From an uncultured Pelagibacteraceae bacterium (GTDB lineage: Bacteria; Pseudomonadota; Alphaproteobacteria; Pelagibacterales; Pelagibacteraceae), in the NCBI GenBank assembly GCA_902574695.1, contig CACGON010000001.1, positions 62,001 to 126,000 of the forward strand: a stretch of 64,000 bases of DNA. Direction: 5' to 3'. Numbering within the stretch: the first letter of the stretch is position 1; each line of letters opens with the position of its first letter. Below the pieces are notes generated by a model. That model was not told where the DNA came from. It was given only the letters and a program-made list of their open reading frames with translations, and ran no database searches. This document shows, one piece after another, positions 1-64,000 of this stretch. The position numbers and the translations under genes are program-made.

Positions 1-585
1 ATATCTGATGCAGGAACACCATGCGTTTCTGACCCCGGTTCTATTTTAGTGAATGAGGCAATTAAAGAAAATATAAAAATTTTTAGCGTACCAGGACCAA
101 GTTCAGCTACAGCTGCTTTTTCAGTAAGTGGTTTCACTGGTAAATATTTTTTTTATGGTTTTTTTCCAGAGAAGAAAAGTGAATTAGAGAATGATTTTAA
201 GAAGTTAATCAACTTGAATAGTTCAATCATTTTTTTCATATCTGCAAAAAAGTTTGATAAAAAAAAATCTGAAATTAGAAAATACTTCTCCAATAGAAAG
301 TTGGTTATTTGTAAGGAAATAACAAAACTATATGAGGAATATATTCGATTCGATGTGAATGATATAGATAATATAAATATAAATCTTAAGGGTGAAATTA
401 CATTAGTTTTTTCTCCATTAGCATCAGATAACGAGAACTTTTTGAATGAGGATGATAAAAAAAAAATTAAAAAATTAATAAAAAAATCGAGTATAAAAGA
501 TATTATTAAAATAATTAGTAAAAAAAAAAAGATTTCAAAAAAAGAGATCTATAATTTTTGCTTAGATATAAAAAATGAAATTTAA
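1..585 (+). CDS. rsmI: 16S rRNA 2'-O-ribose methyltransferase RsmI, 5' end cut off
   Basis: RsmI methylates the 2'-OH of C1402 in 16S rRNA using S-adenosylmethionine. The window opens inside the gene: frame 1 reads ISDAGTPCVSDPG from base 1, the conserved tetrapyrrole-methylase-type SAM-binding segment, followed by VPGPSSATAAFSVSGF, also typical of the family. About 194 C-terminal residues are visible, so roughly the first third is missing. The C-terminus is very lysine-rich. The last bases overlap the start of the BON-domain lipoprotein gene, so the two are probably co-transcribed; rsmI lying near a BON lipoprotein is also seen in E. coli (yraL and yraP/dolP). Family assignment is from motifs and is secure. 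Confidence 0.9.
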   Translation: MSDAGTPCVSDPGSILVNEAIKENIKIFSVPGPSSATAAFSVSGFTGKYFFYGFFPEKKSELENDFKKLINLNSSIIFFISAKKFDKKKSEIRKYFSNRKLVICKEITKLYEEYIRFDVNDIDNININLKGEITLVFSPLASDNENFLNEDDKKKIKKLIKKSSIKDIIKIISKKKKISKKEIYNFCLDIKNEI

Positions 586-1168
586 AATTATTTTTGGAAT
601 ATTATTTTTATTCTGTTTGACAAATTGCGTAGGCACTTCTTCGCAAGGAATATTTGGGACAGGAGTAAGTGTTGCTTTAGATCCTAGGTCAATAGGTACT
701 CAAATAGATGATAACATAATGCAAAAAAGTCTTTCCTCAAGGTTGATTATTAAAGATAAGAAATACGTTTTGTCAATAAATACAAAAGTTTTAGATGGCA
801 GAATATTTATAACGGGAAAAGTTGATGATCCAGAGGAAAAGCTCCAAATTACAAAAATGGCATGGGAAACCAAAGGTGTAAGATCTGTCAAAAATAATAT
901 TATAATCAAAGAGGAATTTGATTTTAAACAATCTGCCAAAGATCTTTTAATTACAAGCCAATTAAGAACTGCCATGATTGTTAATAAGAAAATAAAATCT
1001 ACCAACTATAATATTGATACATATAAAAAGAAAATTTATATTTATGGTATTGCACAAGATCAGGATGAAATGAAAGAGGTAATAGAGGAAGCAAAATCAA
1101 TTCTTGATGTAGAGAAAGTCATTGCAAGTATCTTACTTGTTGATGATCTACGTATACAAAAAAATTAA
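575..1168 (+). CDS. BON-domain outer-membrane lipoprotein (DolP/YraP-like)
   Basis: The protein starts with a lipoprotein signal peptide: basic MKFK, a hydrophobic stretch, and the lipobox-like LTNC placing the acylated Cys at residue 18. The mature part has two repeats of the BON type, roughly residues 40-105 and 115-190, each with a VKNNI or VEKVIA-like end. BON lipoproteins such as DolP bind membrane and help maintain the outer membrane. The start ATG lies 11 bases inside the end of rsmI, which supports this start and co-transcription. Asn at the -1 position of the lipobox is unusual, so lipidation is likely but not certain. Confidence 0.8.
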   Translation: MKFKIIFGILFLFCLTNCVGTSSQGIFGTGVSVALDPRSIGTQIDDNIMQKSLSSRLIIKDKKYVLSINTKVLDGRIFITGKVDDPEEKLQITKMAWETKGVRSVKNNIIIKEEFDFKQSAKDLLITSQLRTAMIVNKKIKSTNYNIDTYKKKIYIYGIAQDQDEMKEVIEEAKSILDVEKVIASILLVDDLRIQKN

Positions 1169-1458
1169 TTTAAAATTATAAATAAAACCTTACTTATAAA
1201 AGACATAAAAATGATAAAACTTAAAAAGAATATCCAATACATCACTGTTACAGCTCTGTTCCTTTTTCTTCTTAACAGTACAAAACTTTTATCATCTAAA
1301 TCTGATATATCTCTTTTTCCTTTGACTGGATAATCGTAACTCCATCTCCAAATAGTATCACCTAATCTTTCATCTAAATTATTAAAATATCTTATCCATG
1401 CTGTTGCCCAAAGAAATGAAAAATATAAAATTATTAAGAGCAGTAACTCCGTTAGCAT
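1165..1458 (-). CDS. Small membrane protein of unknown function
   Basis: I do not recognise this 97-residue protein. It has a hydrophobic N-terminal helix (about residues 2-22), a charged middle with WRWSYDYPVKGKRDIS and an RRKRNR cluster, and a second hydrophobic helix near residues 73-95. It starts four bases after the malic enzyme gene ends, so it is probably the second gene of that transcript. Its stop overlaps the stop of the convergent BON lipoprotein by four bases. A two-helix inner-membrane protein is what can be said. Confidence 0.65.
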   Translation of the reverse strand: MLTELLLLIILYFSFLWATAWIRYFNNLDERLGDTIWRWSYDYPVKGKRDISDLDDKSFVLLRRKRNRAVTVMYWIFFLSFIIFMSFISKVLFIILN

Positions 1459-1462
1459 TTTG

Positions 1463-3754
1463 CTAATTTATTTTTCCATAATTTATTACACCAGCCGAGT
1501 AAGCAGCAACTGATGCAAGATTTAATATATCAGATGTCGAAGACCTTAAAGGAGCAACTTCTATTGCTCTTCCCAAACCAATTAATAAAGGACCTATACC
1601 CTTAACATCTCCAAGGGTTTTCATAATTTTGTACGATATAGCTGCACTATGTTGTCCTGGCATTATTAACACGTTCGCATTTCCTACAATTTCTGACATT
1701 GGATAAAGTTCTTTATATTCATTATTTAAAGCTACGTCTGGCTGCATATCTCCATCAAATTTGAAATCAACATTCGTTTTTTTTAAAATATCAACTGCAT
1801 CCCTTATGTGTTTTGTTCTGCTAGTTATTGGTTGGCCAAATGTTGAGTGTGAAAGAAAAGCTACTTTTGGATTAAAACCAAACAATCTTACAACTCTTGC
1901 AGCGGATTTTGCAATCTCAGCCATTTGCTCGGATGTAGGGTATTCGTGAACAGTAGTATCGGCTATAAAAACTGTTTTTCCTTTACTTACGACCATATTC
2001 AAACCGTACATTATCTCTCCTGGCCTTGCGTCAATCACTTTTGTAATTTTTTTTAAAGATTGGGAATATCTTCTAGTATTTCCTGTAACCATAGCATCTG
2101 CATCTCCACACTCAACCATGCACGAAGCCCAAATTACTCTATCATTTCTTGTCATTTTATCACAATCTCTTTCTAACAAACCTTCTTTTCTATGAAGTTT
2201 GTTAAATAGAAATTTTATATATTTTTCTCTTAAATTTTTATTTTTTTTTGCATTTACGATTTCAATATTGAAATTTTCACTATATCCAATCTCTTTTAAT
2301 TTTTTTTTTATAATTTCTTCTTTAGCAACAATTAATGGTATACCGAGTCCAGCATTTTTAAACGCTATTGCTGCTTTTAGAGTATTTTCATCTTCACCGT
2401 CAGCAAAAACAACTCTCTTTTGATTTTTTTTGATCTGATTATTAATTCCTTGCATGATCGTTACTGAGGGGTCAAGTCTTTGTTTTAATTGTTCAGAATA
2501 AATATTAAAATTATCTATTTTTTTTCTGGCTACCCCAGTTTTAATTGCTGCTTTTGCTACCGCTACAGGTATCACACTTATTAATCTAGGATCAAAGGTT
2601 GATGGTATAATATATTCTCTTCCGTAGGTTGGTCGTTCTCCACCCATTGCAGCGACCACTTCATCTGGAACCCTCTCTCTTGCAAGAGAGGCAATTGCTT
2701 TAACAGCAGCAACTTTCATTTCTTCATTTATAGTTTTTGCCCTAACATCTAATGCTCCTCTAAAAATATATGGAAAACCAATTAAGTTATTAACCTGATT
2801 TGGATAGTCAGATCTTCCTGTTGCAATGATTGCATCTTTTCTAACTTCCTCTATTTCTTCAGGAGTGATTTCTGGATCAGGGTTTGCACATGCAAAAATT
2901 ATTGGATTTTTTGACATTAACTTAACCATGTCTTTTTTAAGAACCCCAGCAGATGAAAGTCCTAAAAATACATCTGCATTTTTTATAGCATCTTTTAATG
3001 TTCTATCTTTTGTATCTATTGCAAAAGCTGATTTCCATTCATTTAACCCATCTCTTTTATTATGAATAACTCCTTTTCTATCTATCATTGTAATATTTTT
3101 TTTTGTAACACCATATTTAATAAAAAGTTTTGTACATGCCATCGCAGAAGCACCAGCACCATTAACAACAACTTTTATTTTTTTAATATCCTTCTTCGCA
3201 ATATCAATAGCGTTAATAAGAGCTGCACATGTAATAATAGCAGTACCATGTTGATCATCGTGAAATACAGGAATATCTAAAATTTCCTTGAGTTTCTTTT
3301 CGATTATAAAACAATCTGGTGCTGCAATATCCTCAAGATTTATCCCCCCAAAACTTTTTGAAAAATTTTTAATTGATCGAATAATTTCACTTGGATCACT
3401 TGAGTCTATTTCCAAATCAATCGAATCTATATCTGCAAATCTTTTGAATAAAACAGCTTTTCCTTCCATAACTGGTTTTGATGCTATGGCTCCTAAATTT
3501 CCCAATCCTAAAATTGCTGATCCATTACTTATGACTGCTACAAGATTCCCTTTAGTTGTGTAATCATATGCTAAATCAGGGTTTTTATATATTGCTTTTA
3601 CTGGAGCTGCAACACCAGGAGAATAAGCAAGTGCTAAGTCTCTTTTAGTGGTCATTGGTTTGGAGGAAACAATCTCAATTTTTCCAGACTTATTATTATT
3701 GTGAAATTCTAAAGCCTCTTTATCTGAATAGTGTTCAATTTTCTTTTTTTTCAT
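1463..3754 (-). CDS. maeB: NADP-dependent malic enzyme, MaeB type with phosphotransacetylase-like domain
   Basis: The enzyme decarboxylates malate to pyruvate with NADP+, linking the TCA cycle to pyruvate and NADPH supply. The N-terminal 430 residues form the malic enzyme: AYSPGVAAPVKAI, DDQHGTAIITCAAL and the Rossmann glycines VVNGAGASAMACTK. Residues from about 440 to 763 form the phosphate-acetyl/butyryltransferase-like domain (VVFADGEDENTLKAA, ADAMVTGNTRRY), which in MaeB is regulatory and senses acetyl-CoA rather than being a separate catalyst. The 763-residue length is normal for MaeB. The upstream spacer of 50 bases is shared with the divergent murJ. Confidence 0.95.
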   Translation of the reverse strand: MKKKKIEHYSDKEALEFHNNNKSGKIEIVSSKPMTTKRDLALAYSPGVAAPVKAIYKNPDLAYDYTTKGNLVAVISNGSAILGLGNLGAIASKPVMEGKAVLFKRFADIDSIDLEIDSSDPSEIIRSIKNFSKSFGGINLEDIAAPDCFIIEKKLKEILDIPVFHDDQHGTAIITCAALINAIDIAKKDIKKIKVVVNGAGASAMACTKLFIKYGVTKKNITMIDRKGVIHNKRDGLNEWKSAFAIDTKDRTLKDAIKNADVFLGLSSAGVLKKDMVKLMSKNPIIFACANPDPEITPEEIEEVRKDAIIATGRSDYPNQVNNLIGFPYIFRGALDVRAKTINEEMKVAAVKAIASLARERVPDEVVAAMGGERPTYGREYIIPSTFDPRLISVIPVAVAKAAIKTGVARKKIDNFNIYSEQLKQRLDPSVTIMQGINNQIKKNQKRVVFADGEDENTLKAAIAFKNAGLGIPLIVAKEEIIKKKLKEIGYSENFNIEIVNAKKNKNLREKYIKFLFNKLHRKEGLLERDCDKMTRNDRVIWASCMVECGDADAMVTGNTRRYSQSLKKITKVIDARPGEIMYGLNMVVSKGKTVFIADTTVHEYPTSEQMAEIAKSAARVVRLFGFNPKVAFLSHSTFGQPITSRTKHIRDAVDILKKTNVDFKFDGDMQPDVALNNEYKELYPMSEIVGNANVLIMPGQHSAAISYKIMKTLGDVKGIGPLLIGLGRAIEVAPLRSSTSDILNLASVAAYSAGVINYGKIN

Positions 3755-3804
3755 TTAATGCAATTATTTATACAAATAGAGCTAAATTAAGACTAATATG
3801 ATTT

Positions 3805-5334
3805 ATGAATCTAATTAAGTCAACCGGGACATTTAGTTTCTTCACTTTATTAAGTAGAGTCCTCGGATATTTGAGGGACTTATTTATAGCAATATTTCTT
3901 GGATCAGGTCCTATAGCTGATGCATTCTTTGTAGCTTTTAGAATACCAAATACTTTTAGAAGATTATTTTCTGAGGGAACTTTTAATGCAGCCTTTGTAC
4001 CAATTTATTCAGCAGAATTAACTAAAGGAAAAAAACAATCTGAAAAATTTGCAAATGAAATATTTAATCTTCTAATAATTGGTCTGTTTTTTTTAGTTAT
4101 AATTATTGAAATTTTAATGCCTTGGTTCATACTTTTGATCGCACCAGGCTTCACAGAAAATTCTGAAAAACTTGAACTTACAATTTTTTTAACAAGGATT
4201 ACATTTCCCTTTCTATTCTTTATAAGTCTCGCTTCCTTTTACGCTGCAATATTAAACTCCCATAATAAGTTTGCCTTATCTGCTGCTGCCCCAATTGTTT
4301 TAAATATAATATTAATTTTAGTTTTAATGCTCGGTAGATATTTGAATGATGAATTAGTCAAATATTTAGCTTACGGAGTTACTATTTCGGGTATTATCCA
4401 ATTCTTAATATTATTGAAGTTTGTTAAAAATTATTCAAATTTGAATTTTTCATTAAAATTTAAGGTGAAACCTAAAGTAAAATTGTTTTTTAATAAACTC
4501 TTGCCGAGTATTTTTTCATCTGGTGTGACTCAAATAAATATTCTAGTTGGTACAATTATTGCATCATTTCAAGCTAGCGCAGTTTCTTATTTGTATTATG
4601 CTGATAGGATATACCAGATAAATTTAGCAATAGCAGGAATTGCTATAGGTACAATTCTACTACCAAATTTGAGCAAGCATGTTCAAGAAAAAAACAAGGA
4701 TAAAATTGATTTAATTCAAAATAAATCACTTGAGCTAAGTTTATTCCTAAGTTTGCCAGCTACTTTTGCTTTACTTATTGCTTCTGAAGAAATTACCTCT
4801 TCACTGTTTGGTTATGGATCTTTTGACATCTTAAGTGTAAAAAATTCATCAGATGCACTTTTCTTTTTTGCATTAGGACTTCCAGCTTTTGCATTTATAA
4901 AGGTTTTTTCAAGTTTTATTTTTGCAAGACAGAATACCAAGATTCCATTTTACTTTTCTCTGATTTCGGTAATATCAAATATTATTATCAGTTTATCATT
5001 CTTTAATAAAATTGGATTTATAATTATCCCTATTGCCACTTCCATATCATCCTGGCTAAATTCATTGTTATTACTTATTTATTTAATAAATAAAAATTAT
5101 TTTAGTTTTAAGATTGGGATAGTTGTTTCTTTTTTAAGAATCGTATTTGCATCATCTTTAGCATCAATATTATTCTATTATTTAACAAATCTTACCGAAG
5201 AATATCTTGTTTATAATAGTTCTTACAAATTAATGACTATGCTGATACTGGCATTTATTACATTAATAGTTTATATTTTGTTATCCATTATCACTAAAGC
5301 TTTTAAAATATCAGATATTAAATTAAAGTATTAA
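3805..5334 (+). CDS. murJ: Lipid II flippase MurJ (MviN)
   Basis: MurJ flips the peptidoglycan precursor lipid II across the inner membrane. The 509-residue sequence is almost entirely hydrophobic helices and starts with the family hallmarks TLLSRVLGYLRDLFIA, GPIADAFFVAFRIPN and FRRLFSEGTFNAAFVP. The three conserved arginines of the central cavity region near the N-terminus are present. The trpS start codon follows three bases after its stop, so the two are co-transcribed. No clear Shine-Dalgarno sequence precedes the ATG, as for many genes here. Confidence 0.95.
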   Translation: MNLIKSTGTFSFFTLLSRVLGYLRDLFIAIFLGSGPIADAFFVAFRIPNTFRRLFSEGTFNAAFVPIYSAELTKGKKQSEKFANEIFNLLIIGLFFLVIIIEILMPWFILLIAPGFTENSEKLELTIFLTRITFPFLFFISLASFYAAILNSHNKFALSAAAPIVLNIILILVLMLGRYLNDELVKYLAYGVTISGIIQFLILLKFVKNYSNLNFSLKFKVKPKVKLFFNKLLPSIFSSGVTQINILVGTIIASFQASAVSYLYYADRIYQINLAIAGIAIGTILLPNLSKHVQEKNKDKIDLIQNKSLELSLFLSLPATFALLIASEEITSSLFGYGSFDILSVKNSSDALFFFALGLPAFAFIKVFSSFIFARQNTKIPFYFSLISVISNIIISLSFFNKIGFIIIPIATSISSWLNSLLLLIYLINKNYFSFKIGIVVSFLRIVFASSLASILFYYLTNLTEEYLVYNSSYKLMTMLILAFITLIVYILLSIITKAFKISDIKLKY

Positions 5335-5337
5335 TTT

Positions 5338-6339
5338 ATGGCCAAAAAAATATTTTCTGGAGTACAGCCAACCGGTAATTTGCATTTAGGAAATTATATC
5401 GGAGCAATTAAAAATTTTGTTGATCTACAAAATAAAAAAGACAATCAATGCATTTTTTGTGTAGTTGATTTACATGCAATTACGGTTAGGCAAGATCCAA
5501 AAGAATTAAAAAATAATATAAGAGAAACTACAGCAGCATTTTTAGCTAGTGGTATCGAGCCTGAAAAGAGTATTATTTTTAATCAATCACTTGTACCAGC
5601 TCACTCTGAAGGATCTTGGATTTTAGGATGTGTTGCGAGAATGGGTTGGTTAAATAGAATGACTCAGTTTAAAGAAAAAGCAGGAAAAGATAAAGAAAAA
5701 GCAAGTATAGGACTTTATATCTACCCAGTTCTTATGGCTGCTGATATTTTATTATATGATGCAACACATGTTCCAGTTGGAGAGGATCAAAAACAACATT
5801 TAGAACTATCAAGAGACATTGCTCAAAAATTTAATTTAGATTTTAAATCACCCAACTTTTTCCAAACTCCTGAACCACTAATTCAAAAAAACTTTGCAAG
5901 AATAATGAGTCTTAAAGATGGAAAAAAAAAAATGAGCAAATCTGACCCCTCTGATTTAAGCAGAATTAATTTAAAAGATACAAAAGATGAAATAGTAAAT
6001 AAAATTAAAAAAGCAAAAACAGATAATGAAGATATGCCAACAGATGAAAGCAAATTAAATAATAGACCTGAAATTGAGAATCTTTTAAGTATTTACTCTA
6101 GTCTTTCAAATCAAAATATTAAAAATACTATAGAACAGTTTAGTAACAAAAACTTTTCAGAATTTAAAGCTCAGCTGGCAGATATTGTTGTTGAAATAAT
6201 TTCACCTATATCTGAAGAAATTAAAAGATTAGAGAAAGATACCCAATTTATAGACGATATTTTGTTAAATGGATCACAAAAAGCGGAAAAAATAGCAAAG
6301 TTGAAGGTTGAGAAATTAAAAAAAATTGTAGGTTTTTAA
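5338..6339 (+). CDS. trpS: Tryptophanyl-tRNA synthetase
   Basis: This class I aminoacyl-tRNA synthetase charges tRNA-Trp in the cytoplasm. The HIGH motif appears as HLGN near residue 17 ([13 protein letters not shown]) and the KMSKS loop as [13 protein letters not shown] near residue 198. [15 protein letters not shown] is the usual tryptophan-pocket segment. The 333-residue length is standard for bacterial TrpS. It lies directly behind murJ and is followed after 43 bases by the NfuA-like gene. Confidence 0.96.
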
Positions 6340-6382
6340 ATTAAAATATTTAAAATTTTCAAATAGTAATTATATAGGTATT

Positions 6383-6925
6383 ATGTTTATTCAAACACTA
6401 AAGACACCAAATCCAAACTCTTTGAAATTTGTTACTGGAAAAGTAGTATCAAGCATTGGACCTGTCGAAATTTCAAAGAACGAAATGATAAATAATAATT
6501 TGTTAAGAAACATCTTTTCAGTCAAAGGTGTAGAAAGCATTTTCCTCGCAGAGGATTTTTTATCAATAAATAAGCAAGATCAAATAGATTGGGAAGATAT
6601 AAAGCATATTATATTATCATTATTAAATGAATACTATTTAGATGGTGGAGGAATTATTATTAGTCAAAAACCATCGGTCGCTAATGTTGAAAATTTACAA
6701 GAAGTAGAAAAACAAATTATTAAAATATTAGAAACAAAAATTAAACCTGCGGTAGCAAGAGATGGTGGGGATATTAAGTTTATAGAATTTAAAAATGGTG
6801 TAGTTAAGGTACAATTACGGGGTAGTTGTGCTGGATGTCCGAGCTCTGTAATTACTTTAAAACAAGGGGTTCAAAATCTTTTGACGCATTATATTCCAGA
6901 TGTTAAACAGGTCGAAGCCATTTAA
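6383..6925 (+). CDS. NifU-like Fe-S cluster carrier (Nfu)
   Basis: Nfu proteins carry 4Fe-4S clusters to apo-enzymes. The N-terminal half (about 1-85; QTLKTPNPNSLKFVTG) is the Nfu N-terminal domain found in alphaproteobacterial and mitochondrial NFU1. The C-terminal half has the NifU domain with IKPAVARDGGDIKF and the cluster-binding CxxC in GSCAGCPSS near residue 153. This is the alphaproteobacterial/mitochondrial domain order rather than the E. coli NfuA order (A-type domain plus Nfu), so I give no symbol. The next gene starts five bases after its stop. Confidence 0.93.
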   Translation: MFIQTLKTPNPNSLKFVTGKVVSSIGPVEISKNEMINNNLLRNIFSVKGVESIFLAEDFLSINKQDQIDWEDIKHIILSLLNEYYLDGGGIIISQKPSVANVENLQEVEKQIIKILETKIKPAVARDGGDIKFIEFKNGVVKVQLRGSCAGCPSSVITLKQGVQNLLTHYIPDVKQVEAI

Positions 6926-6930
6926 ATTGA

Positions 6931-8115
6931 ATGTTTAAGAAAATATTAAAAGATAAGAATTTTTTCAAAAAAAAAAAAAATTTAATTAAATTTAAAAGTC
7001 CAGATATCAATTTTAAATTAATTAAAAAGATAATAAGTGAAAAAGGTTTTGTTTTAAAAAGAAAAAAAAATTTTTTTAATTTTAACGAACTTAAGAGCCT
7101 TTATTATACTGTTGCTAGCAGTTTAATATTGATTTTTGCATCATTTTTACTGCCCCTTTCTGTAAACATTAAAGAAGATATCACTTTAAGTAAACAGACA
7201 ATTGAAAATAACTCAAATATAAACTTTCAAAAAGTATTAGATGGCAAACCAATAAATGAAGATCTTGATCAGGCTTTAGATACTAAAAATTTATTTGAGG
7301 ATATATTTACTTTTGAGGAAGTACCCACAGACACTGTAAGACTTAGCGCATCGACAGTAAAAGAATTATTCGAGGATACCGAATACGATCTTAATAAGAT
7401 AAGAAAAACAAAAATTGTAAAGCCAGTAAAACTATCATTATTACCAGGTGAAATTAAAAATATTGAAAGTACTCAAGAAAAAAAGAAACTATTTTTAGAA
7501 ATCATTTTACCTTTAATTTTAGAAGAAAATAATAGAATTAAATTAGACAGAATAAAGTTATTTAAAATATTAAAAAAAAATAATAATACATCTTCAGAGA
7601 TTAGGTGGCTAAACTCTAAGTTTAAACAGTATGGCGTGGTTAAAAAAGATTTATCAACTTTAAAGATTAGAATGGATGAAGTACCTGTTTCTTTGGCCTT
7701 GGCTCAAGCAGCAAAAGAAACTGGATGGGGTACATCTAGATTTGCTATAGAGGGAAATGCACTTTTTGGTCAATGGACGTTCTCAGGTGAAGGAATAAAG
7801 CCTGCAGGTGCAGATGCGCAGGATGGAACACATAAAGTCATGAAGTTTAAAGTATTAAAAGCATCGGTTAGAGCTTATCAAAGAAATCTTAACACACATA
7901 ATAGTTATAGAGAGTTCCGATTAGCAAGGGCTATTATGAGAGATAGAGAGGAAAAGCTCGATAGTTTGGAACTTGCAGAGTATTTAGATAAATATGCCGC
8001 TACAGGAAAAGAATATACAAAAGTTTTAAAGAAAATTATAAAACAAAATTCTCTTCAAGATTTTGATAAGGTTAAATTATTACCAACGAGTATACAGCTT
8101 AAAAATATTATTTAA
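6931..8115 (+). CDS. Membrane-anchored glucosaminidase-domain protein (Bax-like)
   Basis: A predicted peptidoglycan hydrolase. After a very basic N-terminus there is one hydrophobic helix near residues 55-75, and the rest should lie in the periplasm. The C-terminal third carries the glucosaminidase fold: ALAQAAKETGWGTSRFA with its catalytic-type Glu, GNALFGQW, and VRAYQRNLNTH. E. coli Bax has the same domain. Codons 13-17 contain an uninterrupted run of 14 A at 6967-6980, a slippage-prone site near the start. The 3' end overlaps the convergent deacetylase gene by four bases, which fits two neighbouring cell-envelope genes. The substrate is inferred. Confidence 0.85.
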   Translation: MFKKILKDKNFFKKKKNLIKFKSPDINFKLIKKIISEKGFVLKRKKNFFNFNELKSLYYTVASSLILIFASFLLPLSVNIKEDITLSKQTIENNSNINFQKVLDGKPINEDLDQALDTKNLFEDIFTFEEVPTDTVRLSASTVKELFEDTEYDLNKIRKTKIVKPVKLSLLPGEIKNIESTQEKKKLFLEIILPLILEENNRIKLDRIKLFKILKKNNNTSSEIRWLNSKFKQYGVVKKDLSTLKIRMDEVPVSLALAQAAKETGWGTSRFAIEGNALFGQWTFSGEGIKPAGADAQDGTHKVMKFKVLKASVRAYQRNLNTHNSYREFRLARAIMRDREEKLDSLELAEYLDKYAATGKEYTKVLKKIIKQNSLQDFDKVKLLPTSIQLKNII

Positions 8116-9161
8116 TTTGTTTTAACAGAGAATTGTACACCAAACCATCGCCAACCATTATCATTTAGGGAGCAATTAACTCTTCCTCTCCTAAATAAAA
8201 ATTTATCTCTAAAGTTCACCCTAAGTTTTTGACCTGAAAATGTTAAATTTGATTTATCCCATCGATTACCTTCATCTGAGAAGCAATTAATATTTGTAAT
8301 ATTTTTTTGTTCATCAAAAAACTCAATAGTCAAATTTGGTGGATTATTATCTGTTATGTACCTATCAATAGGAATTATTTTTTTATATTGGAGTGGCGAC
8401 AAATCGATAACAAACTTAAATCTCTCCAAATCTCCATATTTCTCGTTAATTGGAAATCTCGGTAATTGAAATTTATCTTTGTTTAAATCAATTACGCCAG
8501 AATGTTGGCCAAAAGCTAATTTAAATTTTTTTTTGAGAAAATTTATATGTTCCAAACTATACTCACCAAATGGATGTGAATAGAAAACTGGATTATAACC
8601 CAATTTCACTTTAAATATATCAATTGATTTATTTATATCATTTTTAAATTGATCAAAGTTAAAATCTATAAGGTACTCATGAGTATGCGAATGATTGCCT
8701 ATAAATGCAAAGTCTTCTTTTTCAACCTCTTTAATTTGTTCCCATGTCATATAACCACTTTTGCCTACTGGCTCAGTAGAAACAAATAAAATAAAAGGGA
8801 TTTTATTTTTTTTTAAGAATGGCCATGCATGCTCATAAAATGATGTAAATGCATCATCAATCGTAATTAATATTTTTTTTTCACTTTTTGGCATATCAAT
8901 GTTTTTGTAGAAAATTTCAGGATTTTCAAATTTATATTTTTTTTCCTGTATCATTTTTATTTGTTTTTCAAAAACCTCCATTCTAATATTAGTGGATGGA
9001 TACTTATTTTCATTAAATCTGTGATACATTAGAGAGAGAGTACCTTTCTCATCAGAATAATATTTACTATTATTTTCTGCTGCAATAGAATTAATAAAAA
9101 ATAAAGAAAAAATGAAAAATTTTATAATTGATGCTACGGGAGATAAAATTTTATTAATCAT
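8112..9161 (-). CDS. Secreted polysaccharide deacetylase (NodB family)
   Basis: A predicted metal-dependent carbohydrate deacetylase. The N-terminus is a signal peptide ending near SIAA (residue 28). The NodB motifs are visible: ITIDDAFTSF gives the catalytic Asp-Asp pair and IGNHSHTHEYL the metal-binding His pair. The C-terminal 90 residues form an extra beta-rich part with two Cys. The substrate cannot be told. The chosen ATG is the only Met before the catalytic domain and is needed for the signal peptide. It makes the first 50 bases overlap, head to head, the start of tsaB on the opposite strand. Confidence 0.85.
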   Translation of the reverse strand: MINKILSPVASIIKFFIFSLFFINSIAAENNSKYYSDEKGTLSLMYHRFNENKYPSTNIRMEVFEKQIKMIQEKKYKFENPEIFYKNIDMPKSEKKILITIDDAFTSFYEHAWPFLKKNKIPFILFVSTEPVGKSGYMTWEQIKEVEKEDFAFIGNHSHTHEYLIDFNFDQFKNDINKSIDIFKVKLGYNPVFYSHPFGEYSLEHINFLKKKFKLAFGQHSGVIDLNKDKFQLPRFPINEKYGDLERFKFVIDLSPLQYKKIIPIDRYITDNNPPNLTIEFFDEQKNITNINCFSDEGNRWDKSNLTFSGQKLRVNFRDKFLFRRGRVNCSLNDNGWRWFGVQFSVKTN

Positions 9162-9501
9162 ATTAAATGATAGAAATATTTATACTAGTAGTCACGAAAA
9201 TAGTAAAAGCAATTTTGATAAAGTTACAATTTTAATTGATAAGTTTCTTAATAAATACAAAATATCATTATTTGAATTGAAACATATATACGTTAATCGT
9301 GGTCCAGGAAGTTTTGCTGGAGTAAGAAATTCCTTGTCAATTGTTAAAGCTATACATTTAGCAAAAGAAATTGATTATTTTTGTTTTAGTCTTTTGGATT
9401 TTTCTGACGCAGATAAAAAAAAATTAATAAATTGGCTAGAATTACCGAAATTATGTAGGAAATATAAAATTAAAAAAAATTTGATTAATCCTATTTATTA
9501 G
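9112..9501 (+). CDS. tsaB: TsaB, tRNA threonylcarbamoyladenosine biosynthesis protein, short form
   Basis: TsaB partners TsaD in making t6A37 on ANN-decoding tRNAs. The N-terminal ASKHA lobe is intact: NFIIDATGDKILL, then YVNRGPGSFAGVRNSLSI, the family signature, near residues 63-80. The protein stops at 129 residues, whereas typical bacterial TsaB has about 220-230, so the second lobe is essentially missing and is replaced by a lysine-rich tail. The reading frame is clean, so this looks like a natural short form rather than a recent break. Its start overlaps the deacetylase gene. The fur-like gene follows after 14 bases; rimI, often the neighbour, is absent here. Confidence 0.82.
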   Translation: MKNFIIDATGDKILLIILNDRNIYTSSHENSKSNFDKVTILIDKFLNKYKISLFELKHIYVNRGPGSFAGVRNSLSIVKAIHLAKEIDYFCFSLLDFSDADKKKLINWLELPKLCRKYKIKKNLINPIY

Positions 9502-9515
9502 AGTTAAAATAAGCT

Positions 9516-9938
9516 ATGTCGGAAACCATTGAAAAAAAATGTATTGAAAAAGGGGTAAAACTTACAGAGCAAAGAAAAATTATTGCTAGAGTTATCTCTC
9601 AATCAAAAGAAACTTATGGGGAGTCTGATCATCCTGATGTTGATGAGCTCTATAATAGGGTTTCAAAGATAGATCCAAAAATAAGTATAGCAACAGTCTA
9701 CAGGACAGTAAAACTTTTTGAAGAAGCTGGAATACTCGTAAAACATGACTTTAAAGCTGGCAAAGCAAGATATGAGATTAATGATGACCATAATCATTTA
9801 ATTGATATCAAAACTGGAGAAATAATAGAATTTGTTGATAATGAAATAGAGGAACTTCAAAAAAAAGTTGCTGAAAAATATGGTTACGATCTAGTTGACC
9901 ATAAACTTGAACTTTACGGAATTAAGAAAAAAAATTAA
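9516..9938 (+). CDS. Fur-family metal-responsive repressor (Fur/Mur)
   Basis: A 140-residue Fur-family regulator. The winged helix covers residues 1-85: LTEQRKIIARVI, then the recognition region SIATVYRTVKLFEEAGIL. The metal-binding region has DDHNHLIDIKTGEIIEF, lacking the CxxC of E. coli Fur, as in alphaproteobacterial Fur/Mur, where the protein senses iron or manganese. It sits in a tsaB-fur-miaB run with four bases before miaB. The two Fur-box-like palindromes at 30535 and 30584 are candidate targets. Whether the metal is Fe or Mn cannot be decided from sequence. Confidence 0.88.
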   Translation: MSETIEKKCIEKGVKLTEQRKIIARVISQSKETYGESDHPDVDELYNRVSKIDPKISIATVYRTVKLFEEAGILVKHDFKAGKARYEINDDHNHLIDIKTGEIIEFVDNEIEELQKKVAEKYGYDLVDHKLELYGIKKKN

Positions 9939-9941
9939 TTA

Positions 9942-11279
9942 ATGGCAAAGAAGGTATTCATTAAAACTTTTGGCTGCCAGATGAATGTTTATGACTCTAA
10001 TCGTATATTAGATACTGTTAAAAAGATAGGTTTTACAGAAACAAAATCTTTAGATGAAAGTGACTGTTTTATTTTAAACACATGTCACATAAGAGATAAA
10101 GCGAAAGAGAAAGTGTATCACGAGATTGGAAGAGTTAAGCAAAATTTTGAGAAAAAGGAAAAACCACTTGTGATAGTTGCTGGGTGTGTAGCCCAAGCTG
10201 AAAATACTGAAATGTTAAAAAGAGAGCCTTACATTGATTTTGTAATTGGACCGCAGTCATATCATAAACTTAATAACACCATCGAAAACTTTGAGAAAAA
10301 TAAATTTAGATCTGAAATAACTGACTTTGACTCTGTTTCTAAATTTGAGTATCTTAGTAAAATAAAAAATGATGCAAGTGAAGTTTCATCATTTATTACA
10401 ATTCAAGAGGGTTGTGATAAATTTTGTCATTTTTGTGTTGTTCCTTATACAAGAGGCCCAGAGTATTCAAGACCTTATAGCCAAATCATAAATGAAGCTG
10501 AAGAGTTAGTAAAAAAAGGATCAAAGGAAATTATTCTACTAGGTCAAAATGTTAATGCTTATTGCAATATTGAAAATGGTAAAAAATATAAGTTATCAAA
10601 TTTAATTATGTCACTGGAGAAAATTAACGATTTAAAAAGAATAAGATATATAACATCCCATCCAAGAGATATGAGTGATGATTTAATTGAGTGTTACTCC
10701 TATTCCAAAAAATTAATGCCATTTATACACCTACCTATCCAATCTGGTTCAAATAAAATTTTAAAACTTATGAATAGAAAGCATAAAGTAGAGGATTACA
10801 TACTAACGTACGAAAAATTAAAAAAAATAAATAAAAATATAGAATTTTCTAGCGATTTTATTATTGGATATCCCGGTGAGACTGAGAAAGATTTTCAGGA
10901 AACATTTAATTTAGTAAAAAATTTAAAGTTTTTAAATTCCTATTCATTTATATTTAGTCCAAGACCAGGCACTACAGCATCAAGTTATGACAAAGTAGAT
11001 GAAACAATATCTAAAGAAAGGCTAAAAATACTCCAAGCTGCACTTTTTGATAACCAGAAATTAAAAAATAAAAGCTTTGAAAATCAATATGTAAATGTAT
11101 TGGTCGAAAATAAAATGAAGGACCAAAAAAACTTATTTGGAAGAAACGAATATATGACATCAGTAATATTTAAAGGTACAGAAAGTTTTATTGGAAAAGT
11201 CGTTCCGGTTAAGATAATAAGCAGTAATCAAAATAGTTTATTCGGAGAAACAGATATAAGTAAAATTAAGGCAGCATAG
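9942..11279 (+). CDS. miaB: tRNA-2-methylthio-N6-dimethylallyladenosine synthase MiaB
   Basis: This radical-SAM enzyme adds the methylthio group to i6A37 of tRNA. The N-terminal cluster domain has FGCQMNVYDS, LNTCHIRDKA and VAGCVAQAE, giving three Cys. The radical SAM motif CDKFCHFCVVPYTRG lies near residue 158, and a TRAM-like end contains FIGKVVPVKI. At 445 residues it is full length. It abuts the fur-like gene upstream and phoH downstream, a common alphaproteobacterial arrangement (miaB-phoH-ybeY-lnt). Confidence 0.96.
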   Translation: MAKKVFIKTFGCQMNVYDSNRILDTVKKIGFTETKSLDESDCFILNTCHIRDKAKEKVYHEIGRVKQNFEKKEKPLVIVAGCVAQAENTEMLKREPYIDFVIGPQSYHKLNNTIENFEKNKFRSEITDFDSVSKFEYLSKIKNDASEVSSFITIQEGCDKFCHFCVVPYTRGPEYSRPYSQIINEAEELVKKGSKEIILLGQNVNAYCNIENGKKYKLSNLIMSLEKINDLKRIRYITSHPRDMSDDLIECYSYSKKLMPFIHLPIQSGSNKILKLMNRKHKVEDYILTYEKLKKINKNIEFSSDFIIGYPGETEKDFQETFNLVKNLKFLNSYSFIFSPRPGTTASSYDKVDETISKERLKILQAALFDNQKLKNKSFENQYVNVLVENKMKDQKNLFGRNEYMTSVIFKGTESFIGKVVPVKIISSNQNSLFGETDISKIKAA

Positions 11280-11281
11280 AA

Positions 11282-12283
11282 TTGAATAATACTCAAAATA
11301 AAATAAAATCTGAACTTAAATTTGTTTACTCTGATAATAATTCTATAAGTATAATATTTCCAAACAACGAACTTTTGATGGGTGTTGTTGGAGAGTTTAA
11401 CAAAAATCTCAAAGAGCTTGAAAACCTTACAGATACTAGCCTTTATTTCAGAGGAAATTCAATAATAATAAAAAGTGATAATAAAAAAAATCAAATTGTC
11501 AAAAATGCTATTCAATTTTTATGTAACCAATTTATAATTAATGGATCAATAGAAAAAAAGGATATAATCTCCTCTGTTAGTAAATTTATGATTGATGAAA
11601 ATAGTAACTTGAATAAAAAAATTGAATATATAATAAAGACACCAAAAAAATCTGTTATTCCCAGATCTGAAAAACAAAAGAAGTATGTTTCAGCTTTACG
11701 TAATAGTGATATAATAATTTCAGCTGGTCCTGCGGGAACTGGAAAAACTTTTTTAGCAGTTGCTGTCGCTTTAACCATGTTGTTAGAAAAAAAAATTGAG
11801 AGAATAATACTCTCCAGACCAGCGGTCGAAGCTGGAGAGCGCCTTGGTTTTTTACCTGGAGATATGAGAGATAAAGTAGATCCGTATCTAAGACCTCTTT
11901 ATGACTCTTTATATGATTTATTAGATTTTGAAAAAATACAAAAAAAAATAGAAGTTGGTGATATCGAAATAGCACCTCTGGCTTTTATGAGAGGAAGAAC
12001 TTTAAAAAATTCCTTCGCGATATTAGATGAAGCTCAGAATGCAACAGATACTCAAATTAAAATGTTTCTTACACGTATTGGTGAAAATTCAAAAATAGTT
12101 ATTAATGGTGATCCTTCACAAATAGATTTACCCAATAAATCATTATCTGGGTTAAATCGATCCAAAAAACTTTTACAACATCTTAAAGAAATATCAGTTG
12201 TAGATTTTGATCATGCTGATGTAGTTAGACATCCATTAGTCTCTAAAATAGTAAAGGCTTACTCAGATCATAATAATGATTAG
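11282..12283 (+). CDS. phoH: PhoH-like ATPase
   Basis: A cytoplasmic P-loop ATPase of the PhoH/YbeZ family, genetically linked with YbeY in rRNA maturation. Walker A is SAGPAGTGKTFLAVAVAL near residue 145 and Walker B is FAILDEAQNAT near 255. The start appears to be TTG two bases behind the miaB stop: no ATG occurs until inside the conserved N-terminal domain. An AAGG lies shortly upstream. The 3' end overlaps ybeY by eight bases, suggesting translational coupling. Confidence 0.92.
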   Translation: MNNTQNKIKSELKFVYSDNNSISIIFPNNELLMGVVGEFNKNLKELENLTDTSLYFRGNSIIIKSDNKKNQIVKNAIQFLCNQFIINGSIEKKDIISSVSKFMIDENSNLNKKIEYIIKTPKKSVIPRSEKQKKYVSALRNSDIIISAGPAGTGKTFLAVAVALTMLLEKKIERIILSRPAVEAGERLGFLPGDMRDKVDPYLRPLYDSLYDLLDFEKIQKKIEVGDIEIAPLAFMRGRTLKNSFAILDEAQNATDTQIKMFLTRIGENSKIVINGDPSQIDLPNKSLSGLNRSKKLLQHLKEISVVDFDHADVVRHPLVSKIVKAYSDHNND

Positions 12284-12749
12284 AGTTGAAGTCTTTGATG
12301 ACAATTTAAGTTGGAAAAAAAAAATAAAAAAAACAAGTATTTTTTTTAATAAAGTCTTAAGTTTTTTTCCTGAAAAATATAAATTTAAAAAAAAAAATAT
12401 TTCTTTCTCTTTATTACTTTCAGATAATAAAAAAATTAAAGAACTGAATAAAAAATTTAGAAAAAAAAATAAGTCAACCGATGTTCTTTCTTTTCCTTTA
12501 AATAAAAAAATAAATAAAAATAAATATTATCTTGGAGATATAATAATAAGCTATCAATTTATGAATAAACCCAAGTCTATAAATAACCTAAATTTTAAAA
12601 AAAAAGTTATCAGAATATTTATACATGGATTTCTTCATCTATTAGGTTATGACCATTTAAGAGAAAAAGATTATATAAAAATGTATAACGAGGAACTAAA
12701 AATATTCGAATTAGTTGATAGAAAAATTGATAAAATTATTAAAATTTAA
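12276..12749 (+). CDS. ybeY: Endoribonuclease YbeY (rRNA maturation, metalloprotein)
   Basis: YbeY is a zinc-dependent RNase involved in 16S 3'-end maturation and ribosome quality control. The signature IHGFLHLLGYDH, with its three metal-binding His, lies near residues 115-126, and the usual STDVLSFPL precedes it. The protein is unusually lysine-rich but of normal length (157 residues). Its start overlaps phoH and its end overlaps the 5' end of lnt. Confidence 0.94.
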   Translation: MIRVEVFDDNLSWKKKIKKTSIFFNKVLSFFPEKYKFKKKNISFSLLLSDNKKIKELNKKFRKKNKSTDVLSFPLNKKINKNKYYLGDIIISYQFMNKPKSINNLNFKKKVIRIFIHGFLHLLGYDHLREKDYIKMYNEELKIFELVDRKIDKIIKI

Positions 12750-14271
12750 AAAAGTTTCATATATCTTCATTTTTTTAATTGGAGTAATTAGTTCTTTAAG
12801 TTTACCTCCCTATAACTATTTTTATATAAATTTTTTTACACTAGGATCTCTTTTCTTTTTTTTAATTAAAAATAATGAACTTTCGAAAAAAGATTATTTT
12901 TTATATGGATGGTTGTTTGGTTTTGGTTATTTTTTATCAAGCTTATATTGGATTTCAATTTCTTTAACCTTTGATTCTGACTTTAAATTTTTAATACCAA
13001 TTTCTATAATTTTAATTCCTTCTTTTCTTGCTTTATTTATATCTATACCTGTATTTTTATTATCCTTTTTTTTAAAATTAAGTAACCTGTGTTTAGTTTT
13101 AATTTTCTCAATTTTATTAGCTAGTTTTGAATTCATTAGAGGATTTATACTAACAGGTTTCCCTTGGAACTTATTTGTTTATTCTTTTTCTGATAATCTA
13201 TCTTTTATTCAAATGCTTTCTGTATTTGGAACTTATGGTCTTAATTTAATATGTATAAGTTTTTTTTTGATCCCTTCAGTTTTACTTTTAAATAAAAGTC
13301 GGATTGAATCAATAATATCCTATATTTTACTAATCTTTTTCTTATCTTTATTTTTGATAGGCAACCTAAGATTAAAGGAGGAGAATATTATAAATAGATT
13401 TAATGAGGTTTCTTTAATTAAAATTATTTCATCAAAAGTAGAAATAAATAGATTTTATGAACCTGGAAATGAGGAGAATATTATTAATCAACTAGTTAAT
13501 TTGAGTAACCCTGAAAAGGACATTCCAACATTATTTATATGGCCAGAAGGGGTAATTACATCCACACATTTAAAAGATATTTGGCGATATAGAGATTTAT
13601 TTAAAAAGTTTAGTGATAATCATCTCATTTTGTTTGGAATTAATGACATTGTTTTAGAAGATGAAAGTAAAATATATAATTCGCTAGCCATAGTAGATAA
13701 TCAATTAAATTTAAAATCACTTTATTATAAAAATAATCTTGTACCTTTTGGGGAGTTTTTACCTTTAGAAAATATATTAAGTAAATTTGGATTTAAAAAT
13801 ATTACAAATAAATATCAATCTTTTTCAAATGGAAATAAAAGGGATATAATTTACACAGAACTTAATAATTTTAATTTAAGTATTCTTCCGTTAATTTGTT
13901 ATGAAATTATATATTCAGGAGAGCTATCAGATAAAAATAATTTTGATTTAATAGTAAATATTTCCGAAGATGGATGGTTTGGTAAATCTATAGGTCCTCA
14001 CCAACACTTTGCTCATTCAGTTTTTAGAGCTATTGAAGAGGGAAAAACTATTTTGAGGTCATCAAATAATGGAATTTCAGCCATGATAAGTCCAAAGGGA
14101 AAAACTTTAAAAATTCACAAGTCAACTTACAGTGGAGTATTAAAAATAGACTATTTTGAAAAGTTAAGAGAAATGACCGTATTTTCTTTATATGGTCGTA
14201 ATAATATATTCTTTTATTTAGTTGCAATTTATATTACTTTAATTTTCTTTTTAAAAAGAATAGGGAGATAA
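12715..14271 (+). CDS. lnt: Apolipoprotein N-acyltransferase
   Basis: Lnt adds the third acyl chain to lipoproteins in the inner membrane. The first 220 residues hold about six to seven membrane helices with [11 protein letters not shown], and the C-terminal half is the nitrilase-like domain. The catalytic triad can be placed as Glu in FIWPEGVI, Lys in [10 protein letters not shown] and Cys in PLICYEIIY. The start is uncertain: the frame opens with TTG at 12715, another TTG follows at 12727, and both lie inside ybeY, with no ATG before the first helix. The metK start follows one base after its stop. Confidence 0.92.
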
Positions 14272-14272
14272 A

Positions 14273-15433
14273 ATGAAAAAAAATTATTTGTTTACGAGTG
14301 AGTCAGTTTCAGAAGGTCATCCAGATAAAGTATGTGATAGAATTTCAGATATGGTTGTTGATACTTATTTAGGAATGGAGCCCCAAGCTAGAGTAGCATG
14401 TGAAACTTTAACAACTACAAATAAAGTTGTTTTAGCCGGAGAAACTAGAGGTCCCGAAATCAAAAAAGATGAATTAATTTCTAAAGTAAGAGATTGTATT
14501 AAGGATATTGGTTATGATCAAGAGGGTTTCACTTATAAGGAAGCAACCAAGATTGAATGTCATTTACACTCTCAATCAGCTGATATAGCAATGGGTGTCG
14601 ACTCATCAGGTAATAAAGATGAAGGCGCGGGAGATCAAGGTATAATGTTTGGGTATGCATGCAATGAGACCGATGTTCTAATGCCAGCTCCAATTCATTT
14701 TTCACATAGAATTTTAAGATTAATGGCTGAAGACAGAAAGTCTGGAAGGTTAAAAGGAATAGAGCCAGACTCAAAAAGCCAAATTACAATTGAATATAAA
14801 GATGGAGTTCCAGCCAATGTAAAATCAGTTGTTATATCTACTCAACACTCTAAAGATGTTAATTTAGCAAAAGTGAAAGAACTTTGCATGCCATATATTC
14901 AAAAATCAATTCCAAAAAATTTATTAGGAAATCTTGATGAAAATGAAATTTACATAAATCCAACTGGAAACTTTGTAATTGGTGGACCAGACGGAGATAG
15001 TGGTTTAACAGGAAGAAAAATAATTGTAGATACTTACGGCGGAGCAGCACCTCATGGCGGTGGAGCTTTTTCAGGAAAAGATCCAACTAAAGTTGATAGA
15101 TCAGCCGCTTACGCATCTAGATATTTAGCAAAAAATATTGTTGCATCAAAAATTGCTGACAAATGTTTAATTCAGCTAGCTTATGCCATTGGTGTGTCAA
15201 AGCCGTTATCAATATATGTTGATTTATTTTCAAATGATGAAGAAAAAAACAAACATGTAGAAAAACTAATAAAGGACAACTTTGATTTGAGCCCAAGAGG
15301 AATAAGAGAAATGTTAGGTTTAAATAAACCTATTTATGAAAAATCAGCTGCATACGGCCATTTTGGAAGAGAACCAGAGTCAAATGGAGCTTTTTCATGG
15401 GAAAAAACTGATAAGTCATCAATATTTAAATAA
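14273..15433 (+). CDS. metK: S-adenosylmethionine synthetase
   Basis: MetK makes S-adenosylmethionine from methionine and ATP. Conserved motifs are [14 protein letters not shown] near the N-terminus, [13 protein letters not shown] near residue 117 and [19 protein letters not shown] near residue 260. The 386-residue length is normal. It is the last gene of the tsaB-to-metK run and follows lnt by a single base, so there is no room for its own leader or a SAM riboswitch. A new promoter lies just behind it, for nusA. Confidence 0.97.
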
Positions 15434-15441
15434 GTAAAAAG

Positions 15442-15469
15442 TTGAAAATATAAAAAAAATATCTATATT
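15442..15469 (+). promoter_or_regulatory. Sigma-70-type promoter of the nusA operon
   Basis: TTGAAA at 15442-15447 and TATATT at 15464-15469 are separated by 16 bases, close to the housekeeping consensus. Transcription would begin near 15476, giving a leader of about 54 bases before nusA. The hexamers are read directly; promoter activity is inferred. Confidence 0.6.
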
Positions 15470-15491
15470 CCAATTACATTATTGAAATTTC

Positions 15492-15519
15492 AAAAATGGG
15501 CTTCGGCCCATTTTTTTTT
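15492..15519 (+). terminator. Intrinsic terminator in the nusA leader (probable attenuator)
   Basis: The stem AAAAATGGGC pairs perfectly with GCCCATTTTT across a TTCG tetraloop and is followed by a T run to 15519. It would end metK transcripts. It also lies inside the short leader made from the promoter at 15442, only about ten bases before the nusA start codon, so the nusA operon must be transcribed through it. Leader terminators ahead of the rimP/nusA operon are known in other proteobacteria; the attenuation role here is inferred. Confidence 0.82.
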
Positions 15520-15529
15520 GGAAGGAAAA

Positions 15530-17083
15530 ATGCTTAACAGAAGATCAGATAAATTAGAACTTTTACGTATTGCGGAAGCAGTGGCTTTAGAAAAATCTAT
15601 AGATAAAGAATTAATAATCCATTCAATGGAGACAGGAATTGCTAAAGCTGCAAAATCAAAATTTGGTCAAGAAAATGAAATCCATGTCCAGATAGATAGA
15701 GATAGTGGAGATATTGGTATATTTAGAAAATTAATTATTGTTGAGGTACCAGAAAATATTAATACAGAAATTAGCCTGAAAGAGGCACAACTTTTAAATG
15801 AGGAAAATAAAAGTAAAAATTTGGGTGATATAATTCTCCAACCTCTTCCAGCATTTGACTTTGGAAGAATTGCTGCCCAAACAGCCAAACAAGTTATAAG
15901 CACAAGTGTGAGGGAGGCAGAGAGAGATAGGCAGTATAATGACTTTATAGACAAAAAGGACACCATACTAAGCGGGATAGTAAAAAGATTAGAATTTGGA
16001 AATGTAATTGTTGACCTTGGAAGAACAGAAGCAATTATACAAAAAAATGAAATGATACCTAGAGAAAATATTAAAGCTGGAGATAGAGTAAAGGCTTACT
16101 GTTACGATGTAAGAAGAGAACCGAGAGGACAACAAATTTTCTTATCAAGAGCCCATCCGAAATTTATGGAAAAATTATTTATTCAAGAAGTTCCAGAAAT
16201 TTACGATGGTATGATTGAGATAATCTCGTCGTCAAGAGATCCTGGAAGTCGAGCTAAAATTTGTGTAAAAGCAATAGATAATTCACTAGACCCAGTAGGT
16301 GCATGTGTGGGCATGAGAGGTAGCAGAGTGCAGTCAGTGGTTAATGAGCTACAAGGAGAAAAAATTGATATTGTTAATTGGTCTGAGGATCCAGCAGTAA
16401 TTGTTTCTAATGCTCTGTCTCCTGCAGAGATACAAAGGGTAAATGTTGATATTGAAAATAAAAAATTAGATGTAATTCTAACGGAGGAAAATTTAAGTAA
16501 AGCAATCGGACGAAGAGGGCAAAATGTAAGATTAGCAACTAAACTAATGAATTATGAAATAAATATAATGACTGATCAGGAAGACTCTGAAAGAAGACAA
16601 TCAGAGTTCAAGGAAAAAACTGAAAACTTTGTTAAAAATTTGGAGTTAGACGAAACTCTTGGTCAATTATTAGTCGCAGAAGGATTCTCCTCAATTGATG
16701 ACATTAAAGAGTCAAACATTGAGTCTTTGATTAAAATAGAGGGAATTGAGGAGGAAACAGCAAAAGAATTAATTGAAAGAGCTAAAGAAGCACATCAAAA
16801 AGATCAAGAAGAAATATCAAATAGAATTAAGGAGCTTGGTTTAGATAATGATTTAATAAATCACGAAGGGTTAACTCCAGGAATGCTTGTAACACTTGGC
16901 GAACAAAAAATATTAAGTCTGAACGATTTTGCCGACTTAGCTTCAGATGAGTTAACTGGTGGGTACGATATAGTAAAAGGTGAAAAAATAAAAATAAAGG
17001 GATATTTAGAGGATTTCGCACTATCAAAAAATGAGGCTGATCAGTTAATTATGACTGCTCGAGAAAAAGCATATAAAGATTGA
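15530..17083 (+). CDS. nusA: Transcription termination/antitermination factor NusA
   Basis: NusA binds RNA polymerase and modulates pausing, termination and antitermination. The N-terminal domain starts at LELLRIAEAVALEKSID; an S1 domain follows (about residues 115-185, GDRVKAYCYDVRREPRGQQ), then KH domains with VGACVGMRGSRVQSV and AIGRRGQNVRLAT. The C-terminus has two acidic repeats, as in alphaproteobacterial and E. coli NusA. I chose the ATG preceded by GGAAGG. An upstream TTG in frame would run through the terminator hairpin and is rejected. The rimP gene that normally precedes nusA is missing. Confidence 0.95.
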   Translation: MLNRRSDKLELLRIAEAVALEKSIDKELIIHSMETGIAKAAKSKFGQENEIHVQIDRDSGDIGIFRKLIIVEVPENINTEISLKEAQLLNEENKSKNLGDIILQPLPAFDFGRIAAQTAKQVISTSVREAERDRQYNDFIDKKDTILSGIVKRLEFGNVIVDLGRTEAIIQKNEMIPRENIKAGDRVKAYCYDVRREPRGQQIFLSRAHPKFMEKLFIQEVPEIYDGMIEIISSSRDPGSRAKICVKAIDNSLDPVGACVGMRGSRVQSVVNELQGEKIDIVNWSEDPAVIVSNALSPAEIQRVNVDIENKKLDVILTEENLSKAIGRRGQNVRLATKLMNYEINIMTDQEDSERRQSEFKEKTENFVKNLELDETLGQLLVAEGFSSIDDIKESNIESLIKIEGIEEETAKELIERAKEAHQKDQEEISNRIKELGLDNDLINHEGLTPGMLVTLGEQKILSLNDFADLASDELTGGYDIVKGEKIKIKGYLEDFALSKNEADQLIMTAREKAYKD

Positions 17084-17093
17084 GAGATGACCT

Positions 17094-19286
17094 ATGGAAA
17101 AAAAAAAAACAAAACTGACACTTTCTGGAAATCTAAAAAAATCTATTTCAAATATTGAAAAAGCAAAAACTCAAAGTAAAAATTCTGTTTTCATAGATAA
17201 AAAAAATATTAAATTTTCGGGAAAAAGACCATCAACTAATTTTAACTCAAAAGTTAACAATAAACCAAAAAATCTAAATTTTGTTAAACCAAAACCACCA
17301 ATTAATGATTATGAAAAAAGAAAATTGGCAGAGCAAAGAGCAACCAAGAGGCTTAAAGATGATGGTGATAAAAAAGAGATTAAAGGCAAAGGTAATTTTA
17401 AAAGAAGAGAATTAAAACTAACTATTTCAAGGGCGCTCAGTGGAGAAGATGAGGGTAGAGCAAGAAGTTTGGCTGCACTAAAAAGAGCTAAACAAAAGGA
17501 GAATAGAGAAACAATCAAAGATAATAACCAAGACTTACTAAAGCCTGTCAAAAGAGATGTAAATATTCCTGAAGTTATCACAATAAGAGAGCTAGCAAAC
17601 AGAATGGCTGAGCAGTCAAGCAGCATTATAAAACATTTATTAGGCATGGGAGTAACTGCTACGATTAATCACTCAATTGACTCAGATACAGCAGAATATC
17701 TGGTGAAAGAGTTTGGTCATAACCCAATTAAAGAGGAAAAAACAGAGGAAATTATAAAAAAAATTAAAGAGGTTAAATCTGAAAATTTAAAAAATAGACC
17801 ACCTATCGTAACTGTTATGGGGCACGTAGATCATGGAAAAACATCATTACTTGATGTGCTCAGAAGTTCAAATGTAGTTTCAGGTGAGTTTGGTGGAATA
17901 ACACAACATATTGGAGCATATCAAATAAGTCATAAAGATCAAAAAATTACATTTATTGATACTCCAGGTCATGCTGCATTTACTGAAATGAGAGCCAGAG
18001 GTTCTAAATTAACCGATTTAGTTGTGCTTGTTGTTGCTGCTGATGATGGAGTTAAACCTCAAACAATAGAGTCAATTAAACACGCAAAAGCAGCAAAGGT
18101 ACCAATAGTTGTCGCAATAAATAAGTGTGACTTACCAGAGTCAGATCCGCAAAAAATTAAAAATCAATTGTTAGAACATGAACTTATTGCAGAGGAATTG
18201 TCAGGAGATACATTAATGGTAGAGATATCAACAAAAACTAAAAAGAATTTAGATAAACTTGTAGAGTCTATAATTTTACAGGCCGAGCTTCTTGATTTAA
18301 AAACAGATTACGAGACAACGTCAACAGGTGTAGTACTAGAGTCAAAAATAGATGTCGGACGAGGGCCAATTGCTAATATTGTTATAACAAGTGGTACACT
18401 AAAAAAAGGTGATTATTTTGTAAGTGGTTTACAATGGGGTAAGGTGAGAGTGATTAATAATGATTTGGGAAAAAATGTAGATCTAGCTTTTCCAGCCTCT
18501 CCTGTAGAAGTTCTTGGAATAAATGGTGCTGCTAAATCAGGAGATGATTTTTTAGTATTAGAAAGTGAAAAAGAAGCAAAATCTTTATGTGACGCAAGAG
18601 TTCAAGAGTCAAAAGTTGGAAAAAATCCTTTAAAATTTGTAACACAAGAATCAGCATTTAAAGATAAAATTTCAGAAGAGTTAAATATAATTATAAAATC
18701 AGATGTTCATGGTTCATCTGAAGCTATAAAAAATGCAATCATTCAAATTAAACATGATGAGATAAGACCAAAAATAATTTTATCAGATATTGGAATGGTT
18801 ACAGAGACCGATGTAAGCTTAGCTAAAGCTTCTAAAGCGATATTAATTGCATTTAATGTTAAACCAACCAAAGAAGCAAAAAAACTTGCTGAGCAAGAAA
18901 AAATTTTAATTTCATCTTACAATATTATTTATGAGGTATTAGATTTTATTAAAAACAAAATGTCAGGCCTATTATCTCCCGATATTGAAGAACAGATAAT
19001 AGGATCAGCCGAAATCTTAGAAATCTTTAAAGTTTCTAAAGTTGGAAAGGTTGCAGGTTCAAAAGTAATTGATGGTGAAATAGTAAATAACTCTAGCGCA
19101 CGGATTATCAGAGATGGAACAATAATTTACAACGGTAAAATTGGCTCTATTTTTAGGGAAAAAAATCAGACAAAACAAGTAAGTGCAGGATTAGAGTGTG
19201 GTATAACGTTAAAAGATTTTAGTGATTTTCAAAAGAATGATATAATTGAGGTTTACAACTCTAAAGTTACTGAGAGAAGAATATGA
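17094..19286 (+). CDS. infB: Translation initiation factor IF-2
   Basis: IF-2 is the GTPase that brings initiator tRNA to the 30S subunit. Residues 1-160 are a lysine-rich, low-complexity arm, then an IF2-N region (VITIRELANRMAEQSSSI). The G domain shows G1 VTVMGHVDHGKTSLLD, G3 DTPGHAAF and G4 NKCDL, followed by domains II-IV. The 730-residue length is short for a proteobacterium because the N-terminal arm is reduced. It follows nusA by ten bases; the ylxR gene usual between them in alphaproteobacteria is missing. Its stop overlaps rbfA. Confidence 0.96.
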   Translation: MEKKKTKLTLSGNLKKSISNIEKAKTQSKNSVFIDKKNIKFSGKRPSTNFNSKVNNKPKNLNFVKPKPPINDYEKRKLAEQRATKRLKDDGDKKEIKGKGNFKRRELKLTISRALSGEDEGRARSLAALKRAKQKENRETIKDNNQDLLKPVKRDVNIPEVITIRELANRMAEQSSSIIKHLLGMGVTATINHSIDSDTAEYLVKEFGHNPIKEEKTEEIIKKIKEVKSENLKNRPPIVTVMGHVDHGKTSLLDVLRSSNVVSGEFGGITQHIGAYQISHKDQKITFIDTPGHAAFTEMRARGSKLTDLVVLVVAADDGVKPQTIESIKHAKAAKVPIVVAINKCDLPESDPQKIKNQLLEHELIAEELSGDTLMVEISTKTKKNLDKLVESIILQAELLDLKTDYETTSTGVVLESKIDVGRGPIANIVITSGTLKKGDYFVSGLQWGKVRVINNDLGKNVDLAFPASPVEVLGINGAAKSGDDFLVLESEKEAKSLCDARVQESKVGKNPLKFVTQESAFKDKISEELNIIIKSDVHGSSEAIKNAIIQIKHDEIRPKIILSDIGMVTETDVSLAKASKAILIAFNVKPTKEAKKLAEQEKILISSYNIIYEVLDFIKNKMSGLLSPDIEEQIIGSAEILEIFKVSKVGKVAGSKVIDGEIVNNSSARIIRDGTIIYNGKIGSIFREKNQTKQVSAGLECGITLKDFSDFQKNDIIEVYNSKVTERRI

Positions 19287-19666
19287 GGAGTAAAAAATCT
19301 AGTAGACCTGTAACTCAAAGACAATTAAGGGTTGGAGAGATGATAAAACAGGCATTAGGAACCATCTTTGTGAGGGGAGAGGCAAAATTACCAAATCTAG
19401 AGACTAATAATATCACTGTTACAGAGGTGAGAATGAGCCCAGATTTAAAAACAGCAAAAGCATTTGTTTTGCCACTTGGTGGAAAAAATGCTACTGAAGC
19501 AATAAATATTTTAAAGGAATTTTCCTTTGTTGTTAGAAAAGTTCTTTCAAAAAAAATAACTATGAAATTTTTACCAAAATTATTATTCGTAAAAGATGAC
19601 TCATTTGAATATGCTGAAAAAATTGAGAATTTAATAAAACAAACAAATAGACAGGAAAAAATATGA
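19283..19666 (+). CDS. rbfA: Ribosome-binding factor A
   Basis: RbfA is a small KH-fold protein needed for late 30S maturation and 16S 5'-end processing. The sequence has [17 protein letters not shown] at the start, [18 protein letters not shown] in the middle and [19 protein letters not shown] near the end, all family-typical. Both ends use ATGA overlaps, with infB upstream and rpsO downstream. truB, the usual next gene, is not present. Confidence 0.94.
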
Positions 19667-19911
19667 TTAAAAAAGCTAAAGATTTAGCCATTCATGATAA
19701 GGATACTGGATCATCAGAGGTTCAAATTGCTTTGTTGACTGAAAAAATTGATGTTTTATCAAAACATGTGAAAGAATATAAAAAAGACAAACATTCTTCA
19801 GTCGGGTTATTAAAAGCAGTTAACAAAAGAAAAAAATTATTGGATTACTTAAAAAAAAATAAATTAGAGTCCTATAAAAATGTAATAAGCAAATTAAATA
19901 TAAGGAAATAA
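19663..19911 (+). CDS. rpsO: 30S ribosomal protein S15
   Basis: S15 binds the central domain of 16S r[39 protein letters not shown] and the C-terminal KLNIRK are diagnostic. At 82 residues it is about seven residues shorter than E. coli S15, with the loss at the N-terminal helix. The start codon overlaps the rbfA stop, so translation is probably coupled. pnp begins immediately after its stop. Confidence 0.95.
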
Positions 19912-21984
19912 ATGTTTAAAGTATTTAAGAAAGAAATAGAAATAGGTGGAAAGAAAATAAGTTTAGAAACTGGAAAAATTGCAAGACAAGCAGATGGAGC
20001 AATAATCGCGAGATGTGGTGAAACTATAGTTATGGCTACTGTAGTAGGTGCAAAAAAGGTAAATCCAGATGTGGATTATTTTCCTTTATCAGTTAATTAT
20101 CAAGAAAAGTATTACGCGGCGGGTAAAATACCAGGAGGATACTTTAAAAGAGAAGCAAGACCAACTGAGAGTGAAACATTAATTTCTAGATTGATTGATA
20201 GACCAATCAGACCTTTGTTTCCTGATGAGTTTAAAAATGAAGTTCAGTTATTACCAACTGTGATTTCTTATGATAAAGAAAATGAAGCGGATATATTATC
20301 AATTATCGCCTCATCAGCAGCGTTAGCAATTTCTGGAATGCCATTTATGGGTCCAGTTGGAGCATCAAGAGTAGGATTTATTGACGGCAAATATGTTTTA
20401 AATCCATCAAAAATCGATTTGCAAAAATCAAAATTAGATTTGGTTGTTGCAGGTACCAAGGATGCTGTGCTGATGGTCGAGTCTGAAGCAAAAGGTTTAA
20501 CTGAGGAAGAGATGTTAAATGCAGTTAAATTTGGTCATGAAAATTTTGTCCCTGTTATTAAAATGATCGAGGATCTTGCAAAAGAGTGTAGAAAACCAGA
20601 TTGGGAGATTGAAAAAAAAGATCTTACAGAAATTAGAAAAAAACTTGAAAGTGAATTTACGGATGATTTAAAAAAAGCATTCTCTACAAGAGACAAACAA
20701 GACAGATCAAATCAAATTTCCGAAATAACAGAAAAAGCTAAAAAATTGTATGAGGAGAATGAAAATTTTACAGATTTAGACGTCAATTACGAACTTAAAA
20801 ACTTAGAAAAGAGAATTGTTAGGACAGATATTCTTAAAAACAAAAATAGGATTGATGGAAGAGGTCTTGCAGACGTACGGCCTATCATGTGTGAAGTTGG
20901 AATTTTACCTAGAGTTCATGGATCAGCATTATTTACAAGAGGAGAGACTCAAGCAATAGTCACTACAACACTTGGAACTTCTGATGACGAACAAAGAATT
21001 GAAAGTTTAGATGGTCTACAAAGAGAAAGGTTCATGCTACATTATAATTTTCCACCATTCTCAGTAGGAGAAACTGGCAGAATTGGCACAGGAAGAAGAG
21101 AAATTGGCCACGGTAAACTTGCTTGGAGAGCTATAAATTCTTCTTTGCCAACAAAAGAAAGTTTTCCATATACTTTTAGGATTGTTTCAGAAATAACAGA
21201 ATCAAATGGTTCATCTTCTATGGCTACAGTTTGTGGATCATCACTTGCTCTGATGGATGCAGGTGTTCCAATAAAAGAGCCAGTAGCAGGTATTGCAATG
21301 GGACTGATTAAAGAAGGTGATGACTTTAGTGTACTTTCAGATATTTTAGGAGATGAGGATCATTTGGGTGACATGGATTTTAAAGTGGCGGGAACGAAAA
21401 ACGGTATTACGTCTCTTCAAATGGATATCAAAATTACAGGAATTACATTTGAGATAATGGAACAAGCACTAAAACAAGCAAAAGATGGAAGAATTCATAT
21501 TTTAGGCGAGATGAATAAAGCATTATCAAAATCAAGAGATGATGTGGGTAAACATACACCTAAGATGGAAAAAATAACTGTCGATAAAAAAGATATAGCA
21601 ACAGTCATTGGAAAAGGTGGAGCAACTATAAGAGAAATAGTGGAAAAATCAGGAGCCAAAGTTGACGTTAACGACGAGGGCGAAGTCACAGTGTCAGCCC
21701 CAGATGAGGACTCAAGAAATAAAGCAATGCAAATGATTAAAGATCTCACTGCAAAGGCTGAATTAAATAAAATTTATAATGGTAAAGTAATGAAGATTAT
21801 GGAGTTTGGTGCTTTTGTAAATTTTCTAGGAAAACAAGATGGTCTAGTTCATATTTCAGAATTAGCAGACAAAAGAGTTGCTAAGGTAACTGATGTTGTT
21901 AAAGAGGGTGATGAGGTGAAAGTAAAAGTAATTGGATTTGATAGAGGAAAAGTTAAATTATCAATCAAGCAAGCAGCAATTTAA
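19912..21984 (+). CDS. pnp: Polyribonucleotide nucleotidyltransferase (PNPase)
   Basis: PNPase is the 3'-5' phosphorolytic exoribonuclease of the RNA degradosome. Two RNase PH domains are seen: the first with [28 protein letters not shown], and the second with [14 protein letters not shown] and [21 protein letters not shown] domain ([15 protein letters not shown], near residue 562) and an S1 domain ([17 protein letters not shown], near 625) follow. The length of 690 residues is normal. It completes the nusA-infB-rbfA-rpsO-pnp operon. Confidence 0.97.
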
Positions 21985-21989
21985 TTAAC

Positions 21990-22217
21990 ATGCAAAATCA
22001 AGAAATATTGGAAATAATTGAAAATCTAAAAGGTAGAAGAAGTTATGAGCAAAAGAAAGCATCCAAGTTAGGCTTTAGCTCACTTTATGCTTACTTTGAG
22101 GATAAAATTTATAAAGAAAAAAAAGCACTCGAAGAAGAGCAAAAAAGAGCGGAAGAAATTAAAACCGAAGAAAATTTAGACAATAAATCTAAAAATAAAA
22201 GTTGTAGCTGTTGTTAA
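21990..22217 (+). CDS. Small charged protein with Cys-rich end, unknown function
   Basis: I do not recognise this 75-residue protein. It is mostly predicted helix, with a long charged stretch (residues 37-65, alternating Glu and Lys) that could form a coiled coil, and it ends in CSCC, a possible metal-binding or redox tail. It starts five bases after pnp and is probably the last gene of that operon. It faces the minus-strand flavin oxidoreductase gene tail to tail. Confidence 0.6.
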   Translation: MQNQEILEIIENLKGRRSYEQKKASKLGFSSLYAYFEDKIYKEKKALEEEQKRAEEIKTEENLDNKSKNKSCSCC

Positions 22218-22234
22218 ATAAATTTTAAGTATTT

Positions 22235-23212
22235 TTACTTTTTTCCAACTATCTTTTTAAATAAATTATTTGCACTTAACCATCCATCCTCAAGTCTAGG
22301 TCCACCAAACCAATCTCCACAAATACCAAGGCCTATTTTTCTGTCCCAATAACTATCAGATTTTAATGGTTTTGAGTTTGAGGAATATTTCCATCCATGA
22401 ATATGAGTGAAGTATATTTTACTTATTTTTATTTTTGTTATATTTTTAAATCTATTGATTAATATTTTTGTGAAATAAGTTTTTTTATTTTTATAACTAT
22501 CTATATTTTTTCTTCCATATTCAAAAGTACTTTGAAGTACCCATAAGTCTTTATTGTAAGTAAATCTTTTTTTTGAATTTTCATTCGAAACCCATCCTAA
22601 AATTTTATCATTTGTAAAATAACTGCTATAATTATTAGATGTCTTATTTGTCATTAATAAAACTGTTAAACTAGAATTCATTATTACTTTATTTTTAAAT
22701 AAACTCGTTCTCACAAATTTTGATAATAATTTTTTGCATTGTGGAAATGGAATAGAAACTATTAAGTTTTTACTTTTAATAACTTGACCATTTTGAAATT
22801 GAAGATTCCAAACTTTATTGTGTCTATTTATTTTTGATAGTTCATATTGATGATAAAATTTTATATTTTTTAATTGATACTTGCTAATATCACTGTTTCC
22901 ATTAACTCCTATCAACTTAATATGCTTATTTTTCTTTTTAACACTTTTATTAAGAAATTTATGGTTTCCACCCCAAAATTTTAAAATTTTTTTTCTTGTA
23001 AGCTCTTTTGTAAATCTCTTAAATTTTAAGGATCTTGGAGATAAATATTGTAAACCGTGGTCAAAACCAATTTTCCCATTTAATCTTTTGAATGAGCTTC
23101 TGCCTCCAATTCCTTTAGCTTTATCGTAGACATTTACAGAAAATTTTTGATTTAAAAGTTTTGCTATTGTAGATCCAGATATGCCGGTTCCTATTACACA
23201 AAAATCTAACAT
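22235..23212 (-). CDS. FAD-dependent amine-oxidase-like (renalase-type) oxidoreductase
   Basis: The N-terminus FCVIGTGISGSTIAKLL is a Rossmann dinucleotide-binding motif, followed by VYDKAKGIGGRSS, the FAD-contact motif of the amine oxidase superfamily. The C-terminal LGICGDWFGGPRLEDGWLS segment is the second FAD contact, typical of COG3380 renalase-like proteins. Substrate unknown. Its start overlaps the msrB stop as TAATG, so it is probably translated from the same message. The protein is very lysine-rich compared with relatives. Confidence 0.82.
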   Translation of the reverse strand: MLDFCVIGTGISGSTIAKLLNQKFSVNVYDKAKGIGGRSSFKRLNGKIGFDHGLQYLSPRSLKFKRFTKELTRKKILKFWGGNHKFLNKSVKKKNKHIKLIGVNGNSDISKYQLKNIKFYHQYELSKINRHNKVWNLQFQNGQVIKSKNLIVSIPFPQCKKLLSKFVRTSLFKNKVIMNSSLTVLLMTNKTSNNYSSYFTNDKILGWVSNENSKKRFTYNKDLWVLQSTFEYGRKNIDSYKNKKTYFTKILINRFKNITKIKISKIYFTHIHGWKYSSNSKPLKSDSYWDRKIGLGICGDWFGGPRLEDGWLSANNLFKKIVGKK

Positions 23213-23667
23213 TATTCAGATGGAATAAAAATTAGGCAAAGACCATTATTACAAAATCTTTTACCTGTTTTGCTAGGACCATCATTAAACACGTGTCCAT
23301 GATGTGCACCACATTTTGCACAATGATACTCAACTCTTTCCATTCCGAAAGAGTAATCTACTTTAGTCTTAAAAGCACCTGGCAGAGCTTCAGAAAAGGA
23401 AGGCCAGCCAGTTCCACTATCAAACTTTGCGGTTGAGCTAAAAAGTTTGTTTCCACAATTTGCACAATGATAAAAACCAACTCTTTTCTCGTACAAAAGA
23501 CTACTTGTAAAAGGTCTTTCTGTTCCTTCATTAAAAAGAATATCTTTTTGCTCTTTTGTTAAATTTTGATTAATTATTTTTTTTGTTTGAGAATATAAAT
23601 ACCTATGGGGTACAAGCATTAGTCCTAGTATGGAAATACAAGTTAGTTTTAAAAATTTACGTCTCAT
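23212..23667 (-). CDS. msrB: Peptide-methionine (R)-S-oxide reductase, exported form
   Basis: MsrB reduces R-methionine sulfoxide in proteins. The zinc site is formed by CANCG and CAKCGAHHGHVF, and the catalytic Cys lies in RFCNNGLC near the C-terminus. GTGWPSF is also diagnostic. Before the domain comes MRRKFLKL with a hydrophobic stretch, which fits a Tat-type export signal, so it may act on oxidised proteins in the periplasm. It is co-transcribed with the flavin oxidoreductase. Confidence 0.93.
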   Translation of the reverse strand: MRRKFLKLTCISILGLMLVPHRYLYSQTKKIINQNLTKEQKDILFNEGTERPFTSSLLYEKRVGFYHCANCGNKLFSSTAKFDSGTGWPSFSEALPGAFKTKVDYSFGMERVEYHCAKCGAHHGHVFNDGPSKTGKRFCNNGLCLIFIPSE

Positions 23668-23729
23668 GAATATAAATTAATAATTTTTTGAAGTTTTTAA
23701 ACTTGCATTTAAACGCACCTTAATATTTT

Positions 23730-24281
23730 TTATTTAATAATAATACTTCCAAGCGTTTTGAAATTATTGTTTGAGATTATGATTTCACCAGAAGAAGTAC
23801 TTTTATTTAAAACTGCTAAAATAACAACATAATGCGTTATTAAAACTAGGTTGTCTTCACCTTTCCATTCCTTAACATATTTTTTCAAATTTTTGATTTG
23901 CTCTTCTTTATTATCTGCAAATTTTGCATCATAAAATGAATTTAAAGAACTAAAGACTTTAAAATTTTTAAAAGCTAATTTAGCTGTATCTTTACACCTA
24001 CACCATTCGCTCGATAAAACTTTTTCTACTTTAATTTTATTATCTTTAAAAAATTCACCTATTTTTTTTGACTGTTCAATTCCATTTTTACTTAAATTTC
24101 TTTGAGTTGAGCAATCTTTTAAGTCAAAATTATCAGGATCTCCATTGCCGGGCGCAATCGCATGTCTTATAAAAATAATATTTCCACCACTTTTAAGTTG
24201 AGTAATAATTTTGTTAGAGGAAAATACGTTTGTTTGAAAGTTTAATAGTCCCAAAATTAGGATCAAAAAAACTTTTCTCAT
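23730..24281 (-). CDS. Exported histidine phosphatase family protein
   Basis: A phosphoglycerate-mutase-like phosphatase. FIRHAIAPG contains the phosphorylated His (RHA form of the RHG motif), SEWCRCKDTA the usual second Arg, and LITHYVVI the second catalytic His. The first 20 residues form a signal peptide, so it should act in the periplasm. It overlaps the stop of the 37-residue basic peptide gene (ATGA) and is at the end of the fabA-fabB-fabI run. The substrate is unknown. Confidence 0.82.
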   Translation of the reverse strand: MRKVFLILILGLLNFQTNVFSSNKIITQLKSGGNIIFIRHAIAPGNGDPDNFDLKDCSTQRNLSKNGIEQSKKIGEFFKDNKIKVEKVLSSEWCRCKDTAKLAFKNFKVFSSLNSFYDAKFADNKEEQIKNLKKYVKEWKGEDNLVLITHYVVILAVLNKSTSSGEIIISNNNFKTLGSIIIK

Positions 24282-24391
24282 TTATTTCTTTTTTTTTCTC
24301 TTTTAAGTTTTCTTTTTTCTTTAAGAGAAAGCTTTGCTTTTTTCATTACACTTGCATCTTTGAAAGATTTGCCGCTATATCTCTTAGACAT
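24278..24391 (-). CDS. 37-residue basic microprotein between fabI and the phosphatase gene
   Basis: The ATG follows the fabI TAA directly and the TGA overlaps the ATG of the phosphatase gene, an arrangement expected of a real operon member. The translation begins MSKRYSGKSFKDASV and ends in a Lys/Arg-rich helix (KEKRKLKREKKRNK), with 17 Lys or Arg in 37 residues. I do not recognise a family. It could bind nucleic acid or a ribosome, or serve mainly to couple translation. A search against relatives would decide whether it is conserved. Confidence 0.6.
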   Translation of the reverse strand: MSKRYSGKSFKDASVMKKAKLSLKEKRKLKREKKRNK

Positions 24392-25177
24392 TTACTTTAT
24401 ATTTTTTGGGTCAGGCATACCAACTTTATTATAGCCTGCGTCGACATAATGAATTTCACCTGTCACGCCACCACTAAGATCACTTAACAGGTATAATGCA
24501 GAATTTCCAACATCATGAATATCTACGTTTCTTTTTAAAAAGGAGTGGTCTTCATTCCACTTGTAAAGAAATTTAGCATCCCCAATTGCAGAAGCTGCAA
24601 GCGTTTTAATTGGACCTGCACTTATTGCATTTACTCTTATTTTTTTGTTTCCAAGGTCTCGTGCAAGATATTTTACACTTGCCTCCAACGCAGATTTACA
24701 AACTCCCATAACGTTATAATTTGGAATTGCCTTTGTTGACTCGTAGGTTAATGTTAACATACTTCCACCATCTTCCATTATTTTTGAAGCTTCTTTGGCA
24801 ACTTCTGTGAATGAAAAACAAGAAATTAGCATACTTCTTAAAAAATTTTCTCTGGTAGTATTTAGATATTCCCCAGATAACTCAGATTTATCTGAAAATG
24901 CTACTGCATGAACTACAAAATCAATTTTTCCCCAATGTGATTTAATATCTTCAAAAAGTTTGATCACCTCATCCTTTTTTTCTACATCGCAACTAAATGT
25001 TGTCTTAGAATTTAATTTTTCTGCTAATGGAACAACTCTTTTTTTAAGAGCATCACCCAAATAAGTGAATGCTAAATCAGCCCCGGCCTCTGATAGTTTT
25101 TGAGAAATTCCCCAAGCTATAGATCTCTCATTGGCTACTCCCATGATCAACCCTTTTTTACCTTTCATTAAATCCAT
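24392..25177 (-). CDS. fabI: Enoyl-[acyl-carrier-protein] reductase (NADH)
   Basis: FabI performs the last reduction of each fatty acid elongation cycle. GLIMGVANERSIAWGIS is the nucleotide-binding start of the family, and the catalytic Tyr and Lys appear as YNVMGVCKSAL. I chose the ATG giving MDLMKGKKG, which matches the family start and sits one base after the fabB stop; an upstream TTG in frame would add five residues. It is the third gene of fabA-fabB-fabI. Confidence 0.95.
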   Translation of the reverse strand: MDLMKGKKGLIMGVANERSIAWGISQKLSEAGADLAFTYLGDALKKRVVPLAEKLNSKTTFSCDVEKKDEVIKLFEDIKSHWGKIDFVVHAVAFSDKSELSGEYLNTTRENFLRSMLISCFSFTEVAKEASKIMEDGGSMLTLTYESTKAIPNYNVMGVCKSALEASVKYLARDLGNKKIRVNAISAGPIKTLAASAIGDAKFLYKWNEDHSFLKRNVDIHDVGNSALYLLSDLSGGVTGEIHYVDAGYNKVGMPDPKNIK

Positions 25178-25178
25178 A

Positions 25179-26390
25179 TTAAACTTTCTCAAATACTAAT
25201 GTTGCATTAGTTCCACCAAACCCGAAGCTATTCGACATTACAGAATTTAAAGTAACATCTTTTTCAACTTTCGTAACAATTGGATATTTTTTTGCCTCAT
25301 CATCCATGTCAGTAATATTTGCAGATGCTGCTATAAAACTATTTTTCATCATAATTAGACTATAAACAGCCTCATGAACAGAAGTTGCTCCCAAAGAATG
25401 TCCTGCCAGAGATTTTGTGGAGCTTATTTTTGGTTTATAGTCAGTAAATACTTTACCAACAGCATTAAGCTCAGTGATATCACCAACTGGAGTTGAGGTT
25501 CCATGAGTATTAATATAATCGATCTTATTTTTTGCAGTTCCAAGAGCCATATTCATACATCTTACAGCCCCCTCTCCCGACGGTGCTACCATATCATAGC
25601 CATCTGATGTTGCACCATATCCTGTAATCTCAGCGTAAATTTTTGCTCCTCTTGCTTTAGCATGCTCGTATTCCTCAAGGACTAAAACTCCACCACCACC
25701 TGAAATAACGAAGCCATCCCTGGTTTTATCGTAAGGTCTTGATGCTTTCTCAGGAGTATCGTTATATTTTGAGGATAAAGCAGTCATAGCATCAAACATT
25801 GCAGTCATTGCAAAGTGAACTTCGTCACTTCCACCTGCAAATATAATTTTTTGTTTACCTAATTGAATTAATTCCATGGCATTTCCTATGCAATGACCAC
25901 TTGTTGCGCAGGCAGAGCTTATTGTGTAATTAACTCCTTTAATTTTAAAAGGGACTGCCAAAGTTGCCGAAGCTGTGCTGGACATGGTTCTTGGGACAAC
26001 AAATGGGCCCATTCTTTTAGGACTTTTTTCTCTAGTTTTGTCTGCAGCCAAAATAACATTTTCAATTGATGGTCCGCCCGAACCCATAATCATTCCAGTT
26101 GAAATATTACTAATATCTTTTTCTTCCAGCCCTGAATCTTTCACTGCCTCATACATTGAAATATAATTATAAGCTGACCCAGGGCCCATGAATCTTATGA
26201 ATTTTCTATCAACATGATCCTCTAACTTTATATTTGGTTTTCCGTGAACATTACTTTTTAAATTATATTCTTTATATTCCTCAGAAAATGTAATTCCTGA
26301 TTTTGAATTTAGTAGTGATTTATAAACCTCTTCTTGATTATTTCCCAAACAAGACACAATACCAATTCCAGTAACTACTACTCTTTTCAT
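25179..26390 (-). CDS. fabB: 3-oxoacyl-[acyl-carrier-protein] synthase I
   Basis: FabB condenses malonyl-ACP with acyl-ACP and is needed to elongate unsaturated chains. The catalytic Cys lies in [14 protein letters not shown], the two His in [10 protein letters not shown] and LAGHSLGA, and the C-terminus has [15 protein letters not shown]. The 403-residue length is normal. The start overlaps the fabA stop as TAATG. The fabA-fabB pair next to irr is a standard alphaproteobacterial arrangement. Confidence 0.96.
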
Positions 26391-26890
26391 TATTTGAACA
26401 ATCCAACTTTTAAATTTTCAGCATTATATATTTTCTTTCCATCAGCTAACAAAATCCCATTTGCTAATCCAACTGTAGTACCTTCTTTTACTAAAATTCT
26501 TTTCATATCAATCTCATAAACTGCTTTTTTAACATTTTTTAAAACTTCACCAGTAAACTTAACACTATTCACTCCTAAAGCACGTCCTCTACCTGGGTTG
26601 CCAAGCCAGCCTAAATAAAATCCAACTAATTGCCACATAGCATCTAAACCAAGACACCCAGGCATTACCGGATCCTCCTGAAAGTGGCAATCAAAAAACC
26701 AAAGTTCGTCTTTAATATCCAGCTCAGCCTTTATTACTCCTTTTTTAAAAGCACCTTCATTTTCACTAATTTCTGTTATTCTGTCAAACATTAGCATTGG
26801 GGGCAAAGGTAGTTTTGCATTACCAGGCCCAAAAAGCTTGCCTTTTCCACAACTAATTAATTCATCATAATTAAATGAATTCTTTTTCAT
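26390..26890 (-). CDS. fabA: 3-hydroxydecanoyl-ACP dehydratase/isomerase
   Basis: FabA dehydrates 3-hydroxydecanoyl-ACP and isomerises the double bond, the entry to anaerobic unsaturated fatty acid synthesis. The catalytic His is in [15 protein letters not shown] and the catalytic Asp in [12 protein letters not shown]. The 166-residue length fits. It is the first gene of the fab operon, divergent from irr with a 74-base spacer that holds an Irr-box-like palindrome 50 bases upstream of its start. Confidence 0.96.
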
Positions 26891-26939
26891 AATTTGTAAC
26901 CTTCATACTTGATTTAAATAAATTATAATATAGAAATAG

Positions 26940-26956
26940 TTTAGAATTATTATAAA
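26940..26956. promoter_or_regulatory. Irr-box-like (ICE) palindrome between fabA and irr
   Basis: The 17 bases TTTAGAATTATTATAAA form two seven-base arms around a three-base centre. The left arm equals the iron-control-element half-site TTTAGAA and the right arm TTATAAA differs by one base from its complement. The site ends nine bases before the irr ATG, so binding would affect irr itself and possibly fabA. A second copy lies before katG. The motif match is seen; binding is inferred. Confidence 0.55.
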
Positions 26957-26964
26957 TAACAACA

Positions 26965-27381
26965 ATGAAAAACGAAGATTTTATTAAAAAACTAAGAAAT
27001 TCTGGCTTAAGACCAACTAAACAAAGAATTAAAATCTGTGAAGCTCTTTTTAGTACCAACAAAACCTTCCATTTTACAGTTAATGATTTAGCAAAAACGA
27101 TGCTAAGGAATTTTAACCAGAAAATTTCTTTAGCGACTGTTTATAATACACTTCATGCTTTTAAAAAAAAAGGATACGTAAAAGAAATTTCTTTAGGAAA
27201 TGACAAAAGTTATTTCGATACTAACATTAGTTCTCATCACCATTTCTTTGATATAAAAACAAATGAGTTGATTGATATCGACTCAAGTAAAGTTGAGCTT
27301 AAAAATATTCCAAATCCTCCAAAAGGAAAATCAATAAAAGATATAGATGTAGTTATAAATGTTGAGAACGATTCTCAATAG
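26965..27381 (+). CDS. irr: Iron response regulator Irr (Fur family)
   Basis: Irr is the alphaproteobacterial Fur-family regulator that responds to heme availability and controls iron-using and iron-storing genes. RPTKQRIKICEALF and SLATVYNTLHAFKKKGYV form the winged helix. The SSHHHFFDIKTNELIDI segment carries the His cluster typical of Irr. The N-terminal Cys-Pro heme motif of Bradyrhizobium Irr is absent, as in many relatives. Its location beside fabAB and ahead of katG supports Irr over a generic Fur. Confidence 0.88.
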   Translation: MKNEDFIKKLRNSGLRPTKQRIKICEALFSTNKTFHFTVNDLAKTMLRNFNQKISLATVYNTLHAFKKKGYVKEISLGNDKSYFDTNISSHHHFFDIKTNELIDIDSSKVELKNIPNPPKGKSIKDIDVVINVENDSQ

Positions 27382-27398
27382 TTTATAAACGTTCTAAA
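27382..27398. promoter_or_regulatory. Irr-box-like (ICE) palindrome upstream of katG
   Basis: TTTATAAACGTTCTAAA has the same 7-3-7 layout as the site before irr: the right arm TTCTAAA is a perfect ICE half-site and the left arm TTTATAA has one mismatch. It begins on the base after the irr stop codon and ends four bases before the -35 hexamer of the katG promoter. The location fits control of katG by Irr; the sign of the effect cannot be read from sequence. Confidence 0.6.
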
Positions 27399-27402
27399 CT
27401 AC

Positions 27403-27430
27403 TTGACTTCTACTTTAGACTGATTATAAA
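27403..27430 (+). promoter_or_regulatory. katG promoter with strong ribosome binding site downstream
   Basis: TTGACT at 27403-27408 and TATAAA at 27425-27430 are spaced by 16 bases. A clear AGGAG at 27447-27451 precedes the katG ATG by nine bases, unlike most genes here, which lack an obvious Shine-Dalgarno sequence. This fits an independently and strongly expressed gene. Confidence 0.6.
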
Positions 27431-27457
27431 CTGATTTAATCAATTTAGGAGAACTAA

Positions 27458-29668
<2,211 letters not shown>

Positions 29669-29685
29669 TAAAGGGGTAATTAATA

Positions 29686-30288
29686 ATGGCTCAGGTAAGT
29701 TTTGAGGATTTCTATCAAGTACCAAATTTAAAATTTGATATTTCAAGGTTAAAAAATGATTTAGATTCGGTTTTAAAAAAAAAGAATTTCAATTCATTAG
29801 GCATTAGCCATTTTGGTGCAATACCCATAAACAGAGTTCCAAATGACAATAGTTCAGTTGAAGGGCATAACGTAAGAGGCAAATATTGGACCATTGCAGA
29901 TGAGTCAGGTAAAGTTGTTTCTAGAGACATCGCTATTGATGAGTCAAAGTATACTGAGTTGATGCCTGAATTTGAAAATACTTATTTTAAAGAAGTTTAT
30001 GAAACTTTAAGAAGTAGATTTAAGCTAGGAAGAGTAAGACTCCTTCTTAAAGAGCCAAGATCTACACTAAGTTGGCATAAAGATCCTGAGCCTAGATTGC
30101 ACGTGCCTATTATCACAAACAAAGGATGTTCAATGGTAATTGAAAATGTTGCAAAGCATTTACCAGCAGATGGACATGTAACGATTACTAATAATACAAA
30201 ATTTCATAACTTTTTTAATGGAGGTGAGCAAGCTAGAATACACCTTGTTGCGTGTGTTTTAGAGGATCCTTTTAAGAATAAAAAATGA
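29686..30288 (+). CDS. Aspartyl/asparaginyl beta-hydroxylase-like 2-oxoglutarate oxygenase
   Basis: The C-terminal half resembles the aspartyl/asparaginyl beta-hydroxylase fold. SWHKDPEPRLHVPI gives a His-x-Asp-type iron ligand pair and the RxH segment, HNFFNGG resembles the third ligand region, and ARIHLVACVLEDP contains the Arg that would hold 2-oxoglutarate. The substrate is unknown; relatives hydroxylate peptide side chains or small molecules. It is linked to katG by 17 bases and overlaps the DUF2061 gene by four bases, so it probably belongs to the same transcript. Confidence 0.75.
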   Translation: MAQVSFEDFYQVPNLKFDISRLKNDLDSVLKKKNFNSLGISHFGAIPINRVPNDNSSVEGHNVRGKYWTIADESGKVVSRDIAIDESKYTELMPEFENTYFKEVYETLRSRFKLGRVRLLLKEPRSTLSWHKDPEPRLHVPIITNKGCSMVIENVAKHLPADGHVTITNNTKFHNFFNGGEQARIHLVACVLEDPFKNKK

Positions 30289-30527
30289 CAGAGTTAACAA
30301 AAGGCCTTTTTGGTGCTTCAGCAGATATTTTCAAAAATAATAAAGGCTCAATATTAAGAACTATCGTTTATACAATTGGACATTTTGCAATTGCTATAAC
30401 AGTTTTAATGCTGGTTGCAGATGTTTCTTTTATGATTGCTTTAACTGACGCTATAGTTGAGCCTCTAGCAAACTCTGTTTGGTATTTTATTTTAGATAAA
30501 TGGTGGGCAAGCCGTTCCAAAAAATAA
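30285..30527 (+). CDS. DUF2061 small membrane protein
   Basis: An 80-residue inner-membrane protein. RTIVYTIGHFAIAITVLML and the stretch ALTDAIVEPLANSVWYFILD with a terminal DKWW match the DUF2061 pattern of two helices joined by a short loop. Function is unknown for the family. The start overlaps the oxygenase-like gene by four bases (ATGA), making it the third gene after katG. Confidence 0.75.
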   Translation: MTELTKGLFGASADIFKNNKGSILRTIVYTIGHFAIAITVLMLVADVSFMIALTDAIVEPLANSVWYFILDKWWASRSKK

Positions 30528-30534
30528 AATTTGC

Positions 30535-30549
30535 GAATGATTATCATTC
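30535..30549. promoter_or_regulatory. Fur-box-like palindrome, copy 1
   Basis: GAATGATTATCATTC is a perfect inverted repeat of seven bases around a central T and contains the Fur core AATGAT/ATCATT. Extended to 19 bases it agrees with the E. coli Fur consensus at 13 positions by eye. It lies 99 bases upstream of the Cys-rich gene and just behind the DUF2061 stop. There is no T run, so it is not a terminator. Confidence 0.55.
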
Positions 30550-30583
30550 ATTCAAAAAACCTAATAATAAAAAATTTATTTTT

Positions 30584-30602
30584 GCTAACAATTATCATTA
30601 GC
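30584..30602. promoter_or_regulatory. Fur-box-like palindrome, copy 2
   Basis: GCTAACAATTATCATTAGC has outer arms GCTAA/TTAGC in inverted orientation and agrees with the 19-base Fur consensus at 14 positions by eye. Its centre is about 51 bases from that of copy 1 and it ends 46 bases before the ATG of the Cys-rich gene, a normal position for a repressor site. Confidence 0.55.
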
Positions 30603-30648
30603 GCAAAAAAAAGTTGATTTAAAATTTTACAGTTCTTATTGTGTTTAA

Positions 30649-30828
30649 ATGAAAACACAAAACTATAACTGTAAAAAATGTGGACTTACAATCGCATCGA
30701 CATGTTCTAAATGTGATAAAACCGTCGATGTAAAAGTTCTTGATGATGGATGTATAGTTCAACTTACAAAATGTATGGATTGTGCAAATGTGCCTGTAAT
30801 AAAAGACGTTTGTGCTCAGCAAAAGTAG
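30649..30828 (+). CDS. 59-residue Cys-rich zinc-ribbon-like protein
   Basis: The translation begins MKTQNYNCKKCG and has eight Cys in 59 residues. Three CxxC pairs (residues 8/11, 19/22, 42/45) and single Cys at 35 and 55 suggest a small metal-binding protein, such as a zinc ribbon or an iron or copper carrier. I do not recognise a characterised family. The stop is followed directly by the stop of the convergent SH3 gene, leaving no spacer, which supports a real gene. The two Fur-box-like palindromes upstream suggest metal-dependent expression. Confidence 0.7.
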   Translation: MKTQNYNCKKCGLTIASTCSKCDKTVDVKVLDDGCIVQLTKCMDCANVPVIKDVCAQQK

Positions 30829-31272
30829 TTATTTTATTCCCCAAACATTTTGAGTTTGTATCCAGCCACTTAATTTGTCGGCTTTGATTTTACACCAATT
30901 TTGTTTACATTTTTTTATAAGGAGTAATTTTCCTTTTTCAAATCTAATTAGTGGTTTGGAATAAATACTATCTTTTTTAAATAAAATTTTATTCTCCATT
31001 AATACAAGGGACTTAGACGATTTTAATTGGGATATATGTATCCATCCCCCATTATTTTTATGATCAATTATTTTTCTAAAATTTTCTTTCTTGTCGACAA
31101 CTTTTAGTGGAAGAAATTTTTTTTTGTAAACAAATTTTATTTGATCATCTTTGTTTGGCCCATATCTAACATTTACCTTATTATACTTAAGCATCAGGAA
31201 ATAATCGTTATTTTGAGCAATAACATTTGAACAAAAAAAAATTAATCCAAAAACTATAAAAAACTTCAACAT
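30829..31272 (-). CDS. Secreted bacterial SH3-domain protein
   Basis: After a signal peptide (hydrophobic residues 4-20, ending near VIAQ) come two SH3-like repeats: the first with LKYNKVNVRYGPNKDDQI and GGWIHISQL, the second ending in WCKIKADKLSGWIQTQNVWG. Such proteins act in the periplasm, often near the cell wall; some relatives carry DUF1058. I start at the ATG that overlaps the moeB stop by seven bases; a TTG two codons upstream is the alternative. Confidence 0.8.
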   Translation of the reverse strand: MLKFFIVFGLIFFCSNVIAQNNDYFLMLKYNKVNVRYGPNKDDQIKFVYKKKFLPLKVVDKKENFRKIIDHKNNGGWIHISQLKSSKSLVLMENKILFKKDSIYSKPLIRFEKGKLLLIKKCKQNWCKIKADKLSGWIQTQNVWGIK

Positions 31273-32015
31273 ATACAATTATTCTTTTTGGTAAACTTAA
31301 CTTTTCTAAAACTGAGATTTTTAAAGTTTAAAATTAAAATATTCGAGCTTAAACTTTTCCCTATATTAAGAATCTTTTTTAGAGCTTCATTCGCTTGTAA
31401 ATTCCCTACCATTCCTGCTACTGGCCCCAAAATACCGTCCTCCTCACAGTTTAATATATTATCTGGTGGCATTACTTGATAAAAACATTTAAGACATGGT
31501 TCTTTCTTATTTCTAAAATTGAATGTAAAAACGTGACCATCATATTTACTTATTGAACCTGAAATAAAATATTTTTTTGATTTCAGACAAGCTTTATTGA
31601 GTAGAAATTTAGTTTTAAAATTATCGCTTCCATCAATAATTACATCATATTTATTTACAATTTTACCTAAATTTTTTTTTGTTAGCTTTAATCTATATTT
31701 AATTGTTTTAACATTTGGGTTAATTTTTTTAAGTTTACTAAAAAGTACATCCACTTTGAATTTACCAATATCCTTAGTATCATACATTACTTGACGATGA
31801 ATATTTGATAAGCTTACTTTGTCAAAATCTACCAAACCAATTGTACCAACACCGGCTCGACTTAAGAAATCTGCTACTGGGCACCCTAAACCTCCAATTC
31901 CAACAATAAGTATTTTAGATAATGAAATTTTTTTTTGTCCAAGAATACCAATATCTTTAAGAATAATTTGCTTAGAGTATCTCTCTAAGTAATTTTTTTT
32001 AGTTTGCTTGCTCAT
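31266..32015 (-). CDS. ThiF/MoeB-family adenylyltransferase (E1-like)
   Basis: E1-like enzyme that adenylates the C-terminus of a small sulfur carrier (ThiS or MoaD). The ATP site reads VGIGGLGCPVADFLSRAG, followed by DFDKVSLSNIHRQV; the loop that holds the reactive Cys is around NCEEDGILGPVAG. One zinc CxxC (CLKC) is present and the protein ends in CIC, a compressed second Cys pair. Whether it serves molybdopterin, thiamine or both cannot be told. It overlaps dut upstream by four bases. Confidence 0.87.
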   Translation of the reverse strand: MSKQTKKNYLERYSKQIILKDIGILGQKKISLSKILIVGIGGLGCPVADFLSRAGVGTIGLVDFDKVSLSNIHRQVMYDTKDIGKFKVDVLFSKLKKINPNVKTIKYRLKLTKKNLGKIVNKYDVIIDGSDNFKTKFLLNKACLKSKKYFISGSISKYDGHVFTFNFRNKKEPCLKCFYQVMPPDNILNCEEDGILGPVAGMVGNLQANEALKKILNIGKSLSSNILILNFKNLSFRKVKFTKKNNCIC

Positions 32016-32449
32016 TTTCCAGTAGACCCAAAACCTCCAGAACCTCTAATTGTTTCGGGCAATTCATTAACTTCTTCAAACTCAACTTTTAAAATTGGCA
32101 TGAGAACCATTTGAGCAATTCTATCACCATTATTTACAATAAAGTCTTTCTCACCGAAATTGAATAATATTACTTTTAACTCTCCTCTGTAATCACTATC
32201 TACTGTTCCAGGTGTGTTGAGAACTGTAATATTTGATTTAGCAGCTAAACCTGATCTTGGTCTTATTTGAATCTCGGTATCATCCGGAATTGCAACAGAT
32301 AATCCAGTTGGAATTAAGGCAGATTTATATGGTGCAATTGTAATCTTATTTTCTGTTAAAGCCATTAAATCCATCCCTGAGGACCCATCCGTTTTATAAA
32401 TTGGAATTTGTGCATTATGACTAAGTTTTTTAATTAAAACTTTAATCAT
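32012..32449 (-). CDS. dut: Deoxyuridine 5'-triphosphate nucleotidohydrolase
   Basis: dUTPase removes dUTP and supplies dUMP for thymidylate. The five motifs are present: SSGMDLMA, RPRSGLAAK, GTVDSDYRGE, RIAQMVL and RGSGGFGSTGK at the C-terminal arm. At 145 residues it is full length. It follows coaBC by two bases; the coaBC-dut pairing is widespread in bacteria. Confidence 0.96.
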   Translation of the reverse strand: MIKVLIKKLSHNAQIPIYKTDGSSGMDLMALTENKITIAPYKSALIPTGLSVAIPDDTEIQIRPRSGLAAKSNITVLNTPGTVDSDYRGELKVILFNFGEKDFIVNNGDRIAQMVLMPILKVEFEEVNELPETIRGSGGFGSTGK

Positions 32450-32451
32450 AA

Positions 32452-33651
32452 CTAATTTAACTGATTGATAATTCTCTCTACAATTTTGTTAGCGAGATTA
32501 ATTTTACTAGTTTTTTTTATTTCTTCAGAATCTTTATTTTTATAAAAGATTGAAACGGAGTTTTCATTTGATTCAAAACCAATTGAATTATTTGATATAT
32601 CATTTGCGACTACCCAGTCACAATTTTTCTCAATTAATTTTTTTTTTGCATTATCTTTTAAATTATTAGTTTCAGCAGCAAAACCTATTACAAGTTTAGG
32701 TCTTAGTGAATTATGATTTGAAATATTACTTAAAATATCGATATTTTTTTCTAAATTTAATAAAATATTTTCATCTTTTTTAATTTTATTTCTATTATAA
32801 TTTTTTATTTTCCAATCACCAACGGCTGCTGTAAATACTGCTACATCAGTAGGTAAGCTCTTAAGCGTCTCTCTATACATCTCATCTGCGGTTTTAACAT
32901 TTATTACATTTATACCTGAGTCGGCAATTTGGTTTGTTGGACCAGATATTAGTGTAGTATTAAAACCATTTTTATTTAGAGAATTTGCAATTTCATAACC
33001 TTGTTTGCCACTCGATCTATTGGTAATGTATCTTACGGGATCTATAAATTCTCTGGTAGGACCAGCGGTAACTATAGCTCTTCTTTTTTTATCAATTTTG
33101 AGATTTTTAAAATAATCCTCTAATCTATTTAGAATTTCAAGTGGTTCAGTCATTTTTCCCTCGCCATACTCACCACAAGCCATATCACCAATATTAGGGC
33201 CAATTATTTCATAATTAAATTTTTTTATTTTTTTAATATTATCTTGATTTGATTGATGTTCCCACATTCTTACATTCATCGATGGCGCCAAAAAAATTCT
33301 TTTATTGGATGCAAGAGTTACCGTGGTAGCCAGATCATCTGCCAGTCCGAGACTTAATTTTGAAATTGTATTAGCTGTAGCCGGTGCAATTAATACTAGA
33401 TCAGACCATCTTGATAGAGAAATATGATCCATTTCAGCTTCATTTTCATGATTAAAAAGTTCTGAGTAAACTTTTTCTTGAGATAGGGATACAACAGATA
33501 ATGGCGTAACAAAATTTTTAGCATTTTTTGTTAGTACAGTTTTGACAAAAGCTCCACGCTTTCGAAGAAGCCTTATAAGTTCTAATGACTTGTATGCTGC
33601 AATACCACCACAAATAATGAGTAATATTTTTTTTCTATCTAAATAATTCAT
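32452..33651 (-). CDS. coaBC: Bifunctional phosphopantothenoylcysteine decarboxylase/synthetase
   Basis: CoaBC carries out two steps of coenzyme A synthesis. The N-terminal CoaC flavoprotein domain shows CGGIAAYKSLELIR, APATANTISKL, APSMNVRMWEH and the Cys loop ACGEYGEGKM. The C-terminal CoaB domain shows VTAGPTREFIDPVRY, ITNRSSGKQGYEIA and AAVGDW. The 399-residue length is normal. It is part of the ubiE-ubiB-coaBC-dut run. Confidence 0.96.
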   Translation of the reverse strand: MNYLDRKKILLIICGGIAAYKSLELIRLLRKRGAFVKTVLTKNAKNFVTPLSVVSLSQEKVYSELFNHENEAEMDHISLSRWSDLVLIAPATANTISKLSLGLADDLATTVTLASNKRIFLAPSMNVRMWEHQSNQDNIKKIKKFNYEIIGPNIGDMACGEYGEGKMTEPLEILNRLEDYFKNLKIDKKRRAIVTAGPTREFIDPVRYITNRSSGKQGYEIANSLNKNGFNTTLISGPTNQIADSGINVINVKTADEMYRETLKSLPTDVAVFTAAVGDWKIKNYNRNKIKKDENILLNLEKNIDILSNISNHNSLRPKLVIGFAAETNNLKDNAKKKLIEKNCDWVVANDISNNSIGFESNENSVSIFYKNKDSEEIKKTSKINLANKIVERIINQLN

Positions 33652-33658
33652 TGTTAAA

Positions 33659-35227
33659 TTAAAATACTAAGTAACCAAAAAAAACAAGCAATAATAATCC
33701 AATAATACTTTGATTTCTAAAAGATTTTATTTCCATTTCTTTGTCTTTAAGCGCTGAATATGAATTAGAGTTTTGAGGTATTTGTCCACTTGCCAAAAAT
33801 GTAAGAGCTTGGTTTGCTTTATCCATAATATTAGGTAACTCAGGCAATCTTTTAAGTACTTCGGTTGAGTCTTTTAACGTCTCAGTTAAATTTGAAATAG
33901 GATCTTTTGTTTCTCTGAGCCATTTTTCTAAAACAGGCTTAGATGTTTCCCAAATATTAGTTTCAGGATTTAGTTTTCTTGCTACACCTTCAACAACAAC
34001 CATTGTTTTTTGAAGCAATAATAATTGGGGCTGCGTTTGCATATTAAACTTTTCGGTTATATCAAATAGTTGCTTTAATAATTTTCCACCAGATATATCT
34101 TTTACAGATTGGCCAAAAATAGGTTCGCCTATAGCTCTGAGAGCTTGAGCTAATTCATCTACATTTACATCTTTTGGCACCAATCCAGCAATTATATGAA
34201 CGTCTGCAACTTTTTTATAATCTCTTAAAATAAAACCATATAAAATTTCTGCTAAAAATTTTCTATTTAACTTGTCTAATCGGCCCATTATTCCAAAATC
34301 AATAGTCACGATTTGTCCACTTCTGTCTATAAGTAAATTTCCTTGATGCATATCAGCATGAAAAAAACCGTCTCTTACCGCGTGTCTTAAAAAATGCTGA
34401 ATGATATCAGTGGCAACATTTTTAACATTTATACCTTGCTTGATTAAGATATCTTTTTCTCTTATAGATTTACCTTCAATCCAATCTAATGTTAAAACTT
34501 TTTCACTAGTAAAGTTCCAATAAATTTTTGGTACATAAAAACCAACATCATTCTTTGTATTCTCAGCAAATTCATTTGCTGCAGCTGCCTCAAATCTTAA
34601 ATCCATTTCATGATTAGTTATCTCTTTTAATAAAAATACTACTTCCATAAGTTTTAATCTTTTTGTTTTTGTTACAATATTTTCTACGATGTAAGCTAAC
34701 AACATCAGAGCATCAATTTCTTCATTAAATTTTTTCTTTATATCTGGTCTCAGAATTTTTATAGCAATATCTTTTATAACTCCATCATCATTGATTTGTG
34801 CCTTATGGACTTGTGCAATCGAAGCTGCAGCTATAGGCTCACTAAAGTTTAGTATCAATTGAAACATCTCATTCCCAAGTTCGTCTCTTAAAATATTTTT
34901 TGCTTCTGAACTTGAAAAGGCTGGAACTCTATCTTGTAGTTTCTCTAATTTATTTGAGAGTTTTTCACCAATTATGTCTGGTCTTGTTGCTAAAAATTGA
35001 CCTAACTTAATAAAGGTAGTACCCATGCCTTCTATAGACTTACAAAGTTTTTCCTCATCGCTTAAATTTTTGAGTTCATGATCTTTTTTAGTGAGACTTA
35101 TAGAAAAAATATTTACAAGGATTTGCATTATTAACGGAGGCTTATGAATTTTTGAGACAACTTTCAGTGCATCAGATAATGCAAGTCTCCTTGCAATTTT
35201 AAATAAAATAAAAAGCTTTTTTAACAT
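33659..35227 (-). CDS. ubiB: UbiB, ABC1-type kinase-like protein for ubiquinone biosynthesis
   Basis: UbiB is a membrane-associated protein kinase-like ATPase required for ubiquinone synthesis. The KxGQ motif (FIKLGQFLATRPD), IAAASIAQVHKAQ, the Ala-rich nucleotide loop, HADMHQGNLL and TIDFGIMG are all visible. The C-terminus ends in a hydrophobic anchor (IIGLLLLVFFGYLVF). I chose the ATG whose A is the last base of the ubiE stop (TAATG); an in-frame TTG four codons earlier is the alternative. Confidence 0.93.
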   Translation of the reverse strand: MLKKLFILFKIARRLALSDALKVVSKIHKPPLIMQILVNIFSISLTKKDHELKNLSDEEKLCKSIEGMGTTFIKLGQFLATRPDIIGEKLSNKLEKLQDRVPAFSSSEAKNILRDELGNEMFQLILNFSEPIAAASIAQVHKAQINDDGVIKDIAIKILRPDIKKKFNEEIDALMLLAYIVENIVTKTKRLKLMEVVFLLKEITNHEMDLRFEAAAANEFAENTKNDVGFYVPKIYWNFTSEKVLTLDWIEGKSIREKDILIKQGINVKNVATDIIQHFLRHAVRDGFFHADMHQGNLLIDRSGQIVTIDFGIMGRLDKLNRKFLAEILYGFILRDYKKVADVHIIAGLVPKDVNVDELAQALRAIGEPIFGQSVKDISGGKLLKQLFDITEKFNMQTQPQLLLLQKTMVVVEGVARKLNPETNIWETSKPVLEKWLRETKDPISNLTETLKDSTEVLKRLPELPNIMDKANQALTFLASGQIPQNSNSYSALKDKEMEIKSFRNQSIIGLLLLVFFGYLVF

Positions 35228-35931
35228 TAAATTTTCCAACCTGAATGAATAGATACAACACCACCGGTTAAGTCTCTATACTTACAATTTTCAAAACCAC
35301 TTTTTTTCATTAACTCAATCAGTTGATTTTGATTTATGAATTTATCTATACTTTCAACAAGATATTCGTACGGTTCACTTTTTCCAACAATTATCTTTCC
35401 AATTTTTGGAATTAGCTTTGAATAATTTTTATAGATAAATCTTAAATTTGAATTAGATATTTTTGAGAATTCTAAACATAAAAAACGTCCCCCCGGTTTT
35501 AGAACTCTAAAAGCTTCTTTTAAGGACTTATTTAAATCCTTAGTATTTCTAAGTCCAAAGCTTATCGTATAGTAGTCGAAAAAATTAGACTTAAACTTTA
35601 AATTTTCTGCATTCCCAATATGCCATGAAATATTTTCCAAATTCTTAAATCTTTTTTTTCCTTGCTCCAGCATTTTCTTATTTGGGTCAACGTTAAATAC
35701 TTCACCCTTAGATTTGACTGTGTCGAGAAAAATTTTTCCAACATCTCCAGTTCCACATCCTACATCTAATAGTTTTTTATTTGTGTGAGGGGACATCATC
35801 ATTATCAGGTCCTTTTTCCAAAATCTATGTACACCGAGAGACATAAAATCATTCATAAGATCATATTTATCATAAACATCATTGAAGACATTCTGGACTA
35901 AATTTTTTTGATTTTGTAAAAATTGTTTCAT
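35227..35931 (-). CDS. ubiE: Ubiquinone/menaquinone biosynthesis C-methyltransferase
   Basis: UbiE methylates the quinone ring with SAM. VFNDVYDKYDLMNDFMSLG and DVGCGTGDVGKIF form the family N-terminus and SAM-binding motif I; YYTISFGLRNTKDL and FRVLKPGGRFLCLEFSK complete it. It heads the minus-strand operon and is divergent from mutM with a 39-base spacer. Confidence 0.95.
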   Translation of the reverse strand: MKQFLQNQKNLVQNVFNDVYDKYDLMNDFMSLGVHRFWKKDLIMMMSPHTNKKLLDVGCGTGDVGKIFLDTVKSKGEVFNVDPNKKMLEQGKKRFKNLENISWHIGNAENLKFKSNFFDYYTISFGLRNTKDLNKSLKEAFRVLKPGGRFLCLEFSKISNSNLRFIYKNYSKLIPKIGKIIVGKSEPYEYLVESIDKFINQNQLIELMKKSGFENCKYRDLTGGVVSIHSGWKI

Positions 35932-35970
35932 TGTATTTATTATTTTTTATAAATAATAATATAGTAATAA

Positions 35971-36837
35971 ATGCCAGAATTGCCAGAAGTAGAAATAGTC
36001 AAACAATCGCTATCAAAAAAGATTAAGCATAAAAAAATTCAAAAAATTATAATAAAAAACAGGAATTTAAGATTTAAATTAGCCAATAATTTTTCTCGTA
36101 TTTTAAAAAGCTCTAAAGTAAAAAATATTTCTAGATTTTCAAAGTATTTAATTATTGAGCTAGATAACAATTATTTTTGGATAATTCATTTGGGTATGTC
36201 TGGTACATTACATATTATTCAAAAAAATAAAAAAAATTTAGTATCTAACTTAAGTTTTTATCATTCACCAAACCTACCAAATAAACATAATCACATTCAC
36301 ATCTTTTTTGACAAATTTAAACTAATATATAATGACCCTAGAAGATTTGGTTTTTTTATACTCATTAAAAATAAAAATATACTTGAAAAGTTTTTATCAA
36401 ATTATGGACCTGAGCCGTTTGATAAGAAATTCAACTTTATTTATTTGAAAAAAAAACTTCATAACAAAAGTAAAAATATTAAAAACTATCTTTTAGATCA
36501 AAAATTCGTTTCTGGAATTGGAAATATTTATGCAAGTGAAATTTTATTTCTAGCTAAAATACATCCATTAAGAGAATCAAAAAGTTTAAATTTAATAGAA
36601 TATAAAAAAATTATTTATTTTTCTAAAAAAGTACTCTCTAAAGCTATAAGCAAAGGCGGATCTACAATACAGAATTTTAAAAATTCTTCTGGCAAAAAAG
36701 GATCTTTTCAAAAGTATTTTCAAGTCTATGATAGAGATGGAGAAAGATGTTTATCTAAAAAGTGTAATGGGGTAGTAAAAAAAAAAGTTATTTCTAATAG
36801 ATCTAGTTTTTATTGTAATATTTGCCAAAAATTCTAA
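35971..36837 (+). CDS. mutM: Formamidopyrimidine-DNA glycosylase (Fpg)
   Basis: MutM excises 8-oxoguanine and related lesions. The catalytic N-terminal Pro is in MPELPEVEIV, followed by the Lys-rich H2TH region KFVSGIGNIYASEILF, and a C-terminal zinc finger with two Cys pairs (CLSKKC and CNIC). The sequence is strongly lysine-rich but complete (288 residues). It is followed after 48 bases by rpsT. Confidence 0.95.
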   Translation: MPELPEVEIVKQSLSKKIKHKKIQKIIIKNRNLRFKLANNFSRILKSSKVKNISRFSKYLIIELDNNYFWIIHLGMSGTLHIIQKNKKNLVSNLSFYHSPNLPNKHNHIHIFFDKFKLIYNDPRRFGFFILIKNKNILEKFLSNYGPEPFDKKFNFIYLKKKLHNKSKNIKNYLLDQKFVSGIGNIYASEILFLAKIHPLRESKSLNLIEYKKIIYFSKKVLSKAISKGGSTIQNFKNSSGKKGSFQKYFQVYDRDGERCLSKKCNGVVKKKVISNRSSFYCNICQKF

Positions 36838-36885
36838 AATTAACTTGTTGACCAAAAACCTTTGAGAAGTTATATCTCCTGAAAA

Positions 36886-37146
36886 ATGGCAAATACAAAA
36901 TCAGCAATTAAAACAATAAGAAAAAATTCAAGAGAGACAGTTATTAATAAATCTAGGAAAAGTAGATTTAAGAATGCTATAAAAAAAATGAACAGTTTGA
37001 TTGAAAAAAAAAATAAAAAAGAAGCTCTTACTTTTTTACCGAAATTAAACTCGGAATTAATGAAAATCGCGAAAACTGGAGTTGTAAAAAAAGGAAATGC
37101 CTCTAGAAACTTGTCAAGACTTACAAAAAAAATAAATTCTCTTTAA
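36886..37146 (+). CDS. rpsT: 30S ribosomal protein S20
   Basis: S20 binds the 5' domain of 16S rRNA. MANTKSAIKTIRKN, the basic helical middle and TGVVKKGNASRNLSRLTKKI are family-typical. 86 residues is the normal length. The mutM-rpsT-dnaA order is common in alphaproteobacteria. Confidence 0.96.
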   Translation: MANTKSAIKTIRKNSRETVINKSRKSRFKNAIKKMNSLIEKKNKKEALTFLPKLNSELMKIAKTGVVKKGNASRNLSRLTKKINSL

Positions 37147-37430
37147 TCAACCCGTAATTGTTATTTTACTGCAACTTAAGATTTGCACTAAATAAAAGAT
37201 GTCTTTCTCAAAATTTACTAGATCTTGTAATTTTTTTTTAAAAGAATTTTTTTTCATAAAAAAACATCGACAAAAAAATTTCTTCACGTCACGGTTTTAA
37301 AAAGTTTTCTATTTTTAATTTAATTAGATTTGTAAAATACACCTGGAGATTTTATTTTTTTTTCTAATATTAAAAATAATTGTTGATTATATTTTTTAAA
37401 GGTCTTAACTGAAATTCACTTTATCAAATC
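37147..37430. other. 284-base spacer between rpsT and dnaA
   Basis: This is the longest gene-free stretch. It is extremely A+T-rich with long T and A tracts. I see no match to TTATNCACA on either strand, no terminator-quality hairpin and no convincing ORF (the best is a 33-codon frame with low-complexity Phe/Lys content). It presumably holds the dnaA promoter; I cannot support an origin here. Confidence 0.5.
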
Positions 37431-38843
37431 ATGAAAAATAAAAATTCACTCAATAAAAACGAAATTTCAAAAATTGATTGGGAAAAAATACAGCTTGAGA
37501 TGAAAAATAAATTTGGCAATGATATTTTTGAAAGTTGGTTAAAGAAAATAAATTTTTCAGGCGAATTTAATAACTATATTTTGTTAACAGTTTCAACGAG
37601 ATTTTTAAGGGATTGGATTACATCAAGATACTTAGATCAAATTCTTCAAATAGTAAGATCACAAAAAGGTGAGATAAATAGAATAGAAATTTCAATTAAG
37701 GAGAATGAAAAAGAAAATTTAAATCAAAACTTTGAAAGCATCGGTAAGAAGGACTCGTCTAGTAATAATATATCTTTCATTAAAGATTTTATTTTTCAAT
37801 ACAACAGAATTGATCCTAATAAAAATTTTGATAATTTTATTTTAGGATCTAGTAATAAACTAGCTTTTGAGGCTTCAAAAAAAGTAACAGAAAATACTTC
37901 TTACTATAACCCATTATATATCTACGGTGGTGTTGGAATGGGAAAAACACATTTGCTTAATTCAATTGGTTTAACTCTTAAAGATACAAACAAAGTAATG
38001 TTTATATCTGCCGAGAGATTTATGTACCAATTTGTAAAATCAATCAAATCAAATGAAATGGTAAAATTTAAAGAATACTTTAGAAATTCTGATGTTTTTT
38101 TAATTGATGATATTCAATTTATGAATGGTAAAGAGGCTTTACAGGAAGAATTTTTTCACACATTTAATGCTTTATTAGAAAAGGGATCACAAATAATTAT
38201 TTCTGCTGATAGACCTCCAAACAAATTAAGTAAAATTCAAGAGAGAATAAAATCAAGATTCTCAGGTGGCCTAGTTATTGATATTCAACAACCCGATTAT
38301 GATCTGAGGTATAAAATTATTAAAGTTAAAACGGAGGAATTAAAAAAATATTATTCTGGTCAAATTAATATTTCTGATGAAATACAAAAGTTCATTAGTA
38401 CGGAAGTAAAAAATAGCATTAGGGAGCTAGTAGGAGCATTAAATAGAATTGTATCATTTTCAAGAATTTATAACAAAACACCAAATTTGTCTGAAGTAAA
38501 AATAGTTCTTAAAGATCTTTTAAATATGTCTGAAAATAAAGTTACAATAGAGATGATTCAATCACTTGTTTGTAAGTTCTTTAAAATATCAAAAAATGAA
38601 ATGTTATCTTCAAGAAGATCTAGATATCTTGTGAGACCGAGACAAACAGCAATTTACTTAACAAAAATACTTACATCTAAATCCCTACCTGAAATTGGTA
38701 GAGAGTTTTCAAACAGAGACCATACAACAGTAATCCATTCAATTAAAACCATTGAAAATTTGAAAAAAAATGATCAGGAACTTTGTGCTAATATTGATAG
38801 TTTAAAGAATCAGATACTATACAATAATTCTAATGAAATTTAG
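37431..38843 (+). CDS. dnaA: Chromosomal replication initiator DnaA
   Basis: DnaA is the AAA+ protein that melts the origin. Domain I covers about 1-90, domain II is a short linker, and domain III holds Walker A GGVGMGKTHLLN and Walker B FLIDDIQF. Domain IV ends in the DNA-binding signature RDHTTVIHSI. The 470-residue length is normal. Its stop overlaps dnaN by 11 bases. Confidence 0.96.
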   Translation: MKNKNSLNKNEISKIDWEKIQLEMKNKFGNDIFESWLKKINFSGEFNNYILLTVSTRFLRDWITSRYLDQILQIVRSQKGEINRIEISIKENEKENLNQNFESIGKKDSSSNNISFIKDFIFQYNRIDPNKNFDNFILGSSNKLAFEASKKVTENTSYYNPLYIYGGVGMGKTHLLNSIGLTLKDTNKVMFISAERFMYQFVKSIKSNEMVKFKEYFRNSDVFLIDDIQFMNGKEALQEEFFHTFNALLEKGSQIIISADRPPNKLSKIQERIKSRFSGGLVIDIQQPDYDLRYKIIKVKTEELKKYYSGQINISDEIQKFISTEVKNSIRELVGALNRIVSFSRIYNKTPNLSEVKIVLKDLLNMSENKVTIEMIQSLVCKFFKISKNEMLSSRRSRYLVRPRQTAIYLTKILTSKSLPEIGREFSNRDHTTVIHSIKTIENLKKNDQELCANIDSLKNQILYNNSNEI

Positions 38844-39945
38844 TATAAATCAAAAAGACCTACAACAATCTCTTAGCTATTGCCAAGGTGTTATAGAAAA
38901 AAGAAGTACGCTTCCAATATTGTCAAATATTTTGCTAGAGGCATATGGATCAAAATTAAAAATTACAGCTACTGATCTTGACTTAATATTTATAAACGAA
39001 ATTGATAATGTCGAGGTTATTGAGGAAGGGAAAACCACGATAACTTCTTCAACTTTGTATGATATTATAAGGAAGTTTTCATCAGGAAAAAAAATCAATT
39101 TTAATTTGAATACAGAAAACAAAATTCAAATTGAGTCTGAGAAGTCAATTTTTAATCTCAACTGTATAAATCCAACAGAATTTCCACTTACGGATGAAAA
39201 TTTTAACGACAACGAATTCAATCTAAACGCAAAACATTTTCTTAAGCTAATGAATAAGTGTAAGTTTTCTATATCTAACGACGAAACAAGACACTATTTA
39301 AGTGGAATATATTTTCATCAAACTCAAATAGAAGATAAAAATTACTTAACAGCAGCAGCAACGGATAGCCATAGAATGTCAATATCTAAATTATTATTGA
39401 AAGATAAAATAAATTTTGAACCGATAATAATGCCAAAAAAAACAATTTTTCAAATATGCTCATTACTGGAAGATTACGACGGAAACATTAAAATTTTTAC
39501 TCAGAAATCGAAAATTAAAATTGAATTAAATAATAGCATTTTAATTTCAAAATTAATTGATGGAAAATTTCCAAATTATATTCAAGTAATTCCAAAAAAT
39601 AATAAAAAAAAATTGGATGTAGATCTACAATTATTTTTGAATTCAGTTGATAGAGTTGCATCTGTATCGCTTGATAAGAAAGATGGGGTAAAATTTAATC
39701 TTGAAAAAGATAAATTAAATCTATCAGTGAATAACGCAAGTAGTGGAGATGGAAAAGATACATTAAATGTAAAATTTGATCATGAACTCGATATAAGTTT
39801 TAACTCAAGATACTTGATTGATATAGCATCTCAGCTTGATGGGGATAAAATAGAAATATTCCTAAATGACTCAGGGTCTCCAGCGTTAATAAAAGATCCC
39901 TCAGATTTTGACACAATTTACGTTGTTATGCCTATGAAAGGTTAG
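38833..39945 (+). CDS. dnaN: DNA polymerase III beta sliding clamp
   Basis: The beta clamp tethers DNA polymerase III to DNA. ILSNILLEAYGSKLKITATDLD, LTAAATDSHRMSISKL and the C-terminal IYVVMPMKG are diagnostic, with three clamp domains in 370 residues. The start lies within dnaA, so the initiator and clamp are translated from one message. recF does not follow; the next gene is on the other strand, overlapping by four bases. Confidence 0.95.
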   Translation: MKFSINQKDLQQSLSYCQGVIEKRSTLPILSNILLEAYGSKLKITATDLDLIFINEIDNVEVIEEGKTTITSSTLYDIIRKFSSGKKINFNLNTENKIQIESEKSIFNLNCINPTEFPLTDENFNDNEFNLNAKHFLKLMNKCKFSISNDETRHYLSGIYFHQTQIEDKNYLTAAATDSHRMSISKLLLKDKINFEPIIMPKKTIFQICSLLEDYDGNIKIFTQKSKIKIELNNSILISKLIDGKFPNYIQVIPKNNKKKLDVDLQLFLNSVDRVASVSLDKKDGVKFNLEKDKLNLSVNNASSGDGKDTLNVKFDHELDISFNSRYLIDIASQLDGDKIEIFLNDSGSPALIKDPSDFDTIYVVMPMKG

Positions 39946-40643
39946 CTATTTAAGCTATCTAGCTCTTTGTAAATTTTTTTTTGAAGTAAGTGAAGAAATT
40001 CTTTTGACTCTAAATCAGGATTTATTGGTTCTAAAATAGACACGGTTAATGTTTTATTAGGTATCAAAGGCCCACTTTTTGGCCAAACTGTGCCAGAGTT
40101 TATCGCTACAGGCTGACATTTAAGCTTTAGTAAATCATAAATTTTTGAGACCCCTTTTTTAAAATCACTTCTGTCTTCAGGATCAACTCTTGTTGCTTGA
40201 GGAAAAATAATTATAGGGCGATCCATTATCTTATAAGAAATTTTTATTTTTTCATAAAAATCTAAATTTTCTTTCTTAATTTTATTTCTGTTTATTGAAA
40301 TAGACTTAATTTTTTTTAAATACCAACCAAATATTGGTATTTTTAGTAATTCTTTCTTTAAAATAAAAATAGGTGAGTTAAAAATAGTTTGTAAAAAAAA
40401 AGTTTCAAACATAGACTGGTGAGAACATGCAATAAAAAATTGTTCATTCTTTATTATATTTTCTTTCCCTTTGATTATAATTTTTGTAGATAAGAAAAGC
40501 GTAACACAAAATTTTGCCCATAAACCCATTAGCTTTCCCCCGGTCAATGTAACTTTATAAGGTAAAACTAGTGAAGGTAAATATACAATGCATATAAATA
40601 TGATCCCTAAATAGAAGAATAAATAAAATAAAAAATTTCTCAT
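39942..40643 (-). CDS. plsC: 1-acyl-sn-glycerol-3-phosphate acyltransferase
   Basis: PlsC acylates lysophosphatidic acid at the inner membrane. After an N-terminal hydrophobic region, the catalytic motif reads CSHQSMFETFF, i.e. HX4E rather than HX4D, as I recall being frequent in alphaproteobacterial PlsC. The second motif is IIFPQATRVDP, with Gln in place of the usual Glu of FPEGTR. I start at the ATG 14 bases behind the lysA stop; a TTG overlapping the lysA stop is the alternative. Confidence 0.87.
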   Translation of the reverse strand: MRNFLFYLFFYLGIIFICIVYLPSLVLPYKVTLTGGKLMGLWAKFCVTLFLSTKIIIKGKENIIKNEQFFIACSHQSMFETFFLQTIFNSPIFILKKELLKIPIFGWYLKKIKSISINRNKIKKENLDFYEKIKISYKIMDRPIIIFPQATRVDPEDRSDFKKGVSKIYDLLKLKCQPVAINSGTVWPKSGPLIPNKTLTVSILEPINPDLESKEFLHLLQKKIYKELDSLNS

Positions 40644-40657
40644 TACTTTATATAAAT

Positions 40658-41872
40658 TCAAATTATTTTTTTAAGATTCTCTTTTTTTGAAATTATTTTA
40701 ATATTTGATTTGTTAATCAATATCTCTGCTGGCTTTGTTCTTAAATTATAATTTGATGCAAGAACTATTCCATATGCACCAACATCACAAATTGCCATAG
40801 TATCATTCTCTTTTATTTTTTGATAACTTGGCATACTTAAAAAAATATCGGTGGTTTCACATATAGGACCAACAAAATCATGTATTTTTTTTATAATTGT
40901 TCTATTTTTTTTTGCAGGAACAATTTGATGTTTTGAACCATAAAGAGCTGGCCTCATAAAATCATTCATTGCCGCATCCATAATTACAAAATTTTTATTT
41001 CCAGATGATTTCAAATAAATAACTTTTGAAATCAATATTCCAGTATTACCGACGATTGATCTTCCTGGTTCAAAAATAATCTTAACTTTATGCCTTCTTA
41101 AAAATTTTTTTATAATCAGTCTATATTTTTTATAATTTAGTTTTTTTGAATTTTTATTATATTCAATACCCATTCCACCACCTAAATCAATATACTCAAA
41201 TTTAAAATTGGTTTTTTTAATTATACCGTCTATTACATTCATCATTTTAAGATAAGGCTTGTAATCTAGTATTTGACTACCAATATGAACACTTAAGCAC
41301 TTAATATTTAAATTTTGTGAATTGTTATATTTTTTTAATAATCTTATAAAATCTTTTTCTGAAATACCAAATTTATCTTTGTTTCTTCCAGTGGAAATTT
41401 TTTTTAATGTTTGGGCATCAATATTAGGATTTAGTCTTAATCCAATATTAACTTTTTTATTTTTTTTTTTAGCGATACTTTCTATATTTCTAACTTCATT
41501 TTCAGACTCAGCATTTATTAGAAGTATTTTTTTTTGTAATGCAAAATTTATCTCATCTAATGTCTTGCCCACACCAGAGAAAACGATTTTATTTGGATTA
41601 ATTCCCGCTTTTAAAGCTCTTAAAAGCTCACCTTTTGATACAACATCAGCCCCTAGGCCAAATCTTCCAATTATTCTCAAAATATTTAAGTTATTATTTG
41701 ATTTTACCGAAAAACATATAAGTGGATTAATTTCGTAAAAATTTTTTTTGAATTCTTTTATATTATTTTTCAATTTACTTAACGAATAGCAATAAAAAGG
41801 TGTTTTAATCTTTTTGGACAAAAAATTGGTATTAACTTTTTCAACGTAAAGATTGTTATTTCTATATTCCAT
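40658..41872 (-). CDS. lysA: Diaminopimelate decarboxylase
   Basis: LysA makes lysine from meso-diaminopimelate using pyridoxal phosphate. The PLP Lys is in ICFSVKSNNNLNIL, and the glycine loop for the phosphate is in YIDLGGGMGIEY; FEPGRSIVGNTGI and CDVGAYGIVLASNYN contain substrate-binding residues. 404 residues is normal. Its ATG overlaps the stop of the small lipoprotein gene by one base. Confidence 0.96.
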   Translation of the reverse strand: MEYRNNNLYVEKVNTNFLSKKIKTPFYCYSLSKLKNNIKEFKKNFYEINPLICFSVKSNNNLNILRIIGRFGLGADVVSKGELLRALKAGINPNKIVFSGVGKTLDEINFALQKKILLINAESENEVRNIESIAKKKNKKVNIGLRLNPNIDAQTLKKISTGRNKDKFGISEKDFIRLLKKYNNSQNLNIKCLSVHIGSQILDYKPYLKMMNVIDGIIKKTNFKFEYIDLGGGMGIEYNKNSKKLNYKKYRLIIKKFLRRHKVKIIFEPGRSIVGNTGILISKVIYLKSSGNKNFVIMDAAMNDFMRPALYGSKHQIVPAKKNRTIIKKIHDFVGPICETTDIFLSMPSYQKIKENDTMAICDVGAYGIVLASNYNLRTKPAEILINKSNIKIISKKENLKKII

Positions 41873-41991
41873 TAAACTATTCCAGTTACAAAAAAAATTA
41901 TTTTAGACTCTTTATATTCTGGGTCGGCTTTTTTTCCACAAGAAACTACTATTATTGAAAATAATAATAATATTATTAATTTTTTAATCAT
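41872..41991 (-). CDS. 39-residue lipoprotein, LptM-like, between argH and lysA
   Basis: The reading frame begins MIKKLIILLLFS and has a lipobox-like VVSC with Cys at residue 18, followed by GKKADPEYKES. A tiny lipoprotein with a CGxKG/DP-type start between argH and lysA is usual in alphaproteobacteria and resembles LptM (YifL), which helps the LPS translocon LptDE mature. The start lies within argH by eight bases and the stop touches the lysA ATG, so all three are coupled. Assignment rests on position, size and lipobox. Confidence 0.75.
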   Translation of the reverse strand: MIKKLIILLLFSIIVVSCGKKADPEYKESKIIFFVTGIV

Positions 41992-43381
41992 TTATCTCTT
42001 TTTTATATTTTTTTATCATTTTCTTAACATTGTCAATTGAAGTTCCTCCATAAGACTTTTTTGAATTTACTGAATTTTGAATATTTATAGCTTTTAAAAC
42101 GTCCTTATTTATTTTTTTGTCTACTGATTTTATTTCTTCTAAAGTTAATCCTGTAATAGTTTTACCCTTTTTTTCAGCCAAATTTACAATTTTTGCTGTT
42201 AAAGCATAGGCTTTTCTAAAAGGATATTTTAAATCTTTTACAATAAAGTCTGCAAGGTCAGTAGCAGTAATATTACCAAGTTTTGATAACTCTAGCATCC
42301 TTTTTTTATTAGGAGCAAAATTGCCAAGAATCTCTCTTAATACTTTTAAGCAATTTACTAAGTGATCATATGAATTAAAAACTAATTCCTTATCATCTTG
42401 CAAATCTTTAAAATAAGATAAGGGAAGACCTTTTAAGATCGTCATCATAGAAATTAAATTTCCCAAACTTTTTCCTGACTTACCTCTTAAATATTCAAGC
42501 GCATCAGGATTTTTCTTTTGAGGCATAATTGATGATCCTGTAACTATTTTATCATTTAAATTAATCAAATTAAAAATATCTGAATTCCAAATTATAAATT
42601 CTTCTGAAAAACGAGACATATGAATTGAACAAAGTGAAACTGAATATAGAAAATCACACACAAAATCCCTGTCAGCAACAGTATCAATAGAATTTTGTGT
42701 TGGCTTTTTAAAACCTAGTTTTTTTGTGGTATAAAATCTGTCAATATTAAATGAGGTTCCTGACAGAGCTGCAACACCCAATGGATTCTCATTCAAATTT
42801 TCTAAATTATTTTGAAATCTCTTTTTGTCTCTTGAAAACATTTCAATGTAAGCCGCAAAGTAATGAGCTAATGATATTGGTTGAGCATTTTTTAAATGTG
42901 TAAATCCAGGCATTATAGTATCAAAATTTTTTTCAGAAGATTTAATTAGTAGCTTAATAGTTTTGTTTAATTCATTAATAATTTCATATGTAGATTTTTT
43001 TAACCACATTTTTAAATCTGTTAAGACTTGATCATTTCTAGATCTAGCCGTATGAACAAAACCAGCATCATCACCCAGAATTTCAAAAAGTCTCTTTTCT
43101 ACACTCATATGAATATCTTCGTTACTTTCGTTAAATATGAATTTTTTTTTAATTATCTCATTTAATATTTTCTTTAGACCCCAGATAATTTTATTTTTTA
43201 CAGATAAGCTAATTATCTTTTGTCTTTCTAACATTTCTACATGAGCGATAGATGCGTAAATGTCTTGTTTAAAAAGTCTTTTATCAACATCTAATGAAGA
43301 ACCTACTTTTTGAAAAATTGTTGAGCCTTTTTGTTTAATTCTACTGTCCCACACTGGTTTATTGTTTTTATTTTTACTCAT
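41984..43381 (-). CDS. argH: Argininosuccinate lyase
   Basis: ArgH splits argininosuccinate into arginine and fumarate. The superfamily signature GSSIMPQKKNPD is at about residues 270-281; HTARSRNDQVLTDLKMW and MPGFTHLKNAQPIS are also visible. 465 residues is the normal length. It is the first gene of argH-lipoprotein-lysA-plsC and is divergent from the thioredoxin gene with a 23-base spacer. Confidence 0.96.
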   Translation of the reverse strand: MSKNKNNKPVWDSRIKQKGSTIFQKVGSSLDVDKRLFKQDIYASIAHVEMLERQKIISLSVKNKIIWGLKKILNEIIKKKFIFNESNEDIHMSVEKRLFEILGDDAGFVHTARSRNDQVLTDLKMWLKKSTYEIINELNKTIKLLIKSSEKNFDTIMPGFTHLKNAQPISLAHYFAAYIEMFSRDKKRFQNNLENLNENPLGVAALSGTSFNIDRFYTTKKLGFKKPTQNSIDTVADRDFVCDFLYSVSLCSIHMSRFSEEFIIWNSDIFNLINLNDKIVTGSSIMPQKKNPDALEYLRGKSGKSLGNLISMMTILKGLPLSYFKDLQDDKELVFNSYDHLVNCLKVLREILGNFAPNKKRMLELSKLGNITATDLADFIVKDLKYPFRKAYALTAKIVNLAEKKGKTITGLTLEEIKSVDKKINKDVLKAINIQNSVNSKKSYGGTSIDNVKKMIKKYKKEIND

Positions 43382-43404
43382 GATATGTAACTATACATTT
43401 TAGA

Positions 43405-43932
43405 ATGAAATTATTAAGCTATAAATTTTTTTTAATTGTTATTTATTTAATATCAACCGTTATTTCTTTTTCAGATGAGCTAGATATTAAAAATTTAGTA
43501 ATTCACAAGCAAAATAAGAAACTTGAAAATATAATATTTACAGATGTTGATAATAAATCAGTTAATCTCAAGGAATTTTCTAGTCAATTAGTTATTATAA
43601 ATTTTTGGGCTACATGGTGTGCGCCGTGCAGAGAGGAAATGCCATCTCTTGACAAACTTCAAGGTAAAAAAGAATTTGATAATTTAAAAATATTAACAAT
43701 AAATGTTGGGCAAGAAAGTGTTGATAAATCTCTTAGTTTTTTTAAAGAATTGGAGATAGAAAATTTAGAATTATATTTTGATGATTCAATTAATCTTGCA
43801 AAAATTTTCTCCTTACGTGGATTACCAACTTCAATTTTAATAAATAAAAATGGCGAAGAGTTTGCAAGAATAGTAGGCTCAATAGATTTTAATGATAAAA
43901 AATTTGTTAAATGGCTCTATAACTATAACTAG
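43405..43932 (+). CDS. TlpA-like periplasmic thioredoxin
   Basis: A thiol-disulfide oxidoreductase. The active site WATWCAPCREEMP sits near residue 72; the cis-Pro loop appears as LRGLPTSILI. A signal peptide or anchor of about 22 residues precedes it, so it faces the periplasm, where TlpA/ResA-type proteins keep heme or copper ligands reduced. In alphaproteobacteria a TlpA gene often sits divergent from argH. Confidence 0.9.
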   Translation: MKLLSYKFFLIVIYLISTVISFSDELDIKNLVIHKQNKKLENIIFTDVDNKSVNLKEFSSQLVIINFWATWCAPCREEMPSLDKLQGKKEFDNLKILTINVGQESVDKSLSFFKELEIENLELYFDDSINLAKIFSLRGLPTSILINKNGEEFARIVGSIDFNDKKFVKWLYNYN

Positions 43933-44132
43933 TCTTTAAAAAAATAAGCAAGACTTACAAGCACTATAATTGCAATAAACTGCAAAAGAACTCTGAGCTG
44001 CATTAACTTATTTGAGTATTTCTTACTTGTTGATCCACCTTTAAACAAAGTTCCAATTCCAAGAATTAATACTAAAGCTACTGCTACTAGAAGTACAACT
44101 GCAAAAATTTTTACTAATATTTCTGAAACCAT
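43929..44132 (-). CDS. HIG1-domain twin-transmembrane protein
   Basis: A 67-residue membrane protein with two helices (about 5-28 and 46-63) joined by a basic loop. The loop NKLMQLRVLLQF resembles the conserved signature of HIG1-domain proteins of alphaproteobacteria and mitochondria, which are linked to respiratory complexes. The stop overlaps that of the convergent thioredoxin gene by four bases. Function here is inferred from the family. Confidence 0.75.
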   Translation of the reverse strand: MVSEILVKIFAVVLLVAVALVLILGIGTLFKGGSTSKKYSNKLMQLRVLLQFIAIIVLVSLAYFFKD

Positions 44133-44182
44133 TGATTGATATATATATATATTTTAAATAAACAAATATAATATAAATTATT

Positions 44183-44833
44183 ATGACATTTTGTCTTGAT
44201 ACAAAAATAATTGAACCCGATAATGCCGAAAAAATAGATAATGCAATCATTTTATTACATGGATATGGAGGCGATGGAGCTGATATAAGTATGTTAAGTC
44301 TAAACTGGAAAAGATTTTTAAAAAATACTATTTTTCTTTGTCCAAATGGGCATCAAAAATGTTTAGTAAATCCAAGTGGGTTTCAATGGTTTGATTTGAG
44401 TAAAGATGATGAGGAATATATACTAAATGAAGCAAGAGTAGCTGAAAATGTTCTTCATCAATTTATAAATGAAGTAAAAACAAAGTATAATTTATCTTCA
44501 TCAAAAATAGTTTTAAGTGGTTTTAGTCAAGGTTGCATGATGGCTTTAAATTTAGGCTTAACTTCCACTGAAAAATTTAATTGTGTAATTGGATTCTCTG
44601 GCAAAATAATTAATAAAAATGATTTAAAAAAGAGAATGAAAAGTTTTCCAAATATCCTTTTGATACATGGTGACGCAGATGAAGTTGTGCCTGTTTCAAA
44701 TATTCTTGAAGCTAAAGATTTTTTGATCAGAAATAATATAGTTGTCAATACACAAATTATTAAAAATTGTAGTCACCATATTCCAGTTGAGGCATCCAGT
44801 TTAGCTTTAAGTTATATAAAAAAAAATTTATAA
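44183..44833 (+). CDS. Carboxylesterase/phospholipase of the YpfH type
   Basis: An alpha/beta-hydrolase. LLHGYGGDGAD forms the oxyanion region, LSGFSQGCMM the Ser nucleophile, IHGDADEVVP the Asp and NCSHHIP the His. 216 residues matches the family. The substrate is unknown; relatives split short acyl esters or lysophospholipids. It stands alone on the plus strand with a 50-base TA-rich spacer upstream. Confidence 0.87.
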   Translation: MTFCLDTKIIEPDNAEKIDNAIILLHGYGGDGADISMLSLNWKRFLKNTIFLCPNGHQKCLVNPSGFQWFDLSKDDEEYILNEARVAENVLHQFINEVKTKYNLSSSKIVLSGFSQGCMMALNLGLTSTEKFNCVIGFSGKIINKNDLKKRMKSFPNILLIHGDADEVVPVSNILEAKDFLIRNNIVVNTQIIKNCSHHIPVEASSLALSYIKKNL

Positions 44834-44889
44834 CTCTTATAGTTTTTCTATCGGTTGATTATTATTTTTTTTTAAGTTATCTTTAACTT

Positions 44890-45456
44890 ATGACAATAAT
44901 TAACCAAAGTACGTCTCTTGAGAATTGCCCAGCGTTGGTATTAAATGCAGATTACCGACCCCTCAGCTATTATCCTTTGTCATTATGGAGCTGGCAAGAC
45001 TCTGTCAAATCAGTTTTTTTGGATCGAGTATCTATCGTCAATTACTATGATAGGATTATTCATAGTCCATCCTACAGTATGAAATTGCCAAGTGTGATTG
45101 CTTTAAAAAGTTATATTAAACCATTATCAAATCCAAATTTCACAAGATTTAACGTTTTTTTAAGAGATAAATTTAGTTGTCAATATTGTGGAAGTAAAAA
45201 AGAATTAACTTTTGATCATTTATTGCCCAGATCAAAAGGTGGAAAAACTGATTGGGATAATGTTGTTACAGCCTGCTCGGGATGTAATGTTAAAAAAGGT
45301 GGAAGATTATTACATAAATCTGGCATGACTCTTAATCAAAAACCATATCAACCCACTACTGAGGATTTGCATAAGAATGGAAGAAACTTTCCTCCAAACT
45401 TTTTACACAAGTCTTGGATTGATTATTTGTATTGGGATGTTGAACTAGAACCTTAA
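44890..45456 (+). CDS. HNH endonuclease family protein
   Basis: The C-terminal half contains a full HNH domain: CQYCGSKKELTFDHLLPRS, the Asn in WDNVVTACSGCN, and two CxxC zinc pairs. The N-terminal half (ALVLNADYRPLSYYPLSLW) is conserved in a broad, chromosomal alphaproteobacterial subgroup. It probably cuts nucleic acid, but the physiological role of this subgroup is not established. It converges on coq7 with no spacer. Confidence 0.88.
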   Translation: MTIINQSTSLENCPALVLNADYRPLSYYPLSLWSWQDSVKSVFLDRVSIVNYYDRIIHSPSYSMKLPSVIALKSYIKPLSNPNFTRFNVFLRDKFSCQYCGSKKELTFDHLLPRSKGGKTDWDNVVTACSGCNVKKGGRLLHKSGMTLNQKPYQPTTEDLHKNGRNFPPNFLHKSWIDYLYWDVELEP

Positions 45457-45990
45457 TTAAATCTTTTCAGATATATTTATTGCAATTTTTGAGCCAGTTT
45501 TAATTATTTTATCAAAAATTGAGTAAAGACCATCTTTTGTTGCTCCTTGCTCGTAAGCAATATCTTTGTGATGTAGCTCATCTTCTCTAAATTTAATTAT
45601 TTTATTTTTTAATTCTTTTTCGTCATTTTCTATTTGATCTATTTGATTTTGATAGTGTTCATCTATAACCTCTTCAACAGAGGCCGTACAAAGCATAGCA
45701 GCCTTTTTACCAAGTATTGTTGATCCGAAACCTAATCCAACCCCAAGTAAATCCCAAAGCGGCAGAAACTTGGTAGGTTTTATTCCTCTCTTTTTTATTT
45801 CATTTTCAAAGTAGTTTGCATGTTCCCTCTCATGCTCTCTCATTTCCTCTATAGTTTTTTTCATCTCATCATTTTTGACTAGAGTGTTTAAAGCCAGAAG
45901 TTGACCTTCATATATCTTAATTGCACCTCTTTCACCTGCGTGATCAACTCTTATAAATTCTTCTATTTTCTTTTTATTGTTTTTTTTCAT
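45457..45990 (-). CDS. coq7: Demethoxyubiquinone hydroxylase Coq7
   Basis: Coq7 is the di-iron monooxygenase of the late ubiquinone pathway. The iron ligands lie in RVDHAGERGAIKIYEGQ, REHEREHANYFE, ASVEEVIDEHY and REDELHHKD. At 177 residues it is the usual compact bacterial form. It overlaps the dsbB gene upstream by 17 bases. It complements ubiE and ubiB elsewhere in the window. Confidence 0.94.
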   Translation of the reverse strand: MKKNNKKKIEEFIRVDHAGERGAIKIYEGQLLALNTLVKNDEMKKTIEEMREHEREHANYFENEIKKRGIKPTKFLPLWDLLGVGLGFGSTILGKKAAMLCTASVEEVIDEHYQNQIDQIENDEKELKNKIIKFREDELHHKDIAYEQGATKDGLYSIFDKIIKTGSKIAINISEKI

Positions 45991-46459
45991 ATTTTATAAA
46001 TGTATGAAAAGTTATAAGAGAAAATACAAAAGATACAAAAGTATTTATTGTAGCAAGCGAAAGGCCAAATATGGTAAAATTTATATTTTTACAACTTATG
46101 CTGCTATTTTTTAACTCTTTTAGTAGTTGATCTTTATTTAAGACATCCAATCCAGATTTCGAGACACATATTGCCGACTCACTTAAAAAACCCTGTTCAA
46201 TACTAAAATGATAAATTGCCAACAAAGTGGCTAGAAAAAAAATTATACCCAAAATAAAAAAACAAATTTTTTTTAACTTATTAAATATCAAGGCTAAAAT
46301 AATAATAAAGATAGCCAGAACATATGGTATTCTTCCAAGCAAACAGAGATTGCAGGGTTGATGACCTAATATAAATTCCACATAGTACGCAAATATTATT
46401 GCGAAAACACTAAAAGATAGAATAAGGTTTAAAACAATTTTTTTTGTCAATAAATTCAT
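45974..46459 (-). CDS. DsbB-family disulfide bond formation protein
   Basis: DsbB reoxidises DsbA by passing electrons to quinone. Four membrane helices are evident; the first Cys pair lies in GHQPCNLCLLGRIPY (CxxC), and a second pair of Cys lies in the periplasmic loop (AICVSK and ISCKN). The 161-residue length fits. It sits between yqaA and coq7 in one minus-strand run with 1-base and overlapping junctions. Confidence 0.9.
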   Translation of the reverse strand: MNLLTKKIVLNLILSFSVFAIIFAYYVEFILGHQPCNLCLLGRIPYVLAIFIIILALIFNKLKKICFFILGIIFFLATLLAIYHFSIEQGFLSESAICVSKSGLDVLNKDQLLKELKNSSISCKNINFTIFGLSLATINTFVSFVFSLITFHTFIKYEKKQ

Positions 46460-46460
46460 T

Positions 46461-47060
46461 TTATTGCTTTATCATGTAATAAATCAGCAAGAAAAATGGT
46501 ATCAATAATAATCCAACAATAGTAGACCATAATGCTCCTTTTCTCTCAATAAAGTCTACAAAAGGTCCCCCAAATTTAAAGGTTAAATATGAAACAAGAA
46601 AAAATCTCAATCCTCTAGAAATTGTACAAATAATTACAAAAATAAAAATGTTAAAACTAATTAAACCACTAGTTATTGTAAAAACTTTAAATGGCAAAGG
46701 AGTAAATCCTGCAAGAAAAAGTGTAATCAACCATATATATATACCACTGCCTTGGTTCAATTTTGTCATTAGATCATTAACTTTGCCCTCATAATTATAA
46801 AATTCAACAACAGACATCGCTAAGTCTGAAAAAATAAATCCAATAAAATATCCGGCGATACCTCCTAAAACTGAAAATATAGTAGCATTTAAAAAAATTC
46901 TTACAAATTGATCTTTTTTTGCCATAACCATTGGAACAATCATGACATCAGGTGGAATTGGAAAAAAAGAGCTTTCTACAAAAGAGACAAGCGCCAAATA
47001 AAACTGTGAGCTTTTATGCGCTGCAAGTTCTAAAGATTTTAGATAGAGTTTTTTATACAT
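46461..47060 (-). CDS. YqaA-family (SNARE-associated/DedA-like) membrane protein
   Basis: A 199-residue integral membrane protein. VESSFFPIPPDVMIVPM is the re-entrant loop signature of the family, and GFTPLPFKVFTITSGL is the second conserved motif. DedA-superfamily members move lipids such as undecaprenyl phosphate or affect membrane homeostasis; the role of the YqaA branch is less clear. It is first in the yqaA-dsbB-coq7 run. Confidence 0.88.
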   Translation of the reverse strand: MYKKLYLKSLELAAHKSSQFYLALVSFVESSFFPIPPDVMIVPMVMAKKDQFVRIFLNATIFSVLGGIAGYFIGFIFSDLAMSVVEFYNYEGKVNDLMTKLNQGSGIYIWLITLFLAGFTPLPFKVFTITSGLISFNIFIFVIICTISRGLRFFLVSYLTFKFGGPFVDFIERKGALWSTIVGLLLIPFFLLIYYMIKQ

Positions 47061-47107
47061 TTTTTTGGTTTTATTACAATTTAGGTTTTTATACTATTCT
47101 AATTTAA

Positions 47108-47113
47108 TATAAT
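47108..47113 (+). promoter_or_regulatory. Probable -10 element of tRNA-Leu
   Basis: A perfect TATAAT sits 18 bases before the tRNA 5' end. I do not see a good -35 hexamer at the right distance, so only the -10 is claimed. Confidence 0.35.
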
Positions 47114-47130
47114 AACTTATGCAAACTAAA

Positions 47131-47215
47131 GGGCGAATGGCGGAACTGGTAGACGCGCACGACTCAAAATCGTGTTTCGCAAGAAGTGAGAGTTCGATTC
47201 TCTCTTCGCCCACCA
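47131..47215 (+). tRNA. tRNA-Leu, anticodon CAA
   Basis: The acceptor arm GGGCGAA pairs with TTCGCCC, the anticodon stem CACGA pairs with TCGTG around the loop CTCAAAA (anticodon CAA, reads UUG), a long variable arm follows as in class II tRNAs, and the T loop reads TTCGATT. CCA is encoded at 47213-47215. The acyl-CoA synthetase ATG begins only six bases later. Confidence 0.95.
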
Positions 47216-47221
47216 AATAAA

Positions 47222-48925
47222 ATGGAATTAAAAAAAATAAATAATCTTGTTGAGCTATTTTTTGAGAAATACAAATCTCAGAAAAAAGATAAAGTTTTTT
47301 TAACTAATTTAAAAGACTTAAATGAAACATATACTTGGGAAAAAGCAAAGAAATCGATAATTAATCTATCCAATGAAATATCAAAATATATCGAAAAAGG
47401 TGATAGGTGTTTATTGATTTCAGAAAATAGGCCTGAATGGTTTGTGGCTGATTTATCTATAATGCTATCCTATGGAATAACTGTACCTGCATATACAACC
47501 TACTTAGAGAAGGATTATGAATACATAATTGATGATTGTAGACCCACTGTTGTATTATTTTCAAATATCGAACAATACAAAAAAATTAAAAATATTATAA
47601 TTAAAAAAAATTTTATTAAAAAAGTTATATATTTTGACAAATCAGAGGAAATTAAAAATAATGACTTTATTAATTTAAAAGACATTTTAGAAAATTCTAA
47701 CTTAGACAGTGATAATTTGCCAACCACCAAAATATCTAGAAACGACCCCGCCTGCATTATATATACATCTGGCACGCAAGGAAATCCAAAAGGTGTTGTA
47801 TTAAGTCATGGTGGTATATTAAGTAATTGTGAAGGGGCTATAAATTTACTTTCTAAAATAATTTCTAAAAATACACGTTTCCTTACATGGTTACCTTTGT
47901 CTCATTCCTATGAGCATACAGTTCAGTTTGTTCAGATTTCTGTAGGTGCACAGGTTTTTTATGCTGAGAGTATAGATAAATTAATAAAAAATATGAACGA
48001 CTGCAAACCACATATAATGACAGCAGTGCCAAGGTTCTATCAAAACCTTTATCAAAAAATAAACTCAAATTTTAATAAAACTAAAGGTTTAAAAAAAATT
48101 TTAATTAATAAGACTATCGACCTAGGTTTGAAGAAGACTAATAAAAAAAAGCTTGGAGTTTTTCAAAACATTTTAAATCAAATTTTAGATATTTTAGTTA
48201 GAAAAAAAATTAAAAACCAATTTGGTGGATCTTTAAAAACATTTGTTTCAGGAGGAGGAGCTTTAAATGTAGATGTCGGATTATTTTTAAATTCGATTGG
48301 TTTGCCAACTCTACAAGGTTATGGATTAACCGAAACCTCACCTGTTGTAAGTTGTAATCCAATTAATGACATTAGAGTAGAAACAGTTGGCCCACCATTT
48401 AGTCAAAATCAGGTAAAAATAGCAGAGGATGGTGAAATCTTAGTTAAAGGGGAAAATGTTATGCTTGGTTATTGGAATAATGAGATTGAAACTAAGAAAA
48501 TTTTAATAGACGGCTGGTTACATACAGGCGATATAGGTAAATTTGAAAATAATTTTTTAATTATAACAGACAGAAAAAAAGATATTATTATTACTCCTGG
48601 AGGTGATAACATCTCTCCATCAAAAGTTGAAACCGAAATTACAAATTCAAATTTTGTTGAGCAAGCTATTGTTTATGGTGATAATAAACCATTTTTGGTT
48701 GCATTAATCGTACCATCAGATGAAAAAAAACTCTCATTTGATCAAGATTTTAGAAAAGAATTAGAAAAAATAAATAAAAACTTAACAAAAATAGAAAAAA
48801 TTAAAAAATATTTTGTAATAAATCAAAAATTTTCAATTGAAAATAGAATGTTAACACCAACTTTAAAACTTAAAAGATATAAAATAATTAATATGTATAA
48901 AAAAGAATTTGAAAATTTATATTAA
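47222..48925 (+). CDS. Long-chain acyl-CoA synthetase (AMP-forming)
   Basis: An ANL-superfamily ligase that activates fatty acids to CoA esters via acyl-AMP. The ATP loop is IIYTSGTQGNPKGVVLSHGG; GYGLTETSPVV, GWLHTGDIG and the ITPGGDNISPSKVE linker region follow. Length 567 is typical of the FAA/FadD15 branch. I start at MELKKINN; the reading frame is open upstream, but that part lies inside tRNA-Leu and is rejected. It could support fatty acid salvage. Confidence 0.92.
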   Translation: MELKKINNLVELFFEKYKSQKKDKVFLTNLKDLNETYTWEKAKKSIINLSNEISKYIEKGDRCLLISENRPEWFVADLSIMLSYGITVPAYTTYLEKDYEYIIDDCRPTVVLFSNIEQYKKIKNIIIKKNFIKKVIYFDKSEEIKNNDFINLKDILENSNLDSDNLPTTKISRNDPACIIYTSGTQGNPKGVVLSHGGILSNCEGAINLLSKIISKNTRFLTWLPLSHSYEHTVQFVQISVGAQVFYAESIDKLIKNMNDCKPHIMTAVPRFYQNLYQKINSNFNKTKGLKKILINKTIDLGLKKTNKKKLGVFQNILNQILDILVRKKIKNQFGGSLKTFVSGGGALNVDVGLFLNSIGLPTLQGYGLTETSPVVSCNPINDIRVETVGPPFSQNQVKIAEDGEILVKGENVMLGYWNNEIETKKILIDGWLHTGDIGKFENNFLIITDRKKDIIITPGGDNISPSKVETEITNSNFVEQAIVYGDNKPFLVALIVPSDEKKLSFDQDFRKELEKINKNLTKIEKIKKYFVINQKFSIENRMLTPTLKLKRYKIINMYKKEFENLY

Positions 48926-49016
48926 CTTACAATTTAAAAACCGTTTATTAATCGCATAAACTCTTATTTATTTAACATTAAGAAAATAAATTAAAAAATT
49001 AATTTTTTTTGGAATC

Positions 49017-49036
49017 GAATTACAATTTTGTAATTC
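49017..49036. promoter_or_regulatory. Operator-like inverted repeat upstream of the polybasic peptide gene
   Basis: GAATTAC and GTAATTC are perfect inverted repeats separated by AATTTT. The palindrome ends nine bases before the TTGACA -35 hexamer at 49046. There is no T run after it, so it is a possible protein-binding site rather than a terminator. Confidence 0.4.
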
Positions 49037-49045
49037 ATTATATAT

Positions 49046-49074
49046 TTGACATATGTTAATAAAAAAAATAAAAA
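49046..49074 (+). promoter_or_regulatory. Sigma-70-type promoter of the polybasic peptide gene
   Basis: A perfect TTGACA at 49046-49051 is followed, after 17 bases, by TAAAAA (49069-49074; a TAAAAAT stretch). The transcript would start near 49081 and end at the terminator at 49210, about 170 bases in total. Confidence 0.55.
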
Positions 49075-49126
49075 TAATGTTAACAGCGAATCAATTGGTT
49101 CGTAAAACAAAAAAAGGGAGCTAAAG

Positions 49127-49195
49127 ATGGCTAAAAGAAGAAAAAAAGCTAAGAAAAAAGCTAAAAAGAAAGCTAAAAAAAGAAGAAGAAGATAG
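49127..49195 (+). CDS. 22-residue polybasic microprotein (Lys/Arg/Ala only)
   Basis: After Met the peptide contains only Ala, Lys and Arg: it begins MAKRRKKAKKKAKKKA and ends in a run of Arg, with Ala about every four residues. Seventeen of 22 residues are basic. It has GGGAG before the ATG, its own promoter and operator-like repeat upstream and a strong terminator downstream, so it is a complete single-gene unit. The composition resembles tails of H1-like histones and suggests binding to DNA or RNA. It could also be the coding part of a small regulatory RNA. I know of no characterised family. Confidence 0.72.
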   Translation: MAKRRKKAKKKAKKKAKKRRRR

Positions 49196-49209
49196 TTTTC
49201 TTATATAAA

Positions 49210-49249
49210 AACGCTTCTCATAACTTTTGTGTGAGAAGCGTTTTTTTTT
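49210..49249. terminator. Intrinsic terminator, perfect 11-base stem
   Basis: AACGCTTCTCA pairs perfectly with TGAGAAGCGTT around an 11-base loop, followed by a run of T on the plus strand. On the minus strand A-rich sequence before the stem gives a shorter T run after it, so the element may serve both the polybasic gene and carD, whose stop lies at its edge. Confidence 0.88.
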
Positions 49250-50081
49250 ACTCTTGTTCCTCCACAACTTCCGTTATTTCATTACTTTCAGTATTTTCAG
49301 TATCTTGGGTTGAACTTGTTTCAACTTTTGTATTTTGGTTTTCAAGGTTTCTTTTAAGTGCTTTATTCAATTTTTTCTGAGTTTCCTCTGTTGACATGTT
49401 TAATATAATTTGAAATTCCGACGACATCCTCTCATAAGCTTTTTCAAAAAGTTGTCTCTCACTGTACGATTGATCTACCATTATATCATCACCTTTATTC
49501 AAATCTCTAACTACCTCGGCTAATTCATAGACCTTACCAGATGTAATTTTTTGTTCATATTCTTGCGCTCTCCTACTCCACATAGACCTCTTTATTTTTG
49601 GTTTACTTTTCAATATTGAGATACATTTATTAACTTGATTAATTGTCGAAAGAGGTCTTAAAAAAGACTGTTTATTTATTGGCAATAAACCAACCGCTTT
49701 ATCTTTCTCAAATTTTATATCATAGCACTGTACGTCTATGCCGCCAATAGTTTTAGCACTTATCGATTGGATCTGACCAACTCCATGTTTTGGATAAACA
49801 ACATAATCTTTAGGCTTAAACTCCTTTTTTTCAGTTTCTTGCTTTTTTATTTTTTTAATTTCGGGCTTAACTTCATTTTGCTTTGATATTCGAAGGTTTA
49901 CTTTTTTATCTGTATCTTTCGATTTTATTTTGTTTTTTTTTGTTGCTTCAATTTTAATACTTTTCTTAATCTTTTTTTTTGTAATGCTAGAAGCTTTCTT
50001 CTTTAAGACTTTTTTTTTTACCTTTACTTTTTTTTTTTTAAAGGTTTTCTTTAAAATACTTTTTAAATTTATCTTCTTCAT
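49248..50081 (-). CDS. carD: CarD/CdnL-family transcription regulator with basic N-terminal extension
   Basis: CarD-type proteins bind RNA polymerase beta and stabilise open promoter complexes, notably at rRNA promoters. The CarD domain starts near residue 88 ([16 protein letters not shown]) and continues through [14 protein letters not shown] and [13 protein letters not shown]. The C-terminal 40 residues are acidic and Thr/Ser-rich. An N-terminal arm of about 86 residues, mostly Lys, is far beyond the typical family size of about 170 residues. I chose the ATG at 50081; the frame opens 14 codons earlier. Either way it overlaps the end of fdxA. Confidence 0.88.
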
Positions 50082-50364
50082 TTTCGTATATTTTATGATC
50101 CTCAGGTGGATCTTTTTTTTCACTTATGTTCGGCCAGATCTCAGAGTACTTTGTATTCATTTCTAACCATTTATCACTACTTTCGTCAGTGTCTGGTATG
50201 ATAGCACCTACTGGACACTCTGGTTCACAAACGCCACAATCTATACACTCATCCGGCTTAATTACAAGCATATTTTTTCCTTCATAAAAACAATCAACAG
50301 GACAAACATCAACGCAATCCATAAGTTTACATTTTATACATTTTTCATTAACCAAATATGTCAT
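50038..50364 (-). CDS. fdxA: 7Fe ferredoxin FdxA ([3Fe-4S][4Fe-4S])
   Basis: A small electron carrier. The two cluster motifs are [17 protein letters not shown], in which the first cluster can be 3Fe-4S, and [12 protein letters not shown] for the 4Fe-4S. The C-terminal tail ([19 protein letters not shown]) matches alphaproteobacterial FdxA to the end, confirming the stop codon and hence the real overlap of at least 44 bases with carD. The fdxA-carD pairing is widespread in alphaproteobacteria. Confidence 0.95.
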
Positions 50365-50786
50365 TATTTTTTATTTCTGGTTCTCTCTTTTATGTCGCCA
50401 ACTACTTTTTTATCGAGATAAAGCAACCCTGTCAGTCTTCGCATAAAATTATCTTCATACATATCTGATAATCCATCAGAATATATTATGTTCCATAAAG
50501 ACTCTATCATTTTAATTTTAAAATCATCATTCGTATTTTTTATTTCTCTAGTAAAATCAAGAATTTGATTTGAGTCTTGCTCAATTTTTTCTGCTTCAAG
50601 ATAAATTTTTTCAAGTTCCTCTTCCTTTGCACCAAGATTTACTAAGGTTTTTTTTATAATTAATTTCTCTTTTTCTGTGAAATCTTGATCAATTTTTGCA
50701 GCATGTATCAACAATGCTGTAGACATAATCAATTTATTATCATTTTTAAAATTTTCTTCCCTTTTTTTTTTAAAAAAATCGAACAT
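50364..50786 (-). CDS. TerB-family protein
   Basis: A 140-residue helical protein with the TerB/tellurite-resistance-like fold: [19 protein letters not shown] is the acidic metal-binding-like helix, repeated near the C-terminus as [16 protein letters not shown]. Most relatives have nothing to do with tellurite; the role is unknown. It overlaps the helicase stop and the fdxA start by one base each, so helicase-terB-fdxA-carD form one transcript. Confidence 0.78.
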
Positions 50787-53254
50787 TATTTAAAGTTTAT
50801 TTGTTTCAATATATTAAATGGATTATCTTTATTTTTCTTTGAAGGTATAGGTGCATTTTTGACCTTTTTTGGAGAATATTTGAAAAAAACATCATTATTT
50901 TTTTCAAATGTTTTGTAATTCATTTTATTAATCAGTTTAATAAAATTTTCTTTGTTACATCCAAGAAGGTTTAGCATTTCAGGTACTATTTTTATCTCTT
51001 TATCTTGATCTATTATTTTTAAAAAAAGTCTTTCTAAAATATCAATTCTTACATAAAATTTATCAAATTTTTCGAATCCACATATTAACATAAAATTTCT
51101 ATCAATACTTTTTGTGCTATCAAAGAAATTTAAACCAAACTTAGGAGGATGTAGATCTAAATTTTTTTGGTTAAAGTTTTTCCATAATAAAATTCTTAAA
51201 GTTACAACATTCGGTTTAAAGAGATTTGGTACAAAAACATGGTACCTCCCAAATCTCACGCCAACTTTTCTTAAAACTTTCCTTTCATCTTGTTTTAATG
51301 ATTTTAGAAAGTTTTTAACATCTTCTCTTTTTACAACCCCATTATTTTCATATACTTGATATGCTAAAGCTCTAATAGAAGAATTTTTTTCTTTAATATT
51401 TTTTAAATCTAATAAATTTTTTAAATCCTCATTTATCTTTTTAATTAACCAAGAATTTAGATATTCTAAAAGTTCTATTTGATCTTCATTTTCTATCATA
51501 TCATCAATAATTAAATTAATTTCTGGATTTAAATAATCTTTACCAGGTAATAGTCGTGCAATAGGGGATTCATTCCAATATATTTTAAAATCACTTCTTA
51601 AATCAAGTAATCCAGCTTTAATAATTTGCTGAATCCTCTTTAAAATTTCTGGACTAACATTTTGTCTTGCGGCCTTTTTCAATGATTTTATATCTGTATC
51701 TAAAGCTCCTATTTTATAATCTAACTCTAGCTTTAATCCTTTAAGCTGGCCAATGAATTGATTATTAATCATTACTTTTTCATTATCTAATATTTTTGTA
51801 TCAAAAGAAATGTCCTGTTTTAAACCTTTTGCAAGAACACTGGCCCTTTTATCTATAAAACTTTTTGTCAATTCTTCGTGCAATCTGTCTGATAATTTAT
51901 CTTCCAAATTTTTTGTTCTTTCTATCCAGTAATCTTGATTATCAACCCAATTAATTTTATTTGAAATATATGACCATGTTCTAACATTTGCTATTCTATT
52001 AGATATTGAGTCAACATTACCATCCATTTTATCTAAATGGACAAGTTGTTCTTTCATAAAAATATTTGAAATTCTTCCTGGCTTTTCTCTTAAGAAATTA
52101 AATACTTTTCCTACAATTTCTAAATGATTTCCATACGTCTTTTTCGCAAAATCAGGTATTTGACAACACTCCCAAAGCAGTCTTAGCTCATTTTCATCAT
52201 TAAAAATTGTAAGATTTTCCGTATCTTTAAGTATTGTTTTAAGAACTTTTTCGTCTTCACATTCATAAATCCTTTTAAGCCAACTTTTATTTGGTCTTTC
52301 ATCTAAAGACTTAATTAATTCAGAGCCATTTTTAAAATTTAAATTTGCATTACGCCAATATAATGTATGAATTTCATTAAACTTGTGGTTTTCTAGTAAT
52401 TCAACTTCCTCAGCGCTTATTTCTCCGCAATCTCCAGTAATTCCAAACGATCCATCATTTAAATATCGCCCCGCTCTACCAGCTATTTGACCAATTTCTG
52501 CTAAATTTAATCTTCTCATTTTTCTACCATCAAATTTTTTAAGATTAGAAAAATAAACATTATCTAAATCCATATTTATACCCATACCAATTGCATCTGT
52601 TGCAACTAAAAAATCAACATCTCCTGATTGATAAAGCTCAACTTGTGAATTTCTTGTCTTAGGACTTAATGATCCCATTACAATTGCGGCTCCACCTTTT
52701 TGTCTTCTTATGAGTTCTGCAATTGCATAAACTTCTTCAGCAGAAAAGGCTATAATTGCACTTTTTCTCTCAATTCGTGAAATTTTTTTATGGCCTGAAA
52801 AGGTTAATTTTGAAAGTCTTTTTCTATCCATAAATTCTACATCTTCATCAAGTTTTTTAATTATATTTTTCATAGAATATGAACCCATCAGCATTGTTGT
52901 TTTTTCACCTCTAAGATTTAATAATCTTTCTGTAAAAATATGGCCTCTCTCATGATCTGTGCACATTTGAATTTCATCAATTCCAACAAACTCTAAATTT
53001 TTATCTATTGGCATAGATTCTACGGTGCATAAATAATATTTTGCATTAATTGGTATTATTTTTTCTTCACCTGTAATTAAAGCAACTTTACTTGGGTTAA
53101 CTTTTTTAATAACTTTGTCATATACCTCTCTAGCCAATAATCTTAAAGGAAAACCGATCATCCCAGAATCGAATGAAAGCATTGTCTCTATTGCGAGATA
53201 CGTTTTACCTGTATTTGTAGGTCCAAGAACTGCTACTATTTTATTTTTTTCCAT
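50786..53254 (-). CDS. SUV3-like DExH RNA helicase
   Basis: A superfamily 2 helicase related to mitochondrial SUV3, which unwinds RNA for degradation. Walker A is GPTNTGKTYLAIE, motif II appears as DEIQMC, motif V as ATDAIGMGINM and motif VI as QIAGRAGRY. The helicase core covers about residues 1-340; the long C-terminal part is specific to this alphaproteobacterial group. In this clade it may work with PNPase (encoded at 19912), as SUV3 does in mitochondria, but that is inference. Confidence 0.88.
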   Translation of the reverse strand: MEKNKIVAVLGPTNTGKTYLAIETMLSFDSGMIGFPLRLLAREVYDKVIKKVNPSKVALITGEEKIIPINAKYYLCTVESMPIDKNLEFVGIDEIQMCTDHERGHIFTERLLNLRGEKTTMLMGSYSMKNIIKKLDEDVEFMDRKRLSKLTFSGHKKISRIERKSAIIAFSAEEVYAIAELIRRQKGGAAIVMGSLSPKTRNSQVELYQSGDVDFLVATDAIGMGINMDLDNVYFSNLKKFDGRKMRRLNLAEIGQIAGRAGRYLNDGSFGITGDCGEISAEEVELLENHKFNEIHTLYWRNANLNFKNGSELIKSLDERPNKSWLKRIYECEDEKVLKTILKDTENLTIFNDENELRLLWECCQIPDFAKKTYGNHLEIVGKVFNFLREKPGRISNIFMKEQLVHLDKMDGNVDSISNRIANVRTWSYISNKINWVDNQDYWIERTKNLEDKLSDRLHEELTKSFIDKRASVLAKGLKQDISFDTKILDNEKVMINNQFIGQLKGLKLELDYKIGALDTDIKSLKKAARQNVSPEILKRIQQIIKAGLLDLRSDFKIYWNESPIARLLPGKDYLNPEINLIIDDMIENEDQIELLEYLNSWLIKKINEDLKNLLDLKNIKEKNSSIRALAYQVYENNGVVKREDVKNFLKSLKQDERKVLRKVGVRFGRYHVFVPNLFKPNVVTLRILLWKNFNQKNLDLHPPKFGLNFFDSTKSIDRNFMLICGFEKFDKFYVRIDILERLFLKIIDQDKEIKIVPEMLNLLGCNKENFIKLINKMNYKTFEKNNDVFFKYSPKKVKNAPIPSKKNKDNPFNILKQINFK

Positions 53255-53362
53255 ATCTACTTTTTGTGCCTTTTAAAAATTCAATACTATATATTGTTGC
53301 CCACATAGAACAAAAATAGACTAAAACTAGTCCGAATCATTGATCTAAAAGTTCTCATTTTA

Positions 53363-53761
53363 CTAATTTTTAAAAATTTTCCAAACCCCAGATGCATTTG
53401 CAATAATTTTATCATTACATCTCAAGTGACATGTAAGAAAAACCATCGTCTTAGTTTTTTTTAAAATTTTAGTAACACCAGTAATTTCATCACCTTGCTT
53501 TGATGGGGCTATATATTTAATATCTAAAGATATAGTTACGCATGGAACTCCACCTGCTGATCTACTAGCTGCTGTGCCTGATCCTGCATCTATAATTGAA
53601 GCAATATACCCCCCGTGTGTTATTTTTACTCTATTTAAATGTTTTTCATTTATGATGGTTTTAAATTCATACTCATTCTCTGAAACTGTTCTAAACAAAA
53701 GACCTCCGTTATGTTTCATAAAACCTGAGTTGGAACTAATTTGTTCAAATTGATCTGTCAT
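53363..53761 (-). CDS. PaaI-type hotdog thioesterase
   Basis: A 132-residue acyl-CoA thioesterase of the hotdog superfamily. NRVKITHGGYIASIIDAGSGTAA contains the HGG and the active-site Asp; VTISLDIKYIAPSKQGD is also typical. The substrate cannot be told. The start codon comes three bases behind the stop of a 27-residue membrane peptide gene, so translation is probably coupled. Confidence 0.85.
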   Translation of the reverse strand: MTDQFEQISSNSGFMKHNGGLLFRTVSENEYEFKTIINEKHLNRVKITHGGYIASIIDAGSGTAASRSAGGVPCVTISLDIKYIAPSKQGDEITGVTKILKKTKTMVFLTCHLRCNDKIIANASGVWKIFKN

Positions 53762-53764
53762 AAT

Positions 53765-53848
53765 TTATAGGATTATAGTAAATACAATTAACACAACAAA
53801 CACAGCTAAAAAGAAAATAATAACCGATTTTTGTAAAGATATTTTCAT
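53765..53848 (-). CDS. 27-residue single-helix membrane microprotein
   Basis: The frame reads MKISLQKSVIIFFLAV and continues as one hydrophobic helix to the end. A perfect AAGGAG lies seven bases before the ATG, one of the best ribosome binding sites in the window, and it begins only 15 bases after the tRNA-Arg 3' end. The stop is three bases before the thioesterase gene. The helix could insert in the inner membrane; no family is recognised. Position and ribosome binding site are the evidence. Confidence 0.5.
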   Translation of the reverse strand: MKISLQKSVIIFFLAVFVVLIVFTIIL

Positions 53849-53863
53849 AATCTCCTTAATAAT

Positions 53864-53940
53864 TGGTGCGCCTGCTAGGAGTCGAACCCAGAACCTCCTG
53901 GTCCGTAGCCAAGCGCTCTATCCAGTTGAGCTACAGGCGC
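53864..53940 (-). tRNA. tRNA-Arg, anticodon ACG
   Basis: On the minus strand GCGCCTG pairs with CAGGCGC in the acceptor stem. The anticodon stem CTTGG/CCAGG encloses CTACGGA, giving ACG, whose A34 would be converted to inosine to read CGU, CGC and CGA. The T arm is CTGGG-TTCGACT-CCTAG. CCA is encoded. A microprotein gene follows immediately downstream. Confidence 0.95.
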
Positions 53941-54011
53941 GAATTTAAATTTTTTAGTGTATATTTATATTTTATTAATATAATTTTTAAACTAAATAAT
54001 AGTTGTTACAT

Positions 54012-55133
54012 ATGACTAAAAATTCCCAAGATGTAGTTATTGTTAATGCAACAAGAACAGGTATAGGAAAATTTAATGGAATGTGGGGTGATGTCCATGC
54101 TCATGAATTGGGAAAAATTGTAATTAAAGATATTTTAGAACAAACATCTATAAATGCAGATGAAATAGATGAGGTAATCTTAGGACAGGTTTTAATTAGT
54201 GGCGCAGGTCAAAATCCTGCAAGGCAAGCGTCTGTTGGAGCTAATATTCCATATGATAAAATTTCATATATAGTGAATCAAGTCTGCGGATCAGGTTTAA
54301 GAGCAATAGTATCTGCTTACCAATCTATTTTATTAAATTCATCAAAATTAATAATTGCTGGAGGACAAGAGAGTATGTCAAATTGTAATAAAGAGCTGAT
54401 GATGAAAGACGGTTTAGTAGATGCTTTCAATAATTATCATATGGGAGTTACAGCAGAAAATGTTGCTGAAAAATGGAACATTTCAAGAGAAGAACAAGAC
54501 AATTTTTCATTTAGTTCACAACAAAAAGCACAAAATGCTATTCGAAAAGGAAAATTTGAAGATGAAATAATAAAAAATAAAAATTTTAAATCTTATAAAG
54601 ATGAACATGTTAGAACAAATATAGAAATAAAAGATTTATCAAAGCTTGAACCTGCGTTTAAAAAAAATGGTACTGTAACTCCAGGTAACTCTTCGGGGAT
54701 TAATGATGGAGCAGCTGCAGTTTTAATTATGAAAAGAAGTGAGGCCGAAAAAAGGAGTCTCGAACCACTTGCGAAAATTAAATCCTGGGCCTCTTGTGGT
54801 GTAGATCCATCTTTGATGGGATCAGGACCAATTCCGTCATCAAAAAAAGCTCTTAATATTGCTGATTGGAAAATTTCTGATTTAGACTTAATAGAATCTA
54901 ACGAGGCATTTGCAGCCCAGAGTTTAGCAGTGGCTAAGGATTTAAAAATACCATTAGAAATTATGAATGTAAATGGAGGAGCAATTGCCCTTGGACATCC
55001 AATTGGAGCATCTGGTTGTAGAGTAGTAGTCACTCTTTTACATGAAATGAAAAAACGAGATTTAAAAAAAGGTCTAGCGACTCTTTGTATTGGAGGTGGT
55101 ATGGGAATCGCTATGTGTTTTGAAAGAGATTAA
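54012..55133 (+). CDS. Acetyl-CoA acetyltransferase (thiolase)
   Basis: A thiolase that condenses or splits acetoacetyl-CoA. The nucleophilic Cys is in VNQVCGSGLRAI, the His in NGGAIALGHPIGASGCR and the second Cys in CIGGGMGIAMCFE. At 373 residues it is some 15-20 residues shorter than typical. I use the ATG; a TTG three codons upstream is an alternative. It lies upstream of the pyruvate dehydrogenase genes, on the same strand, 172 bases apart. Confidence 0.94.
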   Translation: MTKNSQDVVIVNATRTGIGKFNGMWGDVHAHELGKIVIKDILEQTSINADEIDEVILGQVLISGAGQNPARQASVGANIPYDKISYIVNQVCGSGLRAIVSAYQSILLNSSKLIIAGGQESMSNCNKELMMKDGLVDAFNNYHMGVTAENVAEKWNISREEQDNFSFSSQQKAQNAIRKGKFEDEIIKNKNFKSYKDEHVRTNIEIKDLSKLEPAFKKNGTVTPGNSSGINDGAAAVLIMKRSEAEKRSLEPLAKIKSWASCGVDPSLMGSGPIPSSKKALNIADWKISDLDLIESNEAFAAQSLAVAKDLKIPLEIMNVNGGAIALGHPIGASGCRVVVTLLHEMKKRDLKKGLATLCIGGGMGIAMCFERD

Positions 55134-55246
55134 TTTTTAGTGGATATATAATTTTTGCTTAATAACGCCATTTGTATCCAATACTTAGCATCTAGACTAT
55201 TTTTATCGTTAATTTTTTTTAGTTTTTTAAATAATAAATTAAACAT
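55130..55246 (-). CDS. Possible 38-residue microprotein
   Basis: A minus-strand frame between the thiolase and aceE genes begins MFNLLFKKLKKIND and continues with a mixed, protein-like composition (KYWIQMALLSKNYIS). Its stop overlaps the thiolase stop by four bases, as other convergent genes here do. No clear ribosome binding site or family is seen, so this is tentative. Confidence 0.35.
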   Translation of the reverse strand: MFNLLFKKLKKINDKNSLDAKYWIQMALLSKNYISTKN

Positions 55247-55305
55247 ACTCAATTTATCTCATTTAAGGTTGTCCAAAAAGAGATTAAAATGTGTTAAAAT
55301 TAAAT

Positions 55306-58300
55306 ATGTCTATTCAATTAAAAGTTCCAGATATCGGTGACTTTGAACAGGTAGAAATAATTGAGGTAATAGTAAAAGCTGGCGAAAATATAAAAAAAAA
55401 TGATCCAGTAGTAACTCTGGAAAGTGATAAATCAAGTGTTGAGGTTCCCTCTACTGTTGAAGGGAAGATATCAAATATAAGTGTTAAAGTTGGAGACAAA
55501 GTTTCAAAAGGCGATTTAATTCTTGAGGTTGAAGGTAATGGAAAATCTTTACCTGATGAAGTTAAAAAAACAAATGATCAAATACCAAAAAATACAAAAA
55601 ATTTAATTGCCGAAGCTGAGAAAACAATTGAAAAAGAAATTAATAAAGCTCCTGAAGTAGAAAAAGAAACAATCAGAGTCGCTGAGGATAAAATATCAAA
55701 AGTTGTAAGCGACGGTGATATTGATCCAATTGAGACAAAAGAATGGATTGATTCTCTTTCGTCAGTCTTGGAGACGGATGGAGGTAAAAGAGCACAATTT
55801 TTAATCAAACAATTGATAGAGCATTCATACAGACAAGGTTCAGACCTGGTCCTTTCAAGGAATACACCGTATGTAAATACCATATCTCCAGATAAAGAAA
55901 CCAAATCCCCTGGAGATCAAAATATTGAGCGAAGAATAAGATCATTAATTAGATGGAACGCCGCTGCCATGGTTGTAAGAGCTAATAAAAAATTTCCTGA
56001 ACTTGGCGGACATATTGGAACATTTGCATCAGCTGCAACTTTATATGATGTTGGAATGAATCATTTTTGGAGAGCTAAGAATAATAAGTTTGGTGGAGAT
56101 TTAATTTATTTTCAAGGGCATAGTGCTCCAGGAATGTATGCTAGGGCATTTTTAGAAGGTAGATTAAGTGAAAAACAATTAGATAATTTCAGACAAGAAG
56201 TTAATCCAGGCGGATTATCCTCTTATCCCCATCCTTGGCTTATGCCAAACTTTTGGCAATTTCCTACTGTCTCAATGGGTATTGGTCCTATGTTAGCAAT
56301 CTATCAAGCTAGATTTATGAAATATTTGATTAATAGAGGCCTTATAAAAGATGAGGGAAGAAAAGTTTGGGCATTCCTTGGTGATGGTGAAATGGATGAG
56401 CCAGAGTCTATGGGTGCGATTGGATTAGCTGCGAGAGAAAACTTAGACAATTTAATTTTTGTTGTTAATTGCAACCTTCAAAGATTAGATGGTCCGGTTA
56501 GAGGTAATGGGAAAATAATTCAAGAATTAGAGGGAATTTTCAGAGGAGCTGGCTGGGATGTTATAAAAGTAATATGGGGATCATATTGGGATCCTTTATT
56601 AGCAAAAGATAAAACTGGTCATCTTTTAAAAATTATGAACGAAACAGTTGATGGAGAATACCAAGCTTTTAAGGCACGTAATGGTTTATATGTTAGAGAG
56701 AAATTTTTTGGCAAATATGCTGAAACAAAAGAGTTAGTTTCATCTCTATCAGATAAAGATATATGGCGACTTAATAGAGGAGGTCACGACCCCCATAAAG
56801 TTTATGCGGCTTATGATCAAGCTTCAAAAAATAAAGGTAAACCAACTGTAATCATTGCAAAAACAATTAAGGGTTATGGAATGGGTAAAACTGGAGAAAG
56901 TGTAAATACTACACACCAACAAAAAAAAATGGGCGTGGATGACTTAATGTATTATAGAGACAGATTCGATGTTCCATTAACCGACAAGCAGGTTCAGGAT
57001 ATCCAGTATTTCAGACCTAATGAAAATTCCGAGGAAATAAAATATTTGAAAGATCGTAGGATAAAATTAGGTGGTTTTATTCCAGAACGTACTACTTATG
57101 CTAAACAAATAAAAGCGCCTCAAAAAGATATTTTTGATTTTTTGAAAGAATCTACAGGTAAAAAAGAAATGTCTACAACAATGGCATTGGTGAGACTTTT
57201 AACAAATCTTTTAAGAGATAAAAATGTTGCCCCGAGACTTGTACCAATTATCCCTGACGAAGCAAGAACGTTCGGAATGGAAGGTTTCTTTCAAAAAATT
57301 GGAATTTACGCTCATGAAGGACAAAAATATGAACCAGAGGACTCTGAGCAATTAAGTTCATATAGAGAAGATAAAAAAGGTCAAGTTTTAGAAGAAGGAA
57401 TTAACGAGGCAGGATCAATGGCATCTTGGATTGCTGCGGGTACATCTTATACAAATCATGATATTGAGATGATACCTATATACCTGTTTTACTCTATGTT
57501 TGGTTTTCAAAGAGTTGGAGATTTTGCTTGGGCGGCAGGTGACAGTCAAGCCAGAGGCTTTCTAATTGGCGCCACTTCTGGCAGGACAACTTTAGCAGGT
57601 GAGGGATTACAACATCAGGATGGACATAGTCATCTTCTAGCTTCTACTATACCAAATTGTATTTCTTATGATCCAACTTTTGCTTACGAACTTGCTGTAA
57701 TTTTTAGAGAAGGACTTAGACGTATGCATGAAAAAAAGGAAAATGTATTTTATTACATTACAACTATGAACGAAAATTATCCTCATCCTGCTATGCCAAA
57801 AGATAGAGGATGTGAAGATGGTATATTAAAGGGTATGTATAAGTTTAAGGAATTCAACAAAAACAAGAAAACTAAAATTCAATTAATTGGATCTGGGGCA
57901 ATATTAAGGGAAATTATAGGTGGTGCCGAAATACTTCAAAATGAATATGGAATTGATAGTGATATTTGGAGCGTAACTAGTTTTAATGAGTTAGCGAGAG
58001 ATGGTATGGAAACTGAGAGATATAATCTTTTAAATCCTGATGAAAAAAATAAAGCTTCATATGTAGAACAATGTTTAGGTCAATCAAATAACCCTGTTTT
58101 GGCAGCTTCAGATTATATGCGAAGTCACTCTGAACAAATTAGACCTTTTGTAAAAAATAGCTTTTATTCACTAGGAACAGATGGCTTTGGAAGAAGTGAT
58201 ACAAGAAAAAATTTGAGAAAATTCTTTGAGGTTGATAAAGAACATATAGTTACTTACGCACTAAGCGTTCTGTCGAATGAGCAACTGATTTCATCTAAGC

Positions 58301-58365
58301 CAGTCAAAGATGCAATAAAAAAATATAATATTGATACAAAAAGATCCTTTCCAAGTAAATTATAA
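55306..58365 (+). CDS. aceE: Pyruvate dehydrogenase E1 (AceE type) with N-terminal lipoyl domain
   Basis: E1 decarboxylates pyruvate with thiamine diphosphate and reductively acetylates lipoate. Residues from about 145 onward are a homodimeric AceE-type E1: FQGHSAPGMYARAFLEGR, the thiamine motif FLGDGEMDEPES through NCNLQRLDGPVRG, and HQDGHSHLLASTIPN. Residues 1-80 are a lipoyl domain not normally part of E1: VEIIEVIVKAGENIKKND, then DKSSVEVPS with the lipoyl Lys at residue 42, then KVGDKVSKGDLILEVEG, followed by a charged linker of about 60 residues. The E2 that follows lacks such a domain. I use the ATG; a GTG five codons earlier is less likely. Confidence 0.95.
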   Translation: MSIQLKVPDIGDFEQVEIIEVIVKAGENIKKNDPVVTLESDKSSVEVPSTVEGKISNISVKVGDKVSKGDLILEVEGNGKSLPDEVKKTNDQIPKNTKNLIAEAEKTIEKEINKAPEVEKETIRVAEDKISKVVSDGDIDPIETKEWIDSLSSVLETDGGKRAQFLIKQLIEHSYRQGSDLVLSRNTPYVNTISPDKETKSPGDQNIERRIRSLIRWNAAAMVVRANKKFPELGGHIGTFASAATLYDVGMNHFWRAKNNKFGGDLIYFQGHSAPGMYARAFLEGRLSEKQLDNFRQEVNPGGLSSYPHPWLMPNFWQFPTVSMGIGPMLAIYQARFMKYLINRGLIKDEGRKVWAFLGDGEMDEPESMGAIGLAARENLDNLIFVVNCNLQRLDGPVRGNGKIIQELEGIFRGAGWDVIKVIWGSYWDPLLAKDKTGHLLKIMNETVDGEYQAFKARNGLYVREKFFGKYAETKELVSSLSDKDIWRLNRGGHDPHKVYAAYDQASKNKGKPTVIIAKTIKGYGMGKTGESVNTTHQQKKMGVDDLMYYRDRFDVPLTDKQVQDIQYFRPNENSEEIKYLKDRRIKLGGFIPERTTYAKQIKAPQKDIFDFLKESTGKKEMSTTMALVRLLTNLLRDKNVAPRLVPIIPDEARTFGMEGFFQKIGIYAHEGQKYEPEDSEQLSSYREDKKGQVLEEGINEAGSMASWIAAGTSYTNHDIEMIPIYLFYSMFGFQRVGDFAWAAGDSQARGFLIGATSGRTTLAGEGLQHQDGHSHLLASTIPNCISYDPTFAYELAVIFREGLRRMHEKKENVFYYITTMNENYPHPAMPKDRGCEDGILKGMYKFKEFNKNKKTKIQLIGSGAILREIIGGAEILQNEYGIDSDIWSVTSFNELARDGMETERYNLLNPDEKNKASYVEQCLGQSNNPVLAASDYMRSHSEQIRPFVKNSFYSLGTDGFGRSDTRKNLRKFFEVDKEHIVTYALSVLSNEQLISSKPVKDAIKKYNIDTKRSFPSKL

Positions 58366-58368
58366 ATT

Positions 58369-59280
58369 ATGAATGAAAAAAAAAGAGTCCCAGCAAGTCC
58401 AAAAGCTAGAAAGTTTGCTAGAGAATTGGGAGTTAATATCAACTTAGTATTAGGTTCACAAAGAGATGGTAGAGTAGTTGAGGAGGACATTAAAAAATTT
58501 GTTAAAAACGTTAGCCAAGAAAAAAATATACGAGGTAAAAATAAATTCAAATCAGAATTTACGCATTCAGATTTCGGCGAGGTAGAAATAAAAGATATTC
58601 CAAGAATTAAAAAAATAGCTGCTGCACACCTTTCTCATGCATGGAATACAATTCCTCATGTAACAAACCATGATGAAGCAGATGTTACAGATATGGAAAA
58701 TTTTAGAAACTCACTAAAGGATTTGCACACTGGCGAAAAAAAGAAAATAACACCTCTTGCTTTTATAACCAAAGCTTTAGTTGCTACTTTGAAAAAGTTC
58801 CCCTCTTTTAATAGTTCAATTGATGAAATAGAAAATGGCAAAATGACCTTCAAAAAATATTTTCATATCGGTATAGCGGTTGATACCGAGCATGGATTAA
58901 TGGTGCCAAAGATAAGAAACGTAGATCAAAAAAATATTAATCAAATTGCTGAGGAGCTCAAAACTACAAGTGATAAGTGTAGAAAACTAAAAATAGATAA
59001 AAAGGATTTTTATGGTGGCTCAATGACTATTACCAGCCTTGGTGGCATAGGAGGTTCTTTTTTTACTCCGATAATTAATTTTCCTGAGGTAGCAATACTT
59101 GGGATCGGAAAATTGAGAAAGGTTCATTCGCATTCAGGAGGAAAATCTGACGAGAGAATTATGTTACCTCTATCTTTATCTTATGATCATAGGATCATTG
59201 ATGGTGCTGAGGCGGCAAGATTTAATAATGAACTTAAAGAAAATTTGGGTAAAAATTTTGCGTACAGGTTAGCAATCTAA
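58369..59280 (+). CDS. aceF: Pyruvate dehydrogenase E2 (dihydrolipoyl acetyltransferase) lacking a lipoyl domain
   Basis: E2 passes the acetyl group from lipoate to CoA and forms the core of the complex. The protein is only 303 residues. It begins at once with the peripheral-subunit-binding domain (VPASPKARKFARELGV, VVEEDIKKF, residues 6-46) and continues with the acyltransferase domain, ending in the catalytic YDHRIIDGAEAARF. There is no DKA/DKS-type lipoyl domain, whereas normal E2 has one to three. The missing domain is found on the E1 encoded three bases upstream. The E3 gene (lpd) is not adjacent. Confidence 0.94.
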   Translation: MNEKKRVPASPKARKFARELGVNINLVLGSQRDGRVVEEDIKKFVKNVSQEKNIRGKNKFKSEFTHSDFGEVEIKDIPRIKKIAAAHLSHAWNTIPHVTNHDEADVTDMENFRNSLKDLHTGEKKKITPLAFITKALVATLKKFPSFNSSIDEIENGKMTFKKYFHIGIAVDTEHGLMVPKIRNVDQKNINQIAEELKTTSDKCRKLKIDKKDFYGGSMTITSLGGIGGSFFTPIINFPEVAILGIGKLRKVHSHSGGKSDERIMLPLSLSYDHRIIDGAEAARFNNELKENLGKNFAYRLAI

Positions 59281-60174
59281 ATGACAAAACCTCAATCAAT
59301 AATAGCTGCCTTTTTCTGTACATTTATTTGGGGAACAACTTTTATTGCTCAAGATACAGGTATGGAGCTAATCGGACCTTATGTTTTTAATACTACTAGA
59401 TTTTTTGTAGGATTTTTAGCTTTAATACCTTTCTATTTATTTTTAGAAAAAAAAACAACCCGTGAGGTCTTATCAAAAAATAGAAACAGATTTATTTATT
59501 TGTCCATCTCAATAGGTATTTTTTTATTTTTAGCTTCTTTGCTTCAACAAGTAGCACTTCTTTTTACCGATGTTGCTAATGCAGCATTCATCACAATATT
59601 TTACGTGCCAATGGTTCCAATAATTGTTTTTTTTTTATTTAAAAAAAAAATCCACTGGAGCGTTTGGCCATCCATATTTTTATGTATTTTAGGAGCATAC
59701 CTTCTGACAAATTTCCATGATGCAACTGTACGCCTAGGAGATACTCTTGTACTAATTTGTGCTCTTTTTTGGAGCCTGCATATTATTTTTATTGGTATTT
59801 TAGTTGAGGAGTTTGATGCTCCAATACTGGTTGGTTTAATACAAACTTTTATCGTTTCAATCTGTTCATTAGTTCCCGCACTTATGTTTGAGGAATTCAT
59901 TTTAGCAAATATATTAGATCAAAAAATACAGATATTATATGCAGGGGTTTTATCAGGTGGCATCGCATTTGTTTTACAAATTTATGCACAACAAAATATA
60001 TCACCAACACCATCAGCTATAATATTTTCACTCGAGGGTGTTTTTGCTGCAATCGCAGCTTGGCTTATATTATCCCAGATATTAAATCTGAATAATATAA
60101 TTGGCTGTTGTTTAATACTTGCCGGTGTATTGTTTTCTCAAATTATTCCTGAATTAAAAAAATCTCAGATATAA
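59281..60174 (+). CDS. EamA-family (DMT) transporter
   Basis: A membrane exporter of the drug/metabolite transporter superfamily, with about ten helices in two EamA repeats. FIWGTTFIAQDTG opens the first repeat and FSLEGVFAAIAAWLILSQ is the typical end of the second. The substrate is unknown. The start codon follows the E2 stop without a gap, so it is co-transcribed with pyruvate dehydrogenase. Confidence 0.88.
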   Translation: MTKPQSIIAAFFCTFIWGTTFIAQDTGMELIGPYVFNTTRFFVGFLALIPFYLFLEKKTTREVLSKNRNRFIYLSISIGIFLFLASLLQQVALLFTDVANAAFITIFYVPMVPIIVFFLFKKKIHWSVWPSIFLCILGAYLLTNFHDATVRLGDTLVLICALFWSLHIIFIGILVEEFDAPILVGLIQTFIVSICSLVPALMFEEFILANILDQKIQILYAGVLSGGIAFVLQIYAQQNISPTPSAIIFSLEGVFAAIAAWLILSQILNLNNIIGCCLILAGVLFSQIIPELKKSQI

Positions 60175-60932
60175 ATTATATAAAATAATATAAAAGATAA
60201 AATAACTCTATAAATTATGAATGCAAACAGAGTAAAATTTTTTATATAAATTAAAAAATATTTAATCGTTAGATAGGAAAAAATAAATGAAAAGCATATT
60301 CCAAGTAAAATTATTATATTATTATCAACAATTGATGAACCTAAATCTTTTAAAGTTAGAAAACTTGCACCAGCAATTGCAGGTATAGATAAATAGAACG
60401 AAATTTTTGTGGATTCAAATCTATCAAAATTTAAAAAACGACCAGCTGTGATTACAATCCCTGATCTACTTACGCCTGGGATAAGTGATAACATTTGGAA
60501 TAAGCCAATAAGCAAAATTGACATTATATTTAGATCACTGTCTATTTTTTTTTCAATTTTAAATTTGTCAGCAACCCATAGCAGGATAGCAAATATAAAA
60601 GTTGTCCATGCAATTATTTCTATACTTCTTAAAAGGTTTATTAATCCTGTAATATATAAAATTGCACCTAAAAAAATTGTTGGTAAAGAACCAAATATCA
60701 TTAAGTACAATAATTTTTTATTTTTAGTAATTTTTTTTAAATCATTCCTGAAATAAAATATTACAGCTAGCAGAGAACCTAAGTGCATTCCGGTATCAAG
60801 ATAAATTGAGCCAATCCTTAGATTTGAAATATCATTAGCTAAAATTAAATGTGCAGAAGAGCTTACTGGTAAAAATTCAGAAATTCCCTGAATTGCAGAT
60901 AAAATAGTTAATTCAAAAAAGTTTGAAAACAT
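60165..60932 (-). CDS. uppP: Undecaprenyl-diphosphatase UppP (BacA)
   Basis: UppP regenerates undecaprenyl phosphate for cell-wall synthesis. The catalytic signatures are QGISEFLPVSSSAHLIL and LIPGVSRSGIVITAGR; the remaining sequence is membrane helices. 255 residues is slightly short but complete. It converges on the EamA gene with a 10-base overlap; upstream, a 179-base spacer separates it from the divergent gltD, in which I see no clear motif. Confidence 0.94.
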   Translation of the reverse strand: MFSNFFELTILSAIQGISEFLPVSSSAHLILANDISNLRIGSIYLDTGMHLGSLLAVIFYFRNDLKKITKNKKLLYLMIFGSLPTIFLGAILYITGLINLLRSIEIIAWTTFIFAILLWVADKFKIEKKIDSDLNIMSILLIGLFQMLSLIPGVSRSGIVITAGRFLNFDRFESTKISFYLSIPAIAGASFLTLKDLGSSIVDNNIIILLGICFSFIFSYLTIKYFLIYIKNFTLFAFIIYRVILSFILFYIIYI

Positions 60933-61111
60933 CTAACGATTCTTAAGTAGCTTATATAAATTTAAAATAAAGCGATAAGATGTTGGAATATGTGCTATGC
61001 AAAAAAAGAATTAGCTACATAAATACTGATTTTTTTACTTAAAATAGGTAATAAAAACTGTCCTAAATATTAGTTAAAATTGAATTTTCTTAGTATATAC
61101 AAGTAAAAATT

Positions 61112-62551
61112 ATGTCAAAAAAGATGTTAAAGTTTACTGATATAGGTCAGCAAAATCCACCTAAGAGAGAGATTGATCTTAGAAAAGAGGATTTTAAAGA
61201 GATCTATGATGAATTTATAAATGAAAAAGCAACCCAGCAATCAAGTAGGTGTTCTCAATGTGGAGTTCCTTTTTGCCAAGTTCATTGCCCTTTAAGTAAC
61301 AATATTCCAGATTGGCTTAAATTAACAGCAGAAGGAAGGCTTAAAGAGGCCTATGAATTATCTCAAAGTACAAACAATATGCCAGAAGTTTGTGGTCGTA
61401 TATGCCCTCAAGACAGGTTATGCGAAGGGAATTGTGTGATCGAACAATCAGGCCATGGAACCGTAACAATTGGCTCTGTTGAGAAATATATAACAGAAAA
61501 TGCATGGGCGAATGGTTGGATTAAACCAATTAAAGTAAAAAATGAAATTAATCAGAGTGTAGGAATAATCGGATCAGGTCCAGCAGGCTTAGCATGTGCA
61601 GAACAATTAAGAACCTCAGGATATAAAGTAACAATATATGATAGATACGATAGACCTGGAGGACTTTTAATATACGGTATACCAAACTTTAAGCTTGAAA
61701 AATTTGTAGTTGAAAGAAGAACAAAACTTTTAAAGGAAAGTGGGATTAAATTTGTACAAAATTTTGAAGTTGGAAAAGACTCAACTCTTGAAGAATTAAG
61801 AGAAAAACACGATGCAATTTTGATTGCAACTGGTGTCTATAAAGCTAGAGAGATTGATTTACCCGGAAACGATTTGGAGAATATTTTTCCTGCTATGGAA
61901 TTTCTTACTGCATCCAATAAAAAAGGATTAGGTGATAAAGTTGAATTATTTGATAATGGCAAACTCAATGCAGAAGGAAAGAATATTGTAGTTATAGGCG
62001 GCGGTGATACCGCAATGGACTGTGTAAGGACCGCAATAAGACAGAATGCTAAATCAGTAAAATGCCTATACCGAAGAGATAAAGAAAATATGCCTGGATC
62101 AGCTAGAGAGGTGGCTAATGCTGAGGAGGAGGGAGTAGAGTTTGTATGGCTTACAGCACCTAAAGAATTTATAGGAAAAAATAAAATTGAAAGCTTAAAA
62201 GTAAATAAAATTAAACTTGGGGAACCAGATGAGACTGGTAGACGTAAACCCGAAATTCAAAAAGATTCAGAGTTTGAAATAAAGTCTGACATGGTGATCA
62301 AAGCATTAGGTTTTGATCCTGAAGATTTGCCAACACTTTTTGGAAGTAAAGAACTTCAAGTATCTAGATGGGGCACGATTAAAACAGATTTTGATACCAT
62401 GGAAACAAATTTACCTGGTGTATTTGCTGCAGGAGATATCATTAGAGGAGCTTCTCTAGTTGTATGGGCCATTAAAGATGGACGTGATGCAGCTATAAAT
62501 ATTAAAAAATTTTTAAAGCAAAAAACTATTAATCAAGAAAAAGTAGCTTAA
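61112..62551 (+). CDS. gltD: Glutamate synthase (NADPH) small subunit
   Basis: GltD feeds electrons from NADPH to the large subunit for making glutamate from glutamine and 2-oxoglutarate. The N-terminus has the two cluster-binding Cys groups (CSQCGVPFCQVHCP and CGRICPQDRLCEGNC). The FAD motif is VGIIGSGPAGLACAEQL and the NADPH motif VVIGGGDTAMDCVR. 479 residues is normal. Unlike the common gltB-gltD order, gltD comes first; the stop overlaps the gltB ATG by one base. Confidence 0.95.
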   Translation: MSKKMLKFTDIGQQNPPKREIDLRKEDFKEIYDEFINEKATQQSSRCSQCGVPFCQVHCPLSNNIPDWLKLTAEGRLKEAYELSQSTNNMPEVCGRICPQDRLCEGNCVIEQSGHGTVTIGSVEKYITENAWANGWIKPIKVKNEINQSVGIIGSGPAGLACAEQLRTSGYKVTIYDRYDRPGGLLIYGIPNFKLEKFVVERRTKLLKESGIKFVQNFEVGKDSTLEELREKHDAILIATGVYKAREIDLPGNDLENIFPAMEFLTASNKKGLGDKVELFDNGKLNAEGKNIVVIGGGDTAMDCVRTAIRQNAKSVKCLYRRDKENMPGSAREVANAEEEGVEFVWLTAPKEFIGKNKIESLKVNKIKLGEPDETGRRKPEIQKDSEFEIKSDMVIKALGFDPEDLPTLFGSKELQVSRWGTIKTDFDTMETNLPGVFAAGDIIRGASLVVWAIKDGRDAAINIKKFLKQKTINQEKVA

Positions 62552-64000
62552 TGGAAAGATATAAAAAAAACTTAGATCTACTTAAAAAGAGCAATGTTTA
62601 TTCTAAAGATATGGAGCATGATGCTTGTGGGGTTGGTTTAGTTGCATCTACTGAAGGAAAAAAATCAAGAGCAGTTGTTGATTATGGTATACAGGCATTA
62701 AAGGCAGTCTGGCATAGAGGAGCTGTGGATGCAGATGGAAAAACAGGCGATGGCGCAGGTATACATTTAGAAATACCAAAAGATTTTTTTATAGAAAAAA
62801 TAGAGATAACCGGACACAAATTTGATAATTCTGAAATTTGCGTAGGCATGATCTTTCTTCCAAGAAACAATTTTGATGCACAAGAAACATGCAGAACTAT
62901 TGTTGAAAGCGAATTAACAAAAAGTAATTTTAGTATTTATGGATGGAGACAAGTACCCGTAAATCCAAAAGTATTGGGTGAGAAAGCAGACAGAACAAGA
63001 CCTGAAATTGCTCAGGTCCTATTTAAATACAATAAAAAAGAATTAAATGGCAAAAGCTTAGAGAGAAAACTTTATGAGACAAGAAGAAAAATTGAAAACG
63101 AGGCAATTAAAAAATCATTAAGTGGATTTTACATTTGTTCTTTAAGTTCAAAATCAATTATTTACAAAGGTATGTTTTTAGCGGAGTCGATATCTGATTT
63201 TTATATTGATTTACAAGATGAACGTTTTGTCTCTAGATTTGCAATTTTTCATCAAAGGTTTTCGACCAATACTGCACCAAGTTGGGATTTAGCCCAACCT
63301 TTCCGGGCTATTGCACATAATGGTGAAATAAACACTTTTAGAGGAAACAAAAATTGGATGAAAGTTCATGAACAGGAAATGGATAGTAATTTATTTGAAG
63401 ATATAGAGAATTTGAAACCAGTTATTCAACCAGGGACATCCGACTCAGCAGCACTAGACAATGTATTTGAGTTGTTAAATATATCAGGACAACCTGCTCC
63501 ACTTGCGAAACTTATGTTGATCCCGGATGCATGGTCAAAAAAAAGTAAAGTTTTATCAAAAGATCATCAACAACTATTTAATTTTTTAAACAGCACCATG
63601 GAACCATGGGATGGACCAGCAGCAATTGCAGGAACTGATAACGAGTGGGTAATAGCAGCTAATGACAGAAATGGTTTAAGACCACTTAGATACACTATCA
63701 CAAAAGATAAATTTTTGTTTGCAGGTTCTGAGACAGGAATGATTAAATTAAATGAAAAAAAAATATTAGCCAAAGGGCGATTAGGACCAGGAGAAATAAT
63801 TGGTGTAAGAATTGAAAAAGGAAAATTATTTACAAATGAGAAGATAAAAAATTATCTCGCAAAAGAATATAAACATTTTAATAATCAAATAATTGATCTA
63901 GATAAAAAAATTACAGTTTCAAATGAAAAAGCTTTATTTAAAGGTAGTGATCTAAAGAAAAGACAACATGCTTTTGGTATAAGCTTAGAGGACTTAGAAC
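62551..64000 (+). CDS. gltB: Glutamate synthase large subunit, 3' end outside the window
   Basis: The ATG overlaps the gltD stop (TAATG). About 483 residues of some 1500 are visible: they cover the class II glutamine amidotransferase domain, whose nucleophilic Cys is in HDACGVGLVAS. Normally a short propeptide is removed to expose this Cys; here it lies near residue 25. AVWHRGAVDADGKTGDGAG, FAIFHQRFSTNT and IAHNGEINTFRGN are diagnostic. The frame is open to the window end. Confidence 0.95.
   Translation, partial: MERYKKNLDLLKKSNVYSKDMEHDACGVGLVASTEGKKSRAVVDYGIQALKAVWHRGAVDADGKTGDGAGIHLEIPKDFFIEKIEITGHKFDNSEICVGMIFLPRNNFDAQETCRTIVESELTKSNFSIYGWRQVPVNPKVLGEKADRTRPEIAQVLFKYNKKELNGKSLERKLYETRRKIENEAIKKSLSGFYICSLSSKSIIYKGMFLAESISDFYIDLQDERFVSRFAIFHQRFSTNTAPSWDLAQPFRAIAHNGEINTFRGNKNWMKVHEQEMDSNLFEDIENLKPVIQPGTSDSAALDNVFELLNISGQPAPLAKLMLIPDAWSKKSKVLSKDHQQLFNFLNSTMEPWDGPAAIAGTDNEWVIAANDRNGLRPLRYTITKDKFLFAGSETGMIKLNEKKILAKGRLGPGEIIGVRIEKGKLFTNEKIKNYLAKEYKHFNNQIIDLDKKITVSNEKALFKGSDLKKRQHAFGISLEDLE

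Follow-up and report, generated by a model that had tools for sequence, protein, structure and literature searches.

Which subunit carries the swinging lipoyl arm of a pyruvate dehydrogenase complex when E2 has none? The arm usually sits on E2. In the window, the 64,000-nucleotide stretch of SAR11 DNA analysed here, the pyruvate dehydrogenase E2 gene encodes no lipoyl domain and the E1 gene next to it encodes one. We consider it very likely that these two proteins form a pyruvate dehydrogenase complex whose arm is on the N-terminus of E1, the arm having been copied from E2 and the E2 copy having been lost repeatedly. The abstract of PMC10030771 describes SAR11 as the most abundant heterotrophic bacterioplankton.

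E1 carries a lipoyl domain and E2 does not

The features of the locus are as follows.

55306..58365, + strand: E1, consisting of a lipoyl domain, a linker and an AceE-type homodimeric pyruvate dehydrogenase E1; 1019 aa, ATG start
55315..55527, + strand: lipoyl domain of E1 (residues 4-74; PF00364 Biotin_lipoyl, 67 bits against a cut-off of 22.1)
55429..55431, + strand: codon of Lys42, the predicted lipoylation site, in ESDKSSVEVPS; K in 145/145 SAR11 E1 lipoyl domains
55540..55713, + strand: flexible charged linker of E1 (residues 79-136); low pLDDT, varies among relatives
55582..55620, + strand: conserved linker motif IPKNTKNLIAEAE (residues 93-105; alignment and model), with a predicted helix at 95-112
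55714..55836, + strand: AceE N-terminal segment (residues 137-177), counterpart of an E. coli AceE piece (9h1n chain C)
58369..59280, + strand: E2 without a lipoyl domain, 303 aa (Pfam, alignment)
58387..58491, + strand: peripheral subunit-binding domain of E2 (residues 7-41; PF02817 E3_binding, 41.4 bits)
58585..59247, + strand: acetyltransferase catalytic domain of E2 (residues 73-293; PF00198 2-oxoacid_dh, 252.8 bits; aligned to E. coli E2p 7b9k)
59185..59205, + strand: E2 active-site motif DHRIIDG (residues 273-279), aligning with DHRVIDG of E. coli E2p

The Pfam and NCBIfam profile matches agree with the first-pass annotation, which had described an E1 at 55306 with a complete lipoyl domain (Lys42 in DKSSVEVPS), a charged linker and then AceE. 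The lipoyl lysine lies in a DK turn (DKSS), the predicted model of the domain folds as a barrel, and Foldseek matches it to the solved lipoyl domains 1gjx, 1iyu and 1qjo. TIGR00759 (aceE) matches residues 137-1017 with 1439.4 bits against a cut-off of 859.9, covering positions 4-883 of the 885 in the model. Alignment with E. coli AceE (1l8a) revealed identity in GDGEMDEPES, NCNLQRLDGP and the histidines of GGH, QGH and NRGGHDP, which we take to be the thiamine-diphosphate and active-site segments. Starting at an in-frame GTG at 55291 would lengthen E1 by five residues; the Met at 55306 is favoured because the conserved block of the relatives begins there.

The next gene likewise proved to be a 303-residue E2 that starts at the E3-binding domain. 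It has the subunit-binding domain and a catalytic domain with DHRxxDG, and a PF00364 search of its 303 residues gave no match in place of the at least one lipoyl domain expected of an E2p. Against TIGR01348 it scores 312.8 bits, below the cut-off of 552.1, and covers model positions 280-580 only. Since three bases separate the E1 stop codon from the E2 start, an overlooked lipoyl domain cannot fit between the genes.

In the predicted model, pLDDT is below 50 at E1 residues 78-94 and 111-136, and the helix at 95-112 appears between them with low confidence. P94, T97, I101, A104 and E105 of the linker motif are invariant in 22 sequences; from its appearance alone, we considered the idea that the motif is a remnant of an E2 subunit-binding helix. 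Residues 137-177 match 9h1n chain C with an E-value of 1.4e-8. That entry contains this piece of AceE alongside the subunit-binding domain of E2 (chain A), and judged by the sequence match residues 137-177 are probably the docking segment for that domain. With this segment directly after the linker, the tether point would barely shift.

E1 holds the only visible pyruvate dehydrogenase arm of the genome

The SAR11 genome to which the window belongs is 88% complete, in 32 contigs. Family censuses of it found two acyltransferases, the truncated E2 and SucB, and biotinyl/lipoyl domains on E1, SucB and AccB only; neither another pyruvate dehydrogenase E2 nor a further candidate lipoyl domain turned up at this completeness. 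Because the other such domains sit on SucB and AccB, E1 holds the sole visible pyruvate dehydrogenase arm, which supports the earlier proposal of an E1-borne arm. One Lpd exceeded the cut-off, a 466-aa frame without a PF00364 match, leaving SucB as the only other lipoyl-bearing E2 or E3. Both lipA and lipB are present.

Arm positions differ among SAR11 lineages

Among 176 SAR11 loci having an E1, with some genomes counted repeatedly and three loci from the window's own genome, 171 have the lipoyl domain within the E1 frame; four of the remaining five are truncated at the 5' end, and L110 has the lipoyl domain in another frame. To compare the two genes we counted 139 of these loci plus the window, leaving out 19 that were cut, incomplete or lacking a found E2 (including L062 and L110, which have space for the missing piece and may be broken frames) and 18 that were mostly duplicates (including L053, with a split E2); the kept rows still include some genomes twice, such as L088/L149 and L093/L150. 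In these rows, in which both genes are complete, the E1 lipoyl domain is present in 140/140, and E2 has one or two lipoyl domains in 100 and none in 40. Sister lineages differ in the position and number of arms (2+1, 1+1, 1+0). The first-pass annotation held that the arm had moved from E2 to E1; the position on E1 stands, but the arm was apparently duplicated rather than moved, as those 100 rows keep an arm on E2.

Thirteen of the 15 E2-armless genomes surveyed show just the three domains on E1, SucB and AccB; the exceptions are G056, with a weak fourth match, and G388 (83% complete), without a SucB match.

None of the non-SAR11 AceE proteins examined has a lipoyl domain. Seven long AceE frames from other Pseudomonadota (L217-L223) were considered as candidate fusions outside SAR11 and rejected, all being without a lipoyl domain, and the 990-aa frame of G579 (L121) likewise has none. 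The relative G001 has an additional AceE without a lipoyl domain, so an armless AceE is possible in the SAR11 family, a point that counts against the proposed arrangement.

The arm was apparently duplicated before E2 lost its copy

The arm was apparently copied from E2 onto E1 in an ancestor of the SAR11 family, and the E2 copy was apparently lost in several lineages, including that of the window. On the operon tree, the absence of the E2 arm requires at least eight changes, all eight forced by starred branches, and in none of the SAR11 rows had E1 lost its arm completely; we infer that the direction of these changes is loss from E2. In a tree of lipoyl domains, those of SAR11 E1 and E2 fall together, away from the E2 domains of other Alphaproteobacteria, with a support of 92 on an unstarred branch. 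The tree, built on 79 columns, has poor resolution; the E1 domains do not form one clade in it, and a single clade is not rejected (p-AU 0.446).

The E1 and E2 genes are both under purifying selection. In E2-armless lineages this selection is mostly strong on the E1 lipoyl domain, with dN/dS of 0.009-0.117 in 10 of 12 pairs of relatives; the higher values, 0.375 between the window and L188 and 0.204 between L186 and L188, are to be read with synonymous sites near saturation.

Other explanations of the armless E2

A different lipoylated protein could lend its arm in trans, for instance SucB through its lipoyl domain or GcvH, the E1 domain being auxiliary only. SucB retains its lipoyl domain, and such supply is known for Corynebacterium OdhA, as excerpts of PMC8146983 describe. 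However, the SucB domain is distant in sequence from domains of the pyruvate dehydrogenase type, with 42% as its best identity and the longest end branch in the tree, whereas the E1 domain scores as E2p type (79.5 bits with TIGR01348 versus 35.5 and 40.7 with succinyltransferase models), and both the invariant Lys42 and the selection on the domain in E2-armless lineages argue against an auxiliary role. We therefore regard borrowing as improbable.

Less probable still is a structural or regulatory, unlipoylated E1 domain, with pyruvate oxidised by another enzyme. Lipoyl-like domains without the lysine do occur in SAR11, as the second E2 domain in seven rows from five genomes, but these have diverged, whereas the E1 domain retains its lysine throughout; the purifying selection on both genes also speaks against this reading. 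The E1_dh search of the window's genome found no PdhA-type E1 other than SucA; its matches were SucA and two weak ones, whose frames (639 and 654 aa) have the length of a transketolase or DXS.

A second, arm-bearing E2 in the 12% of the genome that is unassembled is very improbable, given that E2-armless relatives that are 94-99% complete (G017, G028, G036, G044, G056, G074, G086, G088, G090 and G115) each have two E2-like places only, one being the truncated E2 and the other a frame as long as SucB. An overlooked E2 with an arm, or an arm on E3, was rejected because the family censuses of the window's genome and its relatives contained neither. An assembly or gene-calling artefact is ruled out for practical purposes: L110 and L226, both other SAR11 records, split the lipoyl domain and AceE between frames, maybe through sequencing error, but no such fault was found at the window's locus, and the same E1 architecture recurs in the loci counted above across many independent genomes, in records whose titles name isolates, single-cell genomes or metagenome bins.

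A proposed route for the acetyl group

Taken together, an arm on E1 suggests the following scheme. LipB and LipA would lipoylate Lys42. The E1 dimer would dock through the AceE segment just past the linker onto the E2 subunit-binding domain, as in E. coli, and the arm, about 60 residues N-terminal of this dock, would be loaded with the acetyl group in one of the active sites of E1 and swing to the E2 core, which would pass the acetyl group to CoA. The single Lpd, presumably bound to other E2 subunit-binding domains and shared with the SucAB complex, would re-oxidise the arm. An ordinary E2 has the order arm, linker, binding domain and core; here the arm and linker would be followed by the docking segment of E1, itself bound to the binding domain of E2, and then by the core. 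Since this order is nearly preserved, the tether point would move very little. The arm may have been copied before the SAR11 family diversified, after which one copy would have been enough and the E2 copy could be lost repeatedly in streamlining genomes.

A further, tentative possibility, which we consider less likely than not, is that arms on the outer-shell enzyme change the stoichiometry: because each E1 dimer would supply its own two arms, arm number would follow E1 occupancy and not the fixed E2 core. The conserved linker helix might then be a second contact that helps the arm to reach the core and E3, and the E2 arm, dispensable once the E1 arm existed, might have disappeared in parallel losses or, among certain relatives, been joined by a second E2 domain that lacks the lipoyl lysine.

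Comparison with known complexes

Besides E2, the arm is known in a few bacteria on E3 or on E1-beta; here it is on a homodimeric E1. In the pyruvate dehydrogenase of Zymomonas mobilis, E2 retains a lipoyl domain and another lies at the N-terminus of E1-beta. The lipoyl domain on the beta subunit of this alpha2beta2 E1 was reportedly described by Neveling et al. in 1999, as cited in PMC7873978. As in SAR11, the lipoyl domain is fused to an E1 polypeptide; the Zymomonas E1, however, is heterotetrameric, whereas the SAR11 E1 is one homodimeric AceE chain and not a PdhA and PdhB pair.

In Mycoplasma hyopneumoniae, Matic et al. are said to have placed the arm on E3 in 2003. The partner E1 there is heterotetrameric. 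The profile NF008815 (308 positions) models an E2 of about 300 aa without the lipoyl part, which we take to be the Mycoplasma-type E2. Excerpts of PMC7873978 describe the lipoyl domain on E3 and PdhD as the lipoylated subunit. As in SAR11, the arm is on a peripheral enzyme, there E3 and here E1; the Mycoplasma/Neisseria-type arm on E3 does not apply here, as the Lpd of the window's genome carries none.

With E. coli, the window shares an AceE-type E1 (1164 bits to 1l8a), an E2p-type core (7b9k) and, as matched by sequence, the N-terminal docking segment of E1 for the E2 subunit-binding domain (9h1n). The E. coli AceE chain (886 aa), however, begins at the docking segment and carries no lipoyl domain, unlike the E1 of the window, and E. 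coli E2 has three lipoyl domains according to excerpts of PMC8421416.

Corynebacterium OdhA is an E1 fused to an acyltransferase core that relies on the E2p arm (PMC8146983, in excerpts). Like the SAR11 E1, it joins E1 to a part usually found on E2, but OdhA gained an acyltransferase-like domain whereas the SAR11 E1 gained an arm and no core; a profile search of E1 gave no PF00198 match, consistent with the earlier remark that OdhA is a different rearrangement. In the titles, abstracts and passages of the open literature that we searched, no paper describes the SAR11 arrangement or an AceE that bears the arm beside an E2 that lacks one. Annotation would benefit from recognising it, because the truncated E2 scores below curated E2 cut-offs.

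Linker length and the E2 arm

The differing arms of sister lineages offer a natural experiment on how arm position, arm number and tether length affect channelling. The E1 linker is 5.8 +/- 2.0 residues longer in E2-armless rows (PGLS p = 0.0045, n = 51). At thresholds 50 and 52, an independent-pairs test put about 3.9 of 8 pairs in favour and 0 against (median p 0.125); at threshold 56 it put 2.9 in favour and 0.1 against (median p 0.25). Since PGLS favours the relation and the pairs test is not significant, a longer linker as a response to loss of the E2 arm is suggestive. Misfits are L035 (43 residues) and L198 (65, the same as its sister L071), and the six rows with two E2 domains likewise have long E1 linkers, with a mean of 58.3.

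Lipoyl domain on E1 and its absence from E2

The two genes and the linker motif discussed here are:

55306-58365, E1, 1019 aa: Biotin_lipoyl domain at residues 4-74, then a linker, then a full AceE (TIGR00759, 1439 bits)
58369-59280, E2, 303 aa: subunit-binding domain at 7-41, catalytic domain at 73-293
55582-55620, E1 linker motif IPKNTKNLIAEAE: P-x-x-T-E-x-I-I-x-E-A-E-like, conserved in the otherwise variable E1 linkers of relatives

The first-pass annotation described an E1 opening with a lipoyl domain and a 303-residue E2 lacking one, and this was borne out: a domain search of the E2 protein, which starts nearly at its subunit-binding domain, detected no lipoyl domain. Three bases separate the E1 stop codon from E2. 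The alignment of the AceE part to its E. coli counterpart covers the histidine and thiamine-diphosphate segments, and E2 aligns with E. coli E2p through DHRxxDG. Among the 80 top-ranked of at least 591 places, a list that also provided the coverage outside Pseudomonadota, the closest named relatives were SAR11 Pelagibacteraceae (E1 of AG-912-F15, 95% identical).

The genome (1.04 Mb, 32 contigs, 88% complete) was searched for other lipoyl-bearing E2 or E3 genes, a check the first-pass annotation had proposed. PF00364 occurs in three places, namely SucB (beside SucA), AccB (beside AccC) and the window E1, and PF00198 in two, SucB and the window E2, leaving SucB as the sole further E2-like gene. 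The single Lpd over the cut-off (466-aa frame) adjoins sucB, and E1_dh matched SucA and, weakly, two frames of transketolase/DXS length (639 and 654 aa). Both lipA and lipB are present. Exactly three PF00364 places of matching frame length, by which SucB and AccB were inferred outside the window's genome, were found in 13 of 15 genomes with an armless E2. In genome G056 a further place matches weakly and in part (22 bits), making four; G388 (83% complete) has two, neither of SucB length. Of these 15 genomes, only G056 gave no lipA match and only G074 no lipB match.

Distribution in SAR11 and beyond

A lipoyl domain lies inside the E1 frame at 171 of the 176 E1-containing SAR11 loci, among which some genomes recur; of the remaining five, four are truncated at the 5' end and one, L110, has the domain in another frame. 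In the 140 SAR11 rows where E1 and E2 are both complete, lipoyl-domain counts on (E1, E2) were (1,1) in 89, (1,0) in 40, (1,2) in 6, (2,1) in 4 and (2,2) in 1. AceE exceeded the cut-off in 302 of 397 genomes of the order, with no match near it in the second family (best E 1.4e-10), and in 11 of 385 genomes of the class. Five of the latter are SAR11; in the other six, E1 has no lipoyl domain and E2 has one or two. Among the matches listed by E-value for 398 Pseudomonadota, lipoyl domain and AceE N-terminus formed a single piece only in the two SAR11 genomes that the sample included, and seven other AceE frames longer than 1000 aa had no lipoyl domain.

Several variant loci were seen. A tandem pair of lipoyl domains occurs on E1 (1102-1125 aa) in some SAR11 genera (L125/L146, L126/L147, L148, L152, L153, L156). 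At L226 (1229-4295, minus strand) and L110, the lipoyl and AceE parts occupy separate frames, broken within an A-rich linker by either a sequencing error or a genuine gene split. An armless SAR11 AceE also exists: genome G001 has a second, 891-aa copy (L224, 2422-5097, minus strand) beside a DctP-like gene, and the neighbours listed within 8.5 kb include no E2. This copy fits the additional aceE copies that a SAR11 IIIa paper mentions together with aceEF, in passages that do not refer to the arm (PMC10030771). In G056, a PdhA/PdhB-like pair (L225, 2436-4468, plus strand) lies in an apparent sugar-nucleotide/cell-surface cluster (gene names by eye), with neither E2 nor lipoyl domain alongside.

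History of the arm and selection on it

A tree built from the catalytic parts by a quick method (57 rows) reflects operon rather than species history; on it, absence of the E2 domain requires at least eight changes, all eight forced by starred branches, a count that cannot separate gain from loss. Because outgroups and deep SAR11 branches carry lipoyl domains on E2, the absence reads most naturally as loss. E1 domain number also varies, with four changes across 0, 1 and 2. SAR11 E1 and E2 lipoyl domains cluster with each other and not with those of the six alphaproteobacterial outgroup loci (support 92, unstarred), the pattern that descent of the E1 domain from the E2 domain would give; a single clade of E1 domains was neither recovered nor rejected (p-AU 0.446). 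The first-pass annotation held that the arm had moved from E2 to E1. Its present position agrees with that, but the many rows with an arm on both subunits and the repeated changes favor another course: most likely, as these sequences suggest, the arm was duplicated onto E1 in the family's ancestor and then repeatedly deleted from E2.

The lipoyl lysine is kept in 145/145 SAR11 E1 domains and in 100/100 first or only E2 domains. Second E2 domains have Glu or Asn instead (lysine in 0/7 rows, from five genomes: L088/L149, L093/L150, L153, L154, L155), which points to a dead lipoyl domain retained in the protein. Among relatives with an armless E2, dN/dS of the E1 domain was 0.009-0.117 in 10 of 12 pairs and higher in two (window-L188, 0.375; L186-L188, 0.204), many pairs being near synonymous saturation.

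Known systems and a structural proposal

Arms on other subunits have been reported, on E3 in Mycoplasma hyopneumoniae and others and on E1-beta in Zymomonas (PMC7873978; its text names PdhA, whereas the title it cites names E1-beta). The open-licence literature, mostly titles and abstracts, yielded no description of an AceE-borne arm with an armless E2; thus the AceE variant appears new, while arms on subunits other than E2 are already known.

Mean linker length was 58.6 residues in (1,0) rows versus 48.2 in (1,1) and 58.3 in (1,2) rows. The effect of E2-arm absence was +5.8 ± 2.0 by PGLS (p 0.0045, n=51), and an independent-pairs test gave the same direction without significance. One pattern found the linker motif in 107/140 SAR11 E1 rows (36/40 (1,0), 63/89 (1,1), 6/6 (1,2), 1/4 (2,1), 1/1 (2,2)), some clades lacking it, and in 0/146 E2s within the first 250 residues.

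An AlphaFold model of E1 residues 1-235 (mean pLDDT 63, pTM 0.30, 22 close sequences) contains a lipoyl barrel (pLDDT blocks 64-81), a disordered linker interrupted at 95-112 by a low-confidence helix, and two further helices (141-158, 160-176). The Foldseek matches listed were lipoyl- or biotinyl-domain proteins. The 95-112 helix coincides with the conserved motif, which is probably helical. Residues 137-177 match the AceE peptide of PDB 9h1n, which also holds an E2 subunit-binding domain. Whereas the E. coli arm lies N-terminal to the E2 subunit-binding domain, the window arm lies N-terminal to the E1 segment expected to bind that domain. By this analogy the tether point would be nearly the same in both complexes, which would explain how the arm could shift easily and why the E2 arm is dispensable.
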